From a virus, in IMG/VR virus record IMGVR_UViG_3300047408_000067, positions 1 through 64,000 of that record: a DNA stretch of 64,000 nt; one strand, 5' to 3'. A program made the position numbers and the translations under genes. Of this stretch, positions 1 to 64,000 are shown one piece after another. A model generated the notes under the pieces. The model was not told the origin of the DNA. It ran no database searches and was given only the letters and a program-made list of their open reading frames with translations. Within the stretch, counting starts at the first letter, position 1; every line of letters begins with the position of its first letter.

Positions 1-648
1 CTTGAAAAACGGACGGTTGGTAAGACCGCCGCCGAACAGAACGTTTTTGACCGTCTTGCCGTCTGATCCAGTAAACGAGCCAATCTCGGCGCTGAAGTAG
101 CGGTAGATGTCCCGCTCCAACAGGCTGCGACCTGCATCCGTCCACTCGACGTCAGCAAACAGCCCAACGTGGTTCTGCCCGCCTATTTCGCTGGCACCGT
201 GGTGTACAGACTTGAACCATCCCAGCGCCTTGCCTCTATCATGGCCCTCATCAACCATGATGTCGGTTCCGAGCACTCTCTTGTCGAAATTACGCTTGGC
301 AGCACGTAACATCGGCGCTGAGAAGTCCAAATCGCCATACCAGGGATGCTTGAATTTGCCTTCCGGCAAAACAGGTATGCGACTGGTATACCGTCCGCCT
401 TCCTCCTTTAGTACGATTGTTGGTAGTGCGTAGAACTGAGCAATCGTGGCATCGGCAGAGTGCTCAGTACTCTTCTTGCCGATTGCCGTCGGATGTGCCT
501 TCTTCACGGCACCAATGCACGCGATAATCGCATCTTTATCCGAGCCTCCCTTAGCGAGTACTCCGTTTGCTACCCGTATGCACAGGGACTGCGCAGCGGG
601 AGACCAATTCTTGGACGGTCCTGGTGGGTTCTTCTTGCTCCAAGGCAT
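1..648 (-). CDS. Mu I-like phage head protease/scaffold, C-terminus cut by the window edge
   Basis: The reading frame starts at 648 (MPWSKKNPPGPSKNW) one base after the portal stop and stays open to base 1, so the protein is at least 216 residues and incomplete. The stretch ADVEWTDAGRSLLERDIYRY followed by FSAEI and later GGGLTNRPFF resembles the Mu gpI family, serine proteases that mature the capsid and often carry a scaffold at the C-terminus. Its place directly after portal and terminase is the normal order terminase, portal, protease, capsid, so the major capsid gene should lie beyond the left edge. The active-site residues cannot be assigned with certainty here. Confidence 0.75.
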   Translation of the reverse strand, partial: MPWSKKNPPGPSKNWSPAAQSLCIRVANGVLAKGGSDKDAIIACIGAVKKAHPTAIGKKSTEHSADATIAQFYALPTIVLKEEGGRYTSRIPVLPEGKFKHPWYGDLDFSAPMLRAAKRNFDKRVLGTDIMVDEGHDRGKALGWFKSVHHGASEIGGQNHVGLFADVEWTDAGRSLLERDIYRYFSAEIGSFTGSDGKTVKNVLFGGGLTNRPFFK

Positions 649-649
649 C

Positions 650-2155
650 TTATTTGACCTGCGCTGGTCTGGTTGGTTGTCGCCTGGCCGCTGGTGCAGG
701 AGCCGCTGCTGGTCTTGCTGGTGCTGCTCCCGAAGGAGCAATCACTGGTGCTGGTGTTGGCTTGGCTGCTACTTTCGCTGCGGTTTCCGCCTGCTTCTTT
801 GCGACCTCTGCCTGGGCTTTCTGTGCGTTGTCTGCGGTTGTGGCCTGCTTTTGTGCGACCTTTACCTGGGACACGCCTGACTGTGCTAGCTGGCGCTCTT
901 CCATCTTGGCGAGCATTTCGGTTTCCAGCTTGTCGTAGTCGATTTCGTCCTCAAACCCGAGCATTTCTGCCATCTTGCGCTCAAGTTTCAGCCAAAACTG
1001 AGCACTGGTGTTTACCTGACGGGCAGCACTGATGTGCTGGAACATCTCTTTGGTCAGAACCTTGAGATCGACACTTGGTGCCAGCAGTTTGATCTGCGGG
1101 TAGCGCTGCGTACCGTAGTTCCAGTCGATAAGCTCTGGGATAACGAAGCTATTGATGACCTGTGCGATGTCATCCCGCATTGCCTGCAAGAACAACAAAA
1201 GCATCTCAAGCTGCGTTTGTCCCAGAGCATACGACCCACCGCTGACAGTGGTCCCCATGTTGATGATTTGCCCGAGGACAGCTTTCGCCATTTCGATGTC
1301 ATGATGATCAATCAGGGGCATTGAGTCCGCCACCTGCCTGGTCTCATGGATCTCCATGCTGTAACCTTCGGGCACGATAATGCTGGTGTTCACTCCAACG
1401 TTGTCGAGAGCATCCTGGAAAGCACGTCTCTCGCTTTCCTGTACCCCAGGAGGCATGCTGCCTTCACGAATCGGGATAGCATTCAGGGCGTAGGCCAGGT
1501 GAGAGATGTAGTACAGCTTGTGCTTCATCTCAAAGTGCCTGTATCCTGGCAACATCATACTACGCCCGTACAGCGGGTTGAATTCTTTGCCAGTTACAAA
1601 CAGGACACACTTTTCCTTGGGGATTTTGACCGTCCCTGAGGGTAGTATCTGCTTGACGCCGTCAAAGCCACCCTTGTCGTCCATCTGCATGATGATCGAG
1701 TTACGCGGGCGAGGCGCTAGCTTACGCAGGACTGTGTGTCCGTTACGTACTTCGTGTACCTTTTCGAGTACCGCTGCGCCATCGAGCACGTACTTTGCTA
1801 TGTTCTGTATGACCATCGACCAGGGGGAGGTCATACCACCTAGCTCTGGGGGGTTTACCAGTTGAGCCTGTATAAAGGCAGCTTCCTGGGTGCCACCATC
1901 CACAGCCTTTACCCTGAGCTCGCCCGCCCGAATAGGCATAGTCAGGACGCGGTAGAGTGATTGCGCTTGCCCATCGGTCTGGATCATGCGGTCCAGATCC
2001 CACAACGTTACCGATGCTTCATCGAATAGCTCATCGATATCGAACAGTGAGAACGGGGATATGACAGCCTTCCCAATCTCGGCAAGATTGGGCTTTTCCC
2101 TGGTTTCGTCAGGCTGCAAATCCTTGACTATGTTTCTGGGTCGTCCTACGGGCAT
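650..2155 (-). CDS. Portal protein, DUF935/Mu gp29-like
   Basis: 501 residues, the usual portal size. The portal forms the dodecameric DNA gate at one capsid vertex and docks terminase. The N-terminal third shows the DUF935-like pattern (LWDLDRMIQTDGQAQSLYRV, then TMPIRAGELRVKA), as in Mu-type portals. The last 90 residues are a low-complexity Ala/Pro/Lys/Gln tail (KKQAETAAKVAAKPTPAPV), probably flexible. It lies 10 bases after the large terminase and one base before the protease, so the three are co-transcribed. Family assignment is by remembered pattern; portal function is secure from context. Confidence 0.85.
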   Translation of the reverse strand: MPVGRPRNIVKDLQPDETREKPNLAEIGKAVISPFSLFDIDELFDEASVTLWDLDRMIQTDGQAQSLYRVLTMPIRAGELRVKAVDGGTQEAAFIQAQLVNPPELGGMTSPWSMVIQNIAKYVLDGAAVLEKVHEVRNGHTVLRKLAPRPRNSIIMQMDDKGGFDGVKQILPSGTVKIPKEKCVLFVTGKEFNPLYGRSMMLPGYRHFEMKHKLYYISHLAYALNAIPIREGSMPPGVQESERRAFQDALDNVGVNTSIIVPEGYSMEIHETRQVADSMPLIDHHDIEMAKAVLGQIINMGTTVSGGSYALGQTQLEMLLLFLQAMRDDIAQVINSFVIPELIDWNYGTQRYPQIKLLAPSVDLKVLTKEMFQHISAARQVNTSAQFWLKLERKMAEMLGFEDEIDYDKLETEMLAKMEERQLAQSGVSQVKVAQKQATTADNAQKAQAEVAKKQAETAAKVAAKPTPAPVIAPSGAAPARPAAAPAPAARRQPTRPAQVK

Positions 2156-2165
2156 TGGACATATC

Positions 2166-3944
2166 CTACAACAGCTTGCTCAGGTTGCTAAAAGTAGATC
2201 GCAAGTCCATACCACGCGGAACTAGGTCAGCAAGGGACATTGCGGCGCTGCCTCCAATGGACCCTCCCACATGAAGATCCTCTATACGCCCACGCCCGTA
2301 TACATTCGCAGCCGCTTTCGCATAATTATCAGCGTGGCGATAATGGTCGTCTCCCACTTTCAACCATACCGCTATGGTGTTACCTTTTGTGTCCTCCCCC
2401 AGGTCGCGCTTCATATTGGTCATCTGTTTGATAAACTCTTCCTGGTCCTCGGACAAATTCTTCAAGGGGTCACCCACCAGGAATGCCATGCCATCAATCC
2501 AGTCCTGAGCACTATCATCCAGAGTTTCCGTTCTGTCCAGGTGCATAGTGCTGGTTTCGACTTCTTGCTCTTTCTTACGCTTCTCCGTCTCACGACGCTT
2601 GTTCTCGGTTACGTACTTCTTCTCTTCACGCTGGTCCTTGTAGTAGGCCATGTACATGCGGCCCCTGAACCGTTGTACTAGATCTCTGGCGTTGTGCTTA
2701 TTGGGGAGAGCGTCAATAATTCCCGACCGCACACGGTACAGACTAATGATGCTATCAATTTTATAGAAGTCATTGGTAACTCCGAAAGCAACCACGGCCA
2801 TCCTTCCCGTGGGAAGGACTCTTCGTACAACCCAGTGGAGTAGGTCACCTTGATCGACTCCAATGACATTGAACCCTGTGTCGGGAACTGATGCCTGCAT
2901 TGTCCTGATGATTGCGTCACGAGTTATCAGCCCTTCGCCGCTAAGGTATGGCAGACCAAGGTCAAAGTTGTAGAAGCGCTTGCGCGCGAAACTGGTGTTC
3001 TTTCGTTCTACCTTACGCCATTCACTCCATACGCTTTTCGCAGTGACGTAGGTAAACGTTAGCGGGTTGATCCAGTAACCGCGCATACCCTCGGCTGGCG
3101 CAACTAGTCGTCCCTGGTCGTCGTAGATGGCATCAGTTGCCTTGTTGGGGTGCTTGGCTACCCACGCCCCCCGCCGTCGATTTAGACGTGTCTTGCAGCG
3201 TCTACAACCGAAGTACGGCGTGCCCCCCGCCCGTTTTAGCAGGCTGTGCTCGAAAGTTACGTCCTGCCACTTGCCACAGGAGGTACATCGTACGAGCCAA
3301 TGTCTTTCATCCGTATCTTTATATAGCGAGTTGATTCCGAAGTCTGGTATCGACGGAGTACTGAAACGCCAGAACCATTTGAGCTTACTGGCACCCACCC
3401 TTTTTTCGAAAGTGTCCATGACAGCTTGATCGCTGAAATCGTACTCATCGTTGACGATGATGTCCGCAGGTACAGAAATAGCCTGGCTGTGTTTCTGAGC
3501 ACCACGGAAGTAGAGAGTGCTCGCGCCCATACGCTTGAGCGTGGCATTGTCAACGTTGCCCATCCTTGCACTGAGGTATTGTGACGCCTTTATTACTGGC
3601 GCAAATCGCGCCTGGGAGAACTCGAACACGTCCTTGGCAGTAGGCATCGTGTATATGGCTGTGATGTTATGTGTGTCGCAGTAGTACAGGAGCTTACAGA
3701 TCTGGCAGGTGGTCATGCCGATCTGGCTACCCTTTTGGGCCACAATCTGGGGATGCCAGTCCCTGTAGACGTCCACCATAGGCAGGTGGTCCATAAACTC
3801 CAGCGGCTCGAGCTTCTCCGTCTTCAACTGTGCGCGTGCTCTCATCCAGGTAATCGGGTCTATATCACCCAGGATCTCGCCAGCTACGTCCGGGTTGTCT
3901 TTGATCAGCTCGGCAAAACCAGCGGTTACGTCAGCCAGCGCCAT
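2166..3944 (-). CDS. Terminase large subunit, GpA-like
   Basis: 592 residues. An N-terminal packaging ATPase (VAQKGSQIGMTTCQICKL near residue 70 is the Walker A-like loop; ADIIVNDEYDFSD near 155 is the Walker B region) is followed by a zinc ribbon (CTSCGKW ... CRRCKTRLNRR, residues about 222-250) and a nuclease domain (NVIGVDQGDLLHWVVRR near 360). The internal zinc ribbon and the KGSQIG loop are typical of the lambda GpA family. It cuts concatemers and pumps DNA through the portal. A Lys/Glu-rich coiled segment (EEKKYVTENKRRETEKRKKE) lies near residue 440. Confidence 0.88.
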   Translation of the reverse strand: MALADVTAGFAELIKDNPDVAGEILGDIDPITWMRARAQLKTEKLEPLEFMDHLPMVDVYRDWHPQIVAQKGSQIGMTTCQICKLLYYCDTHNITAIYTMPTAKDVFEFSQARFAPVIKASQYLSARMGNVDNATLKRMGASTLYFRGAQKHSQAISVPADIIVNDEYDFSDQAVMDTFEKRVGASKLKWFWRFSTPSIPDFGINSLYKDTDERHWLVRCTSCGKWQDVTFEHSLLKRAGGTPYFGCRRCKTRLNRRRGAWVAKHPNKATDAIYDDQGRLVAPAEGMRGYWINPLTFTYVTAKSVWSEWRKVERKNTSFARKRFYNFDLGLPYLSGEGLITRDAIIRTMQASVPDTGFNVIGVDQGDLLHWVVRRVLPTGRMAVVAFGVTNDFYKIDSIISLYRVRSGIIDALPNKHNARDLVQRFRGRMYMAYYKDQREEKKYVTENKRRETEKRKKEQEVETSTMHLDRTETLDDSAQDWIDGMAFLVGDPLKNLSEDQEEFIKQMTNMKRDLGEDTKGNTIAVWLKVGDDHYRHADNYAKAAANVYGRGRIEDLHVGGSIGGSAAMSLADLVPRGMDLRSTFSNLSKLL

Positions 3945-3948
3945 TAGA

Positions 3949-4026
3949 TCATACCACCCCTAGAATCCTGAGCAGTACGATGATGACCAGAATAGTGATG
4001 ATCAGCCCGCCAACACCGTACATCAT
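3949..4026 (-). CDS. 25-residue single-span membrane peptide
   Basis: MMYGVGGLIITILVIIVLLR then ILGVV. One hydrophobic span covers almost the whole peptide and ends in a single Arg. The start ATG overlaps the stop of the upstream gene (ATGA) and the stop lies 4 bases before the large terminase, so it is translationally embedded between the terminase genes. Function unknown; tiny DUF3309-like membrane peptides look similar. It could be a holin accessory or simply membrane-active. The tight overlaps on both sides are the main evidence that it is real. Confidence 0.6.
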   Translation of the reverse strand: MMYGVGGLIITILVIIVLLRILGVV

Positions 4027-4313
4027 GCTTTCTTCTCCTCAAGGGCAGCCCGCAGCTTCGTGATCTCGTTTTCAACCAGAACATAGTACGGCTCGCCCGT
4101 GGCCCAATCAAGACCCAGGCGTTTGATCTGCCGCCGCTGTAGTTCCTTTTCTATTTCCCAGGCTCTCTGGTAGTCGATGATGGCATTGGCTTGGACTGTA
4201 TGTACTGAGCCAGTGCCTTCTCCGCTATCTGGTCCAGCGGGTGACAGCTCAGTACGACGCCAGTAATCTCGCCGCGTCGTATCTTGATTATCAGCTCCAG
4301 GCATTTCGGGCAT
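4023..4313 (-). CDS. Hypothetical protein between the terminase genes
   Basis: 96 residues. The C-terminal half (IIDYQRAWEIEKELQRRQIK ... ENEITKLRAALEEKKA) is strongly helical and charged, likely a coiled coil. It begins 4 bases after the stop of the small-terminase-like gene and its stop overlaps the membrane-peptide start. No family recognised; an adaptor or accessory of the packaging complex is possible from position only. Confidence 0.65.
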   Translation of the reverse strand: MPEMPGADNQDTTRRDYWRRTELSPAGPDSGEGTGSVHTVQANAIIDYQRAWEIEKELQRRQIKRLGLDWATGEPYYVLVENEITKLRAALEEKKA

Positions 4314-4316
4314 TCC

Positions 4317-4961
4317 TCAGGATTCATCTTCGGAAAACGCTTCTCTACGGGCTGCGGCTATAGCCCTGCTGGCCTGCCCACTGACATTGGACATCTGGCC
4401 AATGAGTAGTCGCTGCTGCTCTGGAGGCAACTGGTCGAAGGAGACCTTTAGCTCTTGCTTCCGGTTGTCGTAGTAAGTGACTGCCCCACCAGTGGATGTG
4501 GTGATCGGCTGGCCGTTCGTTTTCTTCAGGATGCGCTCGCGCTCCTCGCGGGTAAACTTCATGAGGTTGATGGCTTCCCCAACGTTCTTGGGAAACATAC
4601 CGTAGCGCTTGGGGTAGCGCAGTACCTCACGCATGATATGCTGGATTTGACTGAGTACCTTGGCGGTCTCAATGTCGTCCATAGCCAACTGCTGCAAGAC
4701 CGGGTCCTCGCTGGTGCGCAGCATCCTCTGTAGCTCGTTGTGGTAGACGGCTGCTTTGGCTTCCCAGTCAAACTTGTCGCGCCATCTGGTGATCGTAACA
4801 ACGGGTACGTCCGTCTTCAGCTTGTCACTGCAGACCCTGCTGGTCTGGCTACTATTTTGCTCGTTGTGAAGCCAGATGCGGAATACCTTCTCGCGGAAAG
4901 CTGGCAGGTAGTGCGTCTGTTGCGCTCTCATCCTACCGTTCCGCAATACTTTTCGGCCCAT
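4317..4961 (-). CDS. Terminase small subunit-like protein
   Basis: 214 residues from the ATG at 4961. The N-terminal half has a helix-turn-helix-like stretch ending in VPVVTITRWRDKFDWEAKAA, a pattern seen in small terminases and phage-associated HTH proteins; the second half is helical with TREERERILKK and a disordered tail. Position immediately upstream of the large terminase supports the small-subunit role (recognition of the packaging site). The -10 box at 4968-4973 leaves only 6 bases before the ATG, so the mRNA is predicted to be leaderless; a longer reading frame upstream would run through the promoter. Confidence 0.65.
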   Translation of the reverse strand: MGRKVLRNGRMRAQQTHYLPAFREKVFRIWLHNEQNSSQTSRVCSDKLKTDVPVVTITRWRDKFDWEAKAAVYHNELQRMLRTSEDPVLQQLAMDDIETAKVLSQIQHIMREVLRYPKRYGMFPKNVGEAINLMKFTREERERILKKTNGQPITTSTGGAVTYYDNRKQELKVSFDQLPPEQQRLLIGQMSNVSGQASRAIAAARREAFSEDES

Positions 4962-4967
4962 GCGCTT

Positions 4968-4996
4968 ATGATACACTACGGACAATATCCATGCAA
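4968..4996 (-). promoter_or_regulatory. Promoter of the packaging operon
   Basis: Minus strand TTGCAT (4991-4996), 17-bp spacer, TATCAT (4968-4973). The ATG of the small-terminase-like gene starts 6 bases after the -10 box (leaderless class). Confidence 0.6.
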
Positions 4997-5004
4997 AGTA
5001 CACT

Positions 5005-5034
5005 TATGTAGAAGACGTTTCAATTTGCTATACT
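5005..5034 (+). promoter_or_regulatory. Possible promoter of the 5043-7242 operon
   Basis: Good -10 TATACT at 5029-5034 on the plus strand with TTGC just before it; the -35 position (TATGTA) is poor. It would diverge from the packaging promoter 30 bases away. Confidence 0.4.
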
Positions 5035-5042
5035 AACTTGAG

Positions 5043-5312
5043 ATGCCCGTCTATATACTGAGAAAAGGCAGTATCGAAACGGATACCACAGGCGAAGTCG
5101 TAGGCGCATCTCGCGCATATATACACCTACTATGCGAGGATATAACCAATGTCATCGGAAGAGCCGAAGCAAGTGGAATCCGAAAGGATTCCGGTTCACA
5201 CGAAGAAGCCGGACTGCCTGCTGTGCAAGTCGAACAAAGAGCTTTTCGGAAGTACAATGGTAGTCTGCTATCAGGAAAAGTCAGCAAGCCCCGTGGCAGG
5301 AGAGCAGACTAG
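5043..5312 (+). CDS. Possible small protein overlapping the next gene
   Basis: 89 residues if read to its stop. The first 35 residues (MPVYILRKGSIETDTTGEVV) look protein-like and precede the start of the 5149 gene; the rest overlaps that gene in another frame and may be fortuitous. No clear ribosome binding site; the ATG is only about 8 bases after the -10 box, so leaderless translation is possible. It may instead be untranslated leader. Confidence 0.3.
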   Translation: MPVYILRKGSIETDTTGEVVGASRAYIHLLCEDITNVIGRAEASGIRKDSGSHEEAGLPAVQVEQRAFRKYNGSLLSGKVSKPRGRRAD

Positions 5313-5322
5313 GCGGTTCTAA
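5149..5322 (+). CDS. 57-residue zinc-knuckle-like protein
   Basis: MSSEEPKQVESERIPVHTKK followed by PDCLLCKSNKELFGSTMVVC. One CxxC pair plus a later Cys suggests a small metal site. The start has a good ribosome binding site (GAGGATATAACC before ATG), and the stop TAA overlaps the ATG of the Pro/Thr-rich gene by one base (TAATG), giving translational coupling. Function unknown. Confidence 0.65.
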   Translation: MSSEEPKQVESERIPVHTKKPDCLLCKSNKELFGSTMVVCYQEKSASPVAGEQTRRF

Positions 5323-6605
5323 TGAATCTATACGCTAGCGCTGCAATGTACATCAGCATAGGTGGCCTCGCAGGCGCACTGGCGCTGAGTTCACTGCAGA
5401 CGCAGCAAGCAAACACAATCACTCCAGCAGAAGCTACCGCTGGTGTGCAGGTGCAGACAGGGATCGAGGTGGAAGTGGCAACTATAGAACCAGCAACAAT
5501 TATACCTTTGACGGCGGTTCCTCCAACGATTGCCACAACCATCGCTCCTCCTACGAACACGCTGGTACCTACAAGTACAGCTACGCCGACGGAGGATCCC
5601 ACCCAGACGCCCATTCCTGAAGTGTTGGTTGCAGCATTTGCGACGCTGCCTCTATTCCCAACCAGAGTAGTGGCGTCTGCACCTGTACAAGCACCAATCC
5701 CCAGGGTACCTACGCCTGTAGCTATAGAAGTGCCCGAGGTAGAAGAGGTACCTACAGAGGCTCCAGTACCTACACTAGCGCCCACTGCAACACCTATCCC
5801 TACGCCTGTCCCAACCAAGACTCCAGTACCGCCAGCCGTGGATGGGCAGACGCTAGCTGGTCAGTCCTGGCAGACGCAACAGGACTTTCTCGCTCTCCAT
5901 GGCGATAACGCGCAGGAGGCGTGGGATACCGAGCATAACAACGTTATCGCTCGCGCTCCTATATATACGCCTATATATACGAATACGCCCGAGCGCGCAA
6001 CGAGCGCACCCGATGCGCGAACTCCCGTGCGCACGCCTACCTTTATAATGGTCCCACAGGCTACTGCCACTAAAAAACCGACTGGAGGAGGAGGCTCTCA
6101 ACCCACCCCCACTGAGACAGCTACTAGCACAAATGTGCTACCAACAGGGACCCCGACGCTACCCACTCTTTTGCCCTCCGTTTCGCCAACAACAGCGACG
6201 TCTACCGTCGTCAGCACGCCCCTCCCGACGCCCACGGTTTCCTCTACGCCCATACCCCCTACGAGCACTGGAGTACCTACTTCAACCACCATACCCCCAA
6301 CGAACACACCTGTTGTTTTGCCCTCTCCAACCCCCACTATTCTGCCGTCTCCAACCCCCTGTGGGAACAACGGTGTCAACTGTCGCACACCCCTACCAAC
6401 AGATACTCTGAGGCCCACATCTACATCAATTCCAACGTTCACTCCACGACCCACAATCACACCTCTACCAACCATTACCCCACGACCAACAATAACCCCT
6501 CGGCCGACGCCGACACCCACCTGCGTCATGCCAGGAAACAGCGGCATGTGTTGTCCAAATCTCGATCCAGGGGACAACTGCGGCGGCGGTCCCGTTTTGC
6601 CATGA
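5322..6605 (+). CDS. Secreted or anchored Pro/Thr-rich surface protein
   Basis: 427 residues. The first 30 residues (MNLYASAAMYISIGGLAGAL ALSS) form a hydrophobic signal or anchor. Most of the rest is PT/TP-rich low complexity (VPTPVPTKTPVPP, TPRPTITPLPTITPRPTITP) with a short ordered block near residue 180 (GQSWQTQQDFLALHGDNAQ) and a Cys-containing C-terminus (CVMPGNSGMCCPNLDPGDNC). Such Pro/Thr-rich spacers are characteristic of exported Chloroflexota proteins, so it is the best host clue here. It may be a host-envelope or virion decoration protein. The start codon overlaps the previous stop and its stop overlaps the next start. Confidence 0.8.
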   Translation: MNLYASAAMYISIGGLAGALALSSLQTQQANTITPAEATAGVQVQTGIEVEVATIEPATIIPLTAVPPTIATTIAPPTNTLVPTSTATPTEDPTQTPIPEVLVAAFATLPLFPTRVVASAPVQAPIPRVPTPVAIEVPEVEEVPTEAPVPTLAPTATPIPTPVPTKTPVPPAVDGQTLAGQSWQTQQDFLALHGDNAQEAWDTEHNNVIARAPIYTPIYTNTPERATSAPDARTPVRTPTFIMVPQATATKKPTGGGGSQPTPTETATSTNVLPTGTPTLPTLLPSVSPTTATSTVVSTPLPTPTVSSTPIPPTSTGVPTSTTIPPTNTPVVLPSPTPTILPSPTPCGNNGVNCRTPLPTDTLRPTSTSIPTFTPRPTITPLPTITPRPTITPRPTPTPTCVMPGNSGMCCPNLDPGDNCGGGPVLP

Positions 6606-6793
6606 TAGGTGCAGACGTCGTCACCGTAGGCACCATCATAGGTGCCCTGATAGGCACAGTAACTTTCCTTCTGAGAATATTGGTCTCAGCAAAGACAGCC
6701 CATATCAAGTCCCTGGAGGCACAACTCTCCGACGTCATCGCAGAGCGCAATCTCTACCGAGACCTCACCTTGTCCAACCGCCACAACCCCTGA
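6602..6793 (+). CDS. Small membrane protein with C-terminal coiled coil
   Basis: 63 residues starting ATG at 6602, overlapping the previous stop (ATGA). An N-terminal membrane span (VVTVGTIIGALIGTVTFLLR) is followed by a helical segment (AHIKSLEAQLSDVIAERNLY). The layout fits a holin-like or inner-membrane spanin-like protein, but the sequence alone does not decide; it could equally anchor the Pro/Thr-rich protein. Confidence 0.6.
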   Translation: MIGADVVTVGTIIGALIGTVTFLLRILVSAKTAHIKSLEAQLSDVIAERNLYRDLTLSNRHNP

Positions 6794-6796
6794 ACG

Positions 6797-6816
6797 GGAT
6801 CATGAGAATGATCCCT
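6797..6816. repeat. Perfect inverted repeat between small membrane genes
   Basis: GGGATCAT, 4-base loop GAGA, ATGATCCC. An RNA hairpin with an 8-bp stem, not followed by a T-run, so more likely an mRNA processing or stability element than a terminator. Confidence 0.5.
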
Positions 6817-6835
6817 GGGTAGGGTCAATTGGGCA

Positions 6836-6913
6836 GTGGTGGCGATACTGCTCACCCTTTTACTGATGATGGTATACGTCCTCTATCTCGTTCATCTGAA
6901 GGATCTCCTATGA
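6836..6913 (+). CDS. 25-residue membrane peptide (GTG start)
   Basis: Reads M(V)VAILLTLLLMMVYVLYLV then HLKDLL. It is almost entirely one hydrophobic span. The stop overlaps the ATG of the next gene as ATGA, a typical coupling in this genome. The ribosome binding site is weak (AGGG 12 bases upstream). It is the third such micro-membrane peptide in the window; function unknown. Confidence 0.45.
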   Translation: MVAILLTLLLMMVYVLYLVHLKDLL

Positions 6914-7242
6914 CACGCATAGACAGAGAGCACGGCTACATCGAAGACTCACAACTCGACGGCAACACGCTCATCACGGTAACCGTGTACGATGTGCAGC
7001 CAACCACACCAGACCTCCTGGATCGCGTCCTCCAGATGGTACTGATAGAGGTAGGTGTGGATATTGCCTGGCAGCAGCCACCGCCCGTGGAGATCAATCC
7101 GCTGAATGCTCCGCTAGTTCCTGAAGCGGTGAATGTTCCTATACCTGAAGTAGAGGTAGGACCCACTCTTGAAGCTACGCCTACAGGGGAGCCACCACCC
7201 GTAGGTTCGGAGCCACGTTCAACGCATCCAGAGCCCTCGTGA
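6910..7242 (+). CDS. Hypothetical protein with Pro/Glu-rich tail
   Basis: 110 residues from ATG 6910, with AAGGA 7 bases upstream. Residues 1-60 look folded (YIEDSQLDGNTLITVTVYDV); the remainder is Pro/Glu/Thr-rich (PVPEA-like, ending EPRSTHPEPS), similar in style to the surface protein at 5322. Last gene of the plus-strand operon. A weak hairpin (CCCTC GTGA GGG) follows its stop. Confidence 0.55.
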   Translation: MTRIDREHGYIEDSQLDGNTLITVTVYDVQPTTPDLLDRVLQMVLIEVGVDIAWQQPPPVEINPLNAPLVPEAVNVPIPEVEVGPTLEATPTGEPPPVGSEPRSTHPEPS

Positions 7243-7457
7243 GGGTTTAGGGGTACCTTGGGTGTGTGGTAATGGGGGGCCTGCGAGCCTTAGAATCGTC
7301 AACGTCGTTGTCGAGACTAGGATTGGGTCTTGTTCTAGATGGTGGGTACCAGTGGGGTGTGTAGCTGGCGCTTGCGCTGCCCGCGGCCGGTACCTTGCGC
7401 TGGCCAGGGCCGTTTAGAGGCATTCTGGCGCTTAGCTGGCGCGGCGCTTGCGGACAC

Positions 7458-7487
7458 AAAAAAGCGCCGACCATTGGGTCGGCGCTT
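7458..7487 (-). terminator. Rho-independent terminator of the island genes
   Basis: On the minus strand a perfect 9-bp stem (GCGCCGACC / GGTCGGCGC, loop CAAT) is followed by six T. It lies 30 bases after the stop of the 7517-7915 gene. Confidence 0.85.
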
Positions 7488-7516
7488 GCGGTCCGGCGCT
7501 GGTGTGGTGGCGGAGG

Positions 7517-7915
7517 CTAACCTCCGCCGCGCTCAACGCATACGCGACAGTGGCATCCGTCAAGCGGCGCGTTAGGCACCGCTGGCGCGGTGTCCTCCGC
7601 CGCGTAGTAGCGCCAGCGCCGCAACTGGCGCACCGCGCCGAGCACCATTGCTGCGAATGGTGAGAACGCTTGCGGCGCTGGTGTCGGCGCGTAGTAGAGG
7701 CTTGCGCCATCTTGAAAGCAATCGACAATCGAGTAACGCGCCACCGCTGCTAGTTCAAACGATGCAAGAGCGCGTCGGCGCTGGTGCTCAGTGGCGCGGT
7801 GGCTGAGGTATCGGTTGCTGCTAACGGTACACATGGTGGAGTCGCACCAGTCCGCATAGCGGACCGCGTGAAACGCGCTTGCTGGCACCGCTGGCGCATT
7901 GTTGAGGGTAGGCAT
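7517..7915 (-). CDS. Hypothetical island protein, Cys-containing
   Basis: 132 residues from the ATG at 7915, which has a strong ribosome binding site (GGAGGACACATACC). Begins MPTLNNAPAVPASAFHAVRY and contains scattered Cys (ADWCDS, DCF) and a C-terminal CHCRVC. Composition follows the surrounding TGGCGC island. It ends 30 bases before a strong terminator and lies downstream of the 7971-9171 gene, so the two form one unit. No family recognised. Confidence 0.5.
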   Translation of the reverse strand: MPTLNNAPAVPASAFHAVRYADWCDSTMCTVSSNRYLSHRATEHQRRRALASFELAAVARYSIVDCFQDGASLYYAPTPAPQAFSPFAAMVLGAVRQLRRWRYYAAEDTAPAVPNAPLDGCHCRVCVERGGG

Positions 7916-7970
7916 GGTATGTGTCCTCCGCCAGTGGCGGACCGCGTAGAACGGTCCGCCAGCAAGCAAA

Positions 7971-9171
7971 TTAGGCCAGTTTGACTCCGCCAACAATGTG
8001 CCAGTCCGCCGCGCCGCAACTGGCGCAATCGGCGGAGGTTACAAAGTTGCGAGCGGTGCAATGCTGGCACCGCGCCGTGGAGGTAAGAGCGCCGTTCGAT
8101 TGCGCCGCTTGCGTCGGCGGAGTCGGCGCTTTCGGCGCAACTGGCGCGGTTGCTGGCGCTTGCGTCGGCGCTGGCGCGGCGGAGGCACTTGCGGTGCCTC
8201 CATTGAATTGCGCGTAAGCGGCGGAGTCCGCGCCGATGAAACGGACACCAGCGGTGCCAATCGGCGCAAGTCGGAATCGTCCGTCAGGGTAAAGCGCCAC
8301 CGCGTAGCCTCCGCCCATTGAAACCGTCAGGCTATCGTTACCCTTGACCGCGCCCACCGCATGCGGACCGATGCACGCCAGCCAAACGGACGATATGACG
8401 GTTTGACCGCCGACGCGAAAACCGAGTTCTTGCAACCGCAAGCGAATCGCGGTGCTGAGCACCACATAGTCGGCGCGATTTGCGACACCAGCGCCACCGC
8501 TCGCAAGCGCCACTAGGCCAGCGTATCGCGTGCCCGCCAGTTTTTGAGCGACACAAGAGGCATCGTCGGCGGAGCCGCGCCAAACCGCGATTGTGGCGTT
8601 AGCACGCGCCAGCAAATCGGAGTCAACCGCCAGCGCCGATGCGACAGTGGCGTTACGTTCGCTTGCAACCGCGCCGATTGGCCTACGTCCGTTGAGCACT
8701 GGCGCTTGCACTGGCGCTGGCGCGTCCTCCACTGTCGGCGCTGGCGCGTAGTGGCGCTCAATTGCTGCGAGCATGTCCGCGATTACTGGCGCTGGCATGT
8801 CCAGCGACTCCACCGCAGCAATACGCGCCGTTTTCTCAATGTCCAGCGCCGATTGTGCCTCCGCCAGCGCCAGCGTACCCAACGCGGTTTCACGCGCCGC
8901 GTGCAACGTTGCGGTGGCGGGATTGTCGGCGCTGAGCACCGCTAGCGCGGTGTCGATTTGCGCCAGTGCTGCGATTGCGTCGCGGACCGCTGGCGCAATT
9001 TCAACCGCTGGCGCTTGCGGCTCCACCGCTGGCGCGGTGTCAGTTGCTGGTGTCTCTTGCATTGCTGGTGTGGTGTCCTCTTGCGCCAGTGGCGCGGTTG
9101 TCGCGGTTGTGTCGATCGGCGCGGCGCTGGTGTCCGCTGGTGTGGTGGCGCTGGTGCTCTTGTGAGCCATT
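7971..9171 (-). CDS. Ala/Pro/Thr-rich protein with C-terminal zinc ribbon
   Basis: About 400 residues from the ATG at 9171 (MAHKSTSATTPADTSAAPID). Three parts: an Ala/Thr/Pro-rich N-terminus to about residue 75; a helical and mixed central region with the folded-looking LTVSMGGGYAVALYPDGRF; an AP-repeat linker (APAPTQAPATAPVAPKAPT) and a C-terminal zinc ribbon CQHC ... CASCGAADWHIVGG. Codon choice is dominated by the GCGCCA word of the island. Upstream extension to 9218 is possible but lacks support. No family recognised; transfer from another replicon is plausible. Confidence 0.6.
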
Positions 9172-9429
9172 AGGGTTTCATCCGCGCCGCGTGATATAGG
9201 TGTGCGGCGCAAAAACAAGATAACCGCATCTCAGAATGGCGGAGGCATTATTGGCGCTTGCGCATTGTGCTAATGGCGGAGGTTAGCACCATATGTTGTA
9301 TGCCTTCCGCCTGGACAGCGCCACCGCGTTATCAAATGCAAGCGCCGCCGAGATGCAAGCGCCAGCATTGTTTGTAAAACGGCGTTAGTCGAATCACAAC
9401 CGAATCTCAATGTCAAGTCGGCAGCGTTA
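9172..9429. other. Intergenic DNA upstream of the island gene
   Basis: About 260 bases of TGGCGC-style sequence with no convincing gene or promoter. It separates the island genes from the repeat region. Confidence 0.4.
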
Positions 9430-9444
9430 GCATATGCTTACTCA

Positions 9445-9628
9445 ATCAAGCGATTGATATTTACACCGTTGTAACGCAAGCGTTGTATGTCTGTTACTCG
9501 ATCAAGCGATTGATTGGCACTGCTAGCACACCACACCAGCTAAGCGCAAGTAAAGCGCCGCCGCCGACCGATATGTTGTATGCAAAATAGAATATATTCT
9601 GTAAGCGCCGCTCGATCAATCGCTTGAT
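9445..9628. repeat. Three 14-bp near-palindromic iterons
   Basis: ATCAAGCGATTGAT occurs at 9445-9458 and 9501-9514, and its complement at 9615-9628. Each is preceded by CTC(A/G)-like sequence. Near-palindromic spaced copies look like protein-binding sites of an origin or partition system. Confidence 0.65.
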
Positions 9629-9721
9629 TGATTGCCTGCGCCAGCGAGTTTTCAGTCTTTTCCGAAAGATCGGAAACGTCGTAACCCGCGGAAAGCGCAA
9701 GAATGCCGGAAGTGTCGGAAG

Positions 9722-9798
9722 TTTCGGAAATTTCCGAAATTTCGGACGTTTCGCAAGCGTCGGACATTTCGGAAATTTCCGAAATTTCGGACGTTTCG
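9722..9798. repeat. Two identical 32-bp repeats with internal palindrome
   Basis: Positions 9722-9753 and 9767-9798 are identical over 32 bp, with a 45-bp period. Each contains the palindrome TTTCGGAAATTTCCGAAA and the extension TTTCGGACG. Partial copies (GGAAGTTTCGG, ACGTTTCGGAAACGG) flank them. Centromere-like or origin iteron structure. Confidence 0.75.
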
Positions 9799-9890
9799 GA
9801 AACGGAAAAAACCCTCCCCAGAAACTACCGTCTTTCTGGGGTTTCGGGCCAGAATTACAGAAACTACCGTCCCTCTGGGACTCGCGGCCA

Positions 9891-9948
9891 GATCGCGATC
9901 TGTGGATCGGGATCAGTAGGAGAGAGGTCAGGGATCGGGATCGCGATC
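9891..9948. promoter_or_regulatory. GATC cluster (7 in 58 bp)
   Basis: GATC at 9891, 9897, 9905, 9911, 9933, 9939 and 9945, mostly as (G/C)GGATC or GCGATC. Such density resembles Dam-site clusters at bacterial and phage origins. Confidence 0.5.
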
Positions 9949-10258
9949 AATATGAAACTACCGTCCCTCCTGTCATTCTGGCCAGAACTGAAGGAATAAG
10001 TAGCAATATAAAGGGCGAAAGTACCGTCTTCTAGCAGATTCTGGCCAGATTTAGACGCTTATCATAGCTAGAGGGAGAGACTCGCACACCCAACCACTAT
10101 ATAGACTAGAATTTTCAGGTTGATTTGACTAAGAACATTGCTACTTCACTGCATGCTACTAACCATAACACTGAGGGACTAGGTAGGGACCGACCTCTTT
10201 CGCGACGACTTACAGATCAGATGCCGCCCGCGGAACGCGACCTTTACATGGTCGGATA

Positions 10259-10294
10259 TCTAGACGTGGGGTCTAGACGGGGGGTATCTAGACG
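10259..10294. repeat. Three TCTAGACG repeats followed by G-runs
   Basis: TCTAGACG at 10259, 10272 and 10287, each followed by G(T)GGGG. A related GGTATCTAG lies at 10411-10425. Confidence 0.5.
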
Positions 10295-10516
10295 GGGTAT
10301 GGTCTCAAATCTAATGCAATTACTTCAGGGGCAATGTGCAAGAAACCTATGGCGAGACGCGTTAGTCTTGAATGCCACAGAGGGTTGATTGCAATATCCA
10401 GCAGGGGGGTATCTAGTGTGGTTTCCAGTTTCCTTCCTACCAAGCGACCTATTTGTACTGTGGGTAGTAGGCCTGAGAGTACCATCTTTCTAGGAAGTCT
10501 GGCCAGATTTTGGCGT

Positions 10517-10807
10517 TTACTGAGTAGTAGCTTCCGCCCGCACAACAGCGTTTGCGTCCACAAGGGTTAGGTTCTTGACCCTACATGTAATCCACACCTT
10601 GGCGATGTGTAGTTCCCGCATGCGGATCAGGTATTGCCCACACTTGAAAACATACCAGAGGCCCTCCTCTTCAAATATCTGATAGCCGTAGTAGGCTATT
10701 GTCCCCTGCGCTTCGTTGTAGAAACCCGCCAGGACCGCTTGCCTGTAGATTTCCAGACGCGTGGCCTCATTACGTAGCGCCTCAGTTGTACTGATAATGC
10801 CAGCCAT
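10517..10807 (-). CDS. Hypothetical protein, 96 aa
   Basis: Starts MAGIISTTEALRNEATRLEI at ATG 10807 with GAGGG four bases upstream; an upstream in-frame ATG at 10822 lies only 2 bases from the -10 box. An N-terminal helix is followed by an alternating segment (GTIAYYGYQIFEEEGLWYVF) that looks beta-rich. First gene right of the repeat region. No family recognised. Confidence 0.6.
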   Translation of the reverse strand: MAGIISTTEALRNEATRLEIYRQAVLAGFYNEAQGTIAYYGYQIFEEEGLWYVFKCGQYLIRMRELHIAKVWITCRVKNLTLVDANAVVRAEATTQ

Positions 10808-10824
10808 AGTGCCCTCGTGCATGA

Positions 10825-10830
10825 ATTATA
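10825..10830 (-). promoter_or_regulatory. Extended -10 promoter
   Basis: Minus strand TGGTATAAT, an extended -10 box without a good -35; serves the 10517-10807 gene. Confidence 0.5.
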
Positions 10831-10851
10831 CCATTTTCCCCATATCTACTT

Positions 10852-11268
10852 TTAGTTCCTCAGATCACCGCAATCTTGCCCACACATGCAGTTGGTCGCG
10901 CGGTAGGGGTAAAAGAGGCCAGGCATTCCAGGCTCTGATTTCTTGTCAAACTTCTCGGAATTGCACCCGTCGCAAATCATAAGCAATCCAGCCTTGATTT
11001 CCTCAGGGTCACCACACATTCCCGCCTTGCACAACGGGCAAGGAATAAGTCCCAGTGGTGGACTGTGGCACTCACATTCACAAATCTGTGGCTGAGCACT
11101 GTGGTCGCAGCAGGTGTTGGCTTCTGGGGGAGCTTGGCACTCCCCACAGTTGTACGCCCGAAAACCGACGTGGCAATCGCTGCAATACCACTTGAACTTC
11201 CCACAGGTGGGGCACGCGAGCCGCGTAAGGCTCCCGTCGTAGTGGCACGCGGTGCAGAAGTTATCCAT
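10852..11268 (-). CDS. Multi-zinc-finger protein, more than 20 Cys
   Basis: 138 residues from MDNFCTACHYDGSL at 11268. At least seven CxxC-type pairs (CTAC, CPTC, CSDC, CGEC, CECEC, CPLC, CDGC, CMCGQDC) spread along the whole chain suggest several zinc ribbons and little else. It probably binds nucleic acid or a host protein through zinc-stabilised loops; exact role unknown. An AAGGG ribosome site precedes the start, which overlaps the previous gene by 8 bases. Confidence 0.65.
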   Translation of the reverse strand: MDNFCTACHYDGSLTRLACPTCGKFKWYCSDCHVGFRAYNCGECQAPPEANTCCDHSAQPQICECECHSPPLGLIPCPLCKAGMCGDPEEIKAGLLMICDGCNSEKFDKKSEPGMPGLFYPYRATNCMCGQDCGDLRN

Positions 11269-11461
11269 CGATGTGTACCCTTCCTTCATTCAGCCAGGTG
11301 ACGCGGGCAGCGTTGATTGCAGGCCCCTTCACATCAGTATACAACACGAAGTAGTTGTACTTCCAGCCCTTGTTGACCATTTGAGTAAGGGCGCTCTTGC
11401 GCGCCGCCTCACTCTTGTACACCCGCCAGAGGCTGGTTTTGCTCTTTATCAGTGTTGCCAT
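11261..11461 (-). CDS. Hypothetical basic protein, 66 aa
   Basis: MATLIKSKTSLWRVYKSEAA. Start chosen at 11461 because AGGAGTGAGAACA lies directly upstream. Basic, with a likely small alpha/beta fold (YNYFVLYTDVKGPAINAARV). No family recognised. Confidence 0.6.
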   Translation of the reverse strand: MATLIKSKTSLWRVYKSEAARKSALTQMVNKGWKYNYFVLYTDVKGPAINAARVTWLNEGRVHIDG

Positions 11462-11472
11462 TGTTCTCACTC

Positions 11473-11643
11473 CTAACCGTTGAAAGGGCGATTGTTATCG
11501 CCCTGTGCTGGAATTACGTTCAACATCCACGGGTTTTCTGCCACGACGCGCTTGCATCGGCGGCAGCTCGGTGCCTCACGGCACGCTTCATTGCTGCAAC
11601 CCTTTGCGGAGCAGCACGCGTCGTTGTAATCTTGCCACTGCAT
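11473..11643 (-). CDS. Cys-rich protein, 56 aa
   Basis: MQWQDYNDACCSAKGCSNEA followed by CREAPSCRRCK: seven Cys in 25 residues, probably a compact metal- or disulfide-stabilised knot. GAGTGAGAAAC ribosome site just upstream. Function unknown. Confidence 0.6.
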   Translation of the reverse strand: MQWQDYNDACCSAKGCSNEACREAPSCRRCKRVVAENPWMLNVIPAQGDNNRPFNG

Positions 11644-11672
11644 GTTTCTCACTCCAGCCCGTAGACGGGGGG

Positions 11673-12119
11673 CTACTCCCCCCGTGCTTGCGGTCCTGTC
11701 TGCCCGCCCAAGTGCGGGAAACGCTTTGTTGTCGGTGCGGGGCTGCTTGGACCCTTTGGCATCACCCGCCGTTCTCCCGTCCACGGCCCCTTGGGCATTG
11801 ACGCACCCTGGTAGTCCCGCGTGGGCTTGGGCATCGGTTTCTGGCCCTTGCCGCTTGGACGGTTGGCCCTGTCGGCCGCCACTTGCTCGGGCGTGGGGTC
11901 ATACGGCTTGCTCAGCTCAGCCTGCCGCTTCTTGCTCATGGCCCGCAGCATGTTTACGAACTCTTCGTATTCCTCGGCCTCGACGTAGCCTTGGGCTTCC
12001 ATTCGGTCGACCCATGCCAGATAGCGGCCAGGGTCACTGGTTACAAATTCTGCTTTGGGGGCAGAGAACGGGCTGTCTCCCCTGCCCATACGAAACATGA
12101 AACCGTGGTACTCAGGCAT
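11673..12119 (-). CDS. Hypothetical protein, 148 aa, disordered C-terminus
   Basis: The N-terminal half (GFMFRMGRGDSPFSAPKAEF then a helical MEAQGYVEAEEYEEFVNMLR) looks folded; the second half is Pro/Gly/Lys-rich (PKPTRDYQGASMPKGPWTGE). It is led by the promoter at 12193-12222, an ATACGC/GCGTAT leader hairpin and AAGG. A G/C hairpin overlaps its 3' end without a T-run. Confidence 0.55.
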   Translation of the reverse strand: MPEYHGFMFRMGRGDSPFSAPKAEFVTSDPGRYLAWVDRMEAQGYVEAEEYEEFVNMLRAMSKKRQAELSKPYDPTPEQVAADRANRPSGKGQKPMPKPTRDYQGASMPKGPWTGERRVMPKGPSSPAPTTKRFPHLGGQTGPQARGE

Positions 12120-12192
12120 TAGACCTTACCATTTCTATACGCAGGCCCACTGCGCCCATGCCGCGTATGAAAACCTTTTTTGGGCACACTAC

Positions 12193-12222
12193 ATTTTGCC
12201 CCATGGAAGCTTCTTGCTGCAA
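12193..12222 (-). promoter_or_regulatory. Promoter of the 12119-10852 unit
   Basis: Minus strand TTGCAG, 18 bp, CAAAAT, preceded by GGGA. Leader hairpin ATACGC...GCGTAT follows. Confidence 0.65.
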
Positions 12223-12249
12223 TCCCTTGCTGAACCTGTGCCGAGTGTA

Positions 12250-12273
12250 GAAAGGGGGGCCTTTCGACCCCCC
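12250..12273 (-). terminator. Probable terminator
   Basis: Minus strand GGGGGG, 8-base loop, CCCCCC, then TTTC; just downstream of the 12284-12436 gene. The T-run is short. Confidence 0.55.
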
Positions 12274-12283
12274 AGACCAGGGG

Positions 12284-12436
12284 CTACTTCGCCTCCAGCG
12301 CCTGCTCAATTGCATTGAGCGCATTGAAAGCAAACATCATACCGACCTGCTTTTGGTTCGCAAGGAACCATGCACGCATCGTATACAGCTCCAACCTTGG
12401 GCGCAGTTTCAGCGCTTCCACTTCCACGTTGTACAT
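12284..12436 (-). CDS. Hypothetical protein, 50 aa
   Basis: MYNVEVEALKLRPRLELYTM then an Ala/Phe/Asn-rich helix ending IEQALEAK. Start at 12436 chosen for AGGAGTGGTTC. Flanked by its own promoter (12502-12531) and terminator, so a monocistronic unit. Confidence 0.55.
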   Translation of the reverse strand: MYNVEVEALKLRPRLELYTMRAWFLANQKQVGMMFAFNALNAIEQALEAK

Positions 12437-12501
12437 GAACCACTCCTGGCGCAGCGCCCCTTGGGGCCGCGTGAATATCCCACACCTGCCGCGCACGCCT
12501 A

Positions 12502-12531
12502 AGTATGCCACGTGGAAGCGTCTTTAGGCCA
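12502..12531 (-). promoter_or_regulatory. Promoter of the 12284-12436 gene
   Basis: Minus strand TGGCCT, 18 bp, CATACT; overlaps the 3' end of the next upstream gene. Confidence 0.6.
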
Positions 12532-12709
12532 TCTTGGGAGTGGCACGCTCCAATATCTGCAGAGCAATGTCTGCACCTGTGATTACGGTGGCTTCTACTG
12601 ATTCCAGTTTTACTTGCCTATCACCGAGTGCGGCCAAGAACAGCTTGGCAATCTCAATGTCCGCACTGCGGAACGCAGTGGCTGGTCCCACATGAATTTC
12701 AAGTTTCAT
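12524..12709 (-). CDS. Hypothetical protein, 61 aa
   Basis: MKLEIHVGPATAFRSADIEI. Short alpha/beta protein; AAAGGAGTGAGAA precedes the ATG. A leader hairpin GATAGGGTC/GACCCTATC sits just upstream of the ribosome site. No family recognised. Confidence 0.55.
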   Translation of the reverse strand: MKLEIHVGPATAFRSADIEIAKLFLAALGDRQVKLESVEATVITGADIALQILERATPKMA

Positions 12710-12750
12710 TTCTCACTCCTTTATGATAGGGTCATGGACGACCCTATCGC

Positions 12751-12777
12751 GCCAGATTTTACGAGTTGGTCTTATCG
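12751..12777. promoter_or_regulatory. Inverted repeat TTTTACGA ... TCGTAAAA
   Basis: An 8-bp perfect inverted repeat with a 10-base centre upstream of the 12524-12709 gene, next to CCAGATTTTACG. Possible operator. Confidence 0.35.
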
Positions 12778-12839
12778 TAAAATAGAACCAACAATGTCCC
12801 AGCCAATGCGAACAGGACAAATACGGTGTGTGGTTCCAT
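12759..12839 (-). CDS. 26-residue membrane peptide
   Basis: MEPHTVFVLFALAGTLLVLF then YDKTNS. One membrane span with a short polar tail. Its ATG follows the stop of the 12840 gene directly (TAG ATG), so it is co-translated. Function unknown. Confidence 0.5.
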   Translation of the reverse strand: MEPHTVFVLFALAGTLLVLFYDKTNS

Positions 12840-13340
12840 CTATGTGCCGTAGTATGTGATGTGGACGGCCGTGACGTAGGCCCCAAGCGTGCGGTCCCAC
12901 GCTTCCATGTAGATGTTGCCGTCATTGGAACTAATACCGATGGTGGCCTGAGTGCAACCATGAGATTGGGCCACTAAGAGCGCACCGTAAATCCAGCCCG
13001 CACCCACGCGATAGCCGTCGTACTCAAGCACGCTAGCTGGTGGGTCGTCGTCTTGGAACTGGCTTGGCACGAAGTTCTTCATCTGGATGTAGTTGTCCAG
13101 AATCAACTGTGCCACTTCTGCGATTGGGCCGTGTGCCCCATCACCATCGTCCACGAGCACGTCGCTGTCAGCCACATCTGCGTCGATGAACTTGGCCGTT
13201 ACTTCAGGCGTGCCGTTGGGGTAGACGTACAAGAAGCACGATTGCCCGTGCCTCTCTACACCTTGGGCATTGACCACGTTTCCCATCATGGCCCACAGTT
13301 CTTTCGTGGTGTTGCCCTTGAATTCTTCTACCTTACGCAA
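12840..13340 (-). CDS. Hypothetical protein, 166 aa
   Basis: TTG start at 13340 with GGAGTTGGGTC upstream; overlaps the previous gene by 8 bases. Helical N-terminus (KGNTTKELWAMMGNVVNAQG), an acidic centre (DADVADSDVLVDDGDG) and a beta-rich C-terminus (GISSNDGNIYMEAWDRTLGA). No family recognised. Confidence 0.6.
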   Translation of the reverse strand: MRKVEEFKGNTTKELWAMMGNVVNAQGVERHGQSCFLYVYPNGTPEVTAKFIDADVADSDVLVDDGDGAHGPIAEVAQLILDNYIQMKNFVPSQFQDDDPPASVLEYDGYRVGAGWIYGALLVAQSHGCTQATIGISSNDGNIYMEAWDRTLGAYVTAVHITYYGT

Positions 13341-13653
13341 GACCCAACTCCTTTAGCTTTTCTTGCAGATGTTTGAGTGCCACTGCGCGCTCTGGCTGAG
13401 CACCCAGGTATTTCAGCCAGTACTCAATTTCACTGCGCATGGTCTTATCATTACTGAACCATGTGGTGGCACCCAACTCCTGCGACAATGCCACCCACGC
13501 TGGTGACATGGGCTTTCCGTCCACCGTGAGTTTGGGGCCGTTCTGGTCGCAATCACGTGGGCACTGCCCATCAGGGCAGGTGCTCCCACACGTGAAGCAC
13601 CGACCCTGCACATTGTCACCCAGATTTGGGTAACGCTGGTTACGAACTACCAT
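13333..13653 (-). CDS. Zinc-binding protein, 106 aa
   Basis: N-terminal Cys cluster GRCFTCGSTCPDGQCPRDCD (six Cys) followed by a helical C-terminus (KTMRSEIEYWLKYLGAQPER, KHLQEKLKELGLA). AGGAGCAAGTAC ribosome site. Likely nucleic-acid or protein binding through the knuckle; unknown role. Confidence 0.6.
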   Translation of the reverse strand: MVVRNQRYPNLGDNVQGRCFTCGSTCPDGQCPRDCDQNGPKLTVDGKPMSPAWVALSQELGATTWFSNDKTMRSEIEYWLKYLGAQPERAVALKHLQEKLKELGLA

Positions 13654-13663
13654 GTACTTGCTC

Positions 13664-13897
13664 CTAGTACCCGATGCTTGCGAAGGTGATGGTGTTGACC
13701 GTTTCCCACAACTGCTGGATGTTGGTTATTTCCAGCCCTTGCAGGTAGTCACCTTCATACGCCTGAGTGATGAGTGCCACCGCGCAATTGAGGCAGAACG
13801 CATTCTCCCCTCCAGGGACCAACACGTACTGGCTGCCCTCACCCAACGGGGTGCTATCCAACGGGCACTCGGTTGGAACAAACGTTTCTGTTTCCAT
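13664..13897 (-). CDS. Hypothetical protein, 77 aa
   Basis: METETFVPTECPLDSTPLGE; contains CPLD ... CLNCAVALI, a possible single zinc site. AAGGAGTGAGACA upstream fixes the start at 13897. No family recognised. Confidence 0.55.
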   Translation of the reverse strand: METETFVPTECPLDSTPLGEGSQYVLVPGGENAFCLNCAVALITQAYEGDYLQGLEITNIQQLWETVNTITFASIGY

Positions 13898-13901
13898 TGT
13901 C

Positions 13902-14228
13902 TCACTCCTTGCCGTCACATATGTGACAGTACCCTGGGCCATCACAGTCGGGCCGCAGGAAATCTAACATGACCTGGGCAAAATTCCAGGCCTCCAGCCA
14001 GAGCAGATAGGCCACCCACCACTGAAGCTGCGCTTGCAGCTCCAGGTCGGGGCCAGTCTCATCGTACTCGGCTACCACTTCGCGGCCGTTGCGGCGCGAG
14101 AGTTTAGCCATTCTACGCTTTTCCCAACGATAGGGCGTGTTGGCTGGACGCCAACCCTGCGTTCCATCGAAATGGGTAATCTCCTTGTAGTGGAGATTTA
14201 CACTAAACTCAAGCGCCAAACGCACCAT
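13902..14228 (-). CDS. Hypothetical protein with C-terminal Cys/His site
   Basis: 108 residues from MVRLALEFSVNLHYKEITHF (AGGAGTGTGAGT upstream). Trp-rich helix WWVAYLLWLEAWNFAQVMLD and a final DCDGPGYCHICDGKE. First gene after the promoter at 14285-14314; its leader holds the hairpin AGCGGCC/GGCCGCT. Confidence 0.6.
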   Translation of the reverse strand: MVRLALEFSVNLHYKEITHFDGTQGWRPANTPYRWEKRRMAKLSRRNGREVVAEYDETGPDLELQAQLQWWVAYLLWLEAWNFAQVMLDFLRPDCDGPGYCHICDGKE

Positions 14229-14284
14229 ACTCACACTCCTATGCCCGCAGGCTTTCATAGCGGCCACCTGGGGCCGCTAGGCAC

Positions 14285-14314
14285 ATTATGCGGCCTAGAA
14301 TATCTTGCGTGCAA
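14285..14314 (-). promoter_or_regulatory. Promoter of the 14228-12524 operon
   Basis: Minus strand TTGCAC, 18 bp, CATAAT, preceded by GGGA: one of the best matches to the family. Confidence 0.75.
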
Positions 14315-14325
14315 TCCCGCGGTGA

Positions 14326-14706
14326 CTAACTGCGAGGCCCGATTATGGTTTTCTCGGTGCATGGACCACAACGCCAGTCGCCCATCCAGTACACCCACCC
14401 GTTCTTGTAGTTGCCCTGATACCACCAGTAGCAGTCTTCCTCATACTCCCGTTGGGGTTCTACATTGAATGGGACAAATCTGTGGTTGATGCCATCACAT
14501 ACCACTGATGGCTGCCCATTCTGCCATTCGAACACCATAGGCCCAGGACTGCAGAAGCTGTTGCACGCCAGGACTGGGAACCACTTGTTGTCGTTGTTGT
14601 AGACCACGGACGTATCCGTGGCCCCACACAAATCACACTGCGCGGTGTCTGGTTCGGCTACCGTGAAACTACCGATAGCCTGGTGTTCATCTCCCAGTAC
14701 CTGCAT
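14326..14706 (-). CDS. Zinc-ribbon protein, 126 aa
   Basis: CDLCGATDTSVVYNNDN is the first ribbon half; CNSFC and a C-terminal CGPC supply further Cys. Aromatic-rich middle (DCYWWYQGNYKNGWVYWMGD). Start overlaps the previous stop (TAATG). No family recognised. Confidence 0.6.
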   Translation of the reverse strand: MQVLGDEHQAIGSFTVAEPDTAQCDLCGATDTSVVYNNDNKWFPVLACNSFCSPGPMVFEWQNGQPSVVCDGINHRFVPFNVEPQREYEEDCYWWYQGNYKNGWVYWMGDWRCGPCTEKTIIGPRS

Positions 14707-14861
14707 TAGTCGGTGTTAGCCGCCTCGTATTCTGCATCGAGCAGCGCCTGGGTGACTTCCGGGTTCTTGCCCTGGGCGACCCAGACCTGGCGGACCTTGA
14801 GCCAAGCTTGCAGCTTGGGCGTGAGCGGTTCTTGGGGCGGGAGCGTTTTAGCAGTTGCCAT
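14706..14861 (-). CDS. Hypothetical protein, 51 aa
   Basis: MATAKTLPPQEPLTPKLQAW LKVRQVWVAQGK. First gene after the promoter at 14904-14933; the leader has a GCCG/CGGC hairpin and AAGGG. Stop overlaps the next ATG. Helical, unknown. Confidence 0.55.
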   Translation of the reverse strand: MATAKTLPPQEPLTPKLQAWLKVRQVWVAQGKNPEVTQALLDAEYEAANTD

Positions 14862-14903
14862 GAATGTAGCCCTTTCTTAGGCCGTACCTAGTGCGGCAAG
14901 CAC

Positions 14904-14933
14904 ATTATGCCACACGGAAGCCTCTTGGGGCAC
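14904..14933 (-). promoter_or_regulatory. Promoter of the 14861-14326 unit
   Basis: Minus strand GTGCCC, 18 bp, CATAAT. Confidence 0.6.
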
Positions 14934-14970
14934 TCACACCAGGATTAGAAATCCCGCCATTGATCCCGAC

Positions 14971-15162
14971 CTAAGTCTTATTTCTATATATCACAATCAC
15001 TAAAAGATGGCCAGATTTTAGCCAAGACACCTTGGCTGCGGGTACCCTTGCTAGTGTGCCCAAAACAGGCCTCCAGACACGTCGCCAGTGCTGCGCGTAG
15101 CAAGCAAGCACTACCAGTACCACCCCGCATATGGGATAAGCTGTGACGGCTTGGCGAGCCAT
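14971..15162 (-). CDS. Possible small membrane protein
   Basis: MARQAVTAYPICGVVLVVLA then CYAQHWRRVWRPV. One N-terminal membrane span followed by a basic tail, with 63 residues in all. No clear promoter or ribosome site, and a terminator lies just upstream, so it may be spurious; the 240-base stretch otherwise holds only the GGCCAGATTTT motif at 15009. Confidence 0.35.
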   Translation of the reverse strand: MARQAVTAYPICGVVLVVLACYAQHWRRVWRPVLGTLARVPAAKVSWLKSGHLLVIVIYRNKT

Positions 15163-15183
15163 AGGTTTCTTGACGTATGGAGG

Positions 15184-15210
15184 CAAAAAAGAAAGGACGT
15201 TAGTCCTTTC
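15184..15210 (-). terminator. Rho-independent terminator
   Basis: Minus strand palindrome GAAAGGACTAACGTCCTTTC followed by six T; overlaps the stop of the 15200 gene. Confidence 0.85.
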
Positions 15211-15586
15211 TCTCCTCCCCATAAGGCTCGAACGTGACAATCTTGTTGCCGACGTTGCCCACCTGGTCCAGAATAAGCATGCCAATCACGCCCTCCTGGT
15301 AGACGGTAAGCTTCTCGGTAAGCACCAGCCTGACCTGCTCCAATGTCATGCCGCCCATTGCATCGGTCATGCCAGTCTTGTCGTCCAGATTGTTGAACAA
15401 GTACTCGGTGCCCCGCCCATTGCATCGGCCGCAAATATCCGCATCGTTGGGTTCCAGCCCGAACCCGCCATCACCGTGACAACTGCGGCACACGCGGTCA
15501 ATGTTGACGAAGAAGTGCTGGAGGGGGCGGTCCCACCCTACCAGCACTTCCCAGCCGTCGGTTGTCGGCCACTTGTATTGCGTCAT
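15200..15586 (-). CDS. DnaJ-type zinc-finger protein
   Basis: 128 residues from MTQYKWPTTDGWEVLVGWDR. Two CxxCxGxG motifs (CRSCHGDGGFG and CGRCNGRGTE) form one DnaJ-like Cys-rich zinc centre without a J-domain. The rest is helical. Start ATG overlaps the previous stop (TAATG). Such stand-alone zinc centres often bind unfolded protein or partner enzymes; role here unknown. Confidence 0.7.
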   Translation of the reverse strand: MTQYKWPTTDGWEVLVGWDRPLQHFFVNIDRVCRSCHGDGGFGLEPNDADICGRCNGRGTEYLFNNLDDKTGMTDAMGGMTLEQVRLVLTEKLTVYQEGVIGMLILDQVGNVGNKIVTFEPYGEERKD

Positions 15587-16194
15587 TACCCCAACCCGTT
15601 GACCGTGGACTCGAATTCGTTCAGCAACTGGCGCACGCCGTTGATGTTCTTGAGCAGTTCCTCCTTCAGGGCAATGGGTGCCCGAACGCTGCCGTCGTTG
15701 CAGTGCAGTTCGATGGTCTCGTTCATGCCCTGCTGGCAGAGCAGCAGCGCGTAGGTGTGGTCGGTGAGTTTGTCCTGCATGTCCATCTCTTGCTCCTTCG
15801 AAGTGTAGCGCTCGGGCTGGTGCAACCCATCGTTCTCGTGGGCGTCCCAATCGATTTGTACCAGGTCGGCACCTTGACCACCGAATGCACGCAGCAGGTC
15901 TTGCTCAGACATAGCCACTGCACGACCAAACGCCTCTGCGGCGTTGGCATACCGCTGGTTCACGTTGTTGTGGAACTGCCAAAACTCCCAGTCCGTGTTG
16001 TCAATGGCATTGAGCAGGTCGGACATCTCATCGTTGCCATTGCGCGTGTCGGCCTCCATGTCCAGGCCGTACAGTTCAATGTAGTCACCCCTGCGCGTAA
16101 GCATCTCATCGTATGCCATTTCCCGCGCCGCGTGGGCAAGCCTGTACTCCACGTACAGGCTGACCAGCGTGTTGTTCCCCGAAATGTCCAGCAT
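15586..16194 (-). CDS. Hypothetical acidic helical protein, 202 aa
   Basis: MLDISGNNTLVSLYVEYRLA, long helical segments, no Cys motif. Acidic, probably a scaffold- or inhibitor-like protein, but unrecognised. Middle of the operon 16750-15200. Confidence 0.6.
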   Translation of the reverse strand: MLDISGNNTLVSLYVEYRLAHAAREMAYDEMLTRRGDYIELYGLDMEADTRNGNDEMSDLLNAIDNTDWEFWQFHNNVNQRYANAAEAFGRAVAMSEQDLLRAFGGQGADLVQIDWDAHENDGLHQPERYTSKEQEMDMQDKLTDHTYALLLCQQGMNETIELHCNDGSVRAPIALKEELLKNINGVRQLLNEFESTVNGLG

Positions 16195-16553
16195 TACTTC
16201 AACTTTCTAACCACGTAGGTGCTCTCGTTGCCTTGAGCAGTCATGCGAATGTTGCGTTCCTTCCGCATCTGGTACTCGGTGCCGCGCACCACTTCGCTTT
16301 CAACTTCCTTGCCATCGACAAGGCTAACGTCACGGCGCACCAGCACATGGGTCGCATCCGACGTGGCCGTGAGAATGGCTGGTTCCTGGACCAACACCGC
16401 AGTCTCCTCGACAACCTCATGCGTGTGGGTGTGCTCAGCGGCACTGCCGTTCACAAACGCCTGCATGCTGATGCGGCGACCCGCCCTAATGTCGGCACGG
16501 ACTTTGGCCCGCTTCTGGGCGTGCTTGACGCGCCCTGCAATCCTGCGGTTCAC
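16194..16553 (-). CDS. Hypothetical basic protein, 119 aa
   Basis: GTG start overlapping the previous stop (GTGA). Very basic N-terminus (NRRIAGRVKHAQKRAKVRAD, then IRAGRR) followed by Val/Glu-rich strands. The N-terminus suggests nucleic-acid contact. Unrecognised. Confidence 0.55.
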   Translation of the reverse strand: MNRRIAGRVKHAQKRAKVRADIRAGRRISMQAFVNGSAAEHTHTHEVVEETAVLVQEPAILTATSDATHVLVRRDVSLVDGKEVESEVVRGTEYQMRKERNIRMTAQGNESTYVVRKLK

Positions 16554-16750
16554 AGTTTCCTTCTCCAGCCGTCCTGCACGGCGAGCAGCACCATCATTGT
16601 GAGCTGCGGTTTGGTCTTGGCAACCAGTACCAGATTGCCCTTGACCGCTACACTCTTGTAGTAGTCATTGCCGAGGTAGCACCCAATCAGTTCATTGCCC
16701 GCCTGCCAACGATGCAGGGTAACACTGAACGTGGGCATGTCTTGCGCCAT
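16550..16750 (-). CDS. Hypothetical protein, 66 aa
   Basis: MAQDMPTFSVTLHRWQAGNE. AAGGAGTGGAA precedes the ATG at 16750. A small beta-rich core (DYYKSVAVKGNLVLVAKTKP). Leader hairpin TGTGCC/GGCACA upstream. Confidence 0.55.
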   Translation of the reverse strand: MAQDMPTFSVTLHRWQAGNELIGCYLGNDYYKSVAVKGNLVLVAKTKPQLTMMVLLAVQDGWRRKL

Positions 16751-16800
16751 TTCCACTCCTTGTACCCGTTTCATAGTGTTGTGCCTAGTGGCACACCCAA

Positions 16801-16830
16801 AGTATGCCACACAGAACACTCTACCTGCTA
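16801..16830 (-). promoter_or_regulatory. Promoter of the 16750-15200 operon
   Basis: Minus strand TAGCAG, 18 bp, CATACT, preceded by GGGA. Confidence 0.65.
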
Positions 16831-16833
16831 TCC

Positions 16834-17025
16834 CTAGTGGAGTGTCGCTGAACGTAGTGCGACGGGCAGGTTCTCCACAAACCATTCCTTGGTTTGCTCG
16901 GCATTCAAGCCCTGGCGGTGCAGTCGGCGCACCAAGCGCACCAGATCGTCCTTGGACCTGGCTGCCATCTCCTCTGGGGTGAGAGGCCGCACAATCCTGC
17001 TGGTGCCGCGGACCTTAGCGATCAC
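16834..17025 (-). CDS. Hypothetical basic helical protein, 63 aa
   Basis: GTG start (GTGA overlap). IVRPLTPEEMAARSKDDLVR LVRRLHRQGL: a helical, basic protein that may be a small HTH. Last gene of its operon, just before the next promoter. Confidence 0.55.
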   Translation of the reverse strand: MIAKVRGTSRIVRPLTPEEMAARSKDDLVRLVRRLHRQGLNAEQTKEWFVENLPVALRSATLH

Positions 17026-17357
17026 GCCTGCACCCCCACTGGAAAGCTAGCTAGCTCTTCGAGCGCCTTGGCATCCCACTTGGCAGGCGCTTCGCTCTCA
17101 CACTTGAAAGCGTAGTCGATGGCCGCAGGCTTGGTGCGGTCATAGTGACAGACTACCTCGTGGTAGCCGTAGTTCCCGTCGCGGGTAAATTTGAGGGACA
17201 GCCGTGCTCCATCCGGTTCCTCTCCCAGGGCACGCCGCAGGAGGGCCTTGAACGCATGGCACTCCGCTCTCATGCGTTCATAGTTCGTGCCAGAAACGTT
17301 GGCCTGTTCGCACTTTTCCTCGTCGGGTGCGCTGCCAATCTCAATGTAGTCCAACAT
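17022..17357 (-). CDS. Hypothetical protein, 111 aa
   Basis: MLDYIEIGSAPDEEKCEQAN. Start overlaps the previous stop (TGATG). Contains an ARLSLKFTRDGNYGYHEVVC strand-rich middle and a helical C-terminus. Unrecognised. Confidence 0.55.
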   Translation of the reverse strand: MLDYIEIGSAPDEEKCEQANVSGTNYERMRAECHAFKALLRRALGEEPDGARLSLKFTRDGNYGYHEVVCHYDRTKPAAIDYAFKCESEAPAKWDAKALEELASFPVGVQA

Positions 17358-17533
17358 CAGCGGTTTGGCTCCTCGTCGCTTTCCTGCACTTCCCACTCAG
17401 TTACGAGTGTCCAGCGCATGAACAGGCCCTCGCCCCACTCCTTGGCGGCAGCTTCGGTGGCGAAGCGCACACCGTTGCTGACCCAATCTTTGTCATTGGC
17501 CGTTTTTACGGCCACCTTGAAACTCTTTGCCAT
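17357..17533 (-). CDS. Hypothetical protein, 58 aa
   Basis: MAKSFKVAVKTANDKDWVSN; TAATG overlap with the previous stop and GGAGTAATCTA as ribosome site. The pattern (FATEAAAKEWGEGLFMRWTL) resembles small DUF-type proteins with one sheet and one helix. Confidence 0.55.
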   Translation of the reverse strand: MAKSFKVAVKTANDKDWVSNGVRFATEAAAKEWGEGLFMRWTLVTEWEVQESDEEPNR

Positions 17534-17901
17534 TAGATTACTCCTGGATTGAGGCATTGCCAGCCTGAACCAATGCAGAGCCATACGGTCTCATTGCTGA
17601 GCAATACAATGTCGCCCATGGACATGGTGCGCTCGTTGTAGACAGCCTTGTTCGCGTATGGGTTGTTCCCCTGCGCGTAGTACGCTTTGTCACACAGGAC
17701 AATCTGGCTGTCATCGGCGACCACGGGAACGTAGTACATCTTGTACATTCCCTGCGCCATGTACCAGATTGCCCTGGCTGGAAACTTCTTGTCAAAGTAG
17801 ACGTCCGAGCCTGGGCGCTGGTTGAAACGCTCAGCGCACATCTCCCAGTCCAGTATACCTACCTGGACCACAACTATGTCCACACTTGCTTCTGTAGCCA
17901 T
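17533..17901 (-). CDS. Hypothetical protein, 122 aa
   Basis: MATEASVDIVVVQVGILDWE. Beta-rich, aromatic (YMAQGMYKMYYVPVVADDSQ). First gene after promoter 17941-17970; the leader has a CGGCA/TGCCG hairpin and AGGAGTGGC. Unrecognised. Confidence 0.6.
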   Translation of the reverse strand: MATEASVDIVVVQVGILDWEMCAERFNQRPGSDVYFDKKFPARAIWYMAQGMYKMYYVPVVADDSQIVLCDKAYYAQGNNPYANKAVYNERTMSMGDIVLLSNETVWLCIGSGWQCLNPGVI

Positions 17902-17940
17902 CTTGCCACTCCTATACGGCAGCTATGGTGCCGCAGCCAC

Positions 17941-17970
17941 AGTATGCCACAGGGAGCGTCTAACGCGCCA
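17941..17970 (-). promoter_or_regulatory. Promoter of the 17901-16834 operon
   Basis: Minus strand TGGCGC, 18 bp, CATACT, inside the 3' end of the 17960 gene. Confidence 0.6.
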
Positions 17971-18214
17971 TCCTGTTGAGAACGATTGTTGCCGTCTGGG
18001 ACACTTGCTCGATAAGCCTGATCCAGTGCGGCGGCATCGACTGAGTGCCTGCCAGAGGACGCGCATCGAACAGGTAGTTCCCGCCCTTACCAGCATGGCT
18101 TTCGGTGGTCTCACGGCCAAGGTAGTCCATGATAGAGAACCTGGCCCTGCGCTCCGTATCCGACCTGTGCCAGATACGATAGCGCTTGCCAATTTCCATC
18201 TCCTCAGGCTTCAT
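17960..18214 (-). CDS. Hypothetical protein, 84 aa
   Basis: MKPEEMEIGKRYRIWHRSDT; AGGTGG 7 bases upstream. A short SH3-like or SH3-barrel-like start (GKRYRIWHRSDTERRARFSI) is possible. Overlaps the previous gene by 11 bases. Confidence 0.55.
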   Translation of the reverse strand: MKPEEMEIGKRYRIWHRSDTERRARFSIMDYLGRETTESHAGKGGNYLFDARPLAGTQSMPPHWIRLIEQVSQTATIVLNRMAR

Positions 18215-18479
18215 GTTCAACCACCTGCCCAATAGTCCTTTCCCTCGACAGATTGTAAGCAGCTACGTGGTACTTGACTGCCCACTCCATAAGAGTCTGG
18301 TGCAGCAGGTACGCCTGAAATGGATCAAGCGTGATATGGTGCAGCATCTCGACCTCTTGGCTACGGGTTTCTATATCCTTAGCCATGATCTCGATGTGCA
18401 GGGCACCTTCGTCTGCGTAGAGGTTCAGGCTCTCTGTGTACCGAATGTTGCTGATTGGTTGGTAGGCCGTTACGCTCAT
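18204..18479 (-). CDS. Hypothetical protein, 91 aa
   Basis: MSVTAYQPISNIRYTESLNL, then a helical HITLDPFQAYLLHQTLMEWA. ATGA overlap with the helicase stop. Unrecognised; may act with the helicase. Confidence 0.6.
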   Translation of the reverse strand: MSVTAYQPISNIRYTESLNLYADEGALHIEIMAKDIETRSQEVEMLHHITLDPFQAYLLHQTLMEWAVKYHVAAYNLSRERTIGQVVEHEA

Positions 18480-19987
18480 GGGTGTATGTGGAGCTCCTGT
18501 ATCGCCCTGGTGTATGCCACGTATTTCAGGTTCATTTCTTGCTCGATTTCCTCATCCTTCACAGCGCTTGGGTGTGGCATAAGCTCTGGGTGGATGATGT
18601 GGACAATGTGGCTCTCAAGCCCCTTGGCCCGATGCACTGTGCTCATTAGCACAAACTTGGTCCTGTCCGCACCAGCCTGCACATCGGCAAAGATGAGATT
18701 GATACGGTCCAGTACCTGCTGTACCGTTTCCATTCCCTGGCACAGTGCGTCGATGCAATCACACTTGTCTGCCAGTACCTGAAGCTTGGCTTCGTTGCTG
18801 ATAGCCTTGTTGGGGTCAGCAGTAAGACGCGTTACTTCCTTGGCACGCCATTCACTTAGGCGCACCCCAAGATCAACGACTGTGTCATGGGGTGCTGCGT
18901 GACGCTTGATTAGCTTGGCTAGGTCTTGGCCAAACTCACGCCCCTGGATTTTGACGGGCACGTTGTTGGCAATCAGTTGGTAGGCCGCACTGACCAGTGG
19001 TGCATTCGTGCGACACAGCACCATGTGACTGCGCATAAACTCCAGCTTGGAGCTACGCACAACCTCACCAAAGTCTAGGTCTGGCTCACCCTCTGCGCCC
19101 GCAGCTTTCCACGCTGCATATCGAATCCACAGGTCTTGTGGGCACTCGAACTCGGGTACAATTGATTGTGCCAATTCCACTACAACGGGTGGGCAGCGTC
19201 GCGTGACTGTTAGCGGCAGTACCTTGACTGGCCTGTTGGTCTCTTCCAGCATGCGCTGCATGTTCGCCATGCTACGCGCATCAGCACCCCTGAACCTGTA
19301 GATGGCTTGGTGCTCATCTCCCACCAAGATAACACGCGCACCAGACGTGAGCACCATTTCTTGCTGCACGCGGTTCAAGTCCTGGCTCTCGTCCACAAAC
19401 AACACGTCGAACTTCTCAATGGGCAAGCCTAAGACAACAGGCAGATACAGCATGTCGTCGAAGTCAATGGTACCCAGGTCCGACTTGCTCTTGGTCAAGC
19501 ACATGCGCACCAGATTACAGATGGCCTTGGCGCTCTCTTCCAGCTCAATGCCATACTCGGCAGCCAGCCCAACAAGATTCTCGTTGGTGGGTTCCGTCAG
19601 TGTGTTCTTGCACAGGCTCACCAGTTTGAGCGTGGCGCTTCTCACCAGAGGTGCTGCCATTGGCGGCAGCATCTTAGCCACCTTGTCCTGGTCCAGCAGT
19701 TCTTTTATCTGGCGCTTGGTGTGCCTCACAATGGCTTGCCCGCCGAGGCTATGCAATGTCGCCGTACGAACACCACGCGGTACCTTGGTGAATAATTCGT
19801 CAGCGATAATTTTGCTGAAGCAGACAAAGGCCACTTTCTTGCCACGAGGCAGCACTTTCAGTGCCTCGATTATGGTAGTGGTCTTGCCCGTCCCAGCAAG
19901 CGCTTTGATAATGAGGTGGCAGTCTTCGTGCTGACACACCCCCATTATGTCCACCTGCTGTTGACTAAGCGTAAATGCCACGTTCAC
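18476..19987 (-). CDS. SF1 (UvrD/Rep-like) DNA helicase
   Basis: 503 residues. Walker A ALAGTGKTTT (residues 28-37), Walker B/DEXQ VLFVDESQD, motif III LVGDEHQAIYRFRGAD, and near the C-terminus STVHRAKGLES plus YVAYTRAIQELHIH (motifs V-VI) are all present. It lacks the large UvrD 2B domain, giving a compact phage version. Expected to translocate 3'-5' on ssDNA in repair, recombination or replication restart. GTG start; a second GTG two codons in is equally good (GGGAGTGAAC). Its stop overlaps the next gene. Confidence 0.9.
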   Translation of the reverse strand: MNVAFTLSQQQVDIMGVCQHEDCHLIIKALAGTGKTTTIIEALKVLPRGKKVAFVCFSKIIADELFTKVPRGVRTATLHSLGGQAIVRHTKRQIKELLDQDKVAKMLPPMAAPLVRSATLKLVSLCKNTLTEPTNENLVGLAAEYGIELEESAKAICNLVRMCLTKSKSDLGTIDFDDMLYLPVVLGLPIEKFDVLFVDESQDLNRVQQEMVLTSGARVILVGDEHQAIYRFRGADARSMANMQRMLEETNRPVKVLPLTVTRRCPPVVVELAQSIVPEFECPQDLWIRYAAWKAAGAEGEPDLDFGEVVRSSKLEFMRSHMVLCRTNAPLVSAAYQLIANNVPVKIQGREFGQDLAKLIKRHAAPHDTVVDLGVRLSEWRAKEVTRLTADPNKAISNEAKLQVLADKCDCIDALCQGMETVQQVLDRINLIFADVQAGADRTKFVLMSTVHRAKGLESHIVHIIHPELMPHPSAVKDEEIEQEMNLKYVAYTRAIQELHIHP

Positions 19988-20033
19988 TCCCGTACCCTTT
20001 CATATGCGCTAGCCCTGGCTGCCGCATGGGTAC

Positions 20034-20063
20034 ATTGTGCGGCATAAGAAGCTCCCAGGGCAA
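20034..20063 (-). promoter_or_regulatory. Promoter of the helicase operon
   Basis: Minus strand TTGCCC, 18 bp, CACAAT, preceded by GGGA; leader with ATGCG/CGCAT hairpin. Confidence 0.65.
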
Positions 20064-20068
20064 TCCCG

Positions 20069-20384
20069 TTAGGATAGTACCTTGGAATGGTACCTGAACT
20101 CGGGGTTCTCCCGAACAATACGTTTCGCTTCTTCACTGAAGCAATCCATAATGTTGCGGAGCTGGATTTCTGCTTCTTCGACGATGTGTTCCCAGCTCTG
20201 ATTGCTGGTTTGTCCATCACCCCACTTGGCAGGTAGAACGTCACTGAAATACTCCGACGCCATGCCGTACGGACTAGGGGTGTTGTCCATCGCGTGGATG
20301 GCCTCACGAGTCAGAGCTACTTGAATATATCGTAAGGCCAAAAGTCGGGCCTGATCTGTCGTTAGTCTACGCTTCTTGGGCACC
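20069..20384 (-). CDS. Hypothetical helical protein, 104 aa
   Basis: GTG start at 20384 (AGGAGTGGAAGG upstream): M(V)PKKRRLTTDQARLLALRY. Basic N-terminus then helices (EHIVEEAEIQLRNIMDCFSE). An ATG 23 bases upstream would extend it. Unrecognised. Confidence 0.55.
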
Positions 20385-20591
20385 CTTCCACTCCTGTAAG
20401 GCCGCAATCAAGCGGTCCACTCCTTCTGCATTGAAGTGCAGCGCCGCAGCCGAGCCTGCATCTGGTGCGGTGAACACCCACACACGCGGCTCTTCCGCAC
20501 TGCTGGATTCCTGTACGCGCACCATGACACCATACGTGTCCTTGAACTCGTCGTAGATGTCAAACCCGCGTGGGTTCTGCCGTACTGGCAT
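20367..20591 (-). CDS. Hypothetical protein, 74 aa
   Basis: MPVRQNPRGFDIYDEFKDTY; start overlaps the previous stop (TAATG). Mixed sheet and helix ending RLIAALQEWKGAQEA. Unrecognised. Confidence 0.55.
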   Translation of the reverse strand: MPVRQNPRGFDIYDEFKDTYGVMVRVQESSSAEEPRVWVFTAPDAGSAAALHFNAEGVDRLIAALQEWKGAQEA

Positions 20592-20764
20592 TAGTTGTCC
20601 ACCTCTTCGACGATGGCCTGCTGTGTGGCATCCATCAGCTTTTCCCACACGTGAGATGGCACAATCACCGACTTTTTGCTGGTTTCCGACTGGTGTGGCT
20701 CTGCCTGTCGCTCAGCCATGCGGCGAGCAGACAACAGGGCGATAAGGGTTTGGTCTTTCATCAT
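20591..20764 (-). CDS. Hypothetical protein, 57 aa
   Basis: MMKDQTLIALLSARRMAERQ then a helical KSVIVPSHVWEKLMDATQQA. ATGA overlap with the previous stop and TAATG with the next start, so it is embedded in the operon. Unrecognised. Confidence 0.55.
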   Translation of the reverse strand: MMKDQTLIALLSARRMAERQAEPHQSETSKKSVIVPSHVWEKLMDATQQAIVEEVDN

Positions 20765-21000
20765 GGCAGCCTTTCTATTGTGGGAATTGGGGCGTCCAGC
20801 TCAATGCCATTGAGATACCAGCCCATCTTTTGGACGTCCCAGAAGTACCTGGCCTTGCAGGTCATGCACTGCGCGGCGGGGACGTAGCTGGTCAACTGAA
20901 ACTTCACGCGGGCAGGCACTGTGACTTTGCCATCACAGCGAGGGCAAGAGGCTTCTCTTGCCGTGCCGTCGATAATCTGTGCCGCAAGGCTATCGGGCAA
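20761..21000 (-). CDS. Zinc-ribbon protein, 79 aa
   Basis: TTG start (TGAGGAAACCAGCC upstream). CPRCDGKVTVPARVKFQLTS and CMTCKARYFWDV make a classic four-Cys ribbon around two strands. Probably nucleic-acid or protein binding. Confidence 0.65.
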   Translation of the reverse strand: MPDSLAAQIIDGTAREASCPRCDGKVTVPARVKFQLTSYVPAAQCMTCKARYFWDVQKMGWYLNGIELDAPIPTIERLP

Positions 21001-21199
21001 GGCTGGTTTCCTCAGGCTCCACTACCTGGTGACCAGGACTAATGTTGAAGAGCAACGTAGGGTTCTGCTCCGACATAGCAGTTACCATTTCGTACACGCT
21101 GTCTTCTCGGACATCGTCGTAGATACCAAGAATCTCAAACGCATCGAATGGGTTTTTGGTATCCGCCACATCTGTGCGGTAAATCGTCACAACAATCAT
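20990..21199 (-). CDS. Hypothetical protein, 69 aa
   Basis: MIVVTIYRTDVADTKNPFDA. First gene after promoter 21245-21274; leader hairpin GCGG/CCGC with AAAGAAAAGGAGTG. Unrecognised. Confidence 0.55.
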   Translation of the reverse strand: MIVVTIYRTDVADTKNPFDAFEILGIYDDVREDSVYEMVTAMSEQNPTLLFNISPGHQVVEPEETSLAR

Positions 21200-21226
21200 A
21201 GCACACTCCTTTTCTTTAGGCGGTAC

Positions 21227-21586
21227 CTAGTGCCGCTTGCCCATAGTATGCAGCATATGAGTGTCCATAGGCAATCCTAGCATGAGTCTTGCCCTGTACA
21301 TGGTGGCTGCTTTCTTGCCCGTGGGACTCAGCCTGCGCTGAAGGTACTTAGTCAAGCACTCTTTACAGCGGCCAGATCCATAGAAGCCCCACACGTCCGT
21401 AGCAGACCCAGGCTTGTATCCCTTGAATCTACCCTTGACCAACACCTTATTCTGCTTCACGGTTTTCTTGCCACAAAGCGTCATACCTTCACGGGCCAAT
21501 ACGTGGCGATTGGTATGGTAGTCCTCGGTCAACATGATGCAGGCACCCTTGAACCCTAGTGCCCAGAGAAGCTGAGTTGGTATCAT
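21227..21586 (-). CDS. Hypothetical protein behind a structured leader
   Basis: 119 residues from ATG 21586 (MIPTQLLWALGFKGACIMLT); a second candidate start is MLTEDYHTNRHVLAREGM. Basic, with C...CKEC, possibly one zinc site. The start lies directly after a strong terminator-like hairpin (21596-21631), so expression may depend on read-through of the structured RNA at 21600-21908. Unrecognised. Confidence 0.55.
   Translation of the reverse strand: MIPTQLLWALGFKGACIMLTEDYHTNRHVLAREGMTLCGKKTVKQNKVLVKGRFKGYKPGSATDVWGFYGSGRCKECLTKYLQRRLSPTGKKAATMYRARLMLGLPMDTHMLHTMGKRH
21245..21274 (-). promoter_or_regulatory. Promoter of the 21199-20069 operon
   Basis: Minus strand TTGCCT, 18 bp, CATACT, preceded by GGA; overlaps the 3' end of the 21227 gene. 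Confidence 0.7.
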
Positions 21587-21595
21587 AATTCCAGA

Positions 21596-21631
21596 CAAAG
21601 AAAAGGGGCGGGGCCTGTCACACCCCGCCCC
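21596..21631 (-). terminator. Terminator or attenuator of the structured RNA
   Basis: Minus strand perfect 9-bp stem GGGGCGGGG/CCCCGCCCC followed by TTTTCTTT. Confidence 0.75.
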
Positions 21632-21908
21632 AATCTCGGCGGAGAAAAGGAGCTAACTCCGCCAAGCCAGAAAGCTCGACGGGGATCGAAGAAGTGTGAA
21701 CAACACCATCCCCGCCGAGCCGCTTGCAGCCCACACCACGTTTTAGATCTCAGTGTTCTGCCCCACAAGATCCTTACAGGGAAGCCCTAGCCCTGACAGG
21801 CCAATAGGCTTATATGCCCCTGCGTCTTCGGGTGTCAGCCCGAAGTCCACATATATAACGCACTCCTAGCCTCGCCGCATGGAGGGAGTGAAGCTCGACA
21901 TGCGGCAT
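21600..21908 (-). ncRNA. Candidate structured RNA of about 310 nt
   Basis: A promoter (21915-21943) predicts a start near 21908 and a terminator lies at 21596-21631. In between, no supported gene but at least four strong hairpins: 8-bp GCCGCATG/CATGCGGC (21874-21906), 7-bp CTTCGGG/CCCGAAG (21826-21845), a 12-bp stem with one G-U (675-686 with 708-719 of the 21 kb block) and GGCGGAG/CTCCGCC (21638-21663). It may be a free RNA or a regulatory leader of the 21227 gene. Confidence 0.55.
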
Positions 21909-21914
21909 GGGCAG

Positions 21915-21943
21915 ACTATACATAGCTTAGGCGTTGTTTCCAA
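21915..21943 (-). promoter_or_regulatory. Promoter of the structured RNA
   Basis: Minus strand TTGGAA, 17 bp, TATAGT. Confidence 0.6.
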
Positions 21944-21952
21944 CGGTCTGCT

Positions 21953-22228
21953 CTAAGCCGATATCACGTGTGGTGGCGGGACAGGCACATGGAAGATGCG
22001 CCCATCCTTATGCTGTATCCTGCGCCCAATGGGCTTGAAACCGCCACGGTTCCACTGGTAGATTGATAGTTCTCTTTCGAAGTTGTGGTCCCAATACGCC
22101 CACGCCTTTTCGTAGTACATTGTGTAGACCACTGGTATCACTCCCTCGCCTAGGGATTTTGGCTTCACTCCAACGACGTACATGCCATCTACCATGTACG
22201 GCCTGTTTTGATACAGGCGTTCTCCCAT
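21953..22228 (-). CDS. Hypothetical protein, 91 aa
   Basis: MGERLYQNRPYMVDGMYVVG, rich in Tyr/Trp/Arg (YYEKAWAYWDHNFERELSIY). GAGGGCA precedes the ATG; promoter at 22279-22308. Unrecognised. Confidence 0.6.
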   Translation of the reverse strand: MGERLYQNRPYMVDGMYVVGVKPKSLGEGVIPVVYTMYYEKAWAYWDHNFERELSIYQWNRGGFKPIGRRIQHKDGRIFHVPVPPPHVISA

Positions 22229-22278
22229 TGCCCTCTATGCTCCAGGCTGCCAGTCTTGCCACTGCTACGCCTTGGTAC

Positions 22279-22308
22279 AGTGTAGCAGCTAAGACTGTTC
22301 CGGTGCAA
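22279..22308 (-). promoter_or_regulatory. Promoter of the 21953-22228 gene
   Basis: Minus strand TTGCAC, 18 bp, TACACT. Confidence 0.65.
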
Positions 22309-22594
22309 GTGGCCTGTTGAGAGGCATTTGATCGTGTTTGCGGTAGCAATCTACGCTGCAGAAGATGTCTGTACCAAACTCAATCGTTTGGCCCTTCTTC
22401 GCTGTTGCGAAGCGGTACACCATCGGTTTCAGCAGGTGGCAGAAGACACAGGGCGTCTTGTTGATAAAGTTCTTGGTCCCCTGGCTGAACAGTAGGGTAT
22501 CCTCGTTGTCGTACGTCCCCACTAAACGAAAAGGTTTGCCACGCGGCTTTGCATTGGTCACAGATGATGTCGCCTCCTGGCACCGACATGCCAC
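22289..22594 (-). CDS. Zinc-binding protein, overlapping partner of 22380-22679
   Basis: Contains CVFCHLLKPMVYRF ... CSVDCYRKHD, a two-pair ribbon resembling bacterial TRASH/MYM-like knuckles. The reading frame opens at a GTG at 22594, but most of its first 60 codons overlap the zinc ribbon of the upstream gene in a +1 frame. Either it starts later than 22594 or the two are one protein joined by a +1 shift near 22540. Confidence 0.5.
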   Translation of the reverse strand: MACRCQEATSSVTNAKPRGKPFRLVGTYDNEDTLLFSQGTKNFINKTPCVFCHLLKPMVYRFATAKKGQTIEFGTDIFCSVDCYRKHDQMPLNRPLAPEQS

Positions 22595-22679
22595 AATCGA
22601 CGCATAACCCTGGCGGGAACTCTAACGAACCATGCGGCAGAGGACAGTCATCCTCGATGCAGTAGCACAGTCGCGTCAT
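22380..22679 (-). CDS. Zinc-ribbon protein, 99 aa as read
   Basis: MTRLCYCIEDDCPLPHGSLE then CVDCGMSVPGGDIICDQCKA: a convincing ribbon in the first 50 residues. The remainder overlaps the 22289 gene out of frame and is probably less meaningful. ATGA overlap with the upstream gene. Confidence 0.5.
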   Translation of the reverse strand: MTRLCYCIEDDCPLPHGSLEFPPGLCVDCGMSVPGGDIICDQCKAAWQTFSFSGDVRQRGYPTVQPGDQELYQQDALCLLPPAETDGVPLRNSEEGPND

Positions 22680-22882
22680 GCTTTTGACTCAAACTGGTCC
22701 AGCGTTACCCCACACCTGATTCCGTCATCTGACGAAATTACAGAACTAACCACTTCGACATCCCAGCCAGTGTGGGCGTCATGGTCCAGCACTCGGACCA
22801 GTTCGCGTGGGTTCTCGTAATCTACTTCATCACCAACATGGGTAGCCCGAAGCCACCACAGCTCGCCAACCTCAGGTGTCAC
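22676..22882 (-). CDS. Hypothetical protein, 68 aa
   Basis: GTG start with GTGA overlap: M(V)TPEVGELWWLRATHVGD. Small beta-rich (SH3-like or DUF-type) protein ending GIRCGVTLDQFESKA. Unrecognised. Confidence 0.5.
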   Translation of the reverse strand: MTPEVGELWWLRATHVGDEVDYENPRELVRVLDHDAHTGWDVEVVSSVISSDDGIRCGVTLDQFESKA

Positions 22883-23277
22883 GGCAGGTTGCCATCCCGC
22901 TTGTTGCACTCGTCTTCCATCTGCCCGATAAAGGCATCCACTACACCAATCACTGTGGCGGCGGCATTGAGCCACTCGTTTTCGTCTGGGTCTTCGTCGC
23001 CCGTAACCTGCCCCTTGAACAGGTCCTCGGAGCACCCGTCTTCCAGATACTCCAATACGTCCGGAGGTATGACGTCTTCCCATGCTTCCCACCCAACGGT
23101 GCCGTTGAATGTACCAAGCATGACCTTGAACGCCGTGGCCTCAATCCAGCGCCACTGCTCTTCCGTCCATTGGTAGTTGTACTCGACCTTTCCCTTTGCC
23201 AGAGAATTGCTATCCCACTTGGTAGCCTCTGCCAACTCGATGGTCAATGTCAGCTTGCGCGTTGCTGTATCCGTCAC
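22879..23277 (-). CDS. Hypothetical acidic protein, 132 aa
   Basis: GTG start (GTGA overlap). TDTATRKLTLTIELAEATKW, later EDVIPPDVLEYLEDGCSEDL. Acidic, possibly a protein-binding antagonist; unrecognised. Confidence 0.6.
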   Translation of the reverse strand: MTDTATRKLTLTIELAEATKWDSNSLAKGKVEYNYQWTEEQWRWIEATAFKVMLGTFNGTVGWEAWEDVIPPDVLEYLEDGCSEDLFKGQVTGDEDPDENEWLNAAATVIGVVDAFIGQMEDECNKRDGNLP

Positions 23278-23459
23278 TCCAACGTTTCTCCTGGTACGAA
23301 CTCACCCTTTACCCACCGCACAAAGAAACCAGCTTGCTCCATGTACGTTTTCTGAGACTTGGGTGTCATCAGGCTACCTTGCACGGTCTCAATGTACTCT
23401 TGCAGCAGACCCTCAAGCTGCTTGAGCGCCCTTGCGCTCACAACAATTTCCTTGTCCAT
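23274..23459 (-). CDS. Hypothetical helical protein, 61 aa
   Basis: MDKEIVVSARALKQLEGLLQ; AGGAGTGTA ribosome site, leader hairpin CCCC/GGGG. Helical with a Trp-containing C-terminus. Unrecognised. Confidence 0.55.
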   Translation of the reverse strand: MDKEIVVSARALKQLEGLLQEYIETVQGSLMTPKSQKTYMEQAGFFVRWVKGEFVPGETLE

Positions 23460-23495
23460 TACACTCCTAGGCCCCATTGGGGGGTGCCATGCCAA

Positions 23496-23525
23496 AGTAT
23501 AGCATGGCAGACCCTCCCTGGCGTA
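23496..23525 (-). promoter_or_regulatory. Promoter of the 23459-22289 operon
   Basis: Minus strand TACGCC, 18 bp, TATACT, preceded by GGA. Confidence 0.6.
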
Positions 23526-23527
23526 TC

Positions 23528-24061
23528 CTAGATGGCCATCCAAAGGCCAGTGCCGCCAGTGGTCATCTCATTATCCCCGACGTACCCTTCCAGACACGCG
23601 AAGCACAGATACACGAACGGGGCAGTGGTCTCAACCCTGACCAATGTGCTGTCGCACTCGTTGTTGTCTGGAATACTCACCGCCTTGGTGTCGTCCGTTG
23701 GATGCAGGAACTCGATTGCCTTGTACTGGTAGTGGGTCGGTTTTCCACACTCAGCACATTTGTGTGGGTAGTACGGGGAATCTTCCAGGTTGTCTTCCGG
23801 ATACGCCCCTTCCCACCACAAAGTGGTGTCTTTGAGACTGGCTTCCACTGCCTCCAGCACCTTGATGATGCCCGCCCCGTCCAACGTGTCGCTGGCGACT
23901 GGGCACATCCAGTTGCACTCGGGCTGAGTTGGTGGTGAAGTCCAACACTCTAGCCCCGCATCTTGCAGGGCCTTCTGGGCCACTTTGGTCTGCTCGAAAG
24001 TGCCGTTCGTCCAGACCAGGTACACACACCATTTCTTGGTGTCTTGCGTTACTGTTGCCAT
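23528..24061 (-). CDS. Hypothetical protein with central zinc site
   Basis: 177 residues, MATVTQDTKKWCVYLVWTNG. Rossmann-like N-terminus is possible (KVAQKALQDAGLECW), then CAECGKPTHY and, 40 residues later, CFACLEG: a four-Cys zinc site. The ATG is 5 bases after the -10 box, so leaderless translation is predicted. Unrecognised. Confidence 0.6.
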   Translation of the reverse strand: MATVTQDTKKWCVYLVWTNGTFEQTKVAQKALQDAGLECWTSPPTQPECNWMCPVASDTLDGAGIIKVLEAVEASLKDTTLWWEGAYPEDNLEDSPYYPHKCAECGKPTHYQYKAIEFLHPTDDTKAVSIPDNNECDSTLVRVETTAPFVYLCFACLEGYVGDNEMTTGGTGLWMAI

Positions 24062-24066
24062 AGCAA

Positions 24067-24096
24067 AGTATACCACATAGACGGTGTTGTGTGCCT
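24067..24096 (-). promoter_or_regulatory. Leaderless-class promoter of the 23528-24061 gene
   Basis: Minus strand AGGCAC, 18 bp, TATACT; ATGGC begins 5 bases after the -10. Confidence 0.55.
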
Positions 24097-24097
24097 C

Positions 24098-24412
24098 CTA
24101 GCCCTGGAGTTTTGGAGGCTGAAACATGAGGTCTGTGAGTATGCCCTCAAAGGCTTCGGAGATGAAGTCATCCAAGTGCTCGAAACCAGTGCTCTGTACG
24201 AGAGCTTGACGCTCATCGTCGTCCCCCATAGCAAAGGTCTGCTTCTCGTCATCGGACAACTGGCTGGCCTGAGTCTCTGCCAGTTTCAGGGACGGAGTTA
24301 GGAAGAACGGCAGCTCTATGCTGCTGAATAGTTTCATTTGGTTATCTGCGGCCAGATTTTCCATCGTCTGGTACAGATGCGGGTACTCCGCCTTGAAGTC
24401 TTCCAGCGTCAT
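24098..24412 (-). CDS. Hypothetical protein, 104 aa
   Basis: MTLEDFKAEYPHLYQTMENL, helical, acidic. Overlaps the SLOG gene stop. Unrecognised. Confidence 0.6.
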   Translation of the reverse strand: MTLEDFKAEYPHLYQTMENLAADNQMKLFSSIELPFFLTPSLKLAETQASQLSDDEKQTFAMGDDDERQALVQSTGFEHLDDFISEAFEGILTDLMFQPPKLQG

Positions 24413-24843
24413 ACCTTCTCCTTTATCACAGTGCGCTTGCCAGTGCTGTCAATGCCAATGATTGTGGGCACGCCAGCCTTGAGGGCTTGGTTCACCATGT
24501 CTCGGGTGCCCTTGCTCTGGGACAGGTCGTCGTGGAACGCCAGCACAATATCTGGCGCTTCCCTCAACATCTCGCGGTTGCGCAAGGGACCAGCAGCACG
24601 ATGGTACTGGTCCCAATTGGCAGGGTGCGGATGCACCGTGTAGCCAAGACCTAACGCAAGGTCTCCAGCGATTGTGTCCACTCCACGTGCCGCGCCATGC
24701 ACAATCAATGGCGCGTGCATTAGGAAACCCTGGAGGGCGTCTAACACGACGCCACTATGTCCAGGGGTAGTCCAGTTCCGGTCGCCCGTAACCAGGATAG
24801 TAAGCTGCTTCTCAGGCAGTGACTGGGGTTGTCTTTCGACCAA
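24409..24843 (-). CDS. YspA-type SLOG-domain protein (DUF2493-like)
   Basis: 144 residues. The pattern LTILVTGDRNWT, VHGAARGVDTIAGDLALGLG, then HPANWDQYHRAAGPLRNREM matches the YspA/cpYpsA branch of SLOG Rossmann proteins, which bind nucleotides or nucleotide-derived ligands; known roles include signalling in anti-phage systems and base or nucleoside handling. It is encoded between two small helical genes and overlaps both. Could sense or modify a nucleotide in infected cells. Confidence 0.75.
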   Translation of the reverse strand: MVERQPQSLPEKQLTILVTGDRNWTTPGHSGVVLDALQGFLMHAPLIVHGAARGVDTIAGDLALGLGYTVHPHPANWDQYHRAAGPLRNREMLREAPDIVLAFHDDLSQSKGTRDMVNQALKAGVPTIIGIDSTGKRTVIKEKV

Positions 24844-25147
24844 GGCTGCTCTTCCTTTTAGGTGGCTCTACCAGGGCGGCTTTCTCGTGGTAAATGGCCG
24901 TCTCGTACTCCTCGATGGCTTCCGACAGCTCTTCGTTCACGGCCTGAACGTAGCCGCGCATGTAATCCAGTACCTTGACGCTACGACGCGCAATAACACT
25001 GGCTTTGGGCGTAGAACTCAGGTCGTGTTTGATTGCACGTACCAGTTGGTCTACGGCTTTGTGGCGCAGGATAGCCTTAGCCATCCGCGTATAAGCCTCG
25101 TCTCTTGTGGGAGGCGGTGCTTCAGGTGTTTGTGTAGGCTGTGCCAT
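24812..25147 (-). CDS. Hypothetical helical protein, 111 aa
   Basis: MAQPTQTPEAPPPTRDEAYT: Pro-rich start, then a long helix (MRGYVQAVNEELSEAIEEYE) and a basic tail (KRKSSLGRKTTPVTA). ATGGC starts 6 bases after the -10 (leaderless). Overlaps the SLOG gene by 32 bases in the +1 frame. Confidence 0.6.
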   Translation of the reverse strand: MAQPTQTPEAPPPTRDEAYTRMAKAILRHKAVDQLVRAIKHDLSSTPKASVIARRSVKVLDYMRGYVQAVNEELSEAIEEYETAIYHEKAALVEPPKRKSSLGRKTTPVTA

Positions 25148-25153
25148 GTGCAT

Positions 25154-25183
25154 AGTATACCCGTACGAGCGTCTGTAACGCTA
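25154..25183 (-). promoter_or_regulatory. Leaderless-class promoter of the SLOG unit
   Basis: Minus strand TAGCGT, 18 bp, TATACT; ATGGC 6 bases after the -10. Confidence 0.6.
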
Positions 25184-25195
25184 TCCAGGGCACAG

Positions 25196-25222
25196 AAAAG
25201 GGGCTGCATGGTTAGCAGCCCC
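25196..25222 (-). terminator. Rho-independent terminator
   Basis: Minus strand GGGGCTGC/GCAGCCCC, 7-base loop, then TTTTCTG, 20 bases after the 25243 gene. Confidence 0.8.
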
Positions 25223-25242
25223 ATGTGCCTGGAGACGCAGGG

Positions 25243-25536
25243 CTATTCCTCGTCTTCCTCTTCTTCGGTGTCGGCGTCCTCGTCCTCGGTTTCCTCGTCC
25301 TCATCCGGCTCAGGCTCTGGGGCCTTGTACGCCGTGATAAGTTGGCACGGACGGCGGTAGCCCGTCAGCTTGGTGCTGAGACCAAGTAGCACCTGTAGGT
25401 CTGCGACGACCTCACTAGTCCCGTGCTTGGCGAGAAACGCCACGGTGCGTTTCTTCATCAGGGCCTCTGCTTCGGGTGTTTTCCACTCCGGAAGCGGGGC
25501 TTTCTTGGCCTTGACGGCCGTTTTCACTGCTGCCAC
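25243..25536 (-). CDS. Small protein with acidic tail
   Basis: 97 residues (GTG start, AAGGAGTAAGAC upstream): M(V)AAVKTAVKAKKAPLPEWK. A basic N-terminus and folded middle (VVADLQVLLGLSTKLTGYRR) precede an all-acidic tail of about 25 residues (EPEPDEDEETEDEDADTEEE). The acidic tail recurs in four other proteins here; it may mimic DNA or interact with SSB/replisome partners. Leader hairpin GCGCC/GGCGC. Confidence 0.65.
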   Translation of the reverse strand: MAAVKTAVKAKKAPLPEWKTPEAEALMKKRTVAFLAKHGTSEVVADLQVLLGLSTKLTGYRRPCQLITAYKAPEPEPDEDEETEDEDADTEEEEDEE

Positions 25537-25593
25537 GTCTTACTCCTTGCGCCTATGGCGCTTCTATTGGTATGCCTTGCTGCACACCCCTAC

Positions 25594-25623
25594 ATAATAC
25601 TGCCCGCGAGTTCCAACCTGCAA
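25594..25623 (-). promoter_or_regulatory. Promoter of the acidic-tail gene
   Basis: Minus strand TTGCAG, 18 bp, TATTAT, preceded by GGGA. Confidence 0.7.
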
Positions 25624-25647
25624 TCCCAACTGGGATTAGCACTTCTT

Positions 25648-25791
25648 TCAACCTTTCTTCTTGAACTGAACACAGTGTAGGCAGAGCAGATCCCTGCGCA
25701 TACGGCACATCTCTCCAGGGGGTGGCTTGTGACTAACAACAACTCCGCCGCAGTTCGTACAGTAGTGAGTACAGAGACCCGATTGAATCAT
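25648..25791 (-). CDS. Zinc-ribbon protein, 47 aa
   Basis: MIQSGLCTHYCTNCGGVVVS then CRMRRDLLCLHC. Two Cys pairs make a small ribbon; basic C-terminus QFKKKG. Start overlaps the previous stop (TGATG). Confidence 0.55.
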   Translation of the reverse strand: MIQSGLCTHYCTNCGGVVVSHKPPPGEMCRMRRDLLCLHCVQFKKKG

Positions 25792-26030
25792 CAGACGATT
25801 TCCTGTGTGGGAAATTTCTTGATTGTATTCCCGATAAACACACCAGGACTAGGGTGTTTCGCCAGCGTGCAGCACAACCTGGGATGGTAGCTGTCACCCA
25901 ACAGATAGGCGTATGCCTTGCGTCCATCGCGAAAGATCACCACCAGTGCCTTCATCCTGTTGTTGCGACCAATGAACAAGATGTGTGACGGCAGTGAGAT
26001 CACATGCCCATGGACGGCCAGGGCGGTCAT
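25791..26030 (-). CDS. Hypothetical protein, 79 aa
   Basis: MTALAVHGHVISLPSHILFI then ALVVIFRDGRKAYAYLLGDS. No independent ribosome site: the only candidate (GGGAG) lies inside the stem of the terminator at 26033-26075, which ends at the start codon. A later start at MKALVVIFRD is possible. Confidence 0.45.
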   Translation of the reverse strand: MTALAVHGHVISLPSHILFIGRNNRMKALVVIFRDGRKAYAYLLGDSYHPRLCCTLAKHPSPGVFIGNTIKKFPTQEIV

Positions 26031-26032
26031 AG

Positions 26033-26075
26033 AAAAAGGCCCGCTCCCTTGAGGGCACAAAGGAAACGGGCCTTC
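26033..26075 (-). terminator. Rho-independent terminator or attenuator
   Basis: Minus strand AAGGCCCG(TTTCC) ... (GGGAG)CGGGCC followed by TTTTTCT, immediately before the 26030 start. Confidence 0.7.
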
Positions 26076-26100
26076 TCGATGACAGCGGGGATATGGCAAG

Positions 26101-26391
26101 TCACCCTGCTGCTTTGGTAACTATACCACGTTTGTGTTTCGCGGCGTGTAGACATTTGCCTACGATTATCTTCCTTTCCTTCATGAACCTGGACCATACT
26201 ATCACTATTATACGCGCACACGTTGGCGTGTTCCTGCACAACGCCTCAGTTATGGCGCGCTCGTTTGTAAGACCGAAGAACTCTGGTGTACCCCACACCG
26301 TGACAACGTATGGTCGTCTCTCGTTCTGTAACAGGACTCTCCACCCGTGACGCTTGCCATCGTCTGCACGGTAGAGTACGTCTACAATCAT
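26101..26391 (-). CDS. Hypothetical protein, 96 aa
   Basis: MIVDVLYRADDGKRHGWRVL, beta-rich first half, basic C-terminus (KERKIIVGKCLHAAKHKRGI). Unrecognised; second gene after promoter 26685-26714. Confidence 0.6.
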   Translation of the reverse strand: MIVDVLYRADDGKRHGWRVLLQNERRPYVVTVWGTPEFFGLTNERAITEALCRNTPTCARIIVIVWSRFMKERKIIVGKCLHAAKHKRGIVTKAAG

Positions 26392-26402
26392 TTTGCCCTC
26401 AG

Positions 26403-26675
26403 CTAACGCAGTGCGTCTACTTCACTCCAATGCGAGTCTGCCACGTGAATGCCCATCAGCCTCGCTGCACGTACTACTTCGCCCCTACCAACGTCATCTC
26501 TATCGGTGGTCACTACCGCCCCCACGGTTATGCGTAGGTGATAGTTGCCCTCATCTTTGGGCCTGACGGCGAAGTACCTCTCTGTACCTCCTCCTCTTGG
26601 TATCTCATGCCAGACACAGGCTGGCACAATCCTACGTGCCAGCATCATCTTGCTCTTGCCCAGGTAAGTAAACAT
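26403..26675 (-). CDS. Hypothetical basic protein, 90 aa
   Basis: MFTYLGKSKMMLARRIVPAC; the ATG at 26675 is about 3 bases from the predicted transcription start. Alternating strands (YHLRITVGAVVTTDRDDVGR). Unrecognised. Confidence 0.55.
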   Translation of the reverse strand: MFTYLGKSKMMLARRIVPACVWHEIPRGGGTERYFAVRPKDEGNYHLRITVGAVVTTDRDDVGRGEVVRAARLMGIHVADSHWSEVDALR

Positions 26676-26684
26676 ACCTAACAC

Positions 26685-26714
26685 ATACTACAGCTTAGCG
26701 ATGTCTAAATGCAA
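26685..26714 (-). promoter_or_regulatory. Promoter of the 26675-26101 unit
   Basis: Minus strand TTGCAT, 18 bp, TAGTAT. Confidence 0.6.
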
Positions 26715-26724
26715 GTGCCACGAG

Positions 26725-26752
26725 AAAAGGGCAGGGGTGCTATCCCCTGCCC
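26725..26752 (-). terminator. Rho-independent terminator
   Basis: Minus strand GGGCAGGGG/CCCCTGCCC, 6-base loop, then TTTTC. Confidence 0.8.
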
Positions 26753-26764
26753 AACCCCCGCTAG

Positions 26765-27778
26765 TTAGTCGGCGTCCGCGTCCTTGGCTTTCCAGATGCG
26801 GTACGTGCCCGCCTCCTCGTTGTGGCGCATGACCAGGCCCAGGTCGTCGGCGTGGTTGTAAATCCAGCCGATGTTCATGCTGGTGTAGTTCTGGTCCTTC
26901 TCCGACAGCGTGGTCTTGGTCGACTTGGCCCATGCACGGTGCAGGCGCTTCGCTTCCGTAATCACGTTCTCGGGCTTGCCAGCGCCGTCACTGTCGGCCA
27001 GCTCAGCCTTGCTCACCAGTTTCAGCGCCTGATACACGAAGTAGCGCTTGGCACCGATGGTGGACGGGTTACCCCACCCGCTGGTGTCGACCTTCGGCAC
27101 TGCGGCTTTCTTGACCGCGCCGTTGGCCTTCGCCTTGGTTGGGCGTGCCTCTGGCTCGTCCTCTTCCTCGTAGTCCGCAGCCGCACGCTTGGTGCTGGTC
27201 TTGGCCGCGACCTTGGCGACTGCCGCTTTCTTGGCAGGCCGCGTAACCACGACTTCCTCTTCCTCCTCGTCGGGGACTTCGTCCTCGTCGTCCTCATCGT
27301 CCTCGACAACGGGGGCCTTGGCCTTCACTGGCGCGGCTTTCTTGGCAGGCGCAGCGGTGGCTTTCTTGGCGGCGGGGCGCCCGACGACTTCCTCTTCCTC
27401 CTCGTCGTCATCCTCGTCGTCCTCATCATCTTCCTCGTCCTCGTCGTCCTCGTCCTCGACTACGACGCGCTTGGCCGTGGGCTTCGTTGGGGCCTTGGCT
27501 GCGGCTTTCTTGGCTGTGGGCTTGACAACGACTTCTTCCTCCTCGTCGTCCTCCTCATCCTCGTCGCCTTCGTCCTCCCCATCGGTGTCCTCGTCCTCTT
27601 CCTCTGCGTCTTCCTCCTCGTCGGTCTCCTCAGCCGCCCCGCTGGACTGCTCCATTGCTTTGGCGCAATCGGCGTGGTACGGGTCGTCGTCGATAATCAC
27701 TGGCTTGCCCGTGGCGATTGGTTTGTCACACAGCGTGCAAACCACTGGTGTCTTGCTCTTGCTCTTTGCTTCGGCCAT
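26765..27778 (-). CDS. LIM-like zinc finger plus acid/base-repeat protein
   Basis: 337 residues. N-terminal CTLCDKPIATGKPVIIDDDP then YHADC, a LIM/zinc-finger-like unit. Residues 50-225 alternate acidic blocks (DEEDDEEEEVVV, EDEDDEDEEDDEDDED) with Lys/Ala blocks (KKAAAKAPTKPTAKR), like histone H1 tails. A C-terminal domain of about 90 residues (GAKRYFVYQALKLVSKAELA to GLVMRHNEEAGTYRIWKA) looks folded. Probably a nucleic-acid-associated architectural protein; no family assigned. Similar linkers occur at 29019, 47628 and 54348. Confidence 0.65.
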   Translation of the reverse strand: MAEAKSKSKTPVVCTLCDKPIATGKPVIIDDDPYHADCAKAMEQSSGAAEETDEEEDAEEEDEDTDGEDEGDEDEEDDEEEEVVVKPTAKKAAAKAPTKPTAKRVVVEDEDDEDEEDDEDDEDDDEEEEEVVGRPAAKKATAAPAKKAAPVKAKAPVVEDDEDDEDEVPDEEEEEVVVTRPAKKAAVAKVAAKTSTKRAAADYEEEDEPEARPTKAKANGAVKKAAVPKVDTSGWGNPSTIGAKRYFVYQALKLVSKAELADSDGAGKPENVITEAKRLHRAWAKSTKTTLSEKDQNYTSMNIGWIYNHADDLGLVMRHNEEAGTYRIWKAKDADAD

Positions 27779-27794
27779 TAGCCCGCTAAACTCC

Positions 27795-28178
27795 TTAGAA
27801 TGGCTGGTCGTACTTCAGACGCTTTAGTATCTGGCGGTCACGCACCACACCAGCGATGGTGGTACGTAATGTACAGGTAGGAGAACACACCCTCAGCTTT
27901 CCGGCTTTCTTGTGCGCCGCAATCTTAGCCTTACCCGCTACCACTGACGTTGCAAGCTCTTGCGCTCTTGTGCGCATTAGCTCACTACGCATATACAGGG
28001 GGACGGCTTTGCTTGGCACACTACACTTTACCAGCCCAGGCTTCCCTTTGGCAAGGTGGGGCCTGAGCAATGAAGGTGGCTTACTCGCCGCGCTTACGAA
28101 CGCATCGGCGGGTATATACTTGACAATCAAGATGATTGCCACAACTAACAGCAATCCGAGTTTGGCTTCTGTGTCCAC
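27795..28178 (-). CDS. Membrane-anchored protein, 127 aa
   Basis: GTG start directly after the previous stop. N-terminal anchor KLGLLLVVAIILIVKYIPAD, then a basic cytoplasmic or periplasmic domain (KAKIAAHKKAGKLRVCSPTC). Unrecognised. Confidence 0.6.
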   Translation of the reverse strand: MDTEAKLGLLLVVAIILIVKYIPADAFVSAASKPPSLLRPHLAKGKPGLVKCSVPSKAVPLYMRSELMRTRAQELATSVVAGKAKIAAHKKAGKLRVCSPTCTLRTTIAGVVRDRQILKRLKYDQPF

Positions 28179-28478
28179 CTATATCTTCTGCAGTTCTGCC
28201 TCCATTAGCTGGAGGATACCTTCAGCTTCGTATTGGCCGTCGATGTGTCCAAAACTGCGCGTGCTCACCTCGGATAAGATACTCATCATACCAGTGGTTT
28301 CCGACCAGAAATGCGGCCGGTCCTGGTACTCGAGGAACGTGTCAAACGTCGGCCGCAACATTGTATCCACTGTTGCGTATAGCGTAACCACACACTCCAC
28401 GGTATCTACTACCAAGTAGGTGTCGGGGCTATCCTTGCCCTGGTACACCTTCTCACTCGGCTTGCTACCTATATGCAA
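28179..28478 (-). CDS. Hypothetical protein, 99 aa
   Basis: TTG start with a near-perfect AGGAGGTCTAGC upstream: MHIGSKPSEKVYQGKDSPDT. Alpha/beta pattern. The leader carries a GCCCC/GGGGGC hairpin. Unrecognised. Confidence 0.55.
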   Translation of the reverse strand: MHIGSKPSEKVYQGKDSPDTYLVVDTVECVVTLYATVDTMLRPTFDTFLEYQDRPHFWSETTGMMSILSEVSTRSFGHIDGQYEAEGILQLMEAELQKI

Positions 28479-28536
28479 GCTAGACCTCCTATTTACTTGT
28501 TCAAGTGCGCTGCCCCCACTTGGGGCCAACAAAAAC

Positions 28537-28566
28537 AGTATGCCACCAAAGTTATCCGTGCGGCAA
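28537..28566 (-). promoter_or_regulatory. Promoter of the 28478-26765 operon
   Basis: Minus strand TTGCCG, 18 bp, CATACT, preceded by GGGA. Confidence 0.75.
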
Positions 28567-28911
28567 TCCCAGTGGAGCGTCAAAGACGAAGTTCGTTGGG
28601 AACGGCTCAAACCCACCCTGCTCATTATACACCAAAATGACAAAGGGGTACCCCAGTCTTTGGCGTAGAGCCTGAACAGCTACCACGTTGAAGTAGGCAT
28701 GTCCCGTTACCAGGAAGAATATCCTACTGGAAGGCCAGATCCTCTCCACGCTGGCACGTATCTCGGCGGTCACATCTAGTATGTAATCTCGCGTTAGTGG
28801 CCGCCGAGCTAGCATGGATAATGGATAGAGAACTACCTGGTCCTTGAGCCACTCCTCAAGGACCGCCTTATCGTGGTGGTGTGGTGTTGCTGAGACTACC
28901 GTTAGCACCAC
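28552..28911 (-). CDS. Hypothetical alpha/beta protein, 119 aa
   Basis: M(V)VLTVVSATPHHHDKAVLE, then RIFFLVTGHAYFNVVAVQAL and YPFVILVYNEQGGFEPFPTN: alternating strands and helices, Rossmann-like. GTG start at 28911, overlapping the previous gene by 44 bases (+1 frame). Function not recognised; a nucleotide-related role is only a guess. Confidence 0.5.
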   Translation of the reverse strand: MVLTVVSATPHHHDKAVLEEWLKDQVVLYPLSMLARRPLTRDYILDVTAEIRASVERIWPSSRIFFLVTGHAYFNVVAVQALRQRLGYPFVILVYNEQGGFEPFPTNFVFDAPLGLPHG

Positions 28912-29026
28912 TGACCTGCTGTTGGGTCCGTGCTTTCTCCAGCTTCGCTCGCGTACGGTTTGCCTTCGCCATCTGTCGGCCAAGTTTGATCTCCAGCTTC
29001 TCCAGCTTGGAGGTTTGGTCAGCCAC
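28868..29026 (-). CDS. Coiled-coil protein, 52 aa
   Basis: M(V)ADQTSKLEKLEIKLGRQM AKANRTRAKLEK: one heptad-like basic helix, then a Ser/Thr/Pro tail. GTG start with AAGGTGAAAC, overlapping the previous stop. Confidence 0.5.
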   Translation of the reverse strand: MADQTSKLEKLEIKLGRQMAKANRTRAKLEKARTQQQVSGANGSLSNTTPPR

Positions 29027-29489
29027 GTTTCACCTTCTTACGCCGCACAGGCGCGACCTCTTCCTCTTCTTCCTCGTCGTCTTCCTCGACCTCGGCTACC
29101 TCTTCCTCCTCATCATCGTCTGGCTCCTCCTCCTCACGCTTGGTAGCAAACAGCATGAGTACTTCGCCAAGCTCGTCATCATAGTCGGTGACAGCAGTTA
29201 GGTCATACCCGCGCACCCGTAGGGGTTTGCGGACACCCTCGCGGATTTTGACCTTCTCGGTTTTGCTGGCGACAGGGATGACCACTGCTTTCTCGCCCAG
29301 CTCCAGCCTGATAAGCCTGCGCACCAGTTTCTCGTACTCTGGGTTGCGCGACCCAGGCGAGCGCCCCTTTGGCACGTCATCCCTGCGGATGGTGCGGGCA
29401 ACGACAATCAAGCCGTTCTTGGGAGCAGCCTGCTCTGGCTCCTCATCGTCCTCTACAGGACGCCGTTTCTTCCTATGGGCTATGACCAC
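29019..29489 (-). CDS. Protein with acidic C-terminal tail
   Basis: 156 residues. GTG start at 29489 with AAGGAGATAACCAA: M(V)VIAHRKKRRPVEDDEEPE. Folded centre (RLIRLELGEKAVVIPVASKT) and a tail EEEEPDDDEEEEVAEVEEDD followed by basic RRKKVKRG. Leader hairpin TGGCA/TGCCA. One of the acidic-tail set; possible DNA mimic or SSB-like interactor. Confidence 0.55.
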   Translation of the reverse strand: MVIAHRKKRRPVEDDEEPEQAAPKNGLIVVARTIRRDDVPKGRSPGSRNPEYEKLVRRLIRLELGEKAVVIPVASKTEKVKIREGVRKPLRVRGYDLTAVTDYDDELGEVLMLFATKREEEEPDDDEEEEVAEVEEDDEEEEEEVAPVRRKKVKRG

Positions 29490-29527
29490 TTGGTTATCTC
29501 CTTGCTGGCACTTTTTGCCATAAGGCA

Positions 29528-29557
29528 ACTATACAGCAGCAGGCTTCCCATTTGCAA
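29528..29557 (-). promoter_or_regulatory. Promoter of the 29489-28552 unit
   Basis: Minus strand TTGCAA, 18 bp, TATAGT. Confidence 0.7.
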
Positions 29558-29577
29558 GTTGCAGTTTTGCAGTGGAG

Positions 29578-29835
29578 TTAGTAGTCTCTAGGGATCATGC
29601 CAGGAATCTCTTCAGGGTCCTGAGGGCGTTCACGAGCCAGTTCTATTGTGACGGCCCCATCCTTGCGGATGGTAGCAGCATTGCTCATCCTGGTCCACTT
29701 CGTGGTGAGCTTCGAGTACTCGTCTTCACTCACGTAACCGAATATACGTATCGCTTCGATTATAGACAGTACATCGTTCTCAGCACACGCCTGCTGGACC
29801 ATCTTCAAGAACGGAGCTAAACGGTCTCTAGCCAT
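29578..29835 (-). CDS. Hypothetical helical protein, 85 aa
   Basis: MARDRLAPFLKMVQQACAEN, coupled to the TS-fold gene by a 19-base overlap. May act with it. Unrecognised. Confidence 0.55.
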   Translation of the reverse strand: MARDRLAPFLKMVQQACAENDVLSIIEAIRIFGYVSEDEYSKLTTKWTRMSNAATIRKDGAVTIELARERPQDPEEIPGMIPRDY

Positions 29836-30983
29836 TTACGTACCTGTTCATAGGGTACCCCGTAGGATGATAGTTCTAGATACGCTGCTTGAATCAGGTT
29901 CGAATACTTCTCTGGGTCTTTGTTCCAACGGTACTGACAGAAGTTACGCATCATCGGTGCCCTGAGCTCTGGATACTCAGGCAGACCTTCGAATGCTCTT
30001 TCGTCGTCGTGTTGCTTGAAGTCACGGTACGCCTGCAACGTTTGTATCACAGCCCGCCAGTACGGACCTATCACGTTCTCCAATCGTTTGAAGTCGTCGT
30101 GGTGGTACTCTATCTGTTCGCGGATGTTGCGCTCTGCCCTGGTTAGCTCAGTGGCAACTAGCGGACCAGTCTTCATCATTGGCGGTGTGGCTTCGAAATA
30201 CTGGTACAAGTCAAACGGCTTGACGTCTTCGCACTCTCGGTACTTTTCCCGATACACGTGGAAGCTGTCCTGCACTATGAACATATGTCCCATTGGCACA
30301 TGCAATGACGCAGCCACCCACTCCTGGACGTGGCTCCACTGCATAACGTTGTACGGTATCCCCCATACCGCATCGTTGCTACGAATGATTTGCATCCAGT
30401 CCAGCCTGCCTTCTCTTATCATGGCATGGGCATAGACGTTGCAAGCTCTGTCATTTGTCTGGGCCTGGTAGTTATCCCAATACGGGTGGCTGAGAACAAT
30501 ACTAGCCTGTCTGCTGTCGGGGTCTGCCACCAGGGTCTGGATTACATGCTCAAGCTGGTCTATTCCAGAATAATCAAGGCTCTTCCTAGCACCGTAGTCA
30601 TAATGGCGCATTCTATCCCCATACGCCGCATTGAAACCAACTACATCACGCTGCCAATGGGGTGTACCTCTTGGGCCATCACCCTGGATGTCGATGATGC
30701 TACTGTTGTAGAAGGCCAGCGCCTGAGCATCATTCTGCCCCGTGATAATATGCATCGCTTCAACAAGGGCAAACGGCAGATTGATCATTCGACCCATGCA
30801 GGTCGTAACACGCTTTCGTGGGTCCAATATAAGAGCCGTGGTGGGGTGTAGTTCCCTCGTCGTCTTACCCCTTGGAGAGGTCTCGGTACCTTTTGCCATG
30901 AGGGTCTTACAGATGTCGGCGTAGTAGTCGTTTACACCCACTGCCGAGAAGTGCCATGCCTGGGGAATATCAGTTATTGTCAT
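29817..30983 (-). CDS. Thymidylate synthase-fold enzyme, probable dUMP hydroxymethylase
   Basis: 388 residues, longer than bacterial ThyA (about 264). The active-site Cys is at 181 (NDRACNVYAH), followed by IIRSNDAVWGIPYNVMQW (Arg201, Asp204, Asn212) and DSFHVY (His242, Tyr244), the canonical nucleotide-binding positions. Asn212 aligns with the residue that makes ThyA select dUMP (Asp in dCMP hydroxymethylases). It lacks the ThyA PCH tripeptide around the Cys. It could be a thymidylate synthase or, more likely beside a hypermodification operon, a dUMP hydroxymethylase making 5-hmdUMP. Both use methylene-tetrahydrofolate. Preceded by its own promoter at 31004-31033. Confidence 0.8.
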   Translation of the reverse strand: MTITDIPQAWHFSAVGVNDYYADICKTLMAKGTETSPRGKTTRELHPTTALILDPRKRVTTCMGRMINLPFALVEAMHIITGQNDAQALAFYNSSIIDIQGDGPRGTPHWQRDVVGFNAAYGDRMRHYDYGARKSLDYSGIDQLEHVIQTLVADPDSRQASIVLSHPYWDNYQAQTNDRACNVYAHAMIREGRLDWMQIIRSNDAVWGIPYNVMQWSHVQEWVAASLHVPMGHMFIVQDSFHVYREKYRECEDVKPFDLYQYFEATPPMMKTGPLVATELTRAERNIREQIEYHHDDFKRLENVIGPYWRAVIQTLQAYRDFKQHDDERAFEGLPEYPELRAPMMRNFCQYRWNKDPEKYSNLIQAAYLELSSYGVPYEQVRKWLETV

Positions 30984-30999
30984 AGCTTTGTGTGCCTAC

Positions 31000-31455
31000 C
31001 TACATTGTAGCAGCTAAGACTTCTGTATGCCAAACAGGGAAGTACACGTTGGACTTATAGGTATGACCATACCTATTTGCTATCCGCATCTTGCCTTTCC
31101 GCAGCCTGCCCTGCTTGACCAGGTCTTCTAGCATTTGCCATAGACTGTTCTTGTTCTGGAACGTTGTGACCAGTACCAGCTCTTTTGCCGTAAACGGTCC
31201 TAAGACCATAGTGGCATATTCGCAGCACTGCTGATACAAATCATCCAAGGATTTGTCGCGGCCAGATCTCCTCTCGTCAAAGGGTACTTTGCGTTGACAG
31301 TCATTGATAGTGCGGGCTATGTCGTAGCTCAGTGGTATCTGGAACGCGGGACAGTAGTAACCCTCGCCTCTTTCACGAAGCAGCTTACAGTCGAAGCAAG
31401 AGCTAATCCGCCAAGACACCTGCCCACTCTCGTAGTTTTTGGTAGTCCTCTTCAT
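31000..31455 (-). CDS. Zinc site plus winged-helix-like protein
   Basis: 151 residues. CFDCKLLRERGEGYYC and a following Cys (NDCQ) form a metal site; the second half (FTAKELVLVTTFQNKNSLWQ, MLEDLVKQGRLRKG) resembles a winged helix. Likely DNA binding. Overlaps the previous gene by 53 bases in the +1 frame. Confidence 0.55.
   Translation of the reverse strand: MKRTTKNYESGQVSWRISSCFDCKLLRERGEGYYCPAFQIPLSYDIARTINDCQRKVPFDERRSGRDKSLDDLYQQCCEYATMVLGPFTAKELVLVTTFQNKNSLWQMLEDLVKQGRLRKGKMRIANRYGHTYKSNVYFPVWHTEVLAATM
31004..31033 (-). promoter_or_regulatory. Promoter of the TS-fold gene
   Basis: Minus strand TTGGCA, 18 bp, TACAAT. Leader of about 15 nt with AGGTAGG. Confidence 0.65.
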
Positions 31456-31786
31456 ACATGAAGATCCGCCAGTACAGATACTTACCCCTACGGCCTAATG
31501 TCCTGCGGTGGTACACAGCACATATCGCGACGCTGTCAGGGAGCGTCACAACCGCCTTGATACCCCGCAGTATGGCACGCACACTACCGTAGCCCCCAAG
31601 CGAGTCGGTCCTCTTGATCTGGAACGCGTAGAGCTTGCGACCTATCCACACGTTGTCCAGAATCGACCTGCTCTGGCTGCTCCGTATCGCGACCAGGTGG
31701 TACGGGAGCTCCTCCCCTATCCTGCGTATCTCGTTCTCCTTGGTCTGGCCCCAGGCTTTTCTTGAGCCTTTTCTTGTCCACGCCAT
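31403..31786 (-). CDS. Basic protein, possible PD-(D/E)XK-like nuclease
   Basis: 127 residues. ENEIRRIGEELPYHLVAIRS, then a later DN and KLYAFQIKRTDS resemble the E ... D ... (Q)xK arrangement of Holliday-junction-resolvase-type nucleases, but the Gln replaces the usual Glu and this is only a pattern. Basic throughout, so at least nucleic-acid binding is likely. Confidence 0.4.
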   Translation of the reverse strand: MAWTRKGSRKAWGQTKENEIRRIGEELPYHLVAIRSSQSRSILDNVWIGRKLYAFQIKRTDSLGGYGSVRAILRGIKAVVTLPDSVAICAVYHRRTLGRRGKYLYWRIFMYEEDYQKLREWAGVLAD

Positions 31787-31800
31787 GAGGCTTACTCCAA

Positions 31801-32331
31801 TCAGGATGGTACGAAGCAGGTTCTGCAGGTCCAGGGAAAGAACTTTGAAGACGGCCGTCTTTCCATAAGCCGTGGAGCTCTAAGAAGAGACGCCCTTCCA
31901 TCACAGAGGGGGCACCTAACACGAGGTATACGATTGTGTGCCCAGAATGTTCGCCTATGACGTTCGCTAATCCCTTCAGGGCATCCAAGGGACGCCGGGA
32001 TTCCAAGTTTAGGAGAACGTAGAGTGGACTTGCAATGCACGCAGGTCCACACGTCTTGGTCAGGGGTTTGGGCCATGAGGCCCCATTGGTGATAGCGGCG
32101 CTTTGTGATCCAGGTACGCTTTCTGAGGAACTCATTGTATGCTAGCGTCACTCCTTCCGGTGGAAACTTGATTACACAACCAAGGCATCGCTTGGGCGTT
32201 ACCTTGATACCCTGATAGTACGTGAGTAGGATGAAGCATGGACGGCCACACACCACACACGTTCTGCTCTGGCCGCTTTTGGACAGAGTGTAGTTGCTGT
32301 TCTTCAGGATGTGGTCCTCCACTTCAAACAC
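31801..32331 (-). CDS. Triple zinc-ribbon protein, 176 aa
   Basis: CVVCGRPC with CLGC, then CVHCKSTL and CPLCDGRA with CRTC: five or six Cys pairs in separate segments. A basic, Arg-rich protein. Likely nucleic-acid or host-factor binder. Unrecognised. Confidence 0.6.
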   Translation of the reverse strand: MFEVEDHILKNSNYTLSKSGQSRTCVVCGRPCFILLTYYQGIKVTPKRCLGCVIKFPPEGVTLAYNEFLRKRTWITKRRYHQWGLMAQTPDQDVWTCVHCKSTLRSPKLGIPASLGCPEGISERHRRTFWAHNRIPRVRCPLCDGRASLLRAPRLMERRPSSKFFPWTCRTCFVPS

Positions 32332-32893
32332 TAAGACCTCCCCATTGGTCAGCCATCGCTTCGGCTATACCAGGGAAAGTTACGCTTCGTATCTTGCCTC
32401 TGTCAACACTGGTTACCATGTCGAAGAAGCGCGTCTGGAAGCGTTTGGGCACATACTTAGTAGGTCTCAGCAAGGGCAGGTGCCGGAGCCATAAATGTGT
32501 CTTCTTCTGCTCCGTGTCGCCAAACTGCCAGGGATGAATCATCTGGTCTGGCAGTCTAATGCGCGTGCTTATGAGACCCACAGGGTTCTCAATGCAGATA
32601 TAGTATATAGGCGCAGCCATTAGCTCTCGCACAAACGCCAGTGCTTCTCGTGTCTTCGCTGGACGTCCAGGAGCACGGTACCACACTGCGCCTGATATTG
32701 CTAGGTACGTGCAGGGCGGATGCGCTACCATAAGGTCCCAGCCGTCGTGGAGTATATCCCGCACGTCTCCACGGTAGTGGTAGCCAGGGTTGGCTTCACT
32801 ACGCGCCAAATCACAAGAGACAGCAAAATGGCCGCGACGCGCAAACGCATCACGTACACGACCACTAAACTCACAAGCAACCAATACCCGCAC
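32324..32893 (-). CDS. DNA cytosine-methyltransferase-like protein (short)
   Basis: 189 residues, GTG start near the transcription start. MRVLVACEFSGRVRDAFARR is the SAM-binding FxGxG-like start, AHPPCTYLAISGA carries the PPC catalytic motif (residues 59-61) and IENPVGLI the ENP-like motif. It is much shorter than Dcm-type enzymes and lacks an obvious target-recognition domain, as in several phage proteins of this kind. It may be an active methylase or a different SAM-dependent base modifier, such as a C5-pyrimidine enzyme. Confidence 0.7.
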   Translation of the reverse strand: MRVLVACEFSGRVRDAFARRGHFAVSCDLARSEANPGYHYRGDVRDILHDGWDLMVAHPPCTYLAISGAVWYRAPGRPAKTREALAFVRELMAAPIYYICIENPVGLISTRIRLPDQMIHPWQFGDTEQKKTHLWLRHLPLLRPTKYVPKRFQTRFFDMVTSVDRGKIRSVTFPGIAEAMADQWGGLSV

Positions 32894-32901
32894 ACCTACC
32901 C

Positions 32902-32931
32902 ACTATAGCCGCCTAGACTACTCCCCTGCAA
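32902..32931 (-). promoter_or_regulatory. Promoter of the methyltransferase-like operon
   Basis: Minus strand TTGCAG, 18 bp, TATAGT; GTG start 8 bases after the -10. Confidence 0.75.
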
Positions 32932-32965
32932 TCTAGCTTTGAGTAGGTTTTGAGCAGTCCGTGAG

Positions 32966-33526
32966 CTAGGTGCCGCCACCCCGCCCTGAAGCAACGCGCA
33001 TTTCTGCCATCCGCCACATGCTCTCTCGATCCAGGGCATTGACGTACATCTGGAAGTCTTTGGTTAGGGCGTCAAGTGCTTCTTCCAAACGGATAAGGTT
33101 GTCTAACTCTCGCTCCAAGTTGGCAATGCGCTTGCTCGCCTGCACCTTACCCCAGAGTGCATCCACGTAGACTTTGCTGCTACGCTCGGGGGCAAATATG
33201 CGGAAGAGGCGCTTTTTGGATCTGTCTAATATACGCTCTTGCGCTTTCTTCTCACCCCTAGTTATCCCGAGCAATGCGTTCACTCGTGCAAATTGTGCTG
33301 CCCAATACGACTGTAGCGCACGTAGCTCACGCGGCTGAATCATTGTGATGTCGCTGGGAAATGCGTTGTCCTCAGTTATCTCGGGCATCTGCGCCGGAAA
33401 CGGTATGCTCAAGCGCGCCAGAGTCTCAAGTAACTCGGTGCGCGGTACAACCAGTTCCAGGCTGCGGATCATACGTGGGGTCAGCGGGGCTACCGCCGCG
33501 AGGTTAGTATGGTCTTTAGTCGGCAT
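32966..33526 (-). CDS. Hypothetical helical protein, 186 aa
   Basis: MPTKDHTNLAAVAPLTPRMI, then mostly helices, with ERELDNLIRLEEALDALTKD predicted coiled coil. Overlaps the previous gene by 11 bases. Unrecognised. Confidence 0.6.
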   Translation of the reverse strand: MPTKDHTNLAAVAPLTPRMIRSLELVVPRTELLETLARLSIPFPAQMPEITEDNAFPSDITMIQPRELRALQSYWAAQFARVNALLGITRGEKKAQERILDRSKKRLFRIFAPERSSKVYVDALWGKVQASKRIANLERELDNLIRLEEALDALTKDFQMYVNALDRESMWRMAEMRVASGRGGGT

Positions 33527-33857
33527 TTATCCACTCCTTGCCGCAGTCTTGCATGGGGCATCTAGCCAGCACCCCATCCGGAAGGTCGCTACCCCTAAAT
33601 GTCTCAACGACGCTTCCGTCGTGTGGACAGACCAGTGCTACGACGAACCCACGCCGGTTCGCTATCAGTTGTGCCGTTACGAGCTTCTCCTGGTCTGCCT
33701 GGGTCAACGGTATACTCTTCTCTTGGAAGTGCCCGACTGCGCTTCCTAGCGAGCTTCTCCGCCAGTTGAAGTCGACATACCCTGCAACCGGATAGACCTT
33801 CAAACGTCTTGGGGTTCTGGTGTTTCTTGTAGATACCCTTGAGGTGCCAGCAGGCAT
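33516..33857 (-). CDS. Zinc-binding protein (start uncertain)
   Basis: The C-terminal part (RRGFVVALVCPHDGSVVETF ... CPMQDCGKEWINAD) is a convincing knuckle. The reading frame opens at 33857 but overlaps the 33604 gene for 250 bases; a TTG near 33705 (GAGAAGAG upstream) would leave a smaller overlap. It may also be joined to 33604-34092 by a +1 shift. Confidence 0.45.
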   Translation of the reverse strand: MPAGTSRVSTRNTRTPRRLKVYPVAGYVDFNWRRSSLGSAVGHFQEKSIPLTQADQEKLVTAQLIANRRGFVVALVCPHDGSVVETFRGSDLPDGVLARCPMQDCGKEWINAD

Positions 33858-34092
33858 GGCAGAGTACTAGATGCCTCTTTCCAATTTGATGGTATTGCGG
33901 TACGTCCTTGTCGCTGCCGTTAGTGTAGTACCACTTGCGTTCCAGGCAGACATTGCAAGTGTAGTTGCTAATCTGGTCGAGTGTTGCGTCTCTAGTGGGG
34001 TAGAATTTTCCAGGATTCTTGGCTTTCCATTTCTCACGCTCTTTGTAAAGCTGGAGCCAATACCTCTTTTGCCACAAAGCTAGGGTAACCAT
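33604..34092 (-). CDS. Zinc-ribbon protein, 162 aa
   Basis: MVTLALWQKRYWLQLYKERE, then CNVCLERKWY, CHACWHLKG and CRVCRLQLAEK: three Cys pairs and a highly basic C-terminus. Resembles HNH- or recombination-endonuclease-VII-like zinc scaffolds without a certain catalytic His. ATG lies about 4 nt from the predicted transcription start. Confidence 0.5.
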   Translation of the reverse strand: MVTLALWQKRYWLQLYKEREKWKAKNPGKFYPTRDATLDQISNYTCNVCLERKWYYTNGSDKDVPQYHQIGKRHLVLCHACWHLKGIYKKHQNPKTFEGLSGCRVCRLQLAEKLARKRSRALPREEYTVDPGRPGEARNGTTDSEPAWVRRSTGLSTRRKRR

Positions 34093-34102
34093 GTATGCCT
34101 AC

Positions 34103-34132
34103 ATTGTACCCGCTGGGACGGTCTAGCCGCCA
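34103..34132 (-). promoter_or_regulatory. Promoter of the 34092-32966 unit
   Basis: Minus strand TGGCGG, 18 bp, TACAAT; overlaps the 3' end of the nuclease gene. Confidence 0.6.
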
Positions 34133-34941
34133 GCTTGCGTGATACGTAGACAGTTCAGGCTTTGACGGCAATTAGCGAACATACGATCCCCAGGCTGAAC
34201 GTGGCCCTTGGAATCCATAGTGCAGCCGTGCTCTGGCAGCGTACCTTCCTGACGGTGCTTACGCAAGATCTTGTACTGAGCACGTAGCTGTGCGATCAGC
34301 TCTGGGTCCCGATTGATGGGCAGCTCGAAGTACTCTTGCGTATTCTTGTTCTCGAACCAGAGGATCCCTTTGTTGATGTGGAGCGCCTGCATGTAGTTGT
34401 GCAGTTGCCAGCGGTATCCCTGTAGATGCTCTGGTAGCTTGTGCGTTCTCTCCACTTCCTTGAAGGTAGCGTCGTTGGCACCCTTGACATCGATGACGTA
34501 AATTTCCCCACCTATTTCCACCACGTCATCAGGTGTGCCCGCCACATACCACGGAAGATACTCTACAAGCTCCTCTTGCGCGTGTACAGTTAGGTACCCT
34601 GCCCGTTGCATACGCAGGAATATTGTGTGCCATCTAAGATGTCGCCAGTGGCCGTCGTCAAATAGACTGTTGGTACGTGGGTTCTCGTCTATCTTCCCTG
34701 GCATACCATTGATAGCAAGCATCTGCTCGCGTAGGCAGCGCTTAGACCCAGATGGGCTGAAGTAAGTGCGCTGTCTCGGTAGCTTACGGGCCAGAAGTAG
34801 TTTGGCTGCGAACGCAGCTTCCGTCTTACTAAAGTCACCCAAATCCTGGGTGATCATAAACTGGTCTACTAAGGGCGTCAGTATCTTAGTCGGGTCACGC
34901 CTGTTCTTCAGGTACTTCTTTATGTCAAAGCCAGGAGACAT
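34123..34941 (-). CDS. Cas4/RecB-like PD-(D/E)XK nuclease
   Basis: 272 residues. SPSGSKRCLREQ supplies the first Cys, GTPDDVVEIGGEIYVIDVKG is the D ... DxK nuclease core (AGTPDD, VIDVKG), and YRWQLHNYMQALHINK is the QxxxY helix. The C-terminus has GCTMDSKG ... CRQSLNC, matching the Cas4/AddB four-Cys iron-sulfur arrangement. It probably trims DNA ends with the helicases or RecA encoded nearby. Confidence 0.8.
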   Translation of the reverse strand: MSPGFDIKKYLKNRRDPTKILTPLVDQFMITQDLGDFSKTEAAFAAKLLLARKLPRQRTYFSPSGSKRCLREQMLAINGMPGKIDENPRTNSLFDDGHWRHLRWHTIFLRMQRAGYLTVHAQEELVEYLPWYVAGTPDDVVEIGGEIYVIDVKGANDATFKEVERTHKLPEHLQGYRWQLHNYMQALHINKGILWFENKNTQEYFELPINRDPELIAQLRAQYKILRKHRQEGTLPEHGCTMDSKGHVQPGDRMFANCRQSLNCLRITQAGG

Positions 34942-35260
34942 CTCTACACTGCCTGCAAGAGTCCCTGTTGCACCCGTCAGTTTTGACAGGGAAACCCTTC
35001 TTTCTTAGGAACATACTGTCACATTTGCTCAACAGGTGCGGGCTTGGGACCAAGATGATACGCTGCTCCGTCTTGGTGTCCTTGGTTTTGAACCACACCT
35101 TGCGCTTCGTCAGAAACATCAGGCGGTAGTAGCTCTCGTACATCTCGTGGATCCAGGTGCTGCGCTCCCCCACTGGCATGTTCTTGGGCAGTATATATAC
35201 CCACTTCAGGGTTTGAATGCTCGTGGGATCTCCCTGTATTGGAAACGCTCTCGCTTGCAT
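34925..35260 (-). CDS. Zinc-binding basic protein, 111 aa
   Basis: MQARAFPIQGDPTSIQTLKW; the start at 35260 has AGGA five bases upstream. C-terminal CDSMFLRKKGFPVK ... CNRDSCRQC is a Cys cluster. Middle region is helical and basic. Unrecognised. Much of it overlaps the 35019 gene out of frame. Confidence 0.5.
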   Translation of the reverse strand: MQARAFPIQGDPTSIQTLKWVYILPKNMPVGERSTWIHEMYESYYRLMFLTKRKVWFKTKDTKTEQRIILVPSPHLLSKCDSMFLRKKGFPVKTDGCNRDSCRQCRDVSWL

Positions 35261-35396
35261 AGCAGTCCTGACATATGATGATCTGAGGCAGTGTGCAGCC
35301 AGACGGTCCCCGCCACATGACACACGTCGCTCTTGGGTAGACAATAACCTCACACTCTATACAGCGTAGATTATAGTGTCTGTGGTAACCTGCCAC
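35019..35396 (-). CDS. Zinc-ribbon ORF, N-terminal half credible
   Basis: GTG start (TAGTG overlap): MAGYHRHYNLRCIECEVIVY ... CQDCYASE is a ribbon in the first 45 residues. From about 35260 it overlaps the next gene by 240 bases in a different frame, so the C-terminal half may be fortuitous or the two may be joined by a +1 shift. Confidence 0.4.
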   Translation of the reverse strand: MAGYHRHYNLRCIECEVIVYPRATCVMWRGPSGCTLPQIIICQDCYASESVSNTGRSHEHSNPEVGIYTAQEHASGGAQHLDPRDVRELLPPDVSDEAQGVVQNQGHQDGAAYHLGPKPAPVEQM

Positions 35397-35686
35397 TACC
35401 CTACCAGTGTACCACGGCGAGCGTTCTTTATGCGCGCTTGAATCGCACCAGTGTAGATCACGAACTTCTCAAACTGATCTTCCAGGTAGGCCAGTTCTTG
35501 AATCAGTTCGTCACGGGTGGGATGTTGGAAACCCTGCATACGTGAGCTTTCGATGTCGTCCTGACACATGACCACAAACTGTTTGAGAGCGTCGTAGCAT
35601 CCCTGGAGAGACCCGTGGGAGGTCCCTGGCAAGATGGAAATATTGCACGACGGACAGACCAAGGGCGCAGTATCATGATCATTCAT
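35396..35686 (-). CDS. Zinc-knuckle helical protein, 96 aa
   Basis: MNDHDTAPLVCPSCNISILP: one CxxC near the N-terminus, then helices (DELIQELAYLEDQFEKFVIY). ATGA overlap fixes the start at 35686. Unrecognised. Confidence 0.6.
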   Translation of the reverse strand: MNDHDTAPLVCPSCNISILPGTSHGSLQGCYDALKQFVVMCQDDIESSRMQGFQHPTRDELIQELAYLEDQFEKFVIYTGAIQARIKNARRGTLVG

Positions 35687-36024
35687 GAGATGGCCAGATT
35701 TTGGCGATGGACCATTTCGGCTGGCAGGACCACCAGGTCTATAGGAGAACCCTCTATTTGGTGAAAGGTAATCTGTATACATGGTGCCAGACCTTCTTTG
35801 GAAGCTGCACGTTGAAGCAGTTTCCAGTCTGCCACGCGAATGCTAAATGATAGGCGTTCGGTCTCCTTGTTGTCCGTTAGTAGCTCGTCGTCCTTGACGT
35901 CAAACTTGGCATGCCAGAATCTACCTGATGACGGCTGAGCACGGCCCACTCGTGCTTTCGCCCATGCCTGTTCGTGACGCTTGTTATCCTTCGTGGGCTT
36001 ATCTGCCCACTTAGGACGACTCAT
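35683..36024 (-). CDS. Hypothetical protein, 113 aa
   Basis: MSRPKWADKPTKDNKRHEQA, a basic tail followed by a beta-rich second half (RLSFSIRVADWKLLQRAASK). The 3' end carries GGCCAGATTTTGGCG. Unrecognised. Confidence 0.6.
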   Translation of the reverse strand: MSRPKWADKPTKDNKRHEQAWAKARVGRAQPSSGRFWHAKFDVKDDELLTDNKETERLSFSIRVADWKLLQRAASKEGLAPCIQITFHQIEGSPIDLVVLPAEMVHRQNLAIS

Positions 36025-36292
36025 CGTCAGGCGCTGGATGCATGTGCATCATCTCGTGCTGGAGCTTGGCCTGCCACCACATACCATGCCAGTCTCGCGC
36101 GAGGATAAACGCCTTACTGTAGTGAAATCCAGACGCCTGCAATTTCTCGAAGTACATGTGAAACATCTGGGCCAGTTCGTCCAGCCCTTGCCCCACTTGA
36201 TCGCCTTCGTGCGTCGTGCTCAAACCGCGCAGGAATTCCTCAACTGCATCACCGATCGGTTGGTCGTCTTTTGGTTCTTGTTTCCTAGGCAT
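36011..36292 (-). CDS. Hypothetical helical protein, 93 aa
   Basis: MPRKQEPKDDQPIGDAVEEF; helices with Trp-rich end (ARDWHGMWWQAKLQHEMMHM). Overlaps both neighbours slightly. Unrecognised. Confidence 0.6.
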   Translation of the reverse strand: MPRKQEPKDDQPIGDAVEEFLRGLSTTHEGDQVGQGLDELAQMFHMYFEKLQASGFHYSKAFILARDWHGMWWQAKLQHEMMHMHPAPDDESS

Positions 36293-36572
36293 TCGTTGGC
36301 CAATCTGGATCTGGAATCGGTGCAACATCGCCCGTCATAGCGGGTAGTATGTCGGCACTATGGGTAAGTATAACACCCTGAACGTTGGCAGTACAATCAG
36401 CGTGGTTGACCATGTGAGTGACAGTTTGCAGGTTATCTGTGATGTCCACCATAAGGTCTTGGACCATCTGCTCACTGACTTCAGGCCCCAACGTAAGTTG
36501 GATCAGCACTTCACCAGGGTCGGGTGCTGGCACCACTGATTGGGGTGCTACTTCAATGTCTTTAGTCGCCAC
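36285..36572 (-). CDS. Hypothetical acidic protein, 95 aa
   Basis: GTG start overlapping the recA stop: M(V)ATKDIEVAPQSVVPAPDP. Short alpha/beta protein with an Asp/Pro-rich end. May act with RecA by position; unrecognised. Confidence 0.55.
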   Translation of the reverse strand: MATKDIEVAPQSVVPAPDPGEVLIQLTLGPEVSEQMVQDLMVDITDNLQTVTHMVNHADCTANVQGVILTHSADILPAMTGDVAPIPDPDWPTNA

Positions 36573-37599
36573 TCTGTCCTCGCATCTTCACTGCCGCTTC
36601 TAGCAGACGTGCCAGCTTGGGTTCGCGTTCCAGCTTGTTGAGGAAGGCCAAGCGCATCGCAGGTGGTGTCCACTTGGTACCGTAGCGGAGGCCAGTTTGT
36701 TCTACTACACCGACTTCCAGCCCTAGTTGTAGTAGTTCGCTGTATCGATCCACCGCACGTAGCTCGAAAAGGTACCGGAAAGAACCGTCTCTTTCCGCGT
36801 TCGCGCCCGTTTTGTCCTTCTCAACGCGGACCCGTACGACACGTCCAATAGTACCATCTTTCTCAACGACCTTACCGTTTTCAACTTTGCGGGTCTTTCC
36901 TTTGATTGCCTCACCCTTTCGAAAATCGACACGTTGAGAAGCAAAGAAACCAAACGCTCTTCCACCGACGGGTTTTTCTGGGTTGCCATAGTGAACCCCG
37001 ACGTTTTCTCGCACCTGGTTTATCAAGACGACAGCAGTTCCGCCAGAGTTTACAGCGTTCCACTTGCGCGCCATCTTGCTGGTTAGCTTCCCCATTTTAC
37101 CCATTTGGGAAGCCTCTGCGGATTCCTCCAGCTCGTCCTTTGGTACCAGTGCGGCTATACTGTCCACCCCAACTACTTCGAATTTACCTGAGCGTATGAG
37201 TGTCTCACCAACATCGATTATCTCCTCGCCCACTTCCAGGTCGCCAACCATAGTGAGCGCGCTCAGGTCTATTCCCAGGCGGGCCGCGTGCAGAGGATCG
37301 AAGCTATGCTCCGCATCCATCAAGGCGCAGTTGAGTCCCGCCTGCTGTGCCAGCGCTATTGTCCTGTACAAGGCATGACTCTTCAGGGCTGCATACTGGC
37401 CGTAGAATTCGGTTATACGACCCAATGCGATCCCGCCACCCAAGAGAAAATCCAGAGTCAGTATCCCAGTCGAGATTCTCCGGATCTGGAACTTCGGGTC
37501 CGATGCGCGGAAGAGCACCTGCTTCCCGAACCTCTTCTGCAATATCGTCTGCACTTCCGCTAGTTGTGTGGGCGCAAGTGTGGCAGACTTCGACTTCAT
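36562..37599 (-). CDS. RecA/UvsX-family recombinase
   Basis: 345 residues. RecA core: RISTGILTLDFLLGGGIALG (core start), Walker A EFYGQYAALKSHAL (residues 65-77), MDAEHSF, VVGVDSIAALVPKDELE (Walker B), and TAVVLINQVRENVGVHYGNP, then GGRAFGFFASQRVDF (L2/allosteric region). The Walker A glycine before Lys is Leu (ALKS), as in UvsX-type phage recombinases (FKS in T4 UvsX). It loads on ssDNA and drives strand exchange or replication restart. Good ribosome site (AGAAGGTGGTCT). Confidence 0.9.
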   Translation of the reverse strand: MKSKSATLAPTQLAEVQTILQKRFGKQVLFRASDPKFQIRRISTGILTLDFLLGGGIALGRITEFYGQYAALKSHALYRTIALAQQAGLNCALMDAEHSFDPLHAARLGIDLSALTMVGDLEVGEEIIDVGETLIRSGKFEVVGVDSIAALVPKDELEESAEASQMGKMGKLTSKMARKWNAVNSGGTAVVLINQVRENVGVHYGNPEKPVGGRAFGFFASQRVDFRKGEAIKGKTRKVENGKVVEKDGTIGRVVRVRVEKDKTGANAERDGSFRYLFELRAVDRYSELLQLGLEVGVVEQTGLRYGTKWTPPAMRLAFLNKLEREPKLARLLEAAVKMRGQSGD

Positions 37600-37702
37600 A
37601 GACCACCTTCTTCAGTTGCTCTTCCGTGCGGGGTTCTAGACACGTGAAGCAGCGATGCAGTGGCGCAACTGCTCTGCGCTTCCTCAGAAAATCTAACATC
37701 AT
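37304..37702 (-). CDS. Zinc-ribbon ORF overlapping recA
   Basis: MMLDFLRKRRAVAPLHRCFT: CFTC and CHTC near residues 18-41 give a ribbon; AGGAGG precedes the start by 10 bases. From 37599 the frame overlaps recA by 295 bases in the +1 relation and may be fortuitous. A small real zinc-ribbon protein of 60 residues or so is likely. Confidence 0.45.
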   Translation of the reverse strand: MMLDFLRKRRAVAPLHRCFTCLEPRTEEQLKKVVYEVEVCHTCAHTTSGSADDIAEEVREAGALPRIGPEVPDPENLDWDTDSGFSLGWRDRIGSYNRILRPVCSPEESCLVQDNSAGTAGGTQLRLDGCGA

Positions 37703-37717
37703 CAGTACATTCCTCCT

Positions 37718-40700
37718 CTACTTCGGTATCGGGTACTTCGCATCTTCGAACACAATGCTGTTCCTGTCAACTTGTCGCTTGCCATACACCAGAACGACTC
37801 GTCCTTTGAACAGATTAGCGCCATGTTGTTCCCACCATTTCGGAAACACCACCACGTCCCAGGTACCCAACCCGTCGTATTTGACCTGGACGAAACCCAT
37901 CTTGTAACCATTCTTCGTAGTGATTTCACGTACCCTATCCACTTGCCCGCCAACCCAACACCATTTATCCTGAGAGCTTGTTAGGGACTTCAGGTTCAAG
38001 GGCCTGCGAACCTTGCGGTCTAGAACAACGCGGTATTGATCTATGGGGTGGCTAGTCACATACGTACCCAAAAGTTCAAGCTCGGTTTGTCCTCGGTCTT
38101 CGTCTCCCTGTGTGCCAATGGTTTCAAAGGCACCTACTCTGCGTAATAGTTCAATGACGCGGACGTTGCATCTTCGTCGTGTTACTGTCCTCCTCAAATG
38201 TTCCTCGGAGGTGAATGGCCTGTTCTCTACTAGCTCAGCGCAGGCTGTAACCCCTACACCCTTTATAGCAGTCAGGCCGTAGCGGATGCCACGTTTACCT
38301 TCCACGACAAATCCTGAACCTGACTTGTTTACGTCGGGTGGAAGGAAGCTAAGTCCAAAGAATAACTTCGCCTCGTCTATGTAGACAGGGTAGTCATCCT
38401 TATTGGCATAGCTCAGCAGGGTACAGAAAAACTGTGCTGGATAGTGTGTCTTGAGCCACGCTGTCTGGTACGCTAGTTTCGCGTATGCTGTCGCGTGGGC
38501 GCGGTTGAAGCCGTACCCTCGGTAGTTCCATATCATGTCCCATATCTTTGTGGCTATTTCTAGGGTGCAACCGTTGTGCAATGCCCCTTGGGCTGCTCCC
38601 TTGGATTTGCCACTGAGCTTGTCGTAGAGTTCGCCCCCATTGAAGAACAGTGGCTTGAGTTCGTCCCATATGTCACCCTTCTTATACTTGATGGCCTCTT
38701 TCAGCTCGTCTACAAGGTGGTGATCGAATCCTCCGATTTGAAGTCCAATCTCCATGACTTGTTCCTGATATAGAACAACCCCCTGCGGTAAGATACGCCT
38801 GAGCCGTTTGTCTGGTAGCCTACGCCTGAGGTCTGTAGTTGCACCATCACGGCCTTCTCTATACTGCTCCACGAACTGGTTAGCACCACCGCGCCCGAGG
38901 GCCATGACAGCAATAAGGTCCTCAAAGCTCTGGAGTTGTAAATCTCGAACAACCTGCCTGGAAGTACCACCTTCAACCTGGAATACTCCCGAGCACGCAC
39001 CTCTATTGAGAGTGGCCCAAACCGCTGGATCCTCGTACTCATACATCTCCGCAAATGGATCTTCCCCTATCAGATCAATGCAGTCTTGTATGACATCCAG
39101 TGTAGTCAGGCTCAGGATATCAAACTTCACCACACCTAGCCGCTTGAGACCGTCCATATCATACTGAGTCACTACAGCCGCTTGACCACGCCCCTGTCCA
39201 CGCCCAACCATCATCGTTGGGACCAGTTTGCGTAGGTCGAACGCTTGGTCTGCAATAACTATGCCAGCAGCATGCTTGCCTTCGCCTGTGATGAGGTCCT
39301 GAGCTGTCGTAGCCCACTCATAAAAGCTAGGGTAACTAACCATAGCCCCCTTTAGTACAGGGTGTAGATGCTCGTCTTGAAGCAGTTCCTTTAGGTCGCC
39401 ACTAGCCTTCAGGTTGACGATGAGTGCTGCATCTGGCAGAGACTTACTTGCCGCAAATTGCTCGTTGCGCGGATACCCCAACGCCCCCAGGATGCGTTGT
39501 ACTGTGCTCCGTGGGCCACCCCTGCCGAACGTACCTACTCGTTGGGATTGGTACGGTGCTTGATTATATCTGCTAAGTAGGTATTTGACGACTTCTTCGA
39601 TCCTGCTGTGCGGGAAATCAACATCGAAGTCCGGGAGGCTTGGGCGCGCCGGATTGAGAGCACGCTCAAACATAAGATCATACCGCACAGGATCCACATC
39701 AACAATGCCCATAAGATAGGCTGCGAGTACCCCCGCCATACTGCCACGGCCAGGGCCGACACGAATCCCACGAGACCTAGCCCAATCAATATAGTCGCGA
39801 ACAATAAGAAACTCTTCTTCGAACGTACTGCCGAAGATGACGCCAAGCTCGTATTGTAGACGAGTCCGGTACGTCTCAATATCCTTTGCCAGCCCTCCAC
39901 GTCTCTCCAGCACTCGCAACCTCTTTTCGCAGATTGCGCGCATATAGTCAGCAGACGATACTTCCGTATTCTCTCTTGGAGCAACTGGGATGTGCCAGCT
40001 TCTTTGCTCCAGTTCTGGGATACTGAGCTGTATATCGTCTGTGTACTCTCGTATAGTGCGCTGGCTAGCTGCCCATACTGCGGGTTGGTCTGCCCAGAGT
40101 GCTCGCATTTCAGACGTTGTTTTGAGATGATATCCTGAGCCATCAAAGTGGAATCTGGTCGAATCCCTCCAAAGGGACATCGTCTGGCATGCCAGCCATA
40201 TGTCGTGTACCGAATGGTGCGATGCTTCAACGTAATGGCTGTCGTTGGTGATGACCAGTGGGAACCCGTACTTGTCGTGCCACCTGATAAGCCTGTTGTT
40301 GACCTTCTCCTGGTCATCGTTAGCCCGCCTGTCGCCAGTGTTCTTCAGGTTATAGTCATGCCGCTGTAGCTCGAGATAGAAGTACGGGAACAGTTCCCTG
40401 AAATACTGAGCATACTGGAGGGCCGTAGCGTTCTGGTTGGCTAGGATTAGCTGCGGTATTGGACCATTGAGACAAGTCGAGCTGGCGATAAGGTGTCGTC
40501 GGTCTTTCCGCGGTATTGCTTCCAGCGTACTATAATCGACACGAGGCTTATAATAGAAGTGGCTAGGATCGTTCGCGGTACTGCTAAGTTCGCACAGTAC
40601 CTCGTACCCTCGTCTGTCACGAGCAAGCAGTACCAGATGGTGCCGCCTAGGACCCTCTTTCTTGCCGGTCTCAGGATCAACTGTTCTGGTACGGTCAGTA

Positions 40701-40921
40701 CAGTCATCGCAAAGATAGAATTCCTGCCCCACAATAGGTCGAACGTCAGCCTTTCGGCACGCCTGGTAAAACTCAGGAACTCCAGACATGCGTCCATGAT
40801 CTGTAATTGCGAGAGCTGACTGCCCATCATCTTTGGCTTTCTGGACCAGATCCGGTATGCGTGATAGCCCGTCTAGCACGCTATACTCTGTGTGGTTGTG
40901 TAGGTGAACGTATTTACTCAT
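37718..40921 (-). CDS. dnaE: DNA polymerase III alpha subunit (DnaE/PolC-like)
   Basis: 1067 residues from MSKYVHLHNHTEYSVLDGLS. N-terminal PHP domain (HLHNHTEYS, ITDHGRM), polymerase palm with GPGRGSMAGVLAAYLMGIVD and the catalytic LPDFDVDFPHSR, VKFDILSLTTLDVIQD, ACSGVFQVEG and a fingers/HhH region (HATAYAKLAYQTAWLKTHYP). A C-terminal OB-like domain (WCWVGGQVDRVREITTKNGY) follows. This is a complete C-family replicase of phage type, slightly shorter than bacterial DnaE. The start overlaps the preceding gene by 8 bases; an upstream extension to 41083 is not supported. Confidence 0.93.
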   Translation of the reverse strand: MSKYVHLHNHTEYSVLDGLSRIPDLVQKAKDDGQSALAITDHGRMSGVPEFYQACRKADVRPIVGQEFYLCDDCTDRTRTVDPETGKKEGPRRHHLVLLARDRRGYEVLCELSSTANDPSHFYYKPRVDYSTLEAIPRKDRRHLIASSTCLNGPIPQLILANQNATALQYAQYFRELFPYFYLELQRHDYNLKNTGDRRANDDQEKVNNRLIRWHDKYGFPLVITNDSHYVEASHHSVHDIWLACQTMSLWRDSTRFHFDGSGYHLKTTSEMRALWADQPAVWAASQRTIREYTDDIQLSIPELEQRSWHIPVAPRENTEVSSADYMRAICEKRLRVLERRGGLAKDIETYRTRLQYELGVIFGSTFEEEFLIVRDYIDWARSRGIRVGPGRGSMAGVLAAYLMGIVDVDPVRYDLMFERALNPARPSLPDFDVDFPHSRIEEVVKYLLSRYNQAPYQSQRVGTFGRGGPRSTVQRILGALGYPRNEQFAASKSLPDAALIVNLKASGDLKELLQDEHLHPVLKGAMVSYPSFYEWATTAQDLITGEGKHAAGIVIADQAFDLRKLVPTMMVGRGQGRGQAAVVTQYDMDGLKRLGVVKFDILSLTTLDVIQDCIDLIGEDPFAEMYEYEDPAVWATLNRGACSGVFQVEGGTSRQVVRDLQLQSFEDLIAVMALGRGGANQFVEQYREGRDGATTDLRRRLPDKRLRRILPQGVVLYQEQVMEIGLQIGGFDHHLVDELKEAIKYKKGDIWDELKPLFFNGGELYDKLSGKSKGAAQGALHNGCTLEIATKIWDMIWNYRGYGFNRAHATAYAKLAYQTAWLKTHYPAQFFCTLLSYANKDDYPVYIDEAKLFFGLSFLPPDVNKSGSGFVVEGKRGIRYGLTAIKGVGVTACAELVENRPFTSEEHLRRTVTRRRCNVRVIELLRRVGAFETIGTQGDEDRGQTELELLGTYVTSHPIDQYRVVLDRKVRRPLNLKSLTSSQDKWCWVGGQVDRVREITTKNGYKMGFVQVKYDGLGTWDVVVFPKWWEQHGANLFKGRVVLVYGKRQVDRNSIVFEDAKYPIPK

Positions 40922-41267
40922 GGGGCCAAGACGCTGCTTCCTCTTGCGTAGCATCACGAGACGGTGCCTTGGTTGCTCTACTTTGGCTGCCGCCCATAGT
41001 ATATTGTACCTTATCGCCACCTGCGGATGCACACCTGTACGCATGAGGCATCGGGACCTGCTCGTCCAAGAACATCCACGCACTGCACTCCACGCAGGCA
41101 GCAGATGGACGCACTAGATTCTGGTGGCTCACTGACTCAGTACCAATTTGCAGATACTGAAGGCAGTGGTTACACCAGATCTTACCCTTGGGGGCGTCTT
41201 CTCTTGGCTGGAGTATACTTCCTGGGGTGTATCTTTCGTGCAGCAAGTAGCTCCCTGGCTTGTTCAT
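40914..41267 (-). CDS. Zinc-ribbon protein upstream of dnaE
   Basis: 117 residues from MNKPGSYLLHERYTPGSILQ: CNHCLQYLQI ... CVECSAWMFL. Overlaps the previous gene by 85 bases (+1) and dnaE by 8. Basic Ser/Thr-rich C-terminus. Unrecognised. Confidence 0.5.
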   Translation of the reverse strand: MNKPGSYLLHERYTPGSILQPREDAPKGKIWCNHCLQYLQIGTESVSHQNLVRPSAACVECSAWMFLDEQVPMPHAYRCASAGGDKVQYTMGGSQSRATKAPSRDATQEEAASWPHE

Positions 41268-41382
41268 TATCACTGGTAAGAAAGAGTCCTGTTGTGGGAT
41301 CGACATAGCCCTCTATTCCTCGCGCTTTTAGTTGCTGGTCAACGAACTCGGACGGTAACATCAAGCCATTGGGAGTAGGCAT
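41182..41382 (-). CDS. Hypothetical protein, 66 aa
   Basis: MPTPNGLMLPSEFVDQQLKA; start overlaps the previous stop (TGATG) with GGGGTGGTG upstream. Helical with basic tail (KIHPRKYTPAKRRRPQG). Unrecognised. Confidence 0.55.
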   Translation of the reverse strand: MPTPNGLMLPSEFVDQQLKARGIEGYVDPTTGLFLTSDNEQARELLAARKIHPRKYTPAKRRRPQG

Positions 41383-41741
41383 CACCACCCCCATCGCATA
41401 ACGGTAACCCAAGCGTAGGTTCCGTAAGCTTTCTCTACGTTCTCTATGCCCCATGCGTAGCTTGGTGCCCACACATCTACTTGGTACTTGCTGAGATAAC
41501 CAGTGTCTTCACACGTGACTACCCAATCGTCCTCTACGAATTTGAGCTGAGTACCAGCAGGAAAGTAGCTTCCGCAAGCCGCCGCACCGAGATGGGTTTG
41601 GTTGCCCCATCGCATCGTGCCACGGACATTATAGAACGTCAGTCGGACGTGTTCCTGCCACAAGCCTTCGTCATCTGCATGCGCTATAGGCGTGACTGCG
41701 GATAACATGATAGCGAGCAGGGCTGCGCGCAAAACTGCCAT
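41382..41741 (-). CDS. Secreted 3D/RlpA-like cell-wall protein
   Basis: 119 residues. Signal peptide MAVLRAALLAIMLSAVTPIA HA, then LTFYNVRGTMRWGNQTHLGA, FPAGTQLKFVEDDWVVTCED TG and YQVDVWAP: the double-psi beta-barrel/3D pattern (T-x-Y ... G ... DTG ... DVW) of lytic wall proteins such as RlpA and MltA relatives. It could cut or bind peptidoglycan in the host envelope. ATGGC begins 6 bases after the -10 box, so leaderless. It shares no overlap with the modification genes. Confidence 0.7.
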   Translation of the reverse strand: MAVLRAALLAIMLSAVTPIAHADDEGLWQEHVRLTFYNVRGTMRWGNQTHLGAAACGSYFPAGTQLKFVEDDWVVTCEDTGYLSKYQVDVWAPSYAWGIENVEKAYGTYAWVTVMRWGW

Positions 41742-41747
41742 GTAGGC

Positions 41748-41776
41748 AGTGTAACATTTCTGTAACTAGGATGCAG
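41748..41776 (-). promoter_or_regulatory. Leaderless-class promoter of the secreted protein
   Basis: Minus strand CTGCAT, 17 bp, TACACT; ATGGC 6 bases downstream. Confidence 0.5.
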
Positions 41777-42692
41777 GTGTGTACTTACGAGTAGCGGATC
41801 TACTAGGTGTGCCATCCGGATTGGCATGGTATCTGGCACGAGAGTACTTCTGGAACTCACACAGGGAGTGTTCTACGCCGCGCAGGGTCATCTGGTATCC
41901 TGGCCAGACTTGATGCCATTCAACCAGTCTATCAATCCCCTCAATAAAGGTCTCCTGCCTAGCCTGTAGAAACGCGATATAATCTTCCCATTTGATTCCA
42001 GAGTTACGCGCACCCCAGATCCAGAGAATCCCACGCTTACACCCAGGTCCGGCGTTGACCCAATCATTCTCACTAAAGTCCACAAGTCTAGAATAGTTGA
42101 CGTCAATGGCAAGCTCGTACGCCAAGAACCGCCCGAACCCTTGTGTGTCATTGAAGATCTGCCATACCTGTTTCAGCGACTTCGCAGACGTAATAGCCCG
42201 TAGTAGTGCTGGTGTTTGCTTTTGTAGCCTGCCCACTAGCCAGCAGATGTTCCTGATTTTGTCTGGAAAGCCACCAAACTTCACGCCAGTAACAGTAAAG
42301 GCATCCGTAAACACCCGACTGCCGTGATTCTCGTAGGCGTTTAGATATCTGGCTGCCCGCTCCCAATCCCAAGCTCCCCACCGTGTCATCTTGCAGCGCA
42401 ACCACAGGAACCTGAAGGTATCAATGTCGTTGAACAGTCTGTACACCATGATGGCGAACAGCATGTCTTTGTCATCCTGTATCCGCAGTATGTTGCGGAT
42501 GAGGAAGATGGTACCTTTGTCCAGTTCTCTGTAGACGTTGGTGAAGAAGTATTGCTTCAGTACAGGGTCGACAGTCCAAGGGGCTGGCATTTGGAGTTCC
42601 ATGCGTCTGTAGTAGATTGCTTGTCTTTCAACAACAAAGTTCCAGAACGCAGCCATCTTGTCTTGTCGGTAGGCAGGCAGTATGTTGGGCAT
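41766..42692 (-). CDS. Thymidine-hypermodification pyrophosphorylase/kinase-helical family protein
   Basis: 308 residues. TVDPVLKQYFF TNVYRELDKG (residues 40-60), later GFGRFLAYELAIDVNYSRLV and AGPGCKRGILWIWGAR, match the helical family annotated as hmdU DNA kinase helical domain or alpha-glutamyl/putrescinyl-thymine pyrophosphorylase (aGPT-Pplase), a DNA-glycosylase-like fold that acts on pyrophosphorylated hmdU in DNA during thymidine hypermodification. The exact clade is undetermined; no separate P-loop kinase was seen in this window. TAATG overlap with the radical SAM stop. Confidence 0.75.
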   Translation of the reverse strand: MPNILPAYRQDKMAAFWNFVVERQAIYYRRMELQMPAPWTVDPVLKQYFFTNVYRELDKGTIFLIRNILRIQDDKDMLFAIMVYRLFNDIDTFRFLWLRCKMTRWGAWDWERAARYLNAYENHGSRVFTDAFTVTGVKFGGFPDKIRNICWLVGRLQKQTPALLRAITSAKSLKQVWQIFNDTQGFGRFLAYELAIDVNYSRLVDFSENDWVNAGPGCKRGILWIWGARNSGIKWEDYIAFLQARQETFIEGIDRLVEWHQVWPGYQMTLRGVEHSLCEFQKYSRARYHANPDGTPSRSATRKYTPAS

Positions 42693-43711
42693 TAGATGAA
42701 TGCTAGATGGGACTTATCGTCCGCAAGCTCCTCGTTCATGACGTCGTGGTAGACGTGGAATCTGCAGTCATAGAAGTCACATTCTGGAATGATAACTCGC
42801 TGCATGGCTGCGCGGTGTGATTCACTATACCAGAGATCGCGGAATCCATTACCTCCATTTGTGGAGAGTGCGCCAATGGAGATATCCTCAATACGGTCCT
42901 GATAGTAACAGCACACCCACACTGTGCCGAGTGCGTCGATAACAGTGTGTAGCGGGGAAAGCCAACATTGTCCATTCTGATGAGTCTTAGCAATACCACC
43001 GAAGACTCTTCCAGGGTATCTAGCTCCAAGCTCCTGAATGGTATCTTGAATAGCCCGCTTGTCTTCCTCAGGTAGGAGTTCAGGATCGTCGTTGCAATGG
43101 CGCTTCGCCTTGATGCTAACGTAGTCAACTCCGGCATCTAGTATCTCCTCCGTGAGGTATTCGACTGCTGCCACACTGCTGCTACCAAGCAGGATTTTCC
43201 CACCAATCCTACAACTAGAGTTCCTACTATCACGTTCCTGGACAATTCGTCGAACGTTGTCCAGTTGGTTGACAGTATAAACAGAGACCCGAATGTAGCG
43301 GCTTCCAGCATAAGCCAGAACATGAACACAAGCATCTGGGCGGGTTCCGTTCGTGATCATCCCGAATTGGAGATTATTGCTAGCGACGATATCAACAAGA
43401 TCGCGAAACCTAGGGTGAAGAGTAGGTTCTCCACCTCCGGAAAACTCAAGGGACTCGCCGCCCATCTCGCTAAAATCACGAACGAAACTATCAAAGACGC
43501 TGACACCAAGGCTTGCAGGTCGTGCATTCTCAGCGTTAGAGATGCAGCCAAAACAGCGCATATTGCAACTGTACGTAGGATATACGATCGCCATTGTGGG
43601 GGCAACCATCTCATCGCGCTTGAGCTTGACCGCATCTTTGCGAAAGCTGAGTATCTTGGTGCGTAGATCTACTGGTGCGTATTGCGGAATCACCCGAATG
43701 CCTCCAACCAT
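42692..43711 (-). CDS. Radical SAM/SPASM-like enzyme
   Basis: 339 residues. Canonical SAM cluster CxxxCxxC (YSCNMRCFGC, Cys 49, 53, 56), GGEP motif in EFSGGGEPTLHPRF, and a C-terminal Cys-rich region (GQCWLSPLHTVIDALGTVWV then CCYYQD and CDFYDCRFHVYH) like SPASM or auxiliary clusters. Radical SAM isomerases and coupling enzymes occur in phage thymidine hypermodification pathways. Overlaps the glycosyltransferase by 22 bases. Confidence 0.85.
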   Translation of the reverse strand: MVGGIRVIPQYAPVDLRTKILSFRKDAVKLKRDEMVAPTMAIVYPTYSCNMRCFGCISNAENARPASLGVSVFDSFVRDFSEMGGESLEFSGGGEPTLHPRFRDLVDIVASNNLQFGMITNGTRPDACVHVLAYAGSRYIRVSVYTVNQLDNVRRIVQERDSRNSSCRIGGKILLGSSSVAAVEYLTEEILDAGVDYVSIKAKRHCNDDPELLPEEDKRAIQDTIQELGARYPGRVFGGIAKTHQNGQCWLSPLHTVIDALGTVWVCCYYQDRIEDISIGALSTNGGNGFRDLWYSESHRAAMQRVIIPECDFYDCRFHVYHDVMNEELADDKSHLAFI

Positions 43712-45153
43712 GCCCTTGCCACGCCGCTAACAAACTTCATCCATCTCCCGTCTTGTGTAGGTTGAGAAGACAAGACTTGCAGCAGGGCTTCGCTACCCAT
43801 AGCCGCAATTTCTGCCTGTGCCTCTTCCTCTAGTTCTTCTTCGTCTTCCTCTGGCTCAACGTCTGCCACTGCTAGTGCGGCGACTGGTATGTTTCGGGAA
43901 GTGAATACCTCTTGACGCTCAACCATTTCGATTTCAGGAATGGGATCATCACAGACGTTATCCCAAAAGCTAGGGCTAACGACACCAGGGTGATGTCCAT
44001 ACTCCAGTCCGTTTTCAAGGTGGTCGAGTATCGTTGCCGCGTGTACCCTGGCATCACTGTACTCCCGCACAAACTCGATTGCTCTGTAGGCTATGCGCCG
44101 TTGAAGGCGTACATCTGCCATCAATTCGTTGAGTCTTTCGGCGATGCCTTGAGAAGAAGGTGGTAGTCCCCACGTAACGTCGACCTGGGACAGCGGACTC
44201 CACCTGTGTTCTTGTACTCTTGTGGAGACGGCAGATACACAGCCATACAGCATGGCTTCGAGCATGACGCAGGACGTCTGGCCGTCGAACCTCTGTCCGC
44301 CAATAGAGCCGCTGAGATCCACGCTAACGTTATGCTGGCGATAAATACCAGGAAGTTCTGCTGGAAGCTGCGCCCCCCAATATTGGTGATCAGCTCGCCC
44401 ACGGCCACGGCGCTGAGCAACGTGGTCAAGACCAATGCCATCTTTCCAACCCGCACCCACCTTGTTCCTGGCATTATGGTACTCGATGCCAGCGTTGTAC
44501 AGATCAACAGGATACTCAATGTTGGGTAGGGCCTTGATGAACGGATAGATACCTTTCCATTTCTTCCATTGCGGCATCCAGCAAATTGCGCCAGTTTTGT
44601 CTGGTAAGCACAAACCCGCCTCTCTGGTATCTAGGGGGGTTGGCAGAAACACGAAGTGTCCGGGCAGCCTCGCCAGGGAGTCGTACTTGGATTGATAGCA
44701 CGTAAACATGTGAAGGCTCACCAAGTCCGACACTTGACGATACCACGGGTAGTAGCTGTCCCACAGGTTGTCGTGAATCATCACCATGATTGGCAGGCCC
44801 GCGTCGGCTGCTTCCTGATACAGCATCATCCACGACATATCACCAGTGTTGGACTTGATATCATGTGGGCATGGCAGCATGAACATGACCACGTCGTAGT
44901 CGCGCAGTAGTTGACGATACTGTCTCCTGGCCTCGTCTCCCTTGTAGGCCAGTTGCCTAGCGGGTAGCCTGTAGTACCTGTGGTTGACCATCGTAGGGGC
45001 GTCTGGACTAAGGCTGCGCACCTTACCTGCCCTGCTAGCCCAATAGTAGTCGAACGTGCAACCGATAGCCTCTAGACCATACTGCAACCCTTCGACTATG
45101 CGGTTTATCCCACCACGCTCTATGATTTCAAAGTCAATTACCAGGAATCTCAT
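43690..45153 (-). CDS. GT-B (GT4-like) glycosyltransferase
   Basis: 487 residues. RGGINRIVEGLQYGLEAIGC is the N-terminal Rossmann start; QTSCVMLEAMLYGCVSAVST and the EHRWSPLSQVDV region are the C-terminal donor domain with the E-(x)7-E-like helix. An acidic insert EPEEDEEELEEEAQAEIAAM near residue 430 resembles the acidic linkers of other proteins here. It may attach a sugar to a modified base (as in phages with glucosylated hmdU/hmdC) or to a surface polymer. It overlaps its neighbours by 4 and 22 bases. Confidence 0.8.
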   Translation of the reverse strand: MRFLVIDFEIIERGGINRIVEGLQYGLEAIGCTFDYYWASRAGKVRSLSPDAPTMVNHRYYRLPARQLAYKGDEARRQYRQLLRDYDVVMFMLPCPHDIKSNTGDMSWMMLYQEAADAGLPIMVMIHDNLWDSYYPWYRQVSDLVSLHMFTCYQSKYDSLARLPGHFVFLPTPLDTREAGLCLPDKTGAICWMPQWKKWKGIYPFIKALPNIEYPVDLYNAGIEYHNARNKVGAGWKDGIGLDHVAQRRGRGRADHQYWGAQLPAELPGIYRQHNVSVDLSGSIGGQRFDGQTSCVMLEAMLYGCVSAVSTRVQEHRWSPLSQVDVTWGLPPSSQGIAERLNELMADVRLQRRIAYRAIEFVREYSDARVHAATILDHLENGLEYGHHPGVVSPSFWDNVCDDPIPEIEMVERQEVFTSRNIPVAALAVADVEPEEDEEELEEEAQAEIAAMGSEALLQVLSSQPTQDGRWMKFVSGVARAWLEAFG

Positions 45154-45695
45154 ACGGGTAGTTTATCACCTATTGGGGTCTGGTTCAAGGCGACTTCCTG
45201 CCGTATATCGATGTCCTGAACCTGGTACAGTAGATAGTCAGCAGCGGACTCGAGGCTGTCCAGCACTACAAGACTCATAGCCCGCCATGCCGCATAGTCT
45301 ACGATCCCGCCCGTGAGATCCACAGTGATAACAGGTTTGCCCCAAGCATAAGCAACACCGATTTCGTGAGCAGAGTCAATTGACGTGTATCCTGGGTAGA
45401 TGCAAGATAGCACAAAGTCACTATCGTGGATGAGACGTAGGTTGCGAGGAATGTAGAAGCCAGCTCTGCTGGTAGCCACCCCATCGCGATAAGCATTCGG
45501 GGCACGAGGATGAAGCCACAGTACACTACCAACGAGCCGATCGATATCCGCACGAGGGCGAGTATAATCCGGAGGGACTTTCTGCGCGGCCCATACGGCT
45601 CCAATGGTTTCACGTACCAGATCCCTGTACAGCGTCTCTAACTGGTGTCGCCATCCAACCTGCATAGTGCCCGACGTGTATGGGCTGACTATCAC
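45150..45695 (-). CDS. Nucleoside 2-deoxyribosyltransferase-like protein
   Basis: 181 residues. IHDSDFVLSCIYPGYTSIDS with AHEIGVAYAWGKPVITVDLT matches the NDT fold (acidic and nucleophile region, then EIGVAYAWGKPV). Phage homologs exchange bases on deoxyribose or hydrolyse nucleotides, sometimes named dCMP/dTMP hydrolase-like. GTGA overlap with the previous gene, ATGA with the next. Fits nucleotide-pool control before base modification. Confidence 0.75.
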   Translation of the reverse strand: MIVSPYTSGTMQVGWRHQLETLYRDLVRETIGAVWAAQKVPPDYTRPRADIDRLVGSVLWLHPRAPNAYRDGVATSRAGFYIPRNLRLIHDSDFVLSCIYPGYTSIDSAHEIGVAYAWGKPVITVDLTGGIVDYAAWRAMSLVVLDSLESAADYLLYQVQDIDIRQEVALNQTPIGDKLPV

Positions 45696-46120
45696 TCCTG
45701 CTTGTCCCTTCTATCGTCATCATCGTCGACGAAATTGAGACCAAACCACGCCAAGCACATCATGGTCCGGATAAGGACGTCGTAAAACGTGCCCGTCAGT
45801 TTGTCCTTATCCCACTTCATGACAGCGCCACTTTCGCTAGCAGAATCAAGACGGTACAGCTTGTCTTTCAGGTCTACCAATGCCGTGATAGGCCCATCTT
45901 TCTGCCACGCGTCTTTGTACTGCTGGTTTTTCTGATACACCAGCGTGTCGTAATCTATCAGCGCCATTGCTAACTGTGAATTGATCTCGGTCAGCCACAG
46001 TTGTGACTCATAGCGCTCGTCCGTCGGGTCTAGCCCAAGGACGTGCTCTGCGAACTGGTCCAGTAGCCACCCTTGCTTGATGTCTACCCGTTGCATGTCT
46101 GCTGGTGTAACGATCTTCAC
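45692..46120 (-). CDS. Nmad1/DUF1599-like protein
   Basis: 142 residues from GTG 46120 (GGAGGGCAATC upstream): MKIVTPADMQRVDIKQGWLL. VYQKNQQYKDAWQKDGPITA LVDLKDKLYRLD followed by KLTGTFYDVLIRTMMCLAW matches the DUF1599/Nmad1 pattern (YGDxW ... DIxxKxxRL), predicted in nucleotide-modification clusters. First gene of the five-gene cassette. Confidence 0.65.
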   Translation of the reverse strand: MKIVTPADMQRVDIKQGWLLDQFAEHVLGLDPTDERYESQLWLTEINSQLAMALIDYDTLVYQKNQQYKDAWQKDGPITALVDLKDKLYRLDSASESGAVMKWDKDKLTGTFYDVLIRTMMCLAWFGLNFVDDDDDRRDKQE

Positions 46121-46133
46121 GATTGCCCTCCAG

Positions 46134-46171
46134 ATAAACAAACGGGGCAGGTACCGTGCCTACCCACCCCG
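46134..46171 (-). terminator. Rho-independent terminator
   Basis: Minus strand CGGGG ... GGTA ... TACC ... CCCCG, then TTTGTTTAT; follows the DUF932-like gene and separates it from the modification cassette. Confidence 0.65.
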
Positions 46172-46200
46172 CTGTTTCCCACCCTATGTGCGGGTCTAGA

Positions 46201-47310
46201 CTACGCTTCCTGCAACGCTGCTACCCTGCGGCGTTCCCGCTTGGGCATAACACGGTGACAGGTCTCGCAGATGCTGTGATGCTGAACAATGTTGCCGCCC
46301 ACCCGCATCAGCCTGCGGACAAGGCTTGGATCCTCGAGCACCCGACTGTAGTTGCTCGCCACGTAGGTCACGTGGTTTGCCAGTTGGTACAGGTTCTCCA
46401 CAGGGTGGTTGACCAGCCTGTTGCGGATCATATCACGAACAGCGGGTGGGATGCCAAAGTCCTGAAGCATGGCAGCCAGCTCTTCGTCCGTATGGGTGCC
46501 GACCGCCACGTCCTTCAACGCCTTGAAGCGGTCCACTTCAGTCTCCACCTTGTTGAGGATGGTGGGTACGTTGGTGGTGATCCACTCCTTGTCGTCGGCC
46601 TCGTCGGCTCGCTTGGTGTAGTGCATGACGTTTTGGGTGCTGGTCATCCCGTTCGTACACACCAGTCGTTCCCAATAGCCAGATAGATCAAGACCGAGAC
46701 CAGTACCACCAGGGGCACTGTATCCGTACGGGCTAACGTACAACTGGACTCCGCTAGCCACGATGTCGTTGACCTTAGCACCCTGATTACCGCCCTCCAG
46801 GCGCTGGTAATCCTTGCCGCCCATGTTGTATTCACTGCCGCCCACCAGGGAGATGTACTGGCGATCTTGCGTTCCCCAGACCTTGTAACCCTTGACGTGC
46901 TTGCGGCCACCCATTGCACGTTCTACGGTGCGCATGTAGTCGAGCGGGTCGCGTACTTCGACCTTCCCGTCAATGATGGCTTGAATCTCACCCTCACGAG
47001 TAAGTGCCTTCAGGTTGCCCTGGCGCTCCCTGAAGCTGTAATCGAGCAGACCCACAACGTGTGCTTGCGCATCGGTGCCCATGTACTTGAGCATGCTGTT
47101 GGTCTGTAGCCCGCTAACGCGGAACAACGTGTCCCAGGCGCTTGCGCCCAGAGGCATTACGTCGTCCTTGTTGCCGAAGCGGTACTGCACCTTGCCGTTG
47201 GTACCGACCTGGAGGCCGTAGCTGTCGTCTGGGGCAAACTGGCGTTCCTCAAGCCCGCTAAAGGGCAGGAGCGTCTGCAGCGCCGTTTCACGATCAACCA
47301 TCTGTGTCAT
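46201..47310 (-). CDS. DUF932-like protein
   Basis: 369 residues. FGNKDDVMPLGASAWDTLFR then YWERLVCTNGMTSTQNVMHY resemble DUF932 (CNG-containing) proteins common in phages and plasmids beside DNA-processing genes. The C-terminus has HHSICETCHRVMPKRERRR, a Cys/His basic tail. Function unknown, probably DNA related. Confidence 0.7.
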   Translation of the reverse strand: MTQMVDRETALQTLLPFSGLEERQFAPDDSYGLQVGTNGKVQYRFGNKDDVMPLGASAWDTLFRVSGLQTNSMLKYMGTDAQAHVVGLLDYSFRERQGNLKALTREGEIQAIIDGKVEVRDPLDYMRTVERAMGGRKHVKGYKVWGTQDRQYISLVGGSEYNMGGKDYQRLEGGNQGAKVNDIVASGVQLYVSPYGYSAPGGTGLGLDLSGYWERLVCTNGMTSTQNVMHYTKRADEADDKEWITTNVPTILNKVETEVDRFKALKDVAVGTHTDEELAAMLQDFGIPPAVRDMIRNRLVNHPVENLYQLANHVTYVASNYSRVLEDPSLVRRLMRVGGNIVQHHSICETCHRVMPKRERRRVAALQEA

Positions 47311-47317
47311 TGTTGTG

Positions 47318-47521
47318 CTATGCCACTGCTTTCTTTTTGGTAGCCTCGGGACGCAGTTTGGTGATCTTTACCACCTTGGTCCCGCACTTGGTGTGATTAC
47401 CTTCGATCATGCCACGCTTGTTGGGTGTTACGCGGTACCTCCCTCGCAGGTTCTTGACCTTGACGCGGCACTTCATGCAATACCCATCGTATAGCTCTTG
47501 GCCTTCTTCTAAGACTGCCAT
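47318..47521 (-). CDS. Zinc-ribbon protein (DUF5679-like)
   Basis: 67 residues: MAVLEEGQELYDGYCMKCRV, then NHTKCGTKVVKITKL. YCxKC ... GxCxxCGTK pattern resembles DUF5679. GGGAGAAGTA precedes the ATG at 47521. Confidence 0.6.
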   Translation of the reverse strand: MAVLEEGQELYDGYCMKCRVKVKNLRGRYRVTPNKRGMIEGNHTKCGTKVVKITKLRPEATKKKAVA

Positions 47522-47555
47522 TACTTCTCCCTGGGCTGCATGGGCCGACAAGTAC

Positions 47556-47585
47556 AGTATAACCCACTGGACCGTCGGCCTGCAA
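47556..47585 (-). promoter_or_regulatory. Promoter of the DUF932 unit
   Basis: Minus strand TTGCAG, 18 bp, TATACT. Confidence 0.7.
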
Positions 47586-47627
47586 CCCCACTTAGATTAC
47601 CTTGTCTGCTCTATCCGATCGAAAAAC

Positions 47628-48746
47628 TCAGCGTCTGCTGCCGAGGGGGCGTTTCGCGCTGGACGCGGGACGGGTTGGCGCTTTGGTAGTCTTCCGCCGT
47701 GGAGCTTCTTCCTCTTCGTCTTCGTCCTCATCCTCGTCTTCATCACCATCCTCGTCCTCGTCCTCGTCGTCCTCCTCTACTACTGCTGCTGCTTTGCGCC
47801 CTCTTGCGGTGGCTGGCTTGCGAGCCGGGCGCTCTTCTTCTTCAGCTTCCTCATCTTCTTCTTCGTCTGATTCTTCCTCTTCGTCATCCTCGTCCTCGTC
47901 GGGTTCAACCCGACGGCTCTTGGTAGTGGTGGCCTTGCCCTTGGCTACCGTCTTACGTGGGGGAGCCTCCTCCTCGTCCTCGTCTTCCTCCTCCACGTCC
48001 TCCACGTCCTCATCATCATCTTCGTCACCGATGCCCTCGGCGCGGGCCTTCATGGCGCGGCCACCACCGTAGTAGCTCTGAGCCTGTTGGTCGAGATAGC
48101 CTTCAATGTCGATCAGCTTGAGGTTGCGCTGGTCGAAGGCCTCTTTCTCCTCGGCTTCGATATGGTACTTGGTGTCGGTGCCTTCGCCGGTCCGAGTGAT
48201 GCTGTAATCGCGGTCCATGATGGTGCCGCGTCGCTCGTACTTGATGATGAGGTTCTCGACCATTGCACCCGTGAGCTTGAGAAGCCGCACCTGCTTGCTA
48301 TCGCGGTCCCACACGTTGACGTACCAACGCTTACCCGCACGGATGTCGCCGTCCAGGCGGCAGTTCTCGATGCACGGGACATACGCACCGTTCCCGCCTC
48401 CGCCCCCAGGGACATAGTGCTCGCCGTACTCCACCCACGGATTGCGCTTGTTGAACGGCTCGTGCAGGAAGCGCACTGTTCGTGCTTCGCCTTCCTTGAA
48501 CGTCAAGCGCACATTCGGCATCTGCTTTGCCGAGTCTCGCATGCTCTTGGCATCTTCGTGTGCCACGGTACGCACCTTGATGGTCTTGGGTGCGTCAACT
48601 TCGCTCTTGCCGTTACGGGCAAACGTGCTTTTTACTGCCATACTGTCCTCGTCTTCGTATACATTTCTACCAAATCCTCTTGAACGCGGCTGGTCTACAC
48701 GAGTAGACGCTTCCCTCCTGTGCTCTGAGTACTCTAGCCTAGCCAT
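47628..48746 (-). CDS. Single-stranded DNA-binding protein with acidic tail
   Basis: 372 residues. The middle (RTVRFLHEPFNKRNPWVEYG ... RWYVNVWDRDSKQVRLLKLT) is an OB-like domain of phage SSBs with a Gly-rich zinc-like loop (GGGGNGAYVPCIENCRLDG). Residues 230-350 are acid blocks separated by basic motifs (RRVEPDEDEDDEEEESDEEE), like an enlarged SSB acidic tail that recruits partners. Two starts are possible: leaderless ATG at 48746 and ATG at 48640 with GAGGACAGT. Upstream of primase and helicase. Confidence 0.75.
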   Translation of the reverse strand: MARLEYSEHRREASTRVDQPRSRGFGRNVYEDEDSMAVKSTFARNGKSEVDAPKTIKVRTVAHEDAKSMRDSAKQMPNVRLTFKEGEARTVRFLHEPFNKRNPWVEYGEHYVPGGGGGNGAYVPCIENCRLDGDIRAGKRWYVNVWDRDSKQVRLLKLTGAMVENLIIKYERRGTIMDRDYSITRTGEGTDTKYHIEAEEKEAFDQRNLKLIDIEGYLDQQAQSYYGGGRAMKARAEGIGDEDDDEDVEDVEEEDEDEEEAPPRKTVAKGKATTTKSRRVEPDEDEDDEEEESDEEEDEEAEEEERPARKPATARGRKAAAVVEEDDEDEDEDGDEDEDEDEDEEEEAPRRKTTKAPTRPASSAKRPLGSRR

Positions 48747-48752
48747 ACCTAA

Positions 48753-48781
48753 AGTGTACTTGTCCCAGCTTTGCGGAGCAA
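48753..48781 (-). promoter_or_regulatory. Leaderless-class promoter of the SSB gene
   Basis: Minus strand TTGCTC, 17 bp, TACACT; ATGGC 6 bases after the -10. Confidence 0.65.
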
Positions 48782-48783
48782 AC

Positions 48784-49755
48784 CTAGCTTTTGAAGGGGT
48801 CGTAGTCTGGTTCTACCAACGTCGTCCAATGCACCCGCCTCTGAAGCATCCTACGCATAGTTTGCTGAGACAGCTCATTGGGATCTTTCCTGCTTACTTG
48901 CCATTGTACCACAAACACCAGCGGTACACGCTCGGCCAAGTCCCTACACATTTTGAATTGTGCGATATGGCCTGCGGCATCGTTATCGCAGAATACGGTT
49001 ACCTCATCGAATCGTTCTGCGATAAGGTCCAGTTGTTCCCTGGTTAGCCCTGTGCCGAGGGTGGCAACGAAGTTGTCGTGTCCGTACTCGTATGATCGAA
49101 GTGCGTCTTTAGCACCCTCAACAACAACGACTGAATTTCTATCAGGGTTGACGTACGGCAGTCCGTACAGGACGTGGCGTCTATCAAAGTCCTTAGAGTA
49201 GAGATATCTTGGGCGTTGTACCTCGTTGACCGCTCGTCTGATGATACCGACCCACTTCTCTCCCGCTCGTACTGGAATGACCGCGCGTTTAGATCCTCCA
49301 TCATATCCCAGGTCAAAACGTACGATAGTCTCTCGATCGAAGCGTCCATACGGCTGTCCATTATGCAGCCACCATGAGCTACCCTTCCTGTATTTGGTTA
49401 TGTCTACGGTTTTGAACCGATGTCTAGGAGGGTGCAGGATTGCGTCTAGCTGCGCCAGGGCACGGTTGCGCACGCTTACTATGTCCAGTGGGCTGCCGTA
49501 CTCGCTGATAACGTCTACGGCTTCTCGGTAACTGGTGCGTTGGGTAAGCATTACCAAGCGCGGCAGGTTACCGCGCTCTCCACACACCCAACAGTGCCAG
49601 AGGCCAGTGCGCGTGTTTATCTCCAGGTTAGGTGCGCCCGTCTCACCATGGAATACGCACAGGGTTACGAACTCTTGCTGTATGACCTCCCCATCTAACC
49701 TGAGTCGTTCCAGTACCTGCGGCACATTGACGTCTAGGTCATCCAGGTCGGCCAT
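48784..49755 (-). CDS. DNA primase (DnaG-like)
   Basis: 323 residues. Zinc finger CVFHGETGAPNLEINTRTGL then WHCWVCGERG (CHC2 type, residues 33-63), a TOPRIM domain (VVVVEGAKDALRSYEYGHDN, FCDNDAAGHIAQFK). It lacks the DnaB-binding C-terminus of host DnaG. Primes lagging-strand synthesis with the DnaB helicase encoded next to it. Confidence 0.88.
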   Translation of the reverse strand: MADLDDLDVNVPQVLERLRLDGEVIQQEFVTLCVFHGETGAPNLEINTRTGLWHCWVCGERGNLPRLVMLTQRTSYREAVDVISEYGSPLDIVSVRNRALAQLDAILHPPRHRFKTVDITKYRKGSSWWLHNGQPYGRFDRETIVRFDLGYDGGSKRAVIPVRAGEKWVGIIRRAVNEVQRPRYLYSKDFDRRHVLYGLPYVNPDRNSVVVVEGAKDALRSYEYGHDNFVATLGTGLTREQLDLIAERFDEVTVFCDNDAAGHIAQFKMCRDLAERVPLVFVVQWQVSRKDPNELSQQTMRRMLQRRVHWTTLVEPDYDPFKS

Positions 49756-49758
49756 AGG

Positions 49759-51063
49759 CTAGTCGTCCGACTCTTCTTCTTGGGCCACGGGGCGGCGACG
49801 GCTGCTGCGCGCTGCGGTGTCTTCCTTGATGACGCCGTTGTCGATGTCCAACTCGAACTTGATGGTGTCACCAGTGCGCCCACGGCGGTTCTTCTTCACT
49901 ACCATCTTCAGATCACCAGCTCGGTAGCGCAGCGACAATACCTGGTCACTGTCCGCACCAAGGGCGTCTGTTAGTGAGATGTGGTCCAGCTCTGGTGCAT
50001 CCTGCGCATCGACACCCTTGCGGTTGGCCTGTGCGTTCAAGACAAACGGGATGTCGAACTGGCGGGCTATGTTGTGCTTTGCCATGCGGCTTGTCTGCAC
50101 TGCCTGAATCCAGTTGTCTCCACCGCGTACCAAATCGTTGCCCACACCCAGACCGAAGTAGTCAAAGAACGCAATGTTCGGCTCGTGCTGCTCGCACTTC
50201 GCCACCATTGTCGCCATTGAGAAGCCGCCCTGCGCATTGGGGGTGATAAAACTGGACTTCAGTTGCTGGCGTGCCTTGATGAGAAACCGTCGGTACTTCT
50301 TCAGATCCAACGCACCCATCATCATGCCCATGTTGCTGAAGCGGTCAGCGAACTCGTCTTTGGCACTCGCCGCCAGCTTGTTGTTGAGCAGCGTTTGTAC
50401 CCGCATACCGATCTGGGCTGGAGACATCTCCAGGCTGGCATACAGGACTTTCGCACCAGAAATGACCGCGTTGGTCGCAAAGTACAGAGACATCCACGTC
50501 TTGAACTCACCCTGGCGTGCCACAATGGTGATCAGGTCGGGTGCCTGCATGCCGCCCGTTTGCTTGTCCAGGCTTGGTATCCCAAAGGGGTACCCAATGG
50601 ACTCGCCAGCAGCTACCTGATCGTGTGCCCGCTTCACGTGGTTGTACGTGTGCTGCCAGTTGTTGAGGATGTCGATGTCCTCGCCCTTGGAGTACAACTG
50701 AAGTATCTGACGGATATCGCCTTCGAGTTCGGTAGCCAGCACCGCAGGCTCGATACGTCCGAGACGTCGCATTGCCTTCTCGAACATCTTGCCCAGGTCG
50801 TAGTCTGCTTTGCTGCGCTGTGCCTGCGCTACAAGCAGTTCGATTTCGTCTGGGTCCATTGCGTAGACACGGAAGTTAGGAAACCGCACCTTGAAGGTTT
50901 CCTTGTTCGTAGCCCTGTGCTCTTGAAGCCAGATCCACTCTGCCTTGCGACGCATGAACAATGCGTCGGTAACACCCATACGCATAACTTGGGACACACC
51001 ACGCCCTGGTCCACGGGTGTGCCGTACAATAGCGCTAATCAATAGATCTTCGTTAGTAGCCAC
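49759..51063 (-). CDS. dnaB: Replicative DNA helicase, DnaB-like
   Basis: 434 residues from GTG 51063 (GAGAGGGCATA upstream). RecA-fold core: GIPSLDKQTGG, Walker A IVARQGEFKTWMSLYF, SLEMSPAQIGMRVQTLLNNK, NIAFFDYFGLGV (Walker B), RQFDIPFVLNAQANRKGVDA and the C-terminal basic FKLKKNRRGRTGD-like region (KMVVKKNRRGRTGD). Gly before the Walker Lys is replaced by Phe (EFKT). An acidic C-terminus (EEESDD) may bind SSB or primase. In-frame GTG at 51111 would lie on the -10 box. Confidence 0.88.
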   Translation of the reverse strand: MATNEDLLISAIVRHTRGPGRGVSQVMRMGVTDALFMRRKAEWIWLQEHRATNKETFKVRFPNFRVYAMDPDEIELLVAQAQRSKADYDLGKMFEKAMRRLGRIEPAVLATELEGDIRQILQLYSKGEDIDILNNWQHTYNHVKRAHDQVAAGESIGYPFGIPSLDKQTGGMQAPDLITIVARQGEFKTWMSLYFATNAVISGAKVLYASLEMSPAQIGMRVQTLLNNKLAASAKDEFADRFSNMGMMMGALDLKKYRRFLIKARQQLKSSFITPNAQGGFSMATMVAKCEQHEPNIAFFDYFGLGVGNDLVRGGDNWIQAVQTSRMAKHNIARQFDIPFVLNAQANRKGVDAQDAPELDHISLTDALGADSDQVLSLRYRAGDLKMVVKKNRRGRTGDTIKFELDIDNGVIKEDTAARSSRRRPVAQEEESDD

Positions 51064-51111
51064 TATGCCCTCTCTTGGCCTCTTGGTCTCTGCGTGGTTT
51101 TGCCACCCCAC

Positions 51112-51141
51112 AGTATAGCATTCTCTGTAGCTGAGATGCCA
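51112..51141 (-). promoter_or_regulatory. Promoter of the dnaB-primase operon
   Basis: Minus strand TGGCAT, 18 bp, TATACT; leader hairpin GTGG/CCAC, then GAGGG. Confidence 0.6.
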
Positions 51142-51149
51142 ACTGGCTA

Positions 51150-51989
51150 CTAGAGGCCAAGATAGACTCTTAGCATGTTTCTGTCATACTCGTCCTGAAC
51201 TCTTGCGGATTCTTTCAATCGCTGCTGTTTCAACCAGGGGAATACGTACGCGTCGTCGTACTCGTCCAGTATCTCCTCAGATATCTCCATATCCTTGATG
51301 TCTTGATAGAATCTGCCGTAAGTAAAAGTGTGCAGCCCGTCCGGCTGCCGCTTGCACCGATAAAAGGCAATCTGAATGAATGCCTTCAGAGCAAGAGGGT
51401 CACCGCCAAATCGATGGCGTAGGAGACGAGCAGCACCAACATCCTTCTTCCAATCAAGCTTAGGTGTTTCCCCAAACCTTAGCCTGAAGACAAAGGAGAA
51501 GTAGCAGACGAAATCAGGCCCAGTCCACTTCTCTGCCCTATCCCAGTGACGTCTAAACCTCTTGAAGGGAGAATTACTAGGTTTCGCAGTCTTATATACG
51601 TCTATCGCTTTATCGAATATGCTCTGTATACGCGCTATCGAGTGTGCATTATCCCCTTGGGTATTCCTAGGGTTTTCAATATACCTAAAGGGGCTAACTC
51701 TTTTTTGAACGACTTTCTGAACTTGGTTGGTAATCCCTCCTTGGTTGCCCCTGGGTCCATTCTGGTTGCCCCTAAAAGACGGGACACCATACTTCCTGGC
51801 TCTATGCCCTGCCCCTGCTTGAAGGATTTCCAGACTACCGTCTTCGATAAGATTCCTCAGGGTCTTCTTGGTATACTGCTCCGACCAGCCGAAAATCAAC
51901 GCTATCTCACTGGCGCTAACCCTGACTGTACCCATCGCGTTACAGTGTTCTTCAAACCATACCAGTACGAGACGTTGATTTCTGGTCAT
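51150..51989 (-). CDS. Winged-helix replication initiator-like protein
   Basis: 279 residues from MTRNQRLVLVWFEEHCNAMG. SEIALIFGWSEQYTKKTLRN LIEDGSLEIL is a helix-turn-helix with wing, then a Gln/Asn-rich linker (GNQNGPRGNQGGITNQVQKV) and a C-terminal helical domain like lambda O/DnaD initiators. Located upstream of dnaB and primase, typical for an initiator that loads the helicase. The ATG overlaps the stop of a 12-codon leader peptide and lies in the palindrome TCTGGTC/GACCAGA. Confidence 0.7.
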   Translation of the reverse strand: MTRNQRLVLVWFEEHCNAMGTVRVSASEIALIFGWSEQYTKKTLRNLIEDGSLEILQAGAGHRARKYGVPSFRGNQNGPRGNQGGITNQVQKVVQKRVSPFRYIENPRNTQGDNAHSIARIQSIFDKAIDVYKTAKPSNSPFKRFRRHWDRAEKWTGPDFVCYFSFVFRLRFGETPKLDWKKDVGAARLLRHRFGGDPLALKAFIQIAFYRCKRQPDGLHTFTYGRFYQDIKDMEISEEILDEYDDAYVFPWLKQQRLKESARVQDEYDRNMLRVYLGL

Positions 51990-51996
51990 AGACCAG
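51980..51996. promoter_or_regulatory. Palindrome over the initiator start codon
   Basis: Minus strand TCTGGTCTATGACCAGA: perfect 7-bp inverted repeat around TAT, containing the ATG. As DNA it could be an operator; as RNA it can hide the start. Confidence 0.5.
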
Positions 51997-52024
51997 AGAT
52001 TACCCTTGCCCTCAAAATTGCCAT
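51986..52024 (-). CDS. 12-residue leader peptide of the initiator
   Basis: MAILRARVISGL. The ATGGC is 5 bases after the -10 box (leaderless class) and the stop overlaps the initiator ATG as ATGA. No ribosome site precedes the initiator, so its translation may depend on this peptide. Confidence 0.5.
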   Translation of the reverse strand: MAILRARVISGL

Positions 52025-52029
52025 ACCAA

Positions 52030-52059
52030 ACTATAGCACCCACGACGTTCCTAGGGGCA
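52030..52059 (-). promoter_or_regulatory. Promoter of the initiator
   Basis: Minus strand TGCCCC, 18 bp, TATAGT; diverges from the helicase promoter at 52095. Confidence 0.55.
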
Positions 52060-52094
52060 TCTAAAAAAGTAGATCGTGAGTTCAAGCTTGTAGA

Positions 52095-52124
52095 TTGCTT
52101 CAGACAAACAAAGTAGGCTACAAT
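52095..52124 (+). promoter_or_regulatory. Promoter of the SF2 helicase operon
   Basis: Plus strand TTGCTT (52095-52100), 18 bp, TACAAT (52119-52124). Confidence 0.75.
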
Positions 52125-52136
52125 AAAAGCACTGCA

Positions 52137-53651
52137 ATGGCAAGACAATCCAAGCAAGTAATCCATGCGACGGTAGGAGGCAAGCTGGTCCTACCACGAT
52201 CCCAAGTCCCACGTGAGTTATTTGAGGCGTTATTGACGCATCTCACGTGGGACAACCCTGAGTACAAGGACAGGCAATTCCGCGGGTTGCAAACCCGATA
52301 CTATGACCGTGCGAAACAGACGTGGGTGGAGATTCCTCAGCATATATACGGGTTGACGCTAAACGATGACGATCAGACGTACGAGATAGCTAGAGAATTC
52401 GTTCCAGAGTTCGAAAGACTGGCGAACGAACGGGGGATAGAGATCGAATGGGAAGATCTGCGGGTCACCCATACTCCCAATCCGTTACCACACGGAATAG
52501 AGCTCTGGGAGCCCCAGAGACCCGCTGTTCGAGACCTGCTAAATGATGATTACGGACATCAAGGCGTTCTTGAGGCACCATGCGGGTCGGGGAAAACTGT
52601 TATGCTGCTCTACGTCGTGGCTGAACTTGGACAGCCAACGCTCATTCTCGCTCACACTGATGATCTTCTCAAGCAATGGCAAGATTACTGCCGCCGTCTT
52701 CTGGATTACACGCCTGGACTGATCCAGGGCGATACTTACGACATAAAGCAAATCACGCTTGCCAGTGTAATGACACTTGCTCGTAGAGAGCTAACCCCCG
52801 AGTTCCTCAACCAGTGGGGCATGGTGATACTGGACGAAGCACACCACTGTCCGGCCCAATGCTTTCAAGAAGTGATGACGCAGTTTCCCGCTTACTATCG
52901 GTTTGGCGCTACTGCTACCCCACGGCGTGAAGACAACCTCCAGGGACTTCTGTACGCGATCTGTGGCCCTGTTATTGCCAAGGTGCAGCGCAGGGCACTA
53001 AAGGACGCGGGCCTTATCGTAGACCCTGTCGTGATAGTACATGAAACAGGCTTCACTTTCCCATACAGGGACATGCGCCAATGGCATCCTATGGTGCGTG
53101 CTCTGATAAATGATAGGCGGCGCAATGCCCAGATCATCGAAAACATCATCGCCGACCACGACAGCGGTAACCACGTTCAGCTTGTCCTATCTCAGCAAAT
53201 CGACCACCTCGCTCTCCTGGCAGGGGCTTTACAAAAACGTCGCCCTGACATTTCCCAAGAGCTCCTTATCGCCGGCGGGACTAAGACAGATAAGTACGGA
53301 CGTGTCACACGCAATATCCGTCGTACAAAGGCGCAAAGGACGGAAGCTATCGACGCTGCTAGAAAGGGCCATCTGCGCGTACTATTTGGAACTAAGCTGG
53401 CAGATGAGGGCCTCGATATCCCGCGCCTCGACAGGCTTCACCTTGTGTTTCCCTCAAGGGCACAAGGCAAGATTTCGCAACAAGTTGGACGAATTCAACG
53501 TAGACATCCAGGAAAGAGAGATGTTATCGTCCGCGATTACGTGGATGAGCCTAGAGTCCTTAAGAGCCAGTGGTTCGAGCGAAGAAAAGCCTACGTAGAA
53601 ATGGAGCTGGAAATTGTCCGTGCGAATCAAAGGGAGAGCAGAACTGCTTAG
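52137..53651 (+). CDS. SF2 DNA helicase (UvsW/XPB-like)
   Basis: 504 residues from MARQSKQVIHATVGGKLVLP. Walker A EAPCGSGKTVMLLYVVAELG, DEXH VILDEAHHCPAQCF, motif III FGATATPRR, motif IV HVQLVLSQQIDHLALLAGAL, motifs V-VI FGTKLADEGLDIPRLDRLHL and QQVGRIQRRHPGKRDV. Branch-migration helicases of phages with such N-terminal domains rescue stalled forks. The start follows the promoter by about 12 bases (leader near 5 nt). Confidence 0.88.
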   Translation: MARQSKQVIHATVGGKLVLPRSQVPRELFEALLTHLTWDNPEYKDRQFRGLQTRYYDRAKQTWVEIPQHIYGLTLNDDDQTYEIAREFVPEFERLANERGIEIEWEDLRVTHTPNPLPHGIELWEPQRPAVRDLLNDDYGHQGVLEAPCGSGKTVMLLYVVAELGQPTLILAHTDDLLKQWQDYCRRLLDYTPGLIQGDTYDIKQITLASVMTLARRELTPEFLNQWGMVILDEAHHCPAQCFQEVMTQFPAYYRFGATATPRREDNLQGLLYAICGPVIAKVQRRALKDAGLIVDPVVIVHETGFTFPYRDMRQWHPMVRALINDRRRNAQIIENIIADHDSGNHVQLVLSQQIDHLALLAGALQKRRPDISQELLIAGGTKTDKYGRVTRNIRRTKAQRTEAIDAARKGHLRVLFGTKLADEGLDIPRLDRLHLVFPSRAQGKISQQVGRIQRRHPGKRDVIVRDYVDEPRVLKSQWFERRKAYVEMELEIVRANQRESRTA

Positions 53652-54048
53652 CTGGCTGCGGCGTAGGAAGGATCTTGACGACAAGCGCAAGGTTCTCACC
53701 CGCAGCATAGACAACATCAACACCTGGGTACTTGCATACTATGAACGGCACAACCTTACGGAGGTCGCAGACCCAGAGACCAAGACCAAATGGCAGAAGC
53801 GCCAGGGTACCACCCAGATCTGGAACGATGAAGCACTGAAGGCATTGCTTCGCCGCCGCAGGGTGCCAGAGGAACTGGTCTTTACGCCAGTAACCACAGA
53901 GGTGCGCAACGACAAGGCCGTCTTCCAGCTAATGCAGGATGGCATTCTCAGTATCGAAGACATCGAAGGCGTCAGCACACTACAGACGCACAAACCTTAT
54001 ATCATGGGGTTGAACAATGCCAAGCAACACGCCGATCAAGAAGACTAA
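53614..54048 (+). CDS. Hypothetical protein, 144 aa
   Basis: TTG start with GGAGCTGGAAA; overlaps the helicase by 38 bases in the +1 frame. Basic helical N-terminus (ELLSWLRRRKDLDDKRKVLT), then folded VFTPVTTEVRNDKAVFQLMQ. Probably helicase partner; unrecognised. Confidence 0.55.
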   Translation: MSVRIKGRAELLSWLRRRKDLDDKRKVLTRSIDNINTWVLAYYERHNLTEVADPETKTKWQKRQGTTQIWNDEALKALLRRRRVPEELVFTPVTTEVRNDKAVFQLMQDGILSIEDIEGVSTLQTHKPYIMGLNNAKQHADQED

Positions 54049-54244
54049 CCCCCTGGACAATGGCGACCGCATAGGCGTAAGCTTTGGGGTTACCATCAAC
54101 ATGGGTGACTACCAGAGTCTGAAGGTAGAAGCTTGGGCAGAGGGTACCAAGCGGGAAGGAGAAACATCTGCATCCGCGTATAAGCGCCTATTCGATCTGG
54201 TAGAAAAGCAAGCCAACGACAAAGCGGCGGAGTACAAACCATAG
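54017..54244 (+). CDS. Hypothetical protein, 75 aa
   Basis: MPSNTPIKKTNPLDNGDRIG, then a helical C-terminus. The pattern VEAWAEGTKREGETSASAYK resembles small phage proteins of unknown function. Overlaps the previous gene by 32 bases (+1 frame). Confidence 0.55.
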   Translation: MPSNTPIKKTNPLDNGDRIGVSFGVTINMGDYQSLKVEAWAEGTKREGETSASAYKRLFDLVEKQANDKAAEYKP

Positions 54245-54246
54245 GC

Positions 54247-54275
54247 TTGCATTCCTGACAAATCCGTGCTATAGT
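54247..54275 (+). promoter_or_regulatory. Promoter of the 54348 gene
   Basis: Plus strand TTGCAT, 17 bp, TATAGT. A leaderless GTG begins at 54282 and a hairpin AGGGA/TCCCT sits before the AGGAGAATC ribosome site. Confidence 0.75.
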
Positions 54276-54347
54276 TCATCTGTGCAGCAACCGATCATCA
54301 GGGAAATAGGTCTCCCTAATCTATTGTGGTTGTTGAGGAGAATCGAA

Positions 54348-54791
54348 GTGGCAAAGAAAAGTACGACAGCGACCGCTAATCGCAAGGTGGCGGTTGCAGA
54401 GGAAGAGGACGACGAGGAAGAGGAAGTAGTAGTAGTCTCGGCAAAGAAGAAGACTGCTGCTCCCGTAGCCAAGTCGGCCACCAATGGCAAGGCGACCACC
54501 AAGGCCGCTGTCACTAAGAAGGCCGCCAAGAGCAACGATGAAGAGGGTGCTTACGCCCCCAATGCCAACAGTATGCGTGATTTCATCATGCGTTCTATGA
54601 GGCGGGGCGGCACGTCTACTGAAATCAAAAAGCGTGCGGCACGGTTTGCTGAGAAGAAGGGCGTGGACGAGCTGTCCGACATCAAGGCGTACAAGAACTT
54701 TGACGTCGCGTTCTTCGCCAAGTTTCTCGAGACCAAGGGCTTCGACGTGAGGATCGACGAGGAAGCGGACAGCTATCTACTTACCACCTGA
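54348..54791 (+). CDS. Acid/base-linker protein with folded C-terminus
   Basis: 147 residues from GTG 54348 (GAGGAGAATCGAA). N-terminal acidic block EEEDDEEEEVVVVSAKKKTA with Lys/Ala repeats (ATTKAAVTKKAAK); a C-terminal domain SMRDFIMRSMRRGGTSTEIK ... KNFDVAFFAKFLETKGFDVR. Similar linker to 26765-27778. A GTG at 54282, 6 bases after the -10, would extend it by 22 hydrophobic residues. Possible DNA architectural protein. Confidence 0.6.
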   Translation: MAKKSTTATANRKVAVAEEEDDEEEEVVVVSAKKKTAAPVAKSATNGKATTKAAVTKKAAKSNDEEGAYAPNANSMRDFIMRSMRRGGTSTEIKKRAARFAEKKGVDELSDIKAYKNFDVAFFAKFLETKGFDVRIDEEADSYLLTT

Positions 54792-54809
54792 TTTCAGGGC
54801 TGTTATAGT
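54781..54809 (+). promoter_or_regulatory. Promoter of small RNA A
   Basis: Plus strand TTACCA, 17 bp, TATAGT. Confidence 0.6.
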
Positions 54810-54815
54810 GTGGAT

Positions 54816-54940
54816 CTAAGGAGGTCCCATCTGGCAGGGACGATAGGCTTTTGCGCAACGAAACGGAATCTTGTCGCTGGCCTGCCAGCATCCTTTGATA
54901 CCAACATCCCCGTTGGTGATTGCCAACGGGGTTTTGTTTT
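54816..54940 (+). ncRNA. Candidate small RNA A, about 125 nt
   Basis: Predicted start near 54816 behind a promoter, end at a terminator. No good start codon follows the perfect SD-like UAAGGAGGU at 54817-54825, and CTGGCAGG/CCTGCCAG pairs over 50 bases. It may be a ribosome-decoy or regulatory RNA. Confidence 0.5.
54908..54940 (+). terminator. Rho-independent terminator of RNA A
   Basis: 9-bp stem CCCCGTTGG/CCAACGGGG, loop TGATTG, then TTTTGTTTT. Its 3' half doubles as the -35 of the next promoter. Confidence 0.85.
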
Positions 54941-54948
54941 GCTATAGT
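54920..54948 (+). promoter_or_regulatory. Promoter of small RNA B
   Basis: TTGCCA, 17 bp, TATAGT, one of the best matches to the consensus; overlaps the upstream terminator. Confidence 0.8.
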
Positions 54949-54953
54949 ATTGG

Positions 54954-55013
54954 GTGCTAGCAGGCGAATACTTTCTCTTCGCCGGGACGACATTCGCCTG
55001 CTAGCACTTTTTT
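54954..55013 (+). ncRNA. Candidate 60-nt hairpin RNA B
   Basis: The predicted start falls at the base of a perfect 16-bp stem (54954-54969 with 54992-55007), loop of 22 nt, followed by six T at 55008-55013. The transcript would be only this hairpin, or a leader/attenuator of the peptide gene that follows. Confidence 0.6.
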
Positions 55014-55031
55014 GTCAGGAAGGAGGATGGT

Positions 55032-55169
55032 ATGTTCGAGGACCCGAAAGCACCAGATCCAAGGCCGGAGCCGCAGCCGCAGCCAGGACAAGAGCCTCGC
55101 CCGCGTCCAGATCCAAGGCCAGAGCCTGCACCAACGCCGGAGCCACAACCAGCTCCGCCTCCGCACTGA
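55032..55169 (+). CDS. 45-residue Pro/Arg/Glu-rich peptide
   Basis: MFEDPKAPDPRPEPQPQPGQ with PEP/PRP repeats to the end. AAGGAGGATGGT precedes the ATG. Situated between the RNA B hairpin and a terminator, so the region is a self-contained unit. Unrecognised; intrinsically disordered. Confidence 0.5.
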   Translation: MFEDPKAPDPRPEPQPQPGQEPRPRPDPRPEPAPTPEPQPAPPPH

Positions 55170-55192
55170 TCCGGTCACCCACCGGAAAAGAA

Positions 55193-55232
55193 CCCCGTGA
55201 TATGGGGCGGTCCCGTCACGGGGTTTCTTTTT
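55193..55232 (+). terminator. Rho-independent terminator
   Basis: CCCCGTGA/TCACGGGG stem with 15-base loop, then TTTCTTTTT. Confidence 0.85.
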
Positions 55233-55250
55233 GTCCTTTTTTCTGGGCAT

Positions 55251-55316
55251 GGAAAGACCCCCTACTCCTCGTTGCTAGCGGCGGGCAAGCACCGCAACGG
55301 TTTCAGGGGTCTTTCC
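55251..55316. repeat. Nested inverted repeat between convergent units
   Basis: Outer 11-bp stem GGAAAGACCCC/GGGGTCTTTCC, inner CGTTGC/GCAACG and a GCGG/CCGC tip. No T-run on either strand. Could be an RNA element, recombination site or packaging site. Confidence 0.5.
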
Positions 55317-55347
55317 TCCCCGCCGTGGCATACGGGGATCTAGAGGG

Positions 55348-55503
55348 TTAGGTTAGAGCAGCCAACACATAGAATGCTAGGCCAGCCCAACCCAGAGCGT
55401 GTCCGTAGGAGTGATCCCAGTTTGGTCGCCATGACCAAGATGCCATTGCCGCCAGCACCAGCAGTACGAGTGATACAACGAGAACGATTTGATGTAGAGC
55501 CAT
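55348..55503 (-). CDS. Two-span membrane protein, holin-like
   Basis: 51 residues: MALHQIVLVVSLVLLVLAAM, then a polar Trp/Arg loop and WAGLAFYVLAALT: two spans with a short loop, the class II/III holin layout. Its ATG overlaps the stop of the peptidase gene (TGATG), tying the two together as a lysis pair. Confidence 0.65.
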   Translation of the reverse strand: MALHQIVLVVSLVLLVLAAMASWSWRPNWDHSYGHALGWAGLAFYVLAALT

Positions 55504-55931
55504 CAGGCCTCCAACCAGACTACGCTGAATGGACCTAGCCGCTGGAATTCCTCACGGCTAAGTGATTCCCATACTCCACGGTAGCCAGGTGCAGAATTGG
55601 CTAACCATAGATTGTTGCCATCCTGTCCCCGTATGGCAACCCAATGATACCAATTACCTCCCGACATCATGCCCGTTGTTTCGCCAGCTATGGCCCAGAC
55701 TGTTTCGAACGTCAACCATCCCTGGCTAGACACCTGGTCGTATTCTGCCAGTACCCGCCTTAGCTGCGAGCCACTACCATCCATCAAACCATACGTGGCA
55801 TTGATGTTTTCTGGATATCCGATCTGAGATACACACTGGTCTTCGGTAGCACGAGGATCCAATCCTGTGGCCCGAAGTACCCAAGCCAATGCACACGCCG
55901 AGCACGTCCAGTTGTTGTGCTGCGTCGGCAT
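55503..55931 (-). CDS. Papain-like cysteine peptidase (C39-like), candidate endolysin
   Basis: 142 residues. NNWTCSACALAWVLRATG places the catalytic Cys, NWYHWVAIRGQDGNNLWLAN gives His and Asn/Asp, as in C39-like and NlpC-neighbour peptidases; the final GVWESLSREEFQRLG is typical of such folds. Coupled to the holin-like gene and following baseplate and fibre genes, so an endolysin is likely; a virion peptidase is the alternative. Confidence 0.7.
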   Translation of the reverse strand: MPTQHNNWTCSACALAWVLRATGLDPRATEDQCVSQIGYPENINATYGLMDGSGSQLRRVLAEYDQVSSQGWLTFETVWAIAGETTGMMSGGNWYHWVAIRGQDGNNLWLANSAPGYRGVWESLSREEFQRLGPFSVVWLEA

Positions 55932-55951
55932 CGGAGTAAGTGGTTCCCAGA

Positions 55952-56155
55952 TTACCCTTTTGGGAGTGACTCCGCATCTGATTCAGTTAGCGGAGGGTCA
56001 GGCGTAATGGTACCCTGTAGGCCAGGGTCGAGAGCGTACAGAAAGGCCTCTACGGAGCCTTCCCCTACCCACTTGCCCTGTACTGCTGCTGCTAGTGCCG
56101 CAGTAAACAGAGACTGCTGTTGCTGTAACTGAGTGATCTCTGCGGACTCAGCCAT
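55952..56155 (-). CDS. Hypothetical helical protein, 67 aa
   Basis: MAESAEITQLQQQQSLFTAA, Gln-rich helix then a Pro-containing end. TAATG overlap with the previous gene. Unrecognised; small tail-assembly or lysis-region protein. Confidence 0.55.
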   Translation of the reverse strand: MAESAEITQLQQQQSLFTAALAAAVQGKWVGEGSVEAFLYALDPGLQGTITPDPPLTESDAESLPKG

Positions 56156-56454
56156 TAGACTGCTCCTTGTACGCCGTTCATTCGCACGGCCTCCGGTAAC
56201 TCCATGAACGGAGGTGGCTCATGAGTTGTGATTGTGATCTCGGTGGCATCCTCTTCGAACCTGATGCCAAAGTCTGGTGGCAGCTTCACATCCTGCTGGT
56301 CTGCCACGAAACTAACCAGATCGCGTACTTCCTTCTCGGCAGCCTTGGCGGCCTGAGTAGCTGCTTGGACGATTGCATTAGCCTCGTCCGACCTGCCTAC
56401 CGCGTAGGACAGCCTCTTTGCCGTCTTCAGGTTCAGTTTCAAAACGATTGTCAT
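56155..56454 (-). CDS. Hypothetical protein, 99 aa
   Basis: MTIVLKLNLKTAKRLSYAVG; helix QAATQAAKAAEKEVRDLVSF and a beta C-terminus. Located after the fibres. Unrecognised. Confidence 0.55.
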   Translation of the reverse strand: MTIVLKLNLKTAKRLSYAVGRSDEANAIVQAATQAAKAAEKEVRDLVSFVADQQDVKLPPDFGIRFEEDATEITITTHEPPPFMELPEAVRMNGVQGAV

Positions 56455-56463
56455 TTTGGCCTC

Positions 56464-57522
56464 CTAGTGCCATCGACCCGCTGTTGGTACGAAATAGAGA
56501 CCCACGAAAAACGTCAGGTCCCCAGAGCACCAATACGTGTTCGTTGAACTTACTTGGATATAGTCGCCTGCGTTCAGGTCGCGGTACTGAGCGAAAGCCC
56601 AATTTATACCTGTGTTCCGGTAATAGGCGATTGCGAGCGATGTACCACCCTGGTTTATTCCATTCAGGTAGGCACTACAGTACAGGGTCTGGTCGTCCGA
56701 GGTAGGTCCAATGTTTCCAGCAACACTCCAGTAGGCTACCCAACGACCTGGTCGGTCCGTATAGATCGCATTGCTTGTGGCCGTCGATCCGGTGAACGAC
56801 ATATGGACACCTTGGCTATATTGAATAGCCACTGGTGGATCCGGGACTTGAACACGATTGTATGCAGCTTCCCAACTTTCACCGTTGGGCCACACACGAC
56901 TTGGACCCCAGGCGCTATTGGCTCGTGCCTGCCACGTCTGCATCTGCGAGAGCATGTCGTTGTAGTAGCCGACGTAGGCATTGTAGTTCTGCTCCCACGT
57001 CGAACCATTGTTCCAGACACGACTTGGTCCCCAGTAGTAGTCTGCCTGTCCACGCCAATACTGAGCACTCTGGCTCCAGTAGACGGCATTGGCACCCTGC
57101 CCAGGATAACTGAAGCTGTAGCCCTGTGGGTCATGAGAATTCCGCCACTCGGTACCCCACATGGCGTTCCACTGCTGCGCGGTAGTAGACCAGAACTGTC
57201 CTGTGGCATACCCTGTTGGATGCGATGCGCCAAGACCACTGTTCGTCTGTCCAGCAGAGTTGTCCCTGGCGTTGGCAAACTCCGTGTTGTACATTGGCAC
57301 CCACTGTCCAGCAGTGGTACTCCATAACTGTCCACTTGCCCACCCCGTAGGATGCTGCCCCGTGGAGTTATCTCTGGCATTGGAGTACTCGGTGTTGTAC
57401 ATGGACTGCCATTCGCCAGACGTGGCCGACCATCTTTGCCCAGACGTCCATCCGATTGGATGCGAACCTGTACTGAGGTCGTTGGCTTGCGCGACCCAAT
57501 AGCCCAGATTCTGGTATGTCAT
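56464..57522 (-). CDS. Repeat-rich tail fibre/spike protein
   Basis: 352 residues from ATG 57522 (GGAGGGTGGT). Residues about 10-130 are three or four copies of a 33-residue Trp-rich repeat (GQHPTGWASGQLWSTTAGQW, GYATGQFWSTTAQQWNAMWG). A C-terminal beta domain (VAIQYSQGVHMSFTGSTATS) looks receptor- or trimer-forming. A flexible, WxxA-rich repeat arm is unusual and likely contacts the host surface. Confidence 0.65.
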   Translation of the reverse strand: MTYQNLGYWVAQANDLSTGSHPIGWTSGQRWSATSGEWQSMYNTEYSNARDNSTGQHPTGWASGQLWSTTAGQWVPMYNTEFANARDNSAGQTNSGLGASHPTGYATGQFWSTTAQQWNAMWGTEWRNSHDPQGYSFSYPGQGANAVYWSQSAQYWRGQADYYWGPSRVWNNGSTWEQNYNAYVGYYNDMLSQMQTWQARANSAWGPSRVWPNGESWEAAYNRVQVPDPPVAIQYSQGVHMSFTGSTATSNAIYTDRPGRWVAYWSVAGNIGPTSDDQTLYCSAYLNGINQGGTSLAIAYYRNTGINWAFAQYRDLNAGDYIQVSSTNTYWCSGDLTFFVGLYFVPTAGRWH

Positions 57523-58373
57523 ACCACCCTCCACTGGATGCCGTTGCTCTTGAAGGTAAAGGAGTCCGGGGATACCACCACGCCGTTCTGCACAGCACCA
57601 GTAGTCAGGTTAGCAGAGCCACCGATAATCGTGGTTCCTCCGGTAGCTGTACAGTTGATGGTACCTGCCTCAGCCGCAACGGTTATGGGGCGCTCAGTTA
57701 TTGTTGGGTCTGGAAGGATAAGTGCTTGTGGAGATGCCAGATAGCCGAAAAAGAACAGCTTGCCAGCAAGCATCACTGCTGTGATGTTAGGAGCGTTAGA
57801 GCGCAACGTGGTGTTGCGGAACATGCTCTCTGGGTCACTACCAGCGCTAGGGTGCAGGTAGGCCAGCGCAGTACCGCCAGATGGGGCCTCCAGAGCCACA
57901 CCAAACGCTGCGGAGCTACCCAACGTGCTACCTGCTGCTACAACGCTGGCATCCTGTGTGATGAGGTACTGAAGCCTGCTGATACCAGTGACTTTGGTAC
58001 GCACAAAACCTTCCATCGCCACACGTCCCACTGCTCCAGCGGCAATGTTTGCGACTACCACACCAACAAAGGGACCAGCCGCTCCTACAACTGGCAAGAC
58101 GAAGCTGCGGTCCGCGTTGGGATCCAACATCACCACATCGCCAGGTACTCTGGCAGCACCAGAGTTATTGACCATGTCCTGGCTCAACCCGCCAGTAAGT
58201 GTGATGGTGTTGAAACTCCAGCTTCCTGTGATGACCTCGTTGAAGTCAAAGAAAGTGGAGCGATCACTCAACCCAGAGTTGAATCTGGTGGTATCCCGCA
58301 CACCAGCATTAGGTGTTGGGTCATCATCAGTGACCTCGGGAAGCAAGAATCCGTGTCGTACTGTTGTCTGCAT
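57519..58373 (-). CDS. Tail fibre/baseplate accessory protein
   Basis: 284 residues, MQTTVRHGFLLPEVTDDDPT. Ala/Gly/Thr-rich beta structure (GAVGRVAMEGFVRTKVTGIS) typical of fibre proteins. ATGA overlap with the next fibre. No domain assigned with confidence. Confidence 0.6.
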   Translation of the reverse strand: MQTTVRHGFLLPEVTDDDPTPNAGVRDTTRFNSGLSDRSTFFDFNEVITGSWSFNTITLTGGLSQDMVNNSGAARVPGDVVMLDPNADRSFVLPVVGAAGPFVGVVVANIAAGAVGRVAMEGFVRTKVTGISRLQYLITQDASVVAAGSTLGSSAAFGVALEAPSGGTALAYLHPSAGSDPESMFRNTTLRSNAPNITAVMLAGKLFFFGYLASPQALILPDPTITERPITVAAEAGTINCTATGGTTIIGGSANLTTGAVQNGVVVSPDSFTFKSNGIQWRVV

Positions 58374-59027
58374 CTATTGAAACCTCAGATCTGCCCAGGA
58401 TACGTTACCGATGTCTGCCCAGGTGTTGTTCCACATATTGCTTGCGTCACCGTGCCAGGTCACTTCGCTATAGGTGATGGTGTAACCCAGATGCGATGGC
58501 TTGATGCGCTTCACCATCAGATCAATATTCGTCTGTACGTTAGGTGGAAAACCCTTTGGCTTGAGGATACGGATTTCGAAGCTGTAGCGCCTTAGATCAG
58601 CAGGTGGCAGATCGAACTTTTCAACGATTACAATCTCATCGGCGTAGTTAGCGATCTGAGAGTGTATGTATGCAGGTGTAGGGGTTGCCGTGGACTGCAT
58701 CCTAGCCAAGATACCAGCCCTGCGTTCTGGCAATGTCAGTGTGTTATCAGCAGGCGCACTGAACATCTCTTCCCAGAGCGTCATTGCCTGTTCGTTGGCA
58801 GTACGCACAAACCATGCCGAATGCATCGGTTCTAAGTTAGCAGTAAGGGTCTGGTTGAGCGCTGCCTGGATTTCACCATCACGCATGAAGCGTGTGAAGC
58901 GATCAATGGGGTCAAACTCAAACCCCACTGCCATGAGGAACTGCTGCATGAAGTCGTCTTCTTCCCAGTATGTGGGAAGATTCTCCATGAGGATTTCTCC
59001 CCATCCGTAGAACTGGTCTTCTCTCAT
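58374..59027 (-). CDS. Tail protein, DUF2313/YmfQ-like
   Basis: 217 residues. LTLPERRAGILARMQSTATP TPAYIHSQIANYADE is the diagnostic DUF2313 stretch found in XkdU/gpI-type tail proteins directly after baseplate J. It helps attach fibres at the baseplate. Confidence 0.75.
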   Translation of the reverse strand: MREDQFYGWGEILMENLPTYWEEDDFMQQFLMAVGFEFDPIDRFTRFMRDGEIQAALNQTLTANLEPMHSAWFVRTANEQAMTLWEEMFSAPADNTLTLPERRAGILARMQSTATPTPAYIHSQIANYADEIVIVEKFDLPPADLRRYSFEIRILKPKGFPPNVQTNIDLMVKRIKPSHLGYTITYSEVTWHGDASNMWNNTWADIGNVSWADLRFQ

Positions 59028-60670
59028 ACAGCCGTTACCGTCCCTGCCACTGGTTTTTCCGTACCTGTTACTGTGACATCCGCAGTGCTAAACGTCGATG
59101 CCCCTGCCCTGCGGATACCGTAGCCCGTCGAGTACATGTTGAAAGTATCGATACCCTTGATGCCTTCAAGCGCTGCTTGCTGGACACGATAGAATAGCAC
59201 AAATCCATCGTCGCCACCAACAGGCATTGCGTTGAGGTAATCGATGATAGCCTGTTTCACATCCTGCTGCACAGCCGCCAGACTGAAGCCATCCTGGACA
59301 GTAAGTGTGAATCGCGCCTCTACCAGTACCGCTACAGCAGCCTCTACCGTTACGTGCGCACCAATAGGTCTACGAGTCTCTATATAATCGTACACCTTGC
59401 TCACGGTAGCAGCATTCGAGATAGTGTTATCGGAGTTGATGATCACCACTTTGACGGTACCGTAGCCGTTCCACTCTTCGATCACACTAACCGCACCCAG
59501 GCTAGTACCAGGAGTCTCACGTGCCCAGATCTGATAGTCTGTGTCGTTACCGCCAGCAGACCTCTGGCGCACAGTAAGTAGGAATCGCGACAAGAACAAT
59601 CTGTCCGACTCCATATCTACGCCGTTGATTGCCGCTACGGGGTTGACCACGTGACTAACGAAAGCCACAGGTGTTGTCAGTCTGTTGATAGCTCCTGCCA
59701 GTACATTGCCCGCTTTTCCAGCTCTAGCTGCCTGTACTGCGACACCAGTGAAGATCCTGTAGGTGGACGTAGCGTCAGGAATACCACCAGTATCCCACTC
59801 TGCAACGTTTAGAACCTGAGCAGTGTTATTGATGACCTTCCGCCACTGCCCAATTCCCTTGCCCAGAGTAATCAAGACATAGTAATCTTTCCACTGGTCT
59901 ACTGTCCACGCCGCAGTATTGTCCGACAAGCTAGTTGTCGTAGCGCCAGATACCAGACCAGGAGAAGCAACTTTGAAGATAATAGGCGCAGTTTCCAAGC
60001 TGTTGAATACCAGAGGTCGGTCTCTAGTATTCGGTACAGCCGTAGTGCTGAAACCTATGGTGTTAGGGATCACAGTGTTGTTCGCAGCCGTGATCTCCAT
60101 CACTGTAGTTGCGAAACTGGCAGTGTTGCGCAGTACACCGTGCTCTTCAGCACGTAGGTCTAGTAGAGCTCCACCCATGAACTGCGCAAAGCCCTGTGGG
60201 AACAGATCATCCAGGCGCTTGTAGATCCGCTCAAACTCGGGAGACTGTGCAGCAGTCATATCCCAAGGAACTTGACCCTTACGCTTGTCGTATGGTAGCC
60301 CATTGGGTGCTATCCCAACGCGGTCCATAATGCGACTCTGGATGATGTCTGTTGTATTGTTTGTCTGGAACGGCCGTACTGGCAGGTTCACACTGATACG
60401 GAACGCACCATCTAGCTGTGCAACATCCTCACCACCATTATCAACCAGGACCGAGTAGAACCCGATCGGGACAGTGTTGGCGGGCACAGTTGCATGCAGC
60501 ATCTCGCTGGTCATCATTGCGATGTTCGACAGCGAGTATTCGATGGGCGGATCTTCTGGTATGATCAGTCTTGCGGTGGTGGTGGTGAGAAAACCAGACC
60601 CAGTAATCTCCAGCGTTGTGTCGGAGCCAACCTGAGTCAACGAAGGGGTTACTGTGTAGATGTTTGTCAC
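59024..60670 (-). CDS. Baseplate J-like protein with N-terminal IPT/TIG domain
   Basis: 548 residues. N-terminal beta sandwich (TPSLTQVGSDTTLEITGSGF LTTTTARL) is an IPT/TIG domain; the remainder follows BaseplateJ (SQSGGNDTDYQIWARETPGT, NSDNTISNAATVSKVYDYIE, TVEAAVAVLVEARFTLTVQD). It forms the baseplate wedge. Between the DUF2634- and DUF2313-like genes, the PBSX-like order S-T-U. Confidence 0.8.
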   Translation of the reverse strand: MTNIYTVTPSLTQVGSDTTLEITGSGFLTTTTARLIIPEDPPIEYSLSNIAMMTSEMLHATVPANTVPIGFYSVLVDNGGEDVAQLDGAFRISVNLPVRPFQTNNTTDIIQSRIMDRVGIAPNGLPYDKRKGQVPWDMTAAQSPEFERIYKRLDDLFPQGFAQFMGGALLDLRAEEHGVLRNTASFATTVMEITAANNTVIPNTIGFSTTAVPNTRDRPLVFNSLETAPIIFKVASPGLVSGATTTSLSDNTAAWTVDQWKDYYVLITLGKGIGQWRKVINNTAQVLNVAEWDTGGIPDATSTYRIFTGVAVQAARAGKAGNVLAGAINRLTTPVAFVSHVVNPVAAINGVDMESDRLFLSRFLLTVRQRSAGGNDTDYQIWARETPGTSLGAVSVIEEWNGYGTVKVVIINSDNTISNAATVSKVYDYIETRRPIGAHVTVEAAVAVLVEARFTLTVQDGFSLAAVQQDVKQAIIDYLNAMPVGGDDGFVLFYRVQQAALEGIKGIDTFNMYSTGYGIRRAGASTFSTADVTVTGTEKPVAGTVTAV

Positions 60671-61134
60671 CGAACTGTCCTTGCGAAACTGAATTCTTTC
60701 TCGTGGCCCGAAACGGACACCACACGGAAAGTGATGTACAGTGTGTCGCCTCGGACAATCGCATTGAACTGGTCTATTGCGCGTATCAGGTCAATAGGTG
60801 CCAATGCCTCCCGCACGTATGTTTCGGAGATACTTTGGATAGCCAGGTCGCTCAAGTTGCGCCCAATGATGACCCAGAAGTCCGAGCCAAAGTTCCTGTC
60901 GTAGGCAGCATACGTCAGACGCTCAGTTACGAGCGACTTGACTATAAGCTGCTCCAAGGTCATAGCAGGGTTGGCAAGCACAAATTCGCCCGCGTTGTTG
61001 AACACCAGGAGCTGGCCTCCAGGTACGTCAAAGTTCAACATTGGTGCTGCGCCCCATGTAGGTTGGGTACCAGGGTCTACGACGTCTACAGTAAACGCTG
61101 GATCCTCAAACCTTGGTACGGTAGTTACTGGCAT
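60667..61134 (-). CDS. Baseplate protein, DUF2634/XkdS-like
   Basis: 155 residues. GEFVLANPAMTLEQLIVKSL VTERLTYAAYDRNFG matches DUF2634 (TeR ... Y ... YG). Wedge component that pairs with baseplate J. Confidence 0.75.
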   Translation of the reverse strand: MPVTTVPRFEDPAFTVDVVDPGTQPTWGAAPMLNFDVPGGQLLVFNNAGEFVLANPAMTLEQLIVKSLVTERLTYAAYDRNFGSDFWVIIGRNLSDLAIQSISETYVREALAPIDLIRAIDQFNAIVRGDTLYITFRVVSVSGHEKEFSFARTVR

Positions 61135-61472
61135 TAGACCCTCGTGTGCATCTCCACAAGCCCGTTGACGTTGGATCTCTCGGCAGCACTGAAGATGGCA
61201 TCAATGAAATCGAGCAGGTTGCGGTCAACCATACCCCATGCCATTGCTTCGATCTTCTGCCTCAGGTGGTCGTAGTCTGCATCCTCCAGTTCGAGAGTGT
61301 CGGTGCTCGCATCCAGTTTGTCAAGGATGCGAATACCTCTACGCAGTTCGTCGATGTGTACCCCGCGCTGAGGATCTAGTGGCTGACGAATGACAGTGCG
61401 GATAGCATCACTGTAGTCGATGCCTGCTGCACCCTCCGACGCTTCAATTACGCGCAATGGAATCTGTTTCAT
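61134..61472 (-). CDS. Baseplate-region hypothetical protein, 112 aa
   Basis: MKQIPLRVIEASEGAAGIDY, acidic helices; 3' end overlaps the next gene. Similar position to XkdR-like or small wedge proteins, but no family seen. Confidence 0.55.
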   Translation of the reverse strand: MKQIPLRVIEASEGAAGIDYSDAIRTVIRQPLDPQRGVHIDELRRGIRILDKLDASTDTLELEDADYDHLRQKIEAMAWGMVDRNLLDFIDAIFSAAERSNVNGLVEMHTRV

Positions 61473-61497
61473 TGGATTCTCCTAATTATTTGTAGAC

Positions 61498-62382
61498 TCA
61501 TGGATTAGCCTCAACCGTCCAACCAGCACCGCCGCCCGTATTATGCCCAATGGAATAGGTGTTAGCCGCTGTTATCGTGTAGTATGACTGCATACCGTAT
61601 ACAGTCGGGACAGCACAGGCGGGCTGAGTACAGTTGATCACCGACCACGTACCAATCTTGGTAACCGTTGGGGTGATCACCTTCTGCACCTGCCAGTTCG
61701 TCATGAAGTGCCAGTTCGAACTGGCCCCCGCGTATCCAGCTATAGCGAGGTCACCAGTACCTGGGACACCGACAACTTCGTAATACCGCAGACATCGAGC
61801 CAAATCATCTGCCGGATGGAGTGGCGCGTAGTCCGCCGCCACGGAGCCAACTACCAGCATGGCTTCATCGAACCAAATGTTGTCTGTTGTTCCACCACTA
61901 CCCAACCTCACGGCTATATAAGTAGCGTCGGTGGGCACCGTCCCAGTCACACGTAAGGTCGTGACCGCAGACGACGGGGCCGTTGCTGCCGGACTTATCG
62001 GATTAGTGCCGTCCGATACAAGCTGTAAGAAGTGCCCACCAGCCACACTGGTGAACGTCTTGACCGAGACAGAGACGGTCTTGCCCCGTAGTGATCTAAC
62101 AAGACCTGGCTCCAGCTTCTGCTCGATGAACGCCCATCCACCAGACACATGGGTATACACCAGCTTGGCACAGGCTGTTCCAGACACCTGATACGTAATC
62201 TCCTGTACGACCTGGCATGACGACACACTGATAAATAGCTGCCAACGGTCAGCAGTCCATGCCTGATGAGTCAGGAAAACCCCGACACCACGTTGCCAGA
62301 TCTCAAAGCCTCCATTGGTCAAGAGGTTCTGGCGCGCAGTGTCACTGCGCAGCTCAGCATTCGGTACCTGTTGGAAAGTCAT
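61498..62382 (-). CDS. Tail fibre protein with CBM-like domain (paralog A)
   Basis: 294 residues: LRSDTARQNLLTNGGFEIWQ RGVG, then AWTADRWQLF and beta strands, a carbohydrate-binding-module-like (CBM4/9-like) sandwich. Paralogous to 62379-63278 (shared NLLTNGGFEIWQRG, DDLARCLRYYEVVGVPGTGD). It probably contacts host glycans. Confidence 0.65.
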   Translation of the reverse strand: MTFQQVPNAELRSDTARQNLLTNGGFEIWQRGVGVFLTHQAWTADRWQLFISVSSCQVVQEITYQVSGTACAKLVYTHVSGGWAFIEQKLEPGLVRSLRGKTVSVSVKTFTSVAGGHFLQLVSDGTNPISPAATAPSSAVTTLRVTGTVPTDATYIAVRLGSGGTTDNIWFDEAMLVVGSVAADYAPLHPADDLARCLRYYEVVGVPGTGDLAIAGYAGASSNWHFMTNWQVQKVITPTVTKIGTWSVINCTQPACAVPTVYGMQSYYTITAANTYSIGHNTGGGAGWTVEANP

Positions 62383-63278
62383 GGGTTGGCCTCGGCAGTA
62401 ATGCAGTTCCCGGCTGTGCCGTTATAGGTATACATATCCCCCGCTGCATTGGAGCTTATTTCCACACGAATTCCCCAAAGCGTTGCGGCAGCAGCGTTAG
62501 GTTGAGGTGTGTTGGCGACGTTCCATGTTCCGACCTTGGTCAGCGTCGGACTGACGGCTTTTGTGGCTTTGAAACCGTAGCTTACGTCGTGATACTGACC
62601 TGCGGCAGTCGCCCAAACACGCATCCAAAACTCGCCGCCGCCAGGAACACCAACAACTTCATAATATCGCTGACATCTAACAAGATCATCCGCCGGATGC
62701 AAGGGTATATAGTCGGCTGGCTGGGAGCCAATTACCAACATAGCATTGTCGAGATATACGGTAGCTGATGCAGTCCAATAAATGATTGGCACCACCATCG
62801 TCGCATCGTTAGGAATGGTGCTTGTAGCCGTAAGTGTCTGGTAGACACCGCCCCCGCTATTGTTGGGGGATGTTCCAGACACACCACCAGTCCCATCAGA
62901 GTACAGATAGAGATGCACAGCGTTTGCTACACTGGACTTCACTCGTATCGAGTAACTCAGCGTCCTGCCACGAACCCAATAGATCTCAACACCCTCGATG
63001 AATTGTCGTATCTGTGTGGCACCAGCCCCGTTCCCAAGCGTAAACGCCACTGCGGCACATGCTTGACTGCCTGTGTCATTGTTACTGGTGTCCCGACTAA
63101 CAGACATAGAGTCCGTTCCGGTGATGAACGTTTGCCACCGATCAGACGTCCAGATCTGCCCCGTGGTCCCAAACGGCCCATTGCCGCGCTGCCAGATCTC
63201 AAACCCGCCATTTGTGAGCAGGTTGGCGCGGGCAGTATCCGAGCCAAGTTGTCGGTTATCAAGCAGCGGCGTGGGCAC
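62379..63278 (-). CDS. Tail fibre protein with CBM-like domain (paralog B)
   Basis: 299 residues, same plan as paralog A (ARANLLTNGGFEIWQRGNGP, DDLVRCQRYYEVVGVPGGGE). The two genes overlap by 4 bases in tandem, so they arose by duplication and may have diversified for different glycans. Confidence 0.65.
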   Translation of the reverse strand: MPTPLLDNRQLGSDTARANLLTNGGFEIWQRGNGPFGTTGQIWTSDRWQTFITGTDSMSVSRDTSNNDTGSQACAAVAFTLGNGAGATQIRQFIEGVEIYWVRGRTLSYSIRVKSSVANAVHLYLYSDGTGGVSGTSPNNSGGGVYQTLTATSTIPNDATMVVPIIYWTASATVYLDNAMLVIGSQPADYIPLHPADDLVRCQRYYEVVGVPGGGEFWMRVWATAAGQYHDVSYGFKATKAVSPTLTKVGTWNVANTPQPNAAAATLWGIRVEISSNAAGDMYTYNGTAGNCITAEANP

Positions 63279-63282
63279 TAGA

Positions 63283-63567
63283 CTACCAGAGTCCTACCAA
63301 GCGATTGATGAACGTCATGTCCACAGCTTCGAGTGCTGTATGTAGCCCGTTGATGGCAGACTTGATCAGTGTCTCATCATCAGGCGACATATTGTATGGT
63401 TCGGCTTTGAGATCAATACCCGCCAAACCATCGTAGTCATGGGTGATCATCTCCTTGATATCGATAAAACTACGCAGGTGAGTACCGATTGCGTAGTTGA
63501 CATCATATGAACTACCAGGAGCTAACCCTGGTGTCGTCTTGCCGTAGATTGGCGGAGGTATGGTCAT
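63283..63567 (-). CDS. Hypothetical tail-region protein, 94 aa
   Basis: MTIPPPIYGKTTPGLAPGSS, helical C-terminus (ETLIKSAINGLHTALEAVDM). Lies between fibre genes. Unrecognised. Confidence 0.55.
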   Translation of the reverse strand: MTIPPPIYGKTTPGLAPGSSYDVNYAIGTHLRSFIDIKEMITHDYDGLAGIDLKAEPYNMSPDDETLIKSAINGLHTALEAVDMTFINRLVGLW

Positions 63568-63576
63568 TGATCTTCC

Positions 63577-64000
63577 TTATCCTGGATATGTTGGTGTCGG
63601 AACAAAATAGGCAGTGATTGTGTACGAATCGTACTTGCCAGACGACGGGGCCGGAGTGATATAGAGCTGAGTTGTGGAATTGACACTTGGGCAGTTGACC
63701 ATGCCCGCGAAAGTGTAGGTCATAGTCGGTGGAGGAGTACCACCCTGGATGTCAAAATTCGGGAAGACAACTCCTACACCACCACCATTGACGAGGATCT
63801 GCGCCTGCGGCCAGTTGTTACCACTAGGATGACTGAAGCTAGCGATGGTAAATTGGGCGATGACGATCCACTGTCCAACACGAGGCATAGCGACAGCAGT
63901 GAAAGCCTGATTACCACCGTTGAACGCCACAGCACCGCTGCTAGCGGATACTGAGACTGGTGTAGCGCCGCTACCCGGAGGGCCTATAGAGGCAACGGGC
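63577..64000 (-). CDS. Tail fibre protein, N-terminus beyond the right edge
   Basis: The frame is open to base 64000 and includes SIGPPGSGATPVSVSASSGA, a collagen-like GPPG segment upstream of a GTG at 63930; so that GTG is unlikely to be the start. The C-terminal beta domain (QWIVIAQFTIASFSHPSGNN) is fibre-like and resembles the end of the 56464 fibre in style. Confidence 0.6.
   Translation of the reverse strand, partial: PVASIGPPGSGATPVSVSASSGAVAFNGGNQAFTAVAMPRVGQWIVIAQFTIASFSHPSGNNWPQAQILVNGGGVGVVFPNFDIQGGTPPPTMTYTFAGMVNCPSVNSTTQLYITPAPSSGKYDSYTITAYFVPTPTYPG

Follow-up and report, generated by a model that had tools for sequence, protein, structure and literature searches.

The phage DNA analysed here, a stretch of 64,000 nucleotides (hereafter the window), carries on its minus strand a conserved structured RNA core of approximately 233-235 nt (21726-21958, read 21958 to 21726), which comparative evidence shows to be a real and hitherto undescribed family of structured RNAs in phages, with members in three independent genomes (the window, G002, and G055). 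In each of them the core occupies an equivalent position, flanked by the same two genes, and all nine predicted helices, comprising 55 base pairs, are formed in the three sequences without a single mismatched cell. We consider it almost certain that the predicted fold is real. Regarding its role, the reading we prefer, to which we give an even chance, is that of a trans-acting or protein-binding non-coding RNA derived from an operon transcript, with a terminator metering read-through into a small basic protein that may be its partner.

Phage genome and related genomes

The window corresponds to bases 1-64000 of a 90,615-bp viral record. A 127-bp direct repeat at both record ends (window 1-127 and record 90489-90615) makes it probable that the 90.6-kb record represents the whole genome. 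The presence of portal, terminase, baseplate, DNA polymerase, DnaB-like helicase, RecA, and thymidylate synthase genes points to a tailed phage, the tail of which is probably contractile. No close cultured phage was found in the collection searched, where the best DNA polymerase matches were ~32% identical. At least one source sample presumably came from soil. The 64-kb window contains no tRNA genes, and five strong terminators were counted in the 90-kb genome.

Among the relatives, one contig (L001) is identical. The only full-length relative found, G002 (L002; its copy of the element also L066), is a complete-looking genome of 90,205 bp, largely collinear with the 90.6-kb record. The third copy of the element, in G055 (L094), is far more divergent than that of G002.

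Several other features of the window were recorded. A near-palindrome of ~90 bp (9714-9804) matches its own reverse complement at 77-84%, and a terminator-like hairpin (9841-9816) lies close to it. At 25222-25158, a strong minus-strand terminator is followed by a TATACT box shortly ahead of the conserved ATGCACATGGCACA; the arrangement recurs in G002 with TATAAT, and the site possibly functions as a promoter whose transcript has little or no leader. An acidic lysine-/alanine-rich gene (26765-27778) contains internal repeats of ~170-250 bp with 70% identity (27155-27598).

Conservation and distribution of the RNA core

The core shares 80.6% (G002) and 64.9% (G055) DNA identity with the window copy. 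For G002, identity rises to 90% over the 3' half of the core, and the downstream gene and the helicase gene, at 71-74%, fall below the core. The copy in G055 also lies upstream of the same helicase gene. The first covariance model was built from two sequences, those of the window and G002, and it found the G055 copy, which was not part of it, at E ~1e-33, a hit independent of the later choice of helices by eye. The G055 score was 128.3 bits with helix H10 in the model, in place of less supported helices, versus 113.0 bits without it. Model hits to the core reached 272.8 bits for the window, 270.8 bits for L066 (G002), and 210.1 bits for L094 (G055), and nothing above chance was found beyond these three in the model searches. 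The two-sequence model detected no copy in 49 records that hold more distantly related helicases or polymerases, and a repeat with the three-sequence model in 50 records, several of which were fragments ending short of the locus, returned one 17-nt chance match. Polymerase or terminase relatives with 85-90% identity are present as fragments, so further copies are to be expected.

The earlier note had proposed an Rfam search, and its outcome supports novelty: no Rfam 15 family reached its gathering score anywhere in the window, the three homologues searched at E up to 10 gave chance-level hits alone, far below the cut-offs, and the ROOL and GOLLD covariance models found no match. DNA searches of cultured phages detected no copy, and those of plasmids two chance-level stubs and nothing else. 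Matches to a pattern combining the H4 loop with GGAGTG in other viral contigs and in three prokaryote genomes were dismissed as chance; none of the pattern matches checked with the models (L053-L055, L057, and L099-L103) scored, and the hits in L056 and L059 duplicate that in L054.

The three homologues have no conserved reading frame in common, in agreement with the earlier claim that the stretch contains no supported gene; the element is thus non-coding. Two coding possibilities were also rejected, namely programmed read-through of the upstream stop codon, as the frame beyond the stop is not kept, and a small open reading frame starting from the conserved RTGGTGTGG, the peptides of which are not conserved as judged by eye.

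Predicted fold of the core

The core may be described as a chain consisting of a pseudoknot formed by H1, H2, and H3, the hairpin H4, the loop of which may pair as H5, an H7-H10 unit joined via H8, and the hairpin H11. In H1, GCUUAG (21953-21958) pairs with CUAAGC (21925-21930); this helix forms in all three genomes with invariant sequence, and in each of them its 5' strand includes the UAG (21953-21955) that terminates the upstream gene. Hairpin H2 (CGUUG-GAAA-CAACG, 21932-21945) shows changes on both sides in three of its five pairs, reading CAUCU-AGAUG in G002 and CAUCC-GGAUG in G055. Pseudoknot H3 joins GCAGAC (21946-21951) to GUCUGC (21911-21916), with both-side changes in 4/6 pairs; the 5' strand is GCAGGC in G002 and GGUGGA in G055, where the 3' strand is UCCACC. 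Hairpin H4 (CCGCAUG...CAUGCGG, 21875-21905) varies on both sides in 5/7 pairs (GCUGCCG/CGGCAGC in G055) around a 17-nt loop, UCGAGCUUCACUCCCUC (21898-21882), which is the same in the three genomes except for C/U at its second base. Within this loop, CACUCC (21885-21890) can pair with GGAGUG (21861-21866) to form pseudoknot H5, which is possible in all three sequences and invariant. Given that H1 and H5 never vary, covariation neither proves nor refutes them.

Hairpin H7 (CUUCGGG-CUGACA-CCCGAAG, 21826-21845) is CAUCCCG-CUAGGAA-CGGGGUG in G055; three of its seven pairs change on both sides and one more on one side. Its loop CUGACA (21838-21833) is the partner of UGUCAG (21793-21798) in the kissing or pseudoknot helix H8, which has both-side changes in 3/6 pairs and in G055 joins UUCCUAG to CUAGGAA. 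The 3' strand of H8 is held in the loop closed by H10 (21776-21823), formed by GCAGGGG (21823-21817) and UCCCUGU (21782-21776) in the window and by GGGCCGC/GCGGUCU in G055 (both-side changes in 4/7 pairs). H11 (GAUCU...AGAUC, 21746-21772; both-side changes in 2/5 pairs, GGUCU/AGACC in G055) encloses a conserved loop (UUGYGGG..GAACACUG). The invariant motif GGUGUGG (21731-21737), for which CACCAC (21975-21970) is a weak partner candidate, is located at the 3' border of the core; CACCAC might close the core by pairing with GUGGUG (21739-21734), but it lies in codons for conserved prolines. Long unpaired stretches are kept as well, including the H4 loop, UGUGGA, GAACACUGAGA, and GGUGUGG, which suggests that they are candidate contact sites for a binding partner.

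Two elements seen in the first two sequences were given up, as the third did not support them: the helix TATATG/CATATA was dropped and the hairpin AGGG-CTT-CCCT was replaced by H10. In G055 only, an 11-nt exact repeat, GTGGACATCCC (L094:2121-2131 and 2224-2234), overlaps H3/H2 and H7 strands and would permit alternative pairing.

Statistical support for the fold

Over the three sequences, 24 of the 55 pairs change on both sides, including pairs of the pseudoknots H3 and H8. The G055 sequence is the actual test of the model, because the window and G002 are too alike in the 3' half of the core; it forms all nine helices, seven of them with different letters (H2, H3, H4, H7, H8, H10, and H11). 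Thus, the view of the earlier note that the hairpins could be tested phylogenetically in homologous phages was followed up, and they passed. The third sequence was dinucleotide-shuffled 5,000 times, and a search within 3 nt of each fixed position reached at most five of the nine helices. The helices had been picked by eye before counting, a choice that was not blind and for which the shuffles correct in part. Strong folding of the stretch was borne out by z-scores of -4.5 (21910-21596) and -5.3 (21960-21596), with none of 100 shuffles equally stable. Several helices contain G-U pairs, which can pair on the minus strand only and would be A-C mismatches on the other, so the minus strand is taken as the RNA strand.

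Variable 3' hairpins, terminator, and promoter candidate

Downstream of the core, the hairpins are very stable and G+C-rich, and they differ in every genome. The window has two, A (21674-21720; 13-nt arms, 92% complementary) and B (21635-21668), which resembles A in sequence, followed by an intrinsic terminator, GGGGCGGGG...CCCCGCCCC UUUUCUUU (21597-21631; 10 pairs, nine of them G-C), with its hairpin at 21631-21605 and a U-tract at 21604-21597. The strong terminator postulated before is therefore present. It ends 10 nt before the ATG (21586) of the gene at 21227, with no promoter match in between, which also agrees with the position originally assigned to the element directly ahead of that gene. 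In G055, two similar 15-bp hairpins follow the core, and the second, with a 37-nt loop, is terminator-like, being followed by CC-UUUUU. G002 has one hairpin without a U-tract and no terminator at this locus. The 3' hairpins (window 21720-21605; L094:2357-2496) look duplicated within each genome, and the strands of the duplicates can cross-pair, which makes alternative folds possible.

The promoter that had been thought to bound the stretch was rejected. Its sequence, TTGGAA-17-TATAGT, is a 9/12 match of a quality that occurs at the chance rate (10 found versus 9.8 expected in 20 kb). It falls within the conserved fold, with the -35 within H2 and its loop and the -10 in the linker after H2, and neither homologue has it at the corresponding position. 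The limits given in the earlier note likewise needed revision: the conserved RNA starts at 21958, upstream of the supposed promoter, the core ends near 21726, and the 3' hairpins of that interval (21720-21605) form the variable part. As to the suggestion of a novel non-coding RNA or leader, the novel structured RNA is upheld by covariation, by the lack of an Rfam match, and by its non-coding character, whereas a promoter-to-terminator unit is unsupported, given the position of the promoter within the fold and its lack of conservation.

Flanking genes

The upstream gene (21953-22228, minus strand) encodes 91 aa, ends inside H1, and has orthologues in L002 (7-225) and L094 (1847-2119). The downstream gene (21227-21586, minus strand), which follows the conserved core in all three genomes, encodes 119 aa from the ATG (21586) or 123 aa if translation starts at an upstream TTG (21598). 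Its product is basic (net charge +16, pI 10.2) and contains one conserved CxxC; the two orthologues are 66% and 48% identical to it, with a pI of 10.1-10.3 in all three. The window protein had no match in Pfam, PADLOC, or PHROG and no sequence match to the ToxN, CptN, or TenpN toxin families, and the structure predicted for it, with a mean pLDDT of 45, is not reliable.

Proposed mode of action

Transcription of the element is suggested by the strand, the G-U pairs, and the terminator. In view of the overlap of the first helix with the upstream stop codon and the lack of a conserved promoter ahead of it, the RNA would be released from a longer operon transcript, either by cleavage or by termination. 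The variable G+C-rich hairpins would form its 3' end, with a terminator in the window and a terminator-like structure in one of the two relatives. Where a terminator is present, most transcription would stop there, leaving the RNA in excess, and a small amount of read-through would yield little of the downstream basic protein. Terminator-controlled read-through, raised at the outset, thus fits the window and G055 and fails for G002, which has no terminator. The RNA itself may act in trans or as an RNA-protein particle, with the basic 119-aa protein as the first candidate partner. We regard this protein as a reasonable candidate, no more: the link consists of protein charge and adjacency, and in collinear genomes the latter carries little weight.

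A layout of this kind has been proven for RCd22-AbiF of the Clostridioides difficile phage phi027, in which a structured RNA, a terminator, and a promoterless co-transcribed gene follow one another, the RNA is the abundant product, and read-through meters the protein (PMC12373285). The window shows this order as well, its protein gene following the structured RNA and the terminator and lacking a separate promoter. The RNAs differ, however: RCd22 has 132 nt, two short repeated motifs, and its own promoter, whereas the core has neither repeats nor a conserved promoter, and the partner of RCd22 is an Abi_2 protein, unlike the unrelated small basic protein found here (PMC12373285). The core also resembles ROOL and GOLLD, ornate phage RNAs of unknown function, in being phage-encoded and non-coding and in having several pseudoknots or kissing loops and long conserved unpaired stretches; GOLLD, however, often exceeds 800 nt as compared with ~233 nt for the core, and both are often located near tRNA islands, in contrast to the window, which lacks tRNA genes (PMC12286853).

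Alternative explanations

The main rival to an RNA acting in trans or with a protein partner is a cis-acting leader, which we consider possible but rather unlikely. The core would sense a small molecule, a protein, or RNA polymerase and set read-through at or beyond the terminator, as an attenuator, a riboswitch, or a processive antitermination element; the sensed protein might be the downstream basic protein, resulting in autoregulation. The location of the core directly before a gene in all three genomes, the strong terminator of the window 10 nt ahead of the start codon with no intervening promoter match, and conserved unpaired bases such as those of ligand- or protein-binding leaders are consistent with this. 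HK022 put provides a precedent of a structured phage RNA acting on polymerase from within a transcript, but it is much simpler, having ~70 nt and two stem-loops, and lies close behind early promoters, unlike the core (PMC9378689). Against a leader speak the missing terminator in G002 and the 3' hairpins, which vary freely and are separate from the core. No expression platform coupled to the core was found, the 3' hairpins differing in all three genomes and G002 lacking a terminator; a riboswitch-style core-coupled terminator is thus not general to the family, and the lack of conservation of the hairpins and their separation from the core leave no obvious switching helix between core and terminator. 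With five strong terminators in 90 kb, a processive antiterminator would have little to read through.

An element for processing or protection is improbable. Its pseudoknots would block ribonucleases at the 3' end of the upstream mRNA or the 5' end of the downstream mRNA, which would suit its site exactly between two genes, the overlap with the upstream stop codon in all three genomes, and the very stable 3' hairpins. Protection needs shape alone, however, and would leave unexplained the near-complete conservation of unpaired stretches such as the H4 loop.

A type III or AbiF-like toxin-antitoxin pair, in which the downstream gene would encode the toxin and the RNA would be its antitoxin, is in our view very improbable. 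The locus has the type III layout of a pseudoknotted RNA, a terminator, and a small promoterless gene, as seen for ToxI, CptI, and TenpI (PMC5086642); the rho-independent terminator expected between RNA and gene is present in the window, terminator-like in G055, and absent in G002. However, type III RNAs are tandem copies of short repeats (PMC5086642), whereas the core comprises three different non-repeated folds, no tandem repeat was found in 21560-22000, and the downstream protein matched by sequence none of the toxin families compared and no Pfam, PADLOC, or PHROG family. Finally, a DNA-level element (an origin, packaging, or recombination site) or mere clustering of hairpins by chance, although inverted repeats occur in DNA elements too, is next to excluded by G-U pairs used in several helices on one strand only, by covarying pseudoknots, and by a helix set that shuffles did not reproduce.

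Significance

Complex non-coding RNAs with several pseudoknots mostly prove to be catalysts, switches, or scaffolds, and to our knowledge few of them come from phages. A more specific form of the preferred trans-acting or protein-binding reading, which we find quite doubtful, is a compact RNA machine with three pseudoknots that would form a particle with its own basic protein and act in trans on, for example, host RNA polymerase, ribosomes, or a defence system. The family described here is an RNA without an Rfam relative, in a lineage without a close cultured member in the collection searched, and its tested structural model makes further members searchable. As a trans-acting molecule, the RNA would join the very few known phage RNA machines; as a leader, it would be a regulator of exceptional complexity.

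Follow-up and report, generated by a model that had tools for sequence, protein, structure and literature searches.

Gene content of the cassette

The window, that is, the whole stretch of DNA analysed here, comprises bases 1-64000 (64,000 nucleotides) of a 90,615-bp uncultured phage record and carries a Mu-type portal and a GpA-type terminase at its left end. Five minus-strand ORFs run from position 46120 to 41766 and overlap one another by 4, 4, 22 and 1 bp, an arrangement of tightly overlapping co-directional genes described in the original prediction, which was made from the letters alone and whose quoted motifs are all found in the sequence. Complete or truncated at contig ends, the operon occurs in at least eight other IMG/VR contigs: all five genes are present with their order kept in L002, L003, L093 (a 90,205-bp contig), L096 and the more distant L099, and parts of the cassette are present in L013, L014, L098 and L105, which are cut by contig ends. 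The cassette genes are under purifying selection (pN/pS of 0.15-0.36 relative to L003 and L093). When cultured phages were searched with genes 1-4, genes 1, 2 and 3 gave zero matches and gene 4 gave only weak radical SAM (rSAM) matches, to uncultured-phage records.

Gene 1 (45692-46120, minus strand) most likely starts at the GTG at 46120, which has GGAGG upstream; the TTG at 46141, where the ORF opens, is a less probable start. Its small product carries the YGxSW..KxDR signature of an NMAD-like family found beside TS or HEL genes (the latter described below) in other cassettes, with invariant Y75, K94 and R97 and near-invariant W79 common to 29 relatives. These relatives include an SBSphiC protein and the C-terminus of the LuckyBarnes TS; in SBSphiC the family lies next to TS, and in LuckyBarnes gp41 and L019 it forms a fusion with TS. 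Judged by these residues and neighbours, the protein is a member of a small family that other hmdU-type cassettes also carry. It has no match in Pfam, and DUF1599 (PF07659) is touched by only one of 30 family members (E=0.017), so that we rejected the DUF1599 label as a proven assignment. Gene 2 (45150-45695, minus strand) encodes a predicted nucleoside deoxyribosyltransferase or N-hydrolase fold of the NDT/DNPH1 kind. Its match to Nuc_deoxyrib_tr (PF05014; E=2e-4, 21.8 bits) falls below the curated cut-off of 28.8, its profile finds NDT (0.007) and DNPH1/Rcl (0.08) in the PDB, and D93 and E111 are invariant in five relatives.

Gene 3 (43690-45153, minus strand) encodes a GT4-like, predicted retaining glycosyltransferase (GT) with a disordered C-terminal tail. 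By Pfam it matches only Glyco_trans_1_2, at 0.12, but a profile of gene 3 and its relatives leads to GT4 enzymes (PimA at 6e-4). Foldseek searches with its AF2 model, which is of moderate confidence (pLDDT 68, tail disordered), return GT4 enzymes at E of about 1e-12. T4 alpha-glucosyltransferase (AGT), including its HMU-DNA complexes, is among the highest TM-scores (0.63-0.67 by target), although many GT4 enzymes match the model as well as AGT does. Profile and model together identify the product as a GT-B fold with GT4 similarity. Gene 3 and AGT thus have the GT-B fold in common, and the acceptor of AGT is a DNA hydroxymethylpyrimidine, but AGT acts without a HEL partner and is absent from the sequence-profile matches of gene 3. 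As a single query, gene 3 matches the GTs of nine unfused kinase-free HEL cassettes and, at 7e-4, a GT-HEL fusion in L051.

Gene 4 (42692-43711, minus strand) encodes a radical SAM/SPASM-like enzyme with the CX3CX2C motif CNMRCFGC. It matches Radical_SAM (PF04055) at 3e-12 and SPASM at 2.7e-4, the latter a borderline score (21.6 bits against a cut-off of 21.5), and C49, C53, C56, C249, C267, C268, C311 and C316 are invariant in eight relatives. The best solved relative by profile is DesII (1e-9), and the cytosylglucuronate decarboxylase BlsE (2e-6) is found among several other rSAM enzymes. The nearest non-orthologous rSAM is carried by L060. Cellular relatives include a homologue in a Zixibacteria MAG, near flagellar-type genes, and a Phycisphaerae homologue, neither of them informative about substrate.

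Gene 5 (41766-42692, minus strand) is a stand-alone HMUDK_hel/aGPT-Pplase1 domain (PF18723), here called HEL. Its identity is unambiguous (E=7.2e-68, 229 bits against a cut-off of 25, positions 4-275 of 281); against PF18724 it reaches only 0.03. Across phages, R23, R55, D58, F189, D197, G215, G217, G221, C278, E279, K282 and Y283 are invariant in 81/81 HEL sequences, whichever partner accompanies them, and the alignment positions that distinguish HELs with a GT from those with a kinase fall outside this invariant core. Sequence searches of HEL against the PDB gave no matches. For the AF2 model, built from the 81-sequence alignment (pLDDT 92.4), the best solved relative by Foldseek is PUGT (8z2n; prob 0.99, E 0.09); the HhH DNA glycosylases MjOGG and AGOG come next, with weak scores (prob 0.15-0.63, E>1). 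PUGT, which is gp46 of PaMx11 and a 5-PmdU glycinyltransferase, shares its overall fold with HEL but is a transferase on phosphorylated hmdU, and HEL constitutes a distinct Pfam family. The HEL segment GFGRFLAYELAID, followed by NAGPGCKRG, appears to resemble the HhH and catalytic-Asp region of glycosylases, with a conserved G-P-G where the glycosylases carry the catalytic Asp.

The TS-fold gene (29817-30983, minus strand) lies 11 kb from the cassette. Its product matches PF00303 at 1e-21, and its best PDB match is the CMP 5-hydroxymethylase MilA (2e-17), with true TS at 7e-9. Its segment RSNDAVWGIPYN retains the Asn that a uracil substrate would call for, as do about 60 other HEL-associated TS proteins, and the protein is 63-64% conserved in G001 and G086, both of which carry the cassette. 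It is a predicted dUMP 5-hydroxymethylase and would supply hmdU; its nearest solved relative is MilA, and the residues are not decisive between hydroxymethylation and methylation.

These assignments largely agree with the original prediction, which had proposed a TS-fold enzyme at 29817, a radical SAM enzyme, a GT-B glycosyltransferase and a member of the hmdU kinase-helical/aGPT-Pplase family. Its NDT-like reading of gene 2 is retained at profile level, with a score below the Pfam cut-off, and its DUF1599/Nmad1 reading of gene 1 was not confirmed.

Partners of HEL across phages

We sampled the best 80 of at least 539 IMG/VR HEL loci together with cultured phages, scanned their neighbours and then the whole records with profiles, and collapsed the HELs at 80% identity into 74 representatives; a GT was counted as either TAGT (PF20691) or GT-B. 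A GT without a kinase accompanied 38 of the 74, a kinase without a GT 23, neither 13 and both 0 (Fisher p = 2.8e-10), numbers that do not amount to a census because the sampled HELs are those nearest gene 5, and in which each 'no kinase' or 'no GT' is only as good as its contig because a few contigs are short. One exception is found among the collapsed near-copies: in the L034/L038 cluster, L038 has a kinase as well as a partial TAGT match, and counting this cluster as having both gives a Fisher p of 3.3e-9. The HEL tree shows at least 11 changes of partner; of the independent pairs, about 7/9 are opposite in partner and 0 the same. The sampled HEL loci thus fall into two contexts that exclude each other, and the more frequent of them is a GT with HEL in the absence of a kinase, a combination that the original prediction, which included the radical SAM enzyme in it, had considered unusual.

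Both kinds of partner are also found fused to HEL. L051 encodes a natural GT-B::HEL fusion of 837 aa (PF00534 + PF18723), parallel to the kinase::HEL fusions in SBSphiC, L025 and L033. The GT family of gene 3 accompanies HEL in cassettes without NDT or rSAM as well, and some HEL cassettes (L060, L067, L040 and L078) contain an Asp-type, dCMP-like TS.

Among cultured phages, the Brevibacterium phage LuckyBarnes (gp38-gp41) and the Microbacterium phages Hasitha and Carostasia likewise combine a stand-alone HEL with TS and a TAGT-type glycosyltransferase, and their whole records are without a 5-hmdU kinase. They differ from the present cassette in having TAGT instead of GT-B and no adjoining rSAM, and in Hasitha and Carostasia a thymidylate kinase is annotated. 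In T-even relatives, TAGT is thought to put a second glucose on glucosyl-hmC (PMC13390438). In pelagiphages, TS with aG/PT-PPlase1, sometimes with a putative glucosyltransferase, has been reported and interpreted as thymidine hypermodification (PMC9599517). Those modules are similar to ours in placing HEL beside TS and a glycosyltransferase, but the enzyme is given there as a putative beta-glucosyl-HMC-alpha-glucosyltransferase, and the part of that paper considered here reports no rSAM or NDT and neither partner exclusivity nor a fusion. To judge by that name, which belongs to TAGT-type enzymes rather than GT-B, the pelagiphage GT is probably of the TAGT type. The co-location of GT, TS and HEL is thus already noted in pelagiphages, and what is new is the partner exclusivity, the GT-B::HEL fusion and the rSAM/NDT version of the cassette. 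Our literature search, with the central hypermodification papers lying outside it, returned no report of a GT-HEL pairing replacing the kinase and none of an rSAM/NDT/GT-B/HEL operon.

Kinase absence and alternative readings

The 5-hmdU DNA kinases, and hmdU as a common intermediate, are described in PMC6449724. We built a kinase profile from the small P-loop proteins adjoining HEL in YuA and other phages, which corresponds to the Pfam 5-hmdU DNA kinase family (PF18748). In the 90,615-bp record, this profile gave no match at E<=10 among the ORFs and none by whole-record search, a small gap being possible because the record breaks off within a structural gene. As a control, the profile recovers the distant ViI kinase, encoded far from its HEL, at 4e-25, and therefore works at a distance. 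It gave no match in the other GT-cassette records searched, and where a strict P-loop motif falls in a recognisable enzyme gene of this genome, that gene encodes a helicase. The lack of a P-loop kinase, observed in the original prediction for the genes adjacent to HEL, thus extends across the 90.6-kb record by both profile and motif searches. Profiles for ADDT, PLP and photolyase-type rSAM enzymes also had no match in this record. Compared with the 5-hmdU kinase systems (PF18748 + PF18723; YuA/M6, ViI and SBSphiC/SP10-type), the present phage has a HEL with all twelve invariant core residues, a TS-fold predicted hmdU synthase and the NMAD-like small protein found in several of them, but it has a glycosyltransferase in the kinase's place and none of the kinase, ADDT, PLP or photolyase-type rSAM components.

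The M6, ViI and SP10 pathways run via phosphorylated hmdU made by the kinase. Because that kinase is absent from the 90.6-kb record of this phage, and the rSAM is not of the M6/YuA photolyase type, the analogy to these phages drawn in the original prediction is unlikely to extend to the chemistry, and amino hypermodification of the M6/ViI type was rejected as the main reading for want of kinase, ADDT and PLP matches. HEL might nevertheless serve a host-encoded or unrecognised kinase, with the rSAM rearranging an amino-acid adduct and the GT incidental: 5-hmdU DNA kinases contain HEL as their aGPT-Pplase1 domain, the kinase that serves some HELs (ViI, L038) is encoded far away, and a thymidylate-kinase::HEL fusion in L017 indicates that other kinases can partner HEL. 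The profile and P-loop results over 90.6 kb, the near-exclusivity of kinase and GT as HEL partners and the existence of a GT::HEL fusion all speak against this, and we consider it unlikely.

It is rather improbable that the modified base is instead cytosine, with HEL presenting 5-hmC to a GT that acts as T4 AGT does on hmC. The resemblance of the GT model to AGT fits that reading, as do the Asp-type, dCMP-like TS enzymes of the four cassettes named above, one of which (L060) has the rSAM nearest to gene 4 outside its orthologs, but the TS of this phage, like about 60 other HEL-associated TS proteins, has the uracil-type Asn. Alternatively, the genes might make a free glycosylated nucleoside to which HEL is unrelated. 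The mildiomycin and blasticidin families MilA, MilB, MilC and MilG/BlsE comprise a TS-fold hydroxymethylase, an NDT-fold hydrolase, a GT and an rSAM decarboxylase, a set that the genes here parallel, and the TS is nearest MilA and the rSAM matches BlsE. Gene 5, however, belongs to a DNA-acting family and is coupled to the rSAM gene by the 1-bp overlap, GTs of the gene 3 family accompany HEL also where NDT and rSAM are missing, and the PF05014 match is weak, such that a free product seems very improbable. The likeness to mildiomycin and blasticidin biosynthesis is an analogy that supports nucleoside-sugar chemistry and is not evidence of pathway homology.

A proposed kinase-free glycosylation system

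The cassette probably encodes a kinase-free, HEL-dependent DNA glycosylation system, a reading drawn from homology, gene fusion, partner exclusivity and fold. The glycosylated or otherwise decorated thymidine envisaged in the original prediction is accordingly upheld in part: it is the reading best supported by HEL, the GT fold, the exclusivity, the fusion and the TS Asn, while the function itself we infer. In the proposed pathway, the TS-fold enzyme would convert dUMP to 5-hydroxymethyl-dUMP, which would be incorporated into the phage DNA and replace its thymidine partly or wholly. The nucleotide pool would be the target of gene 1 and of gene 2, the latter being NDT/DNPH1-like and perhaps hydrolysing competing dTMP. 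HEL, with its PUGT-type and HhH DNA glycosylase-like fold, would bind DNA and hold a flipped-out hmdU base, and the GT-B enzyme, rather than a P-loop kinase, would transfer a sugar to the hydroxymethyl oxygen of the presented base. The four lines of evidence above suggest these steps of hmdU synthesis, base-holding and transfer. Gene 4 might modify the sugar before its transfer, like DesII, whose substrate is a TDP-sugar, or at the nucleoside level, like BlsE; this step is a lead from distant homology only, because many rSAM enzymes match the gene 4 profile over the core that they have in common.

A broader and more tentative possibility is that HEL is an interchangeable base-presenting adaptor, a DNA-glycosylase-like module holding a flipped 5-hydroxymethylpyrimidine for its co-encoded enzyme, be it kinase, GT-B or TAGT, that many phage DNA glycosyltransferases are two-component enzymes, and that the sugar here is additionally rebuilt by the rSAM into an undescribed DNA sugar. 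If these proposals are right, 'helical domain of 5-hmdU kinase' would be a misnomer, given that the sampled loci pair HEL with GTs more often than with kinases, and for the same reason HEL-based annotations of aminated thymidine would often be wrong. Glycosylated thymidine (or cytosine) would then be predicted in many uncultured phages, in LuckyBarnes and in Neferthena-type Microbacterium phages, a radical-SAM-edited sugar might occur on DNA, and the modular two-component enzymes could be useful for labelling hmdU in DNA.

Partners of the HEL domain

In the comparison contig L017, HEL (PF18723, 7e-116) shares one ORF (9212-10969) with a Thymidylate-kinase-like domain (PF02223, 1e-17), and a radical-SAM gene comes next after this fusion. 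Judged from these domain matches, the predicted partner of HEL in L017 is a kinase of another family than the 5-hmdU kinase. Only one HEL record, L038 (G032:9669-10597), combines a 5-hmdU kinase with a partial TAGT match, and these two lie side by side.

Variation in the TS-fold enzyme

In four HEL cassettes (L060:1216-4996, L067:8887-14391, L040 and L078), the TS-fold enzyme carries Asp (e.g. GLPYD) at the position of the Asn of dUMP enzymes. This residue suggests dCMP hydroxymethylation, which in turn suggests that HEL acts on 5-hmC there. The L060 cassette also holds the closest non-orthologous relative of gene 4 (radical SAM). Elsewhere, TS and a gene 1-like (NMAD) domain are fused in one protein (LuckyBarnes gp41 and L019:12227-13987), which ties this unassigned gene 1-like family to hydroxymethylation.

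A cellular relative and downstream ORFs

A cellular homolog of gene 4 (31% identity) lies directly after csrA/fliW-like flagellar genes in a Zixibacteria MAG (L106:7836-9011) and possibly has a role in flagellin-sugar chemistry.

Directly downstream of gene 5 in the window, a small ORF (41382-41741; 119 aa) with a signal-peptide-like N-terminus has no PHROG match and is 46% conserved in L002 and L003, which carry the same cassette. A large ORF farther downstream (37718-41083), which reads as a DnaE-type replicative polymerase (PHP plus polymerase III alpha), is 86% conserved in these two contigs.
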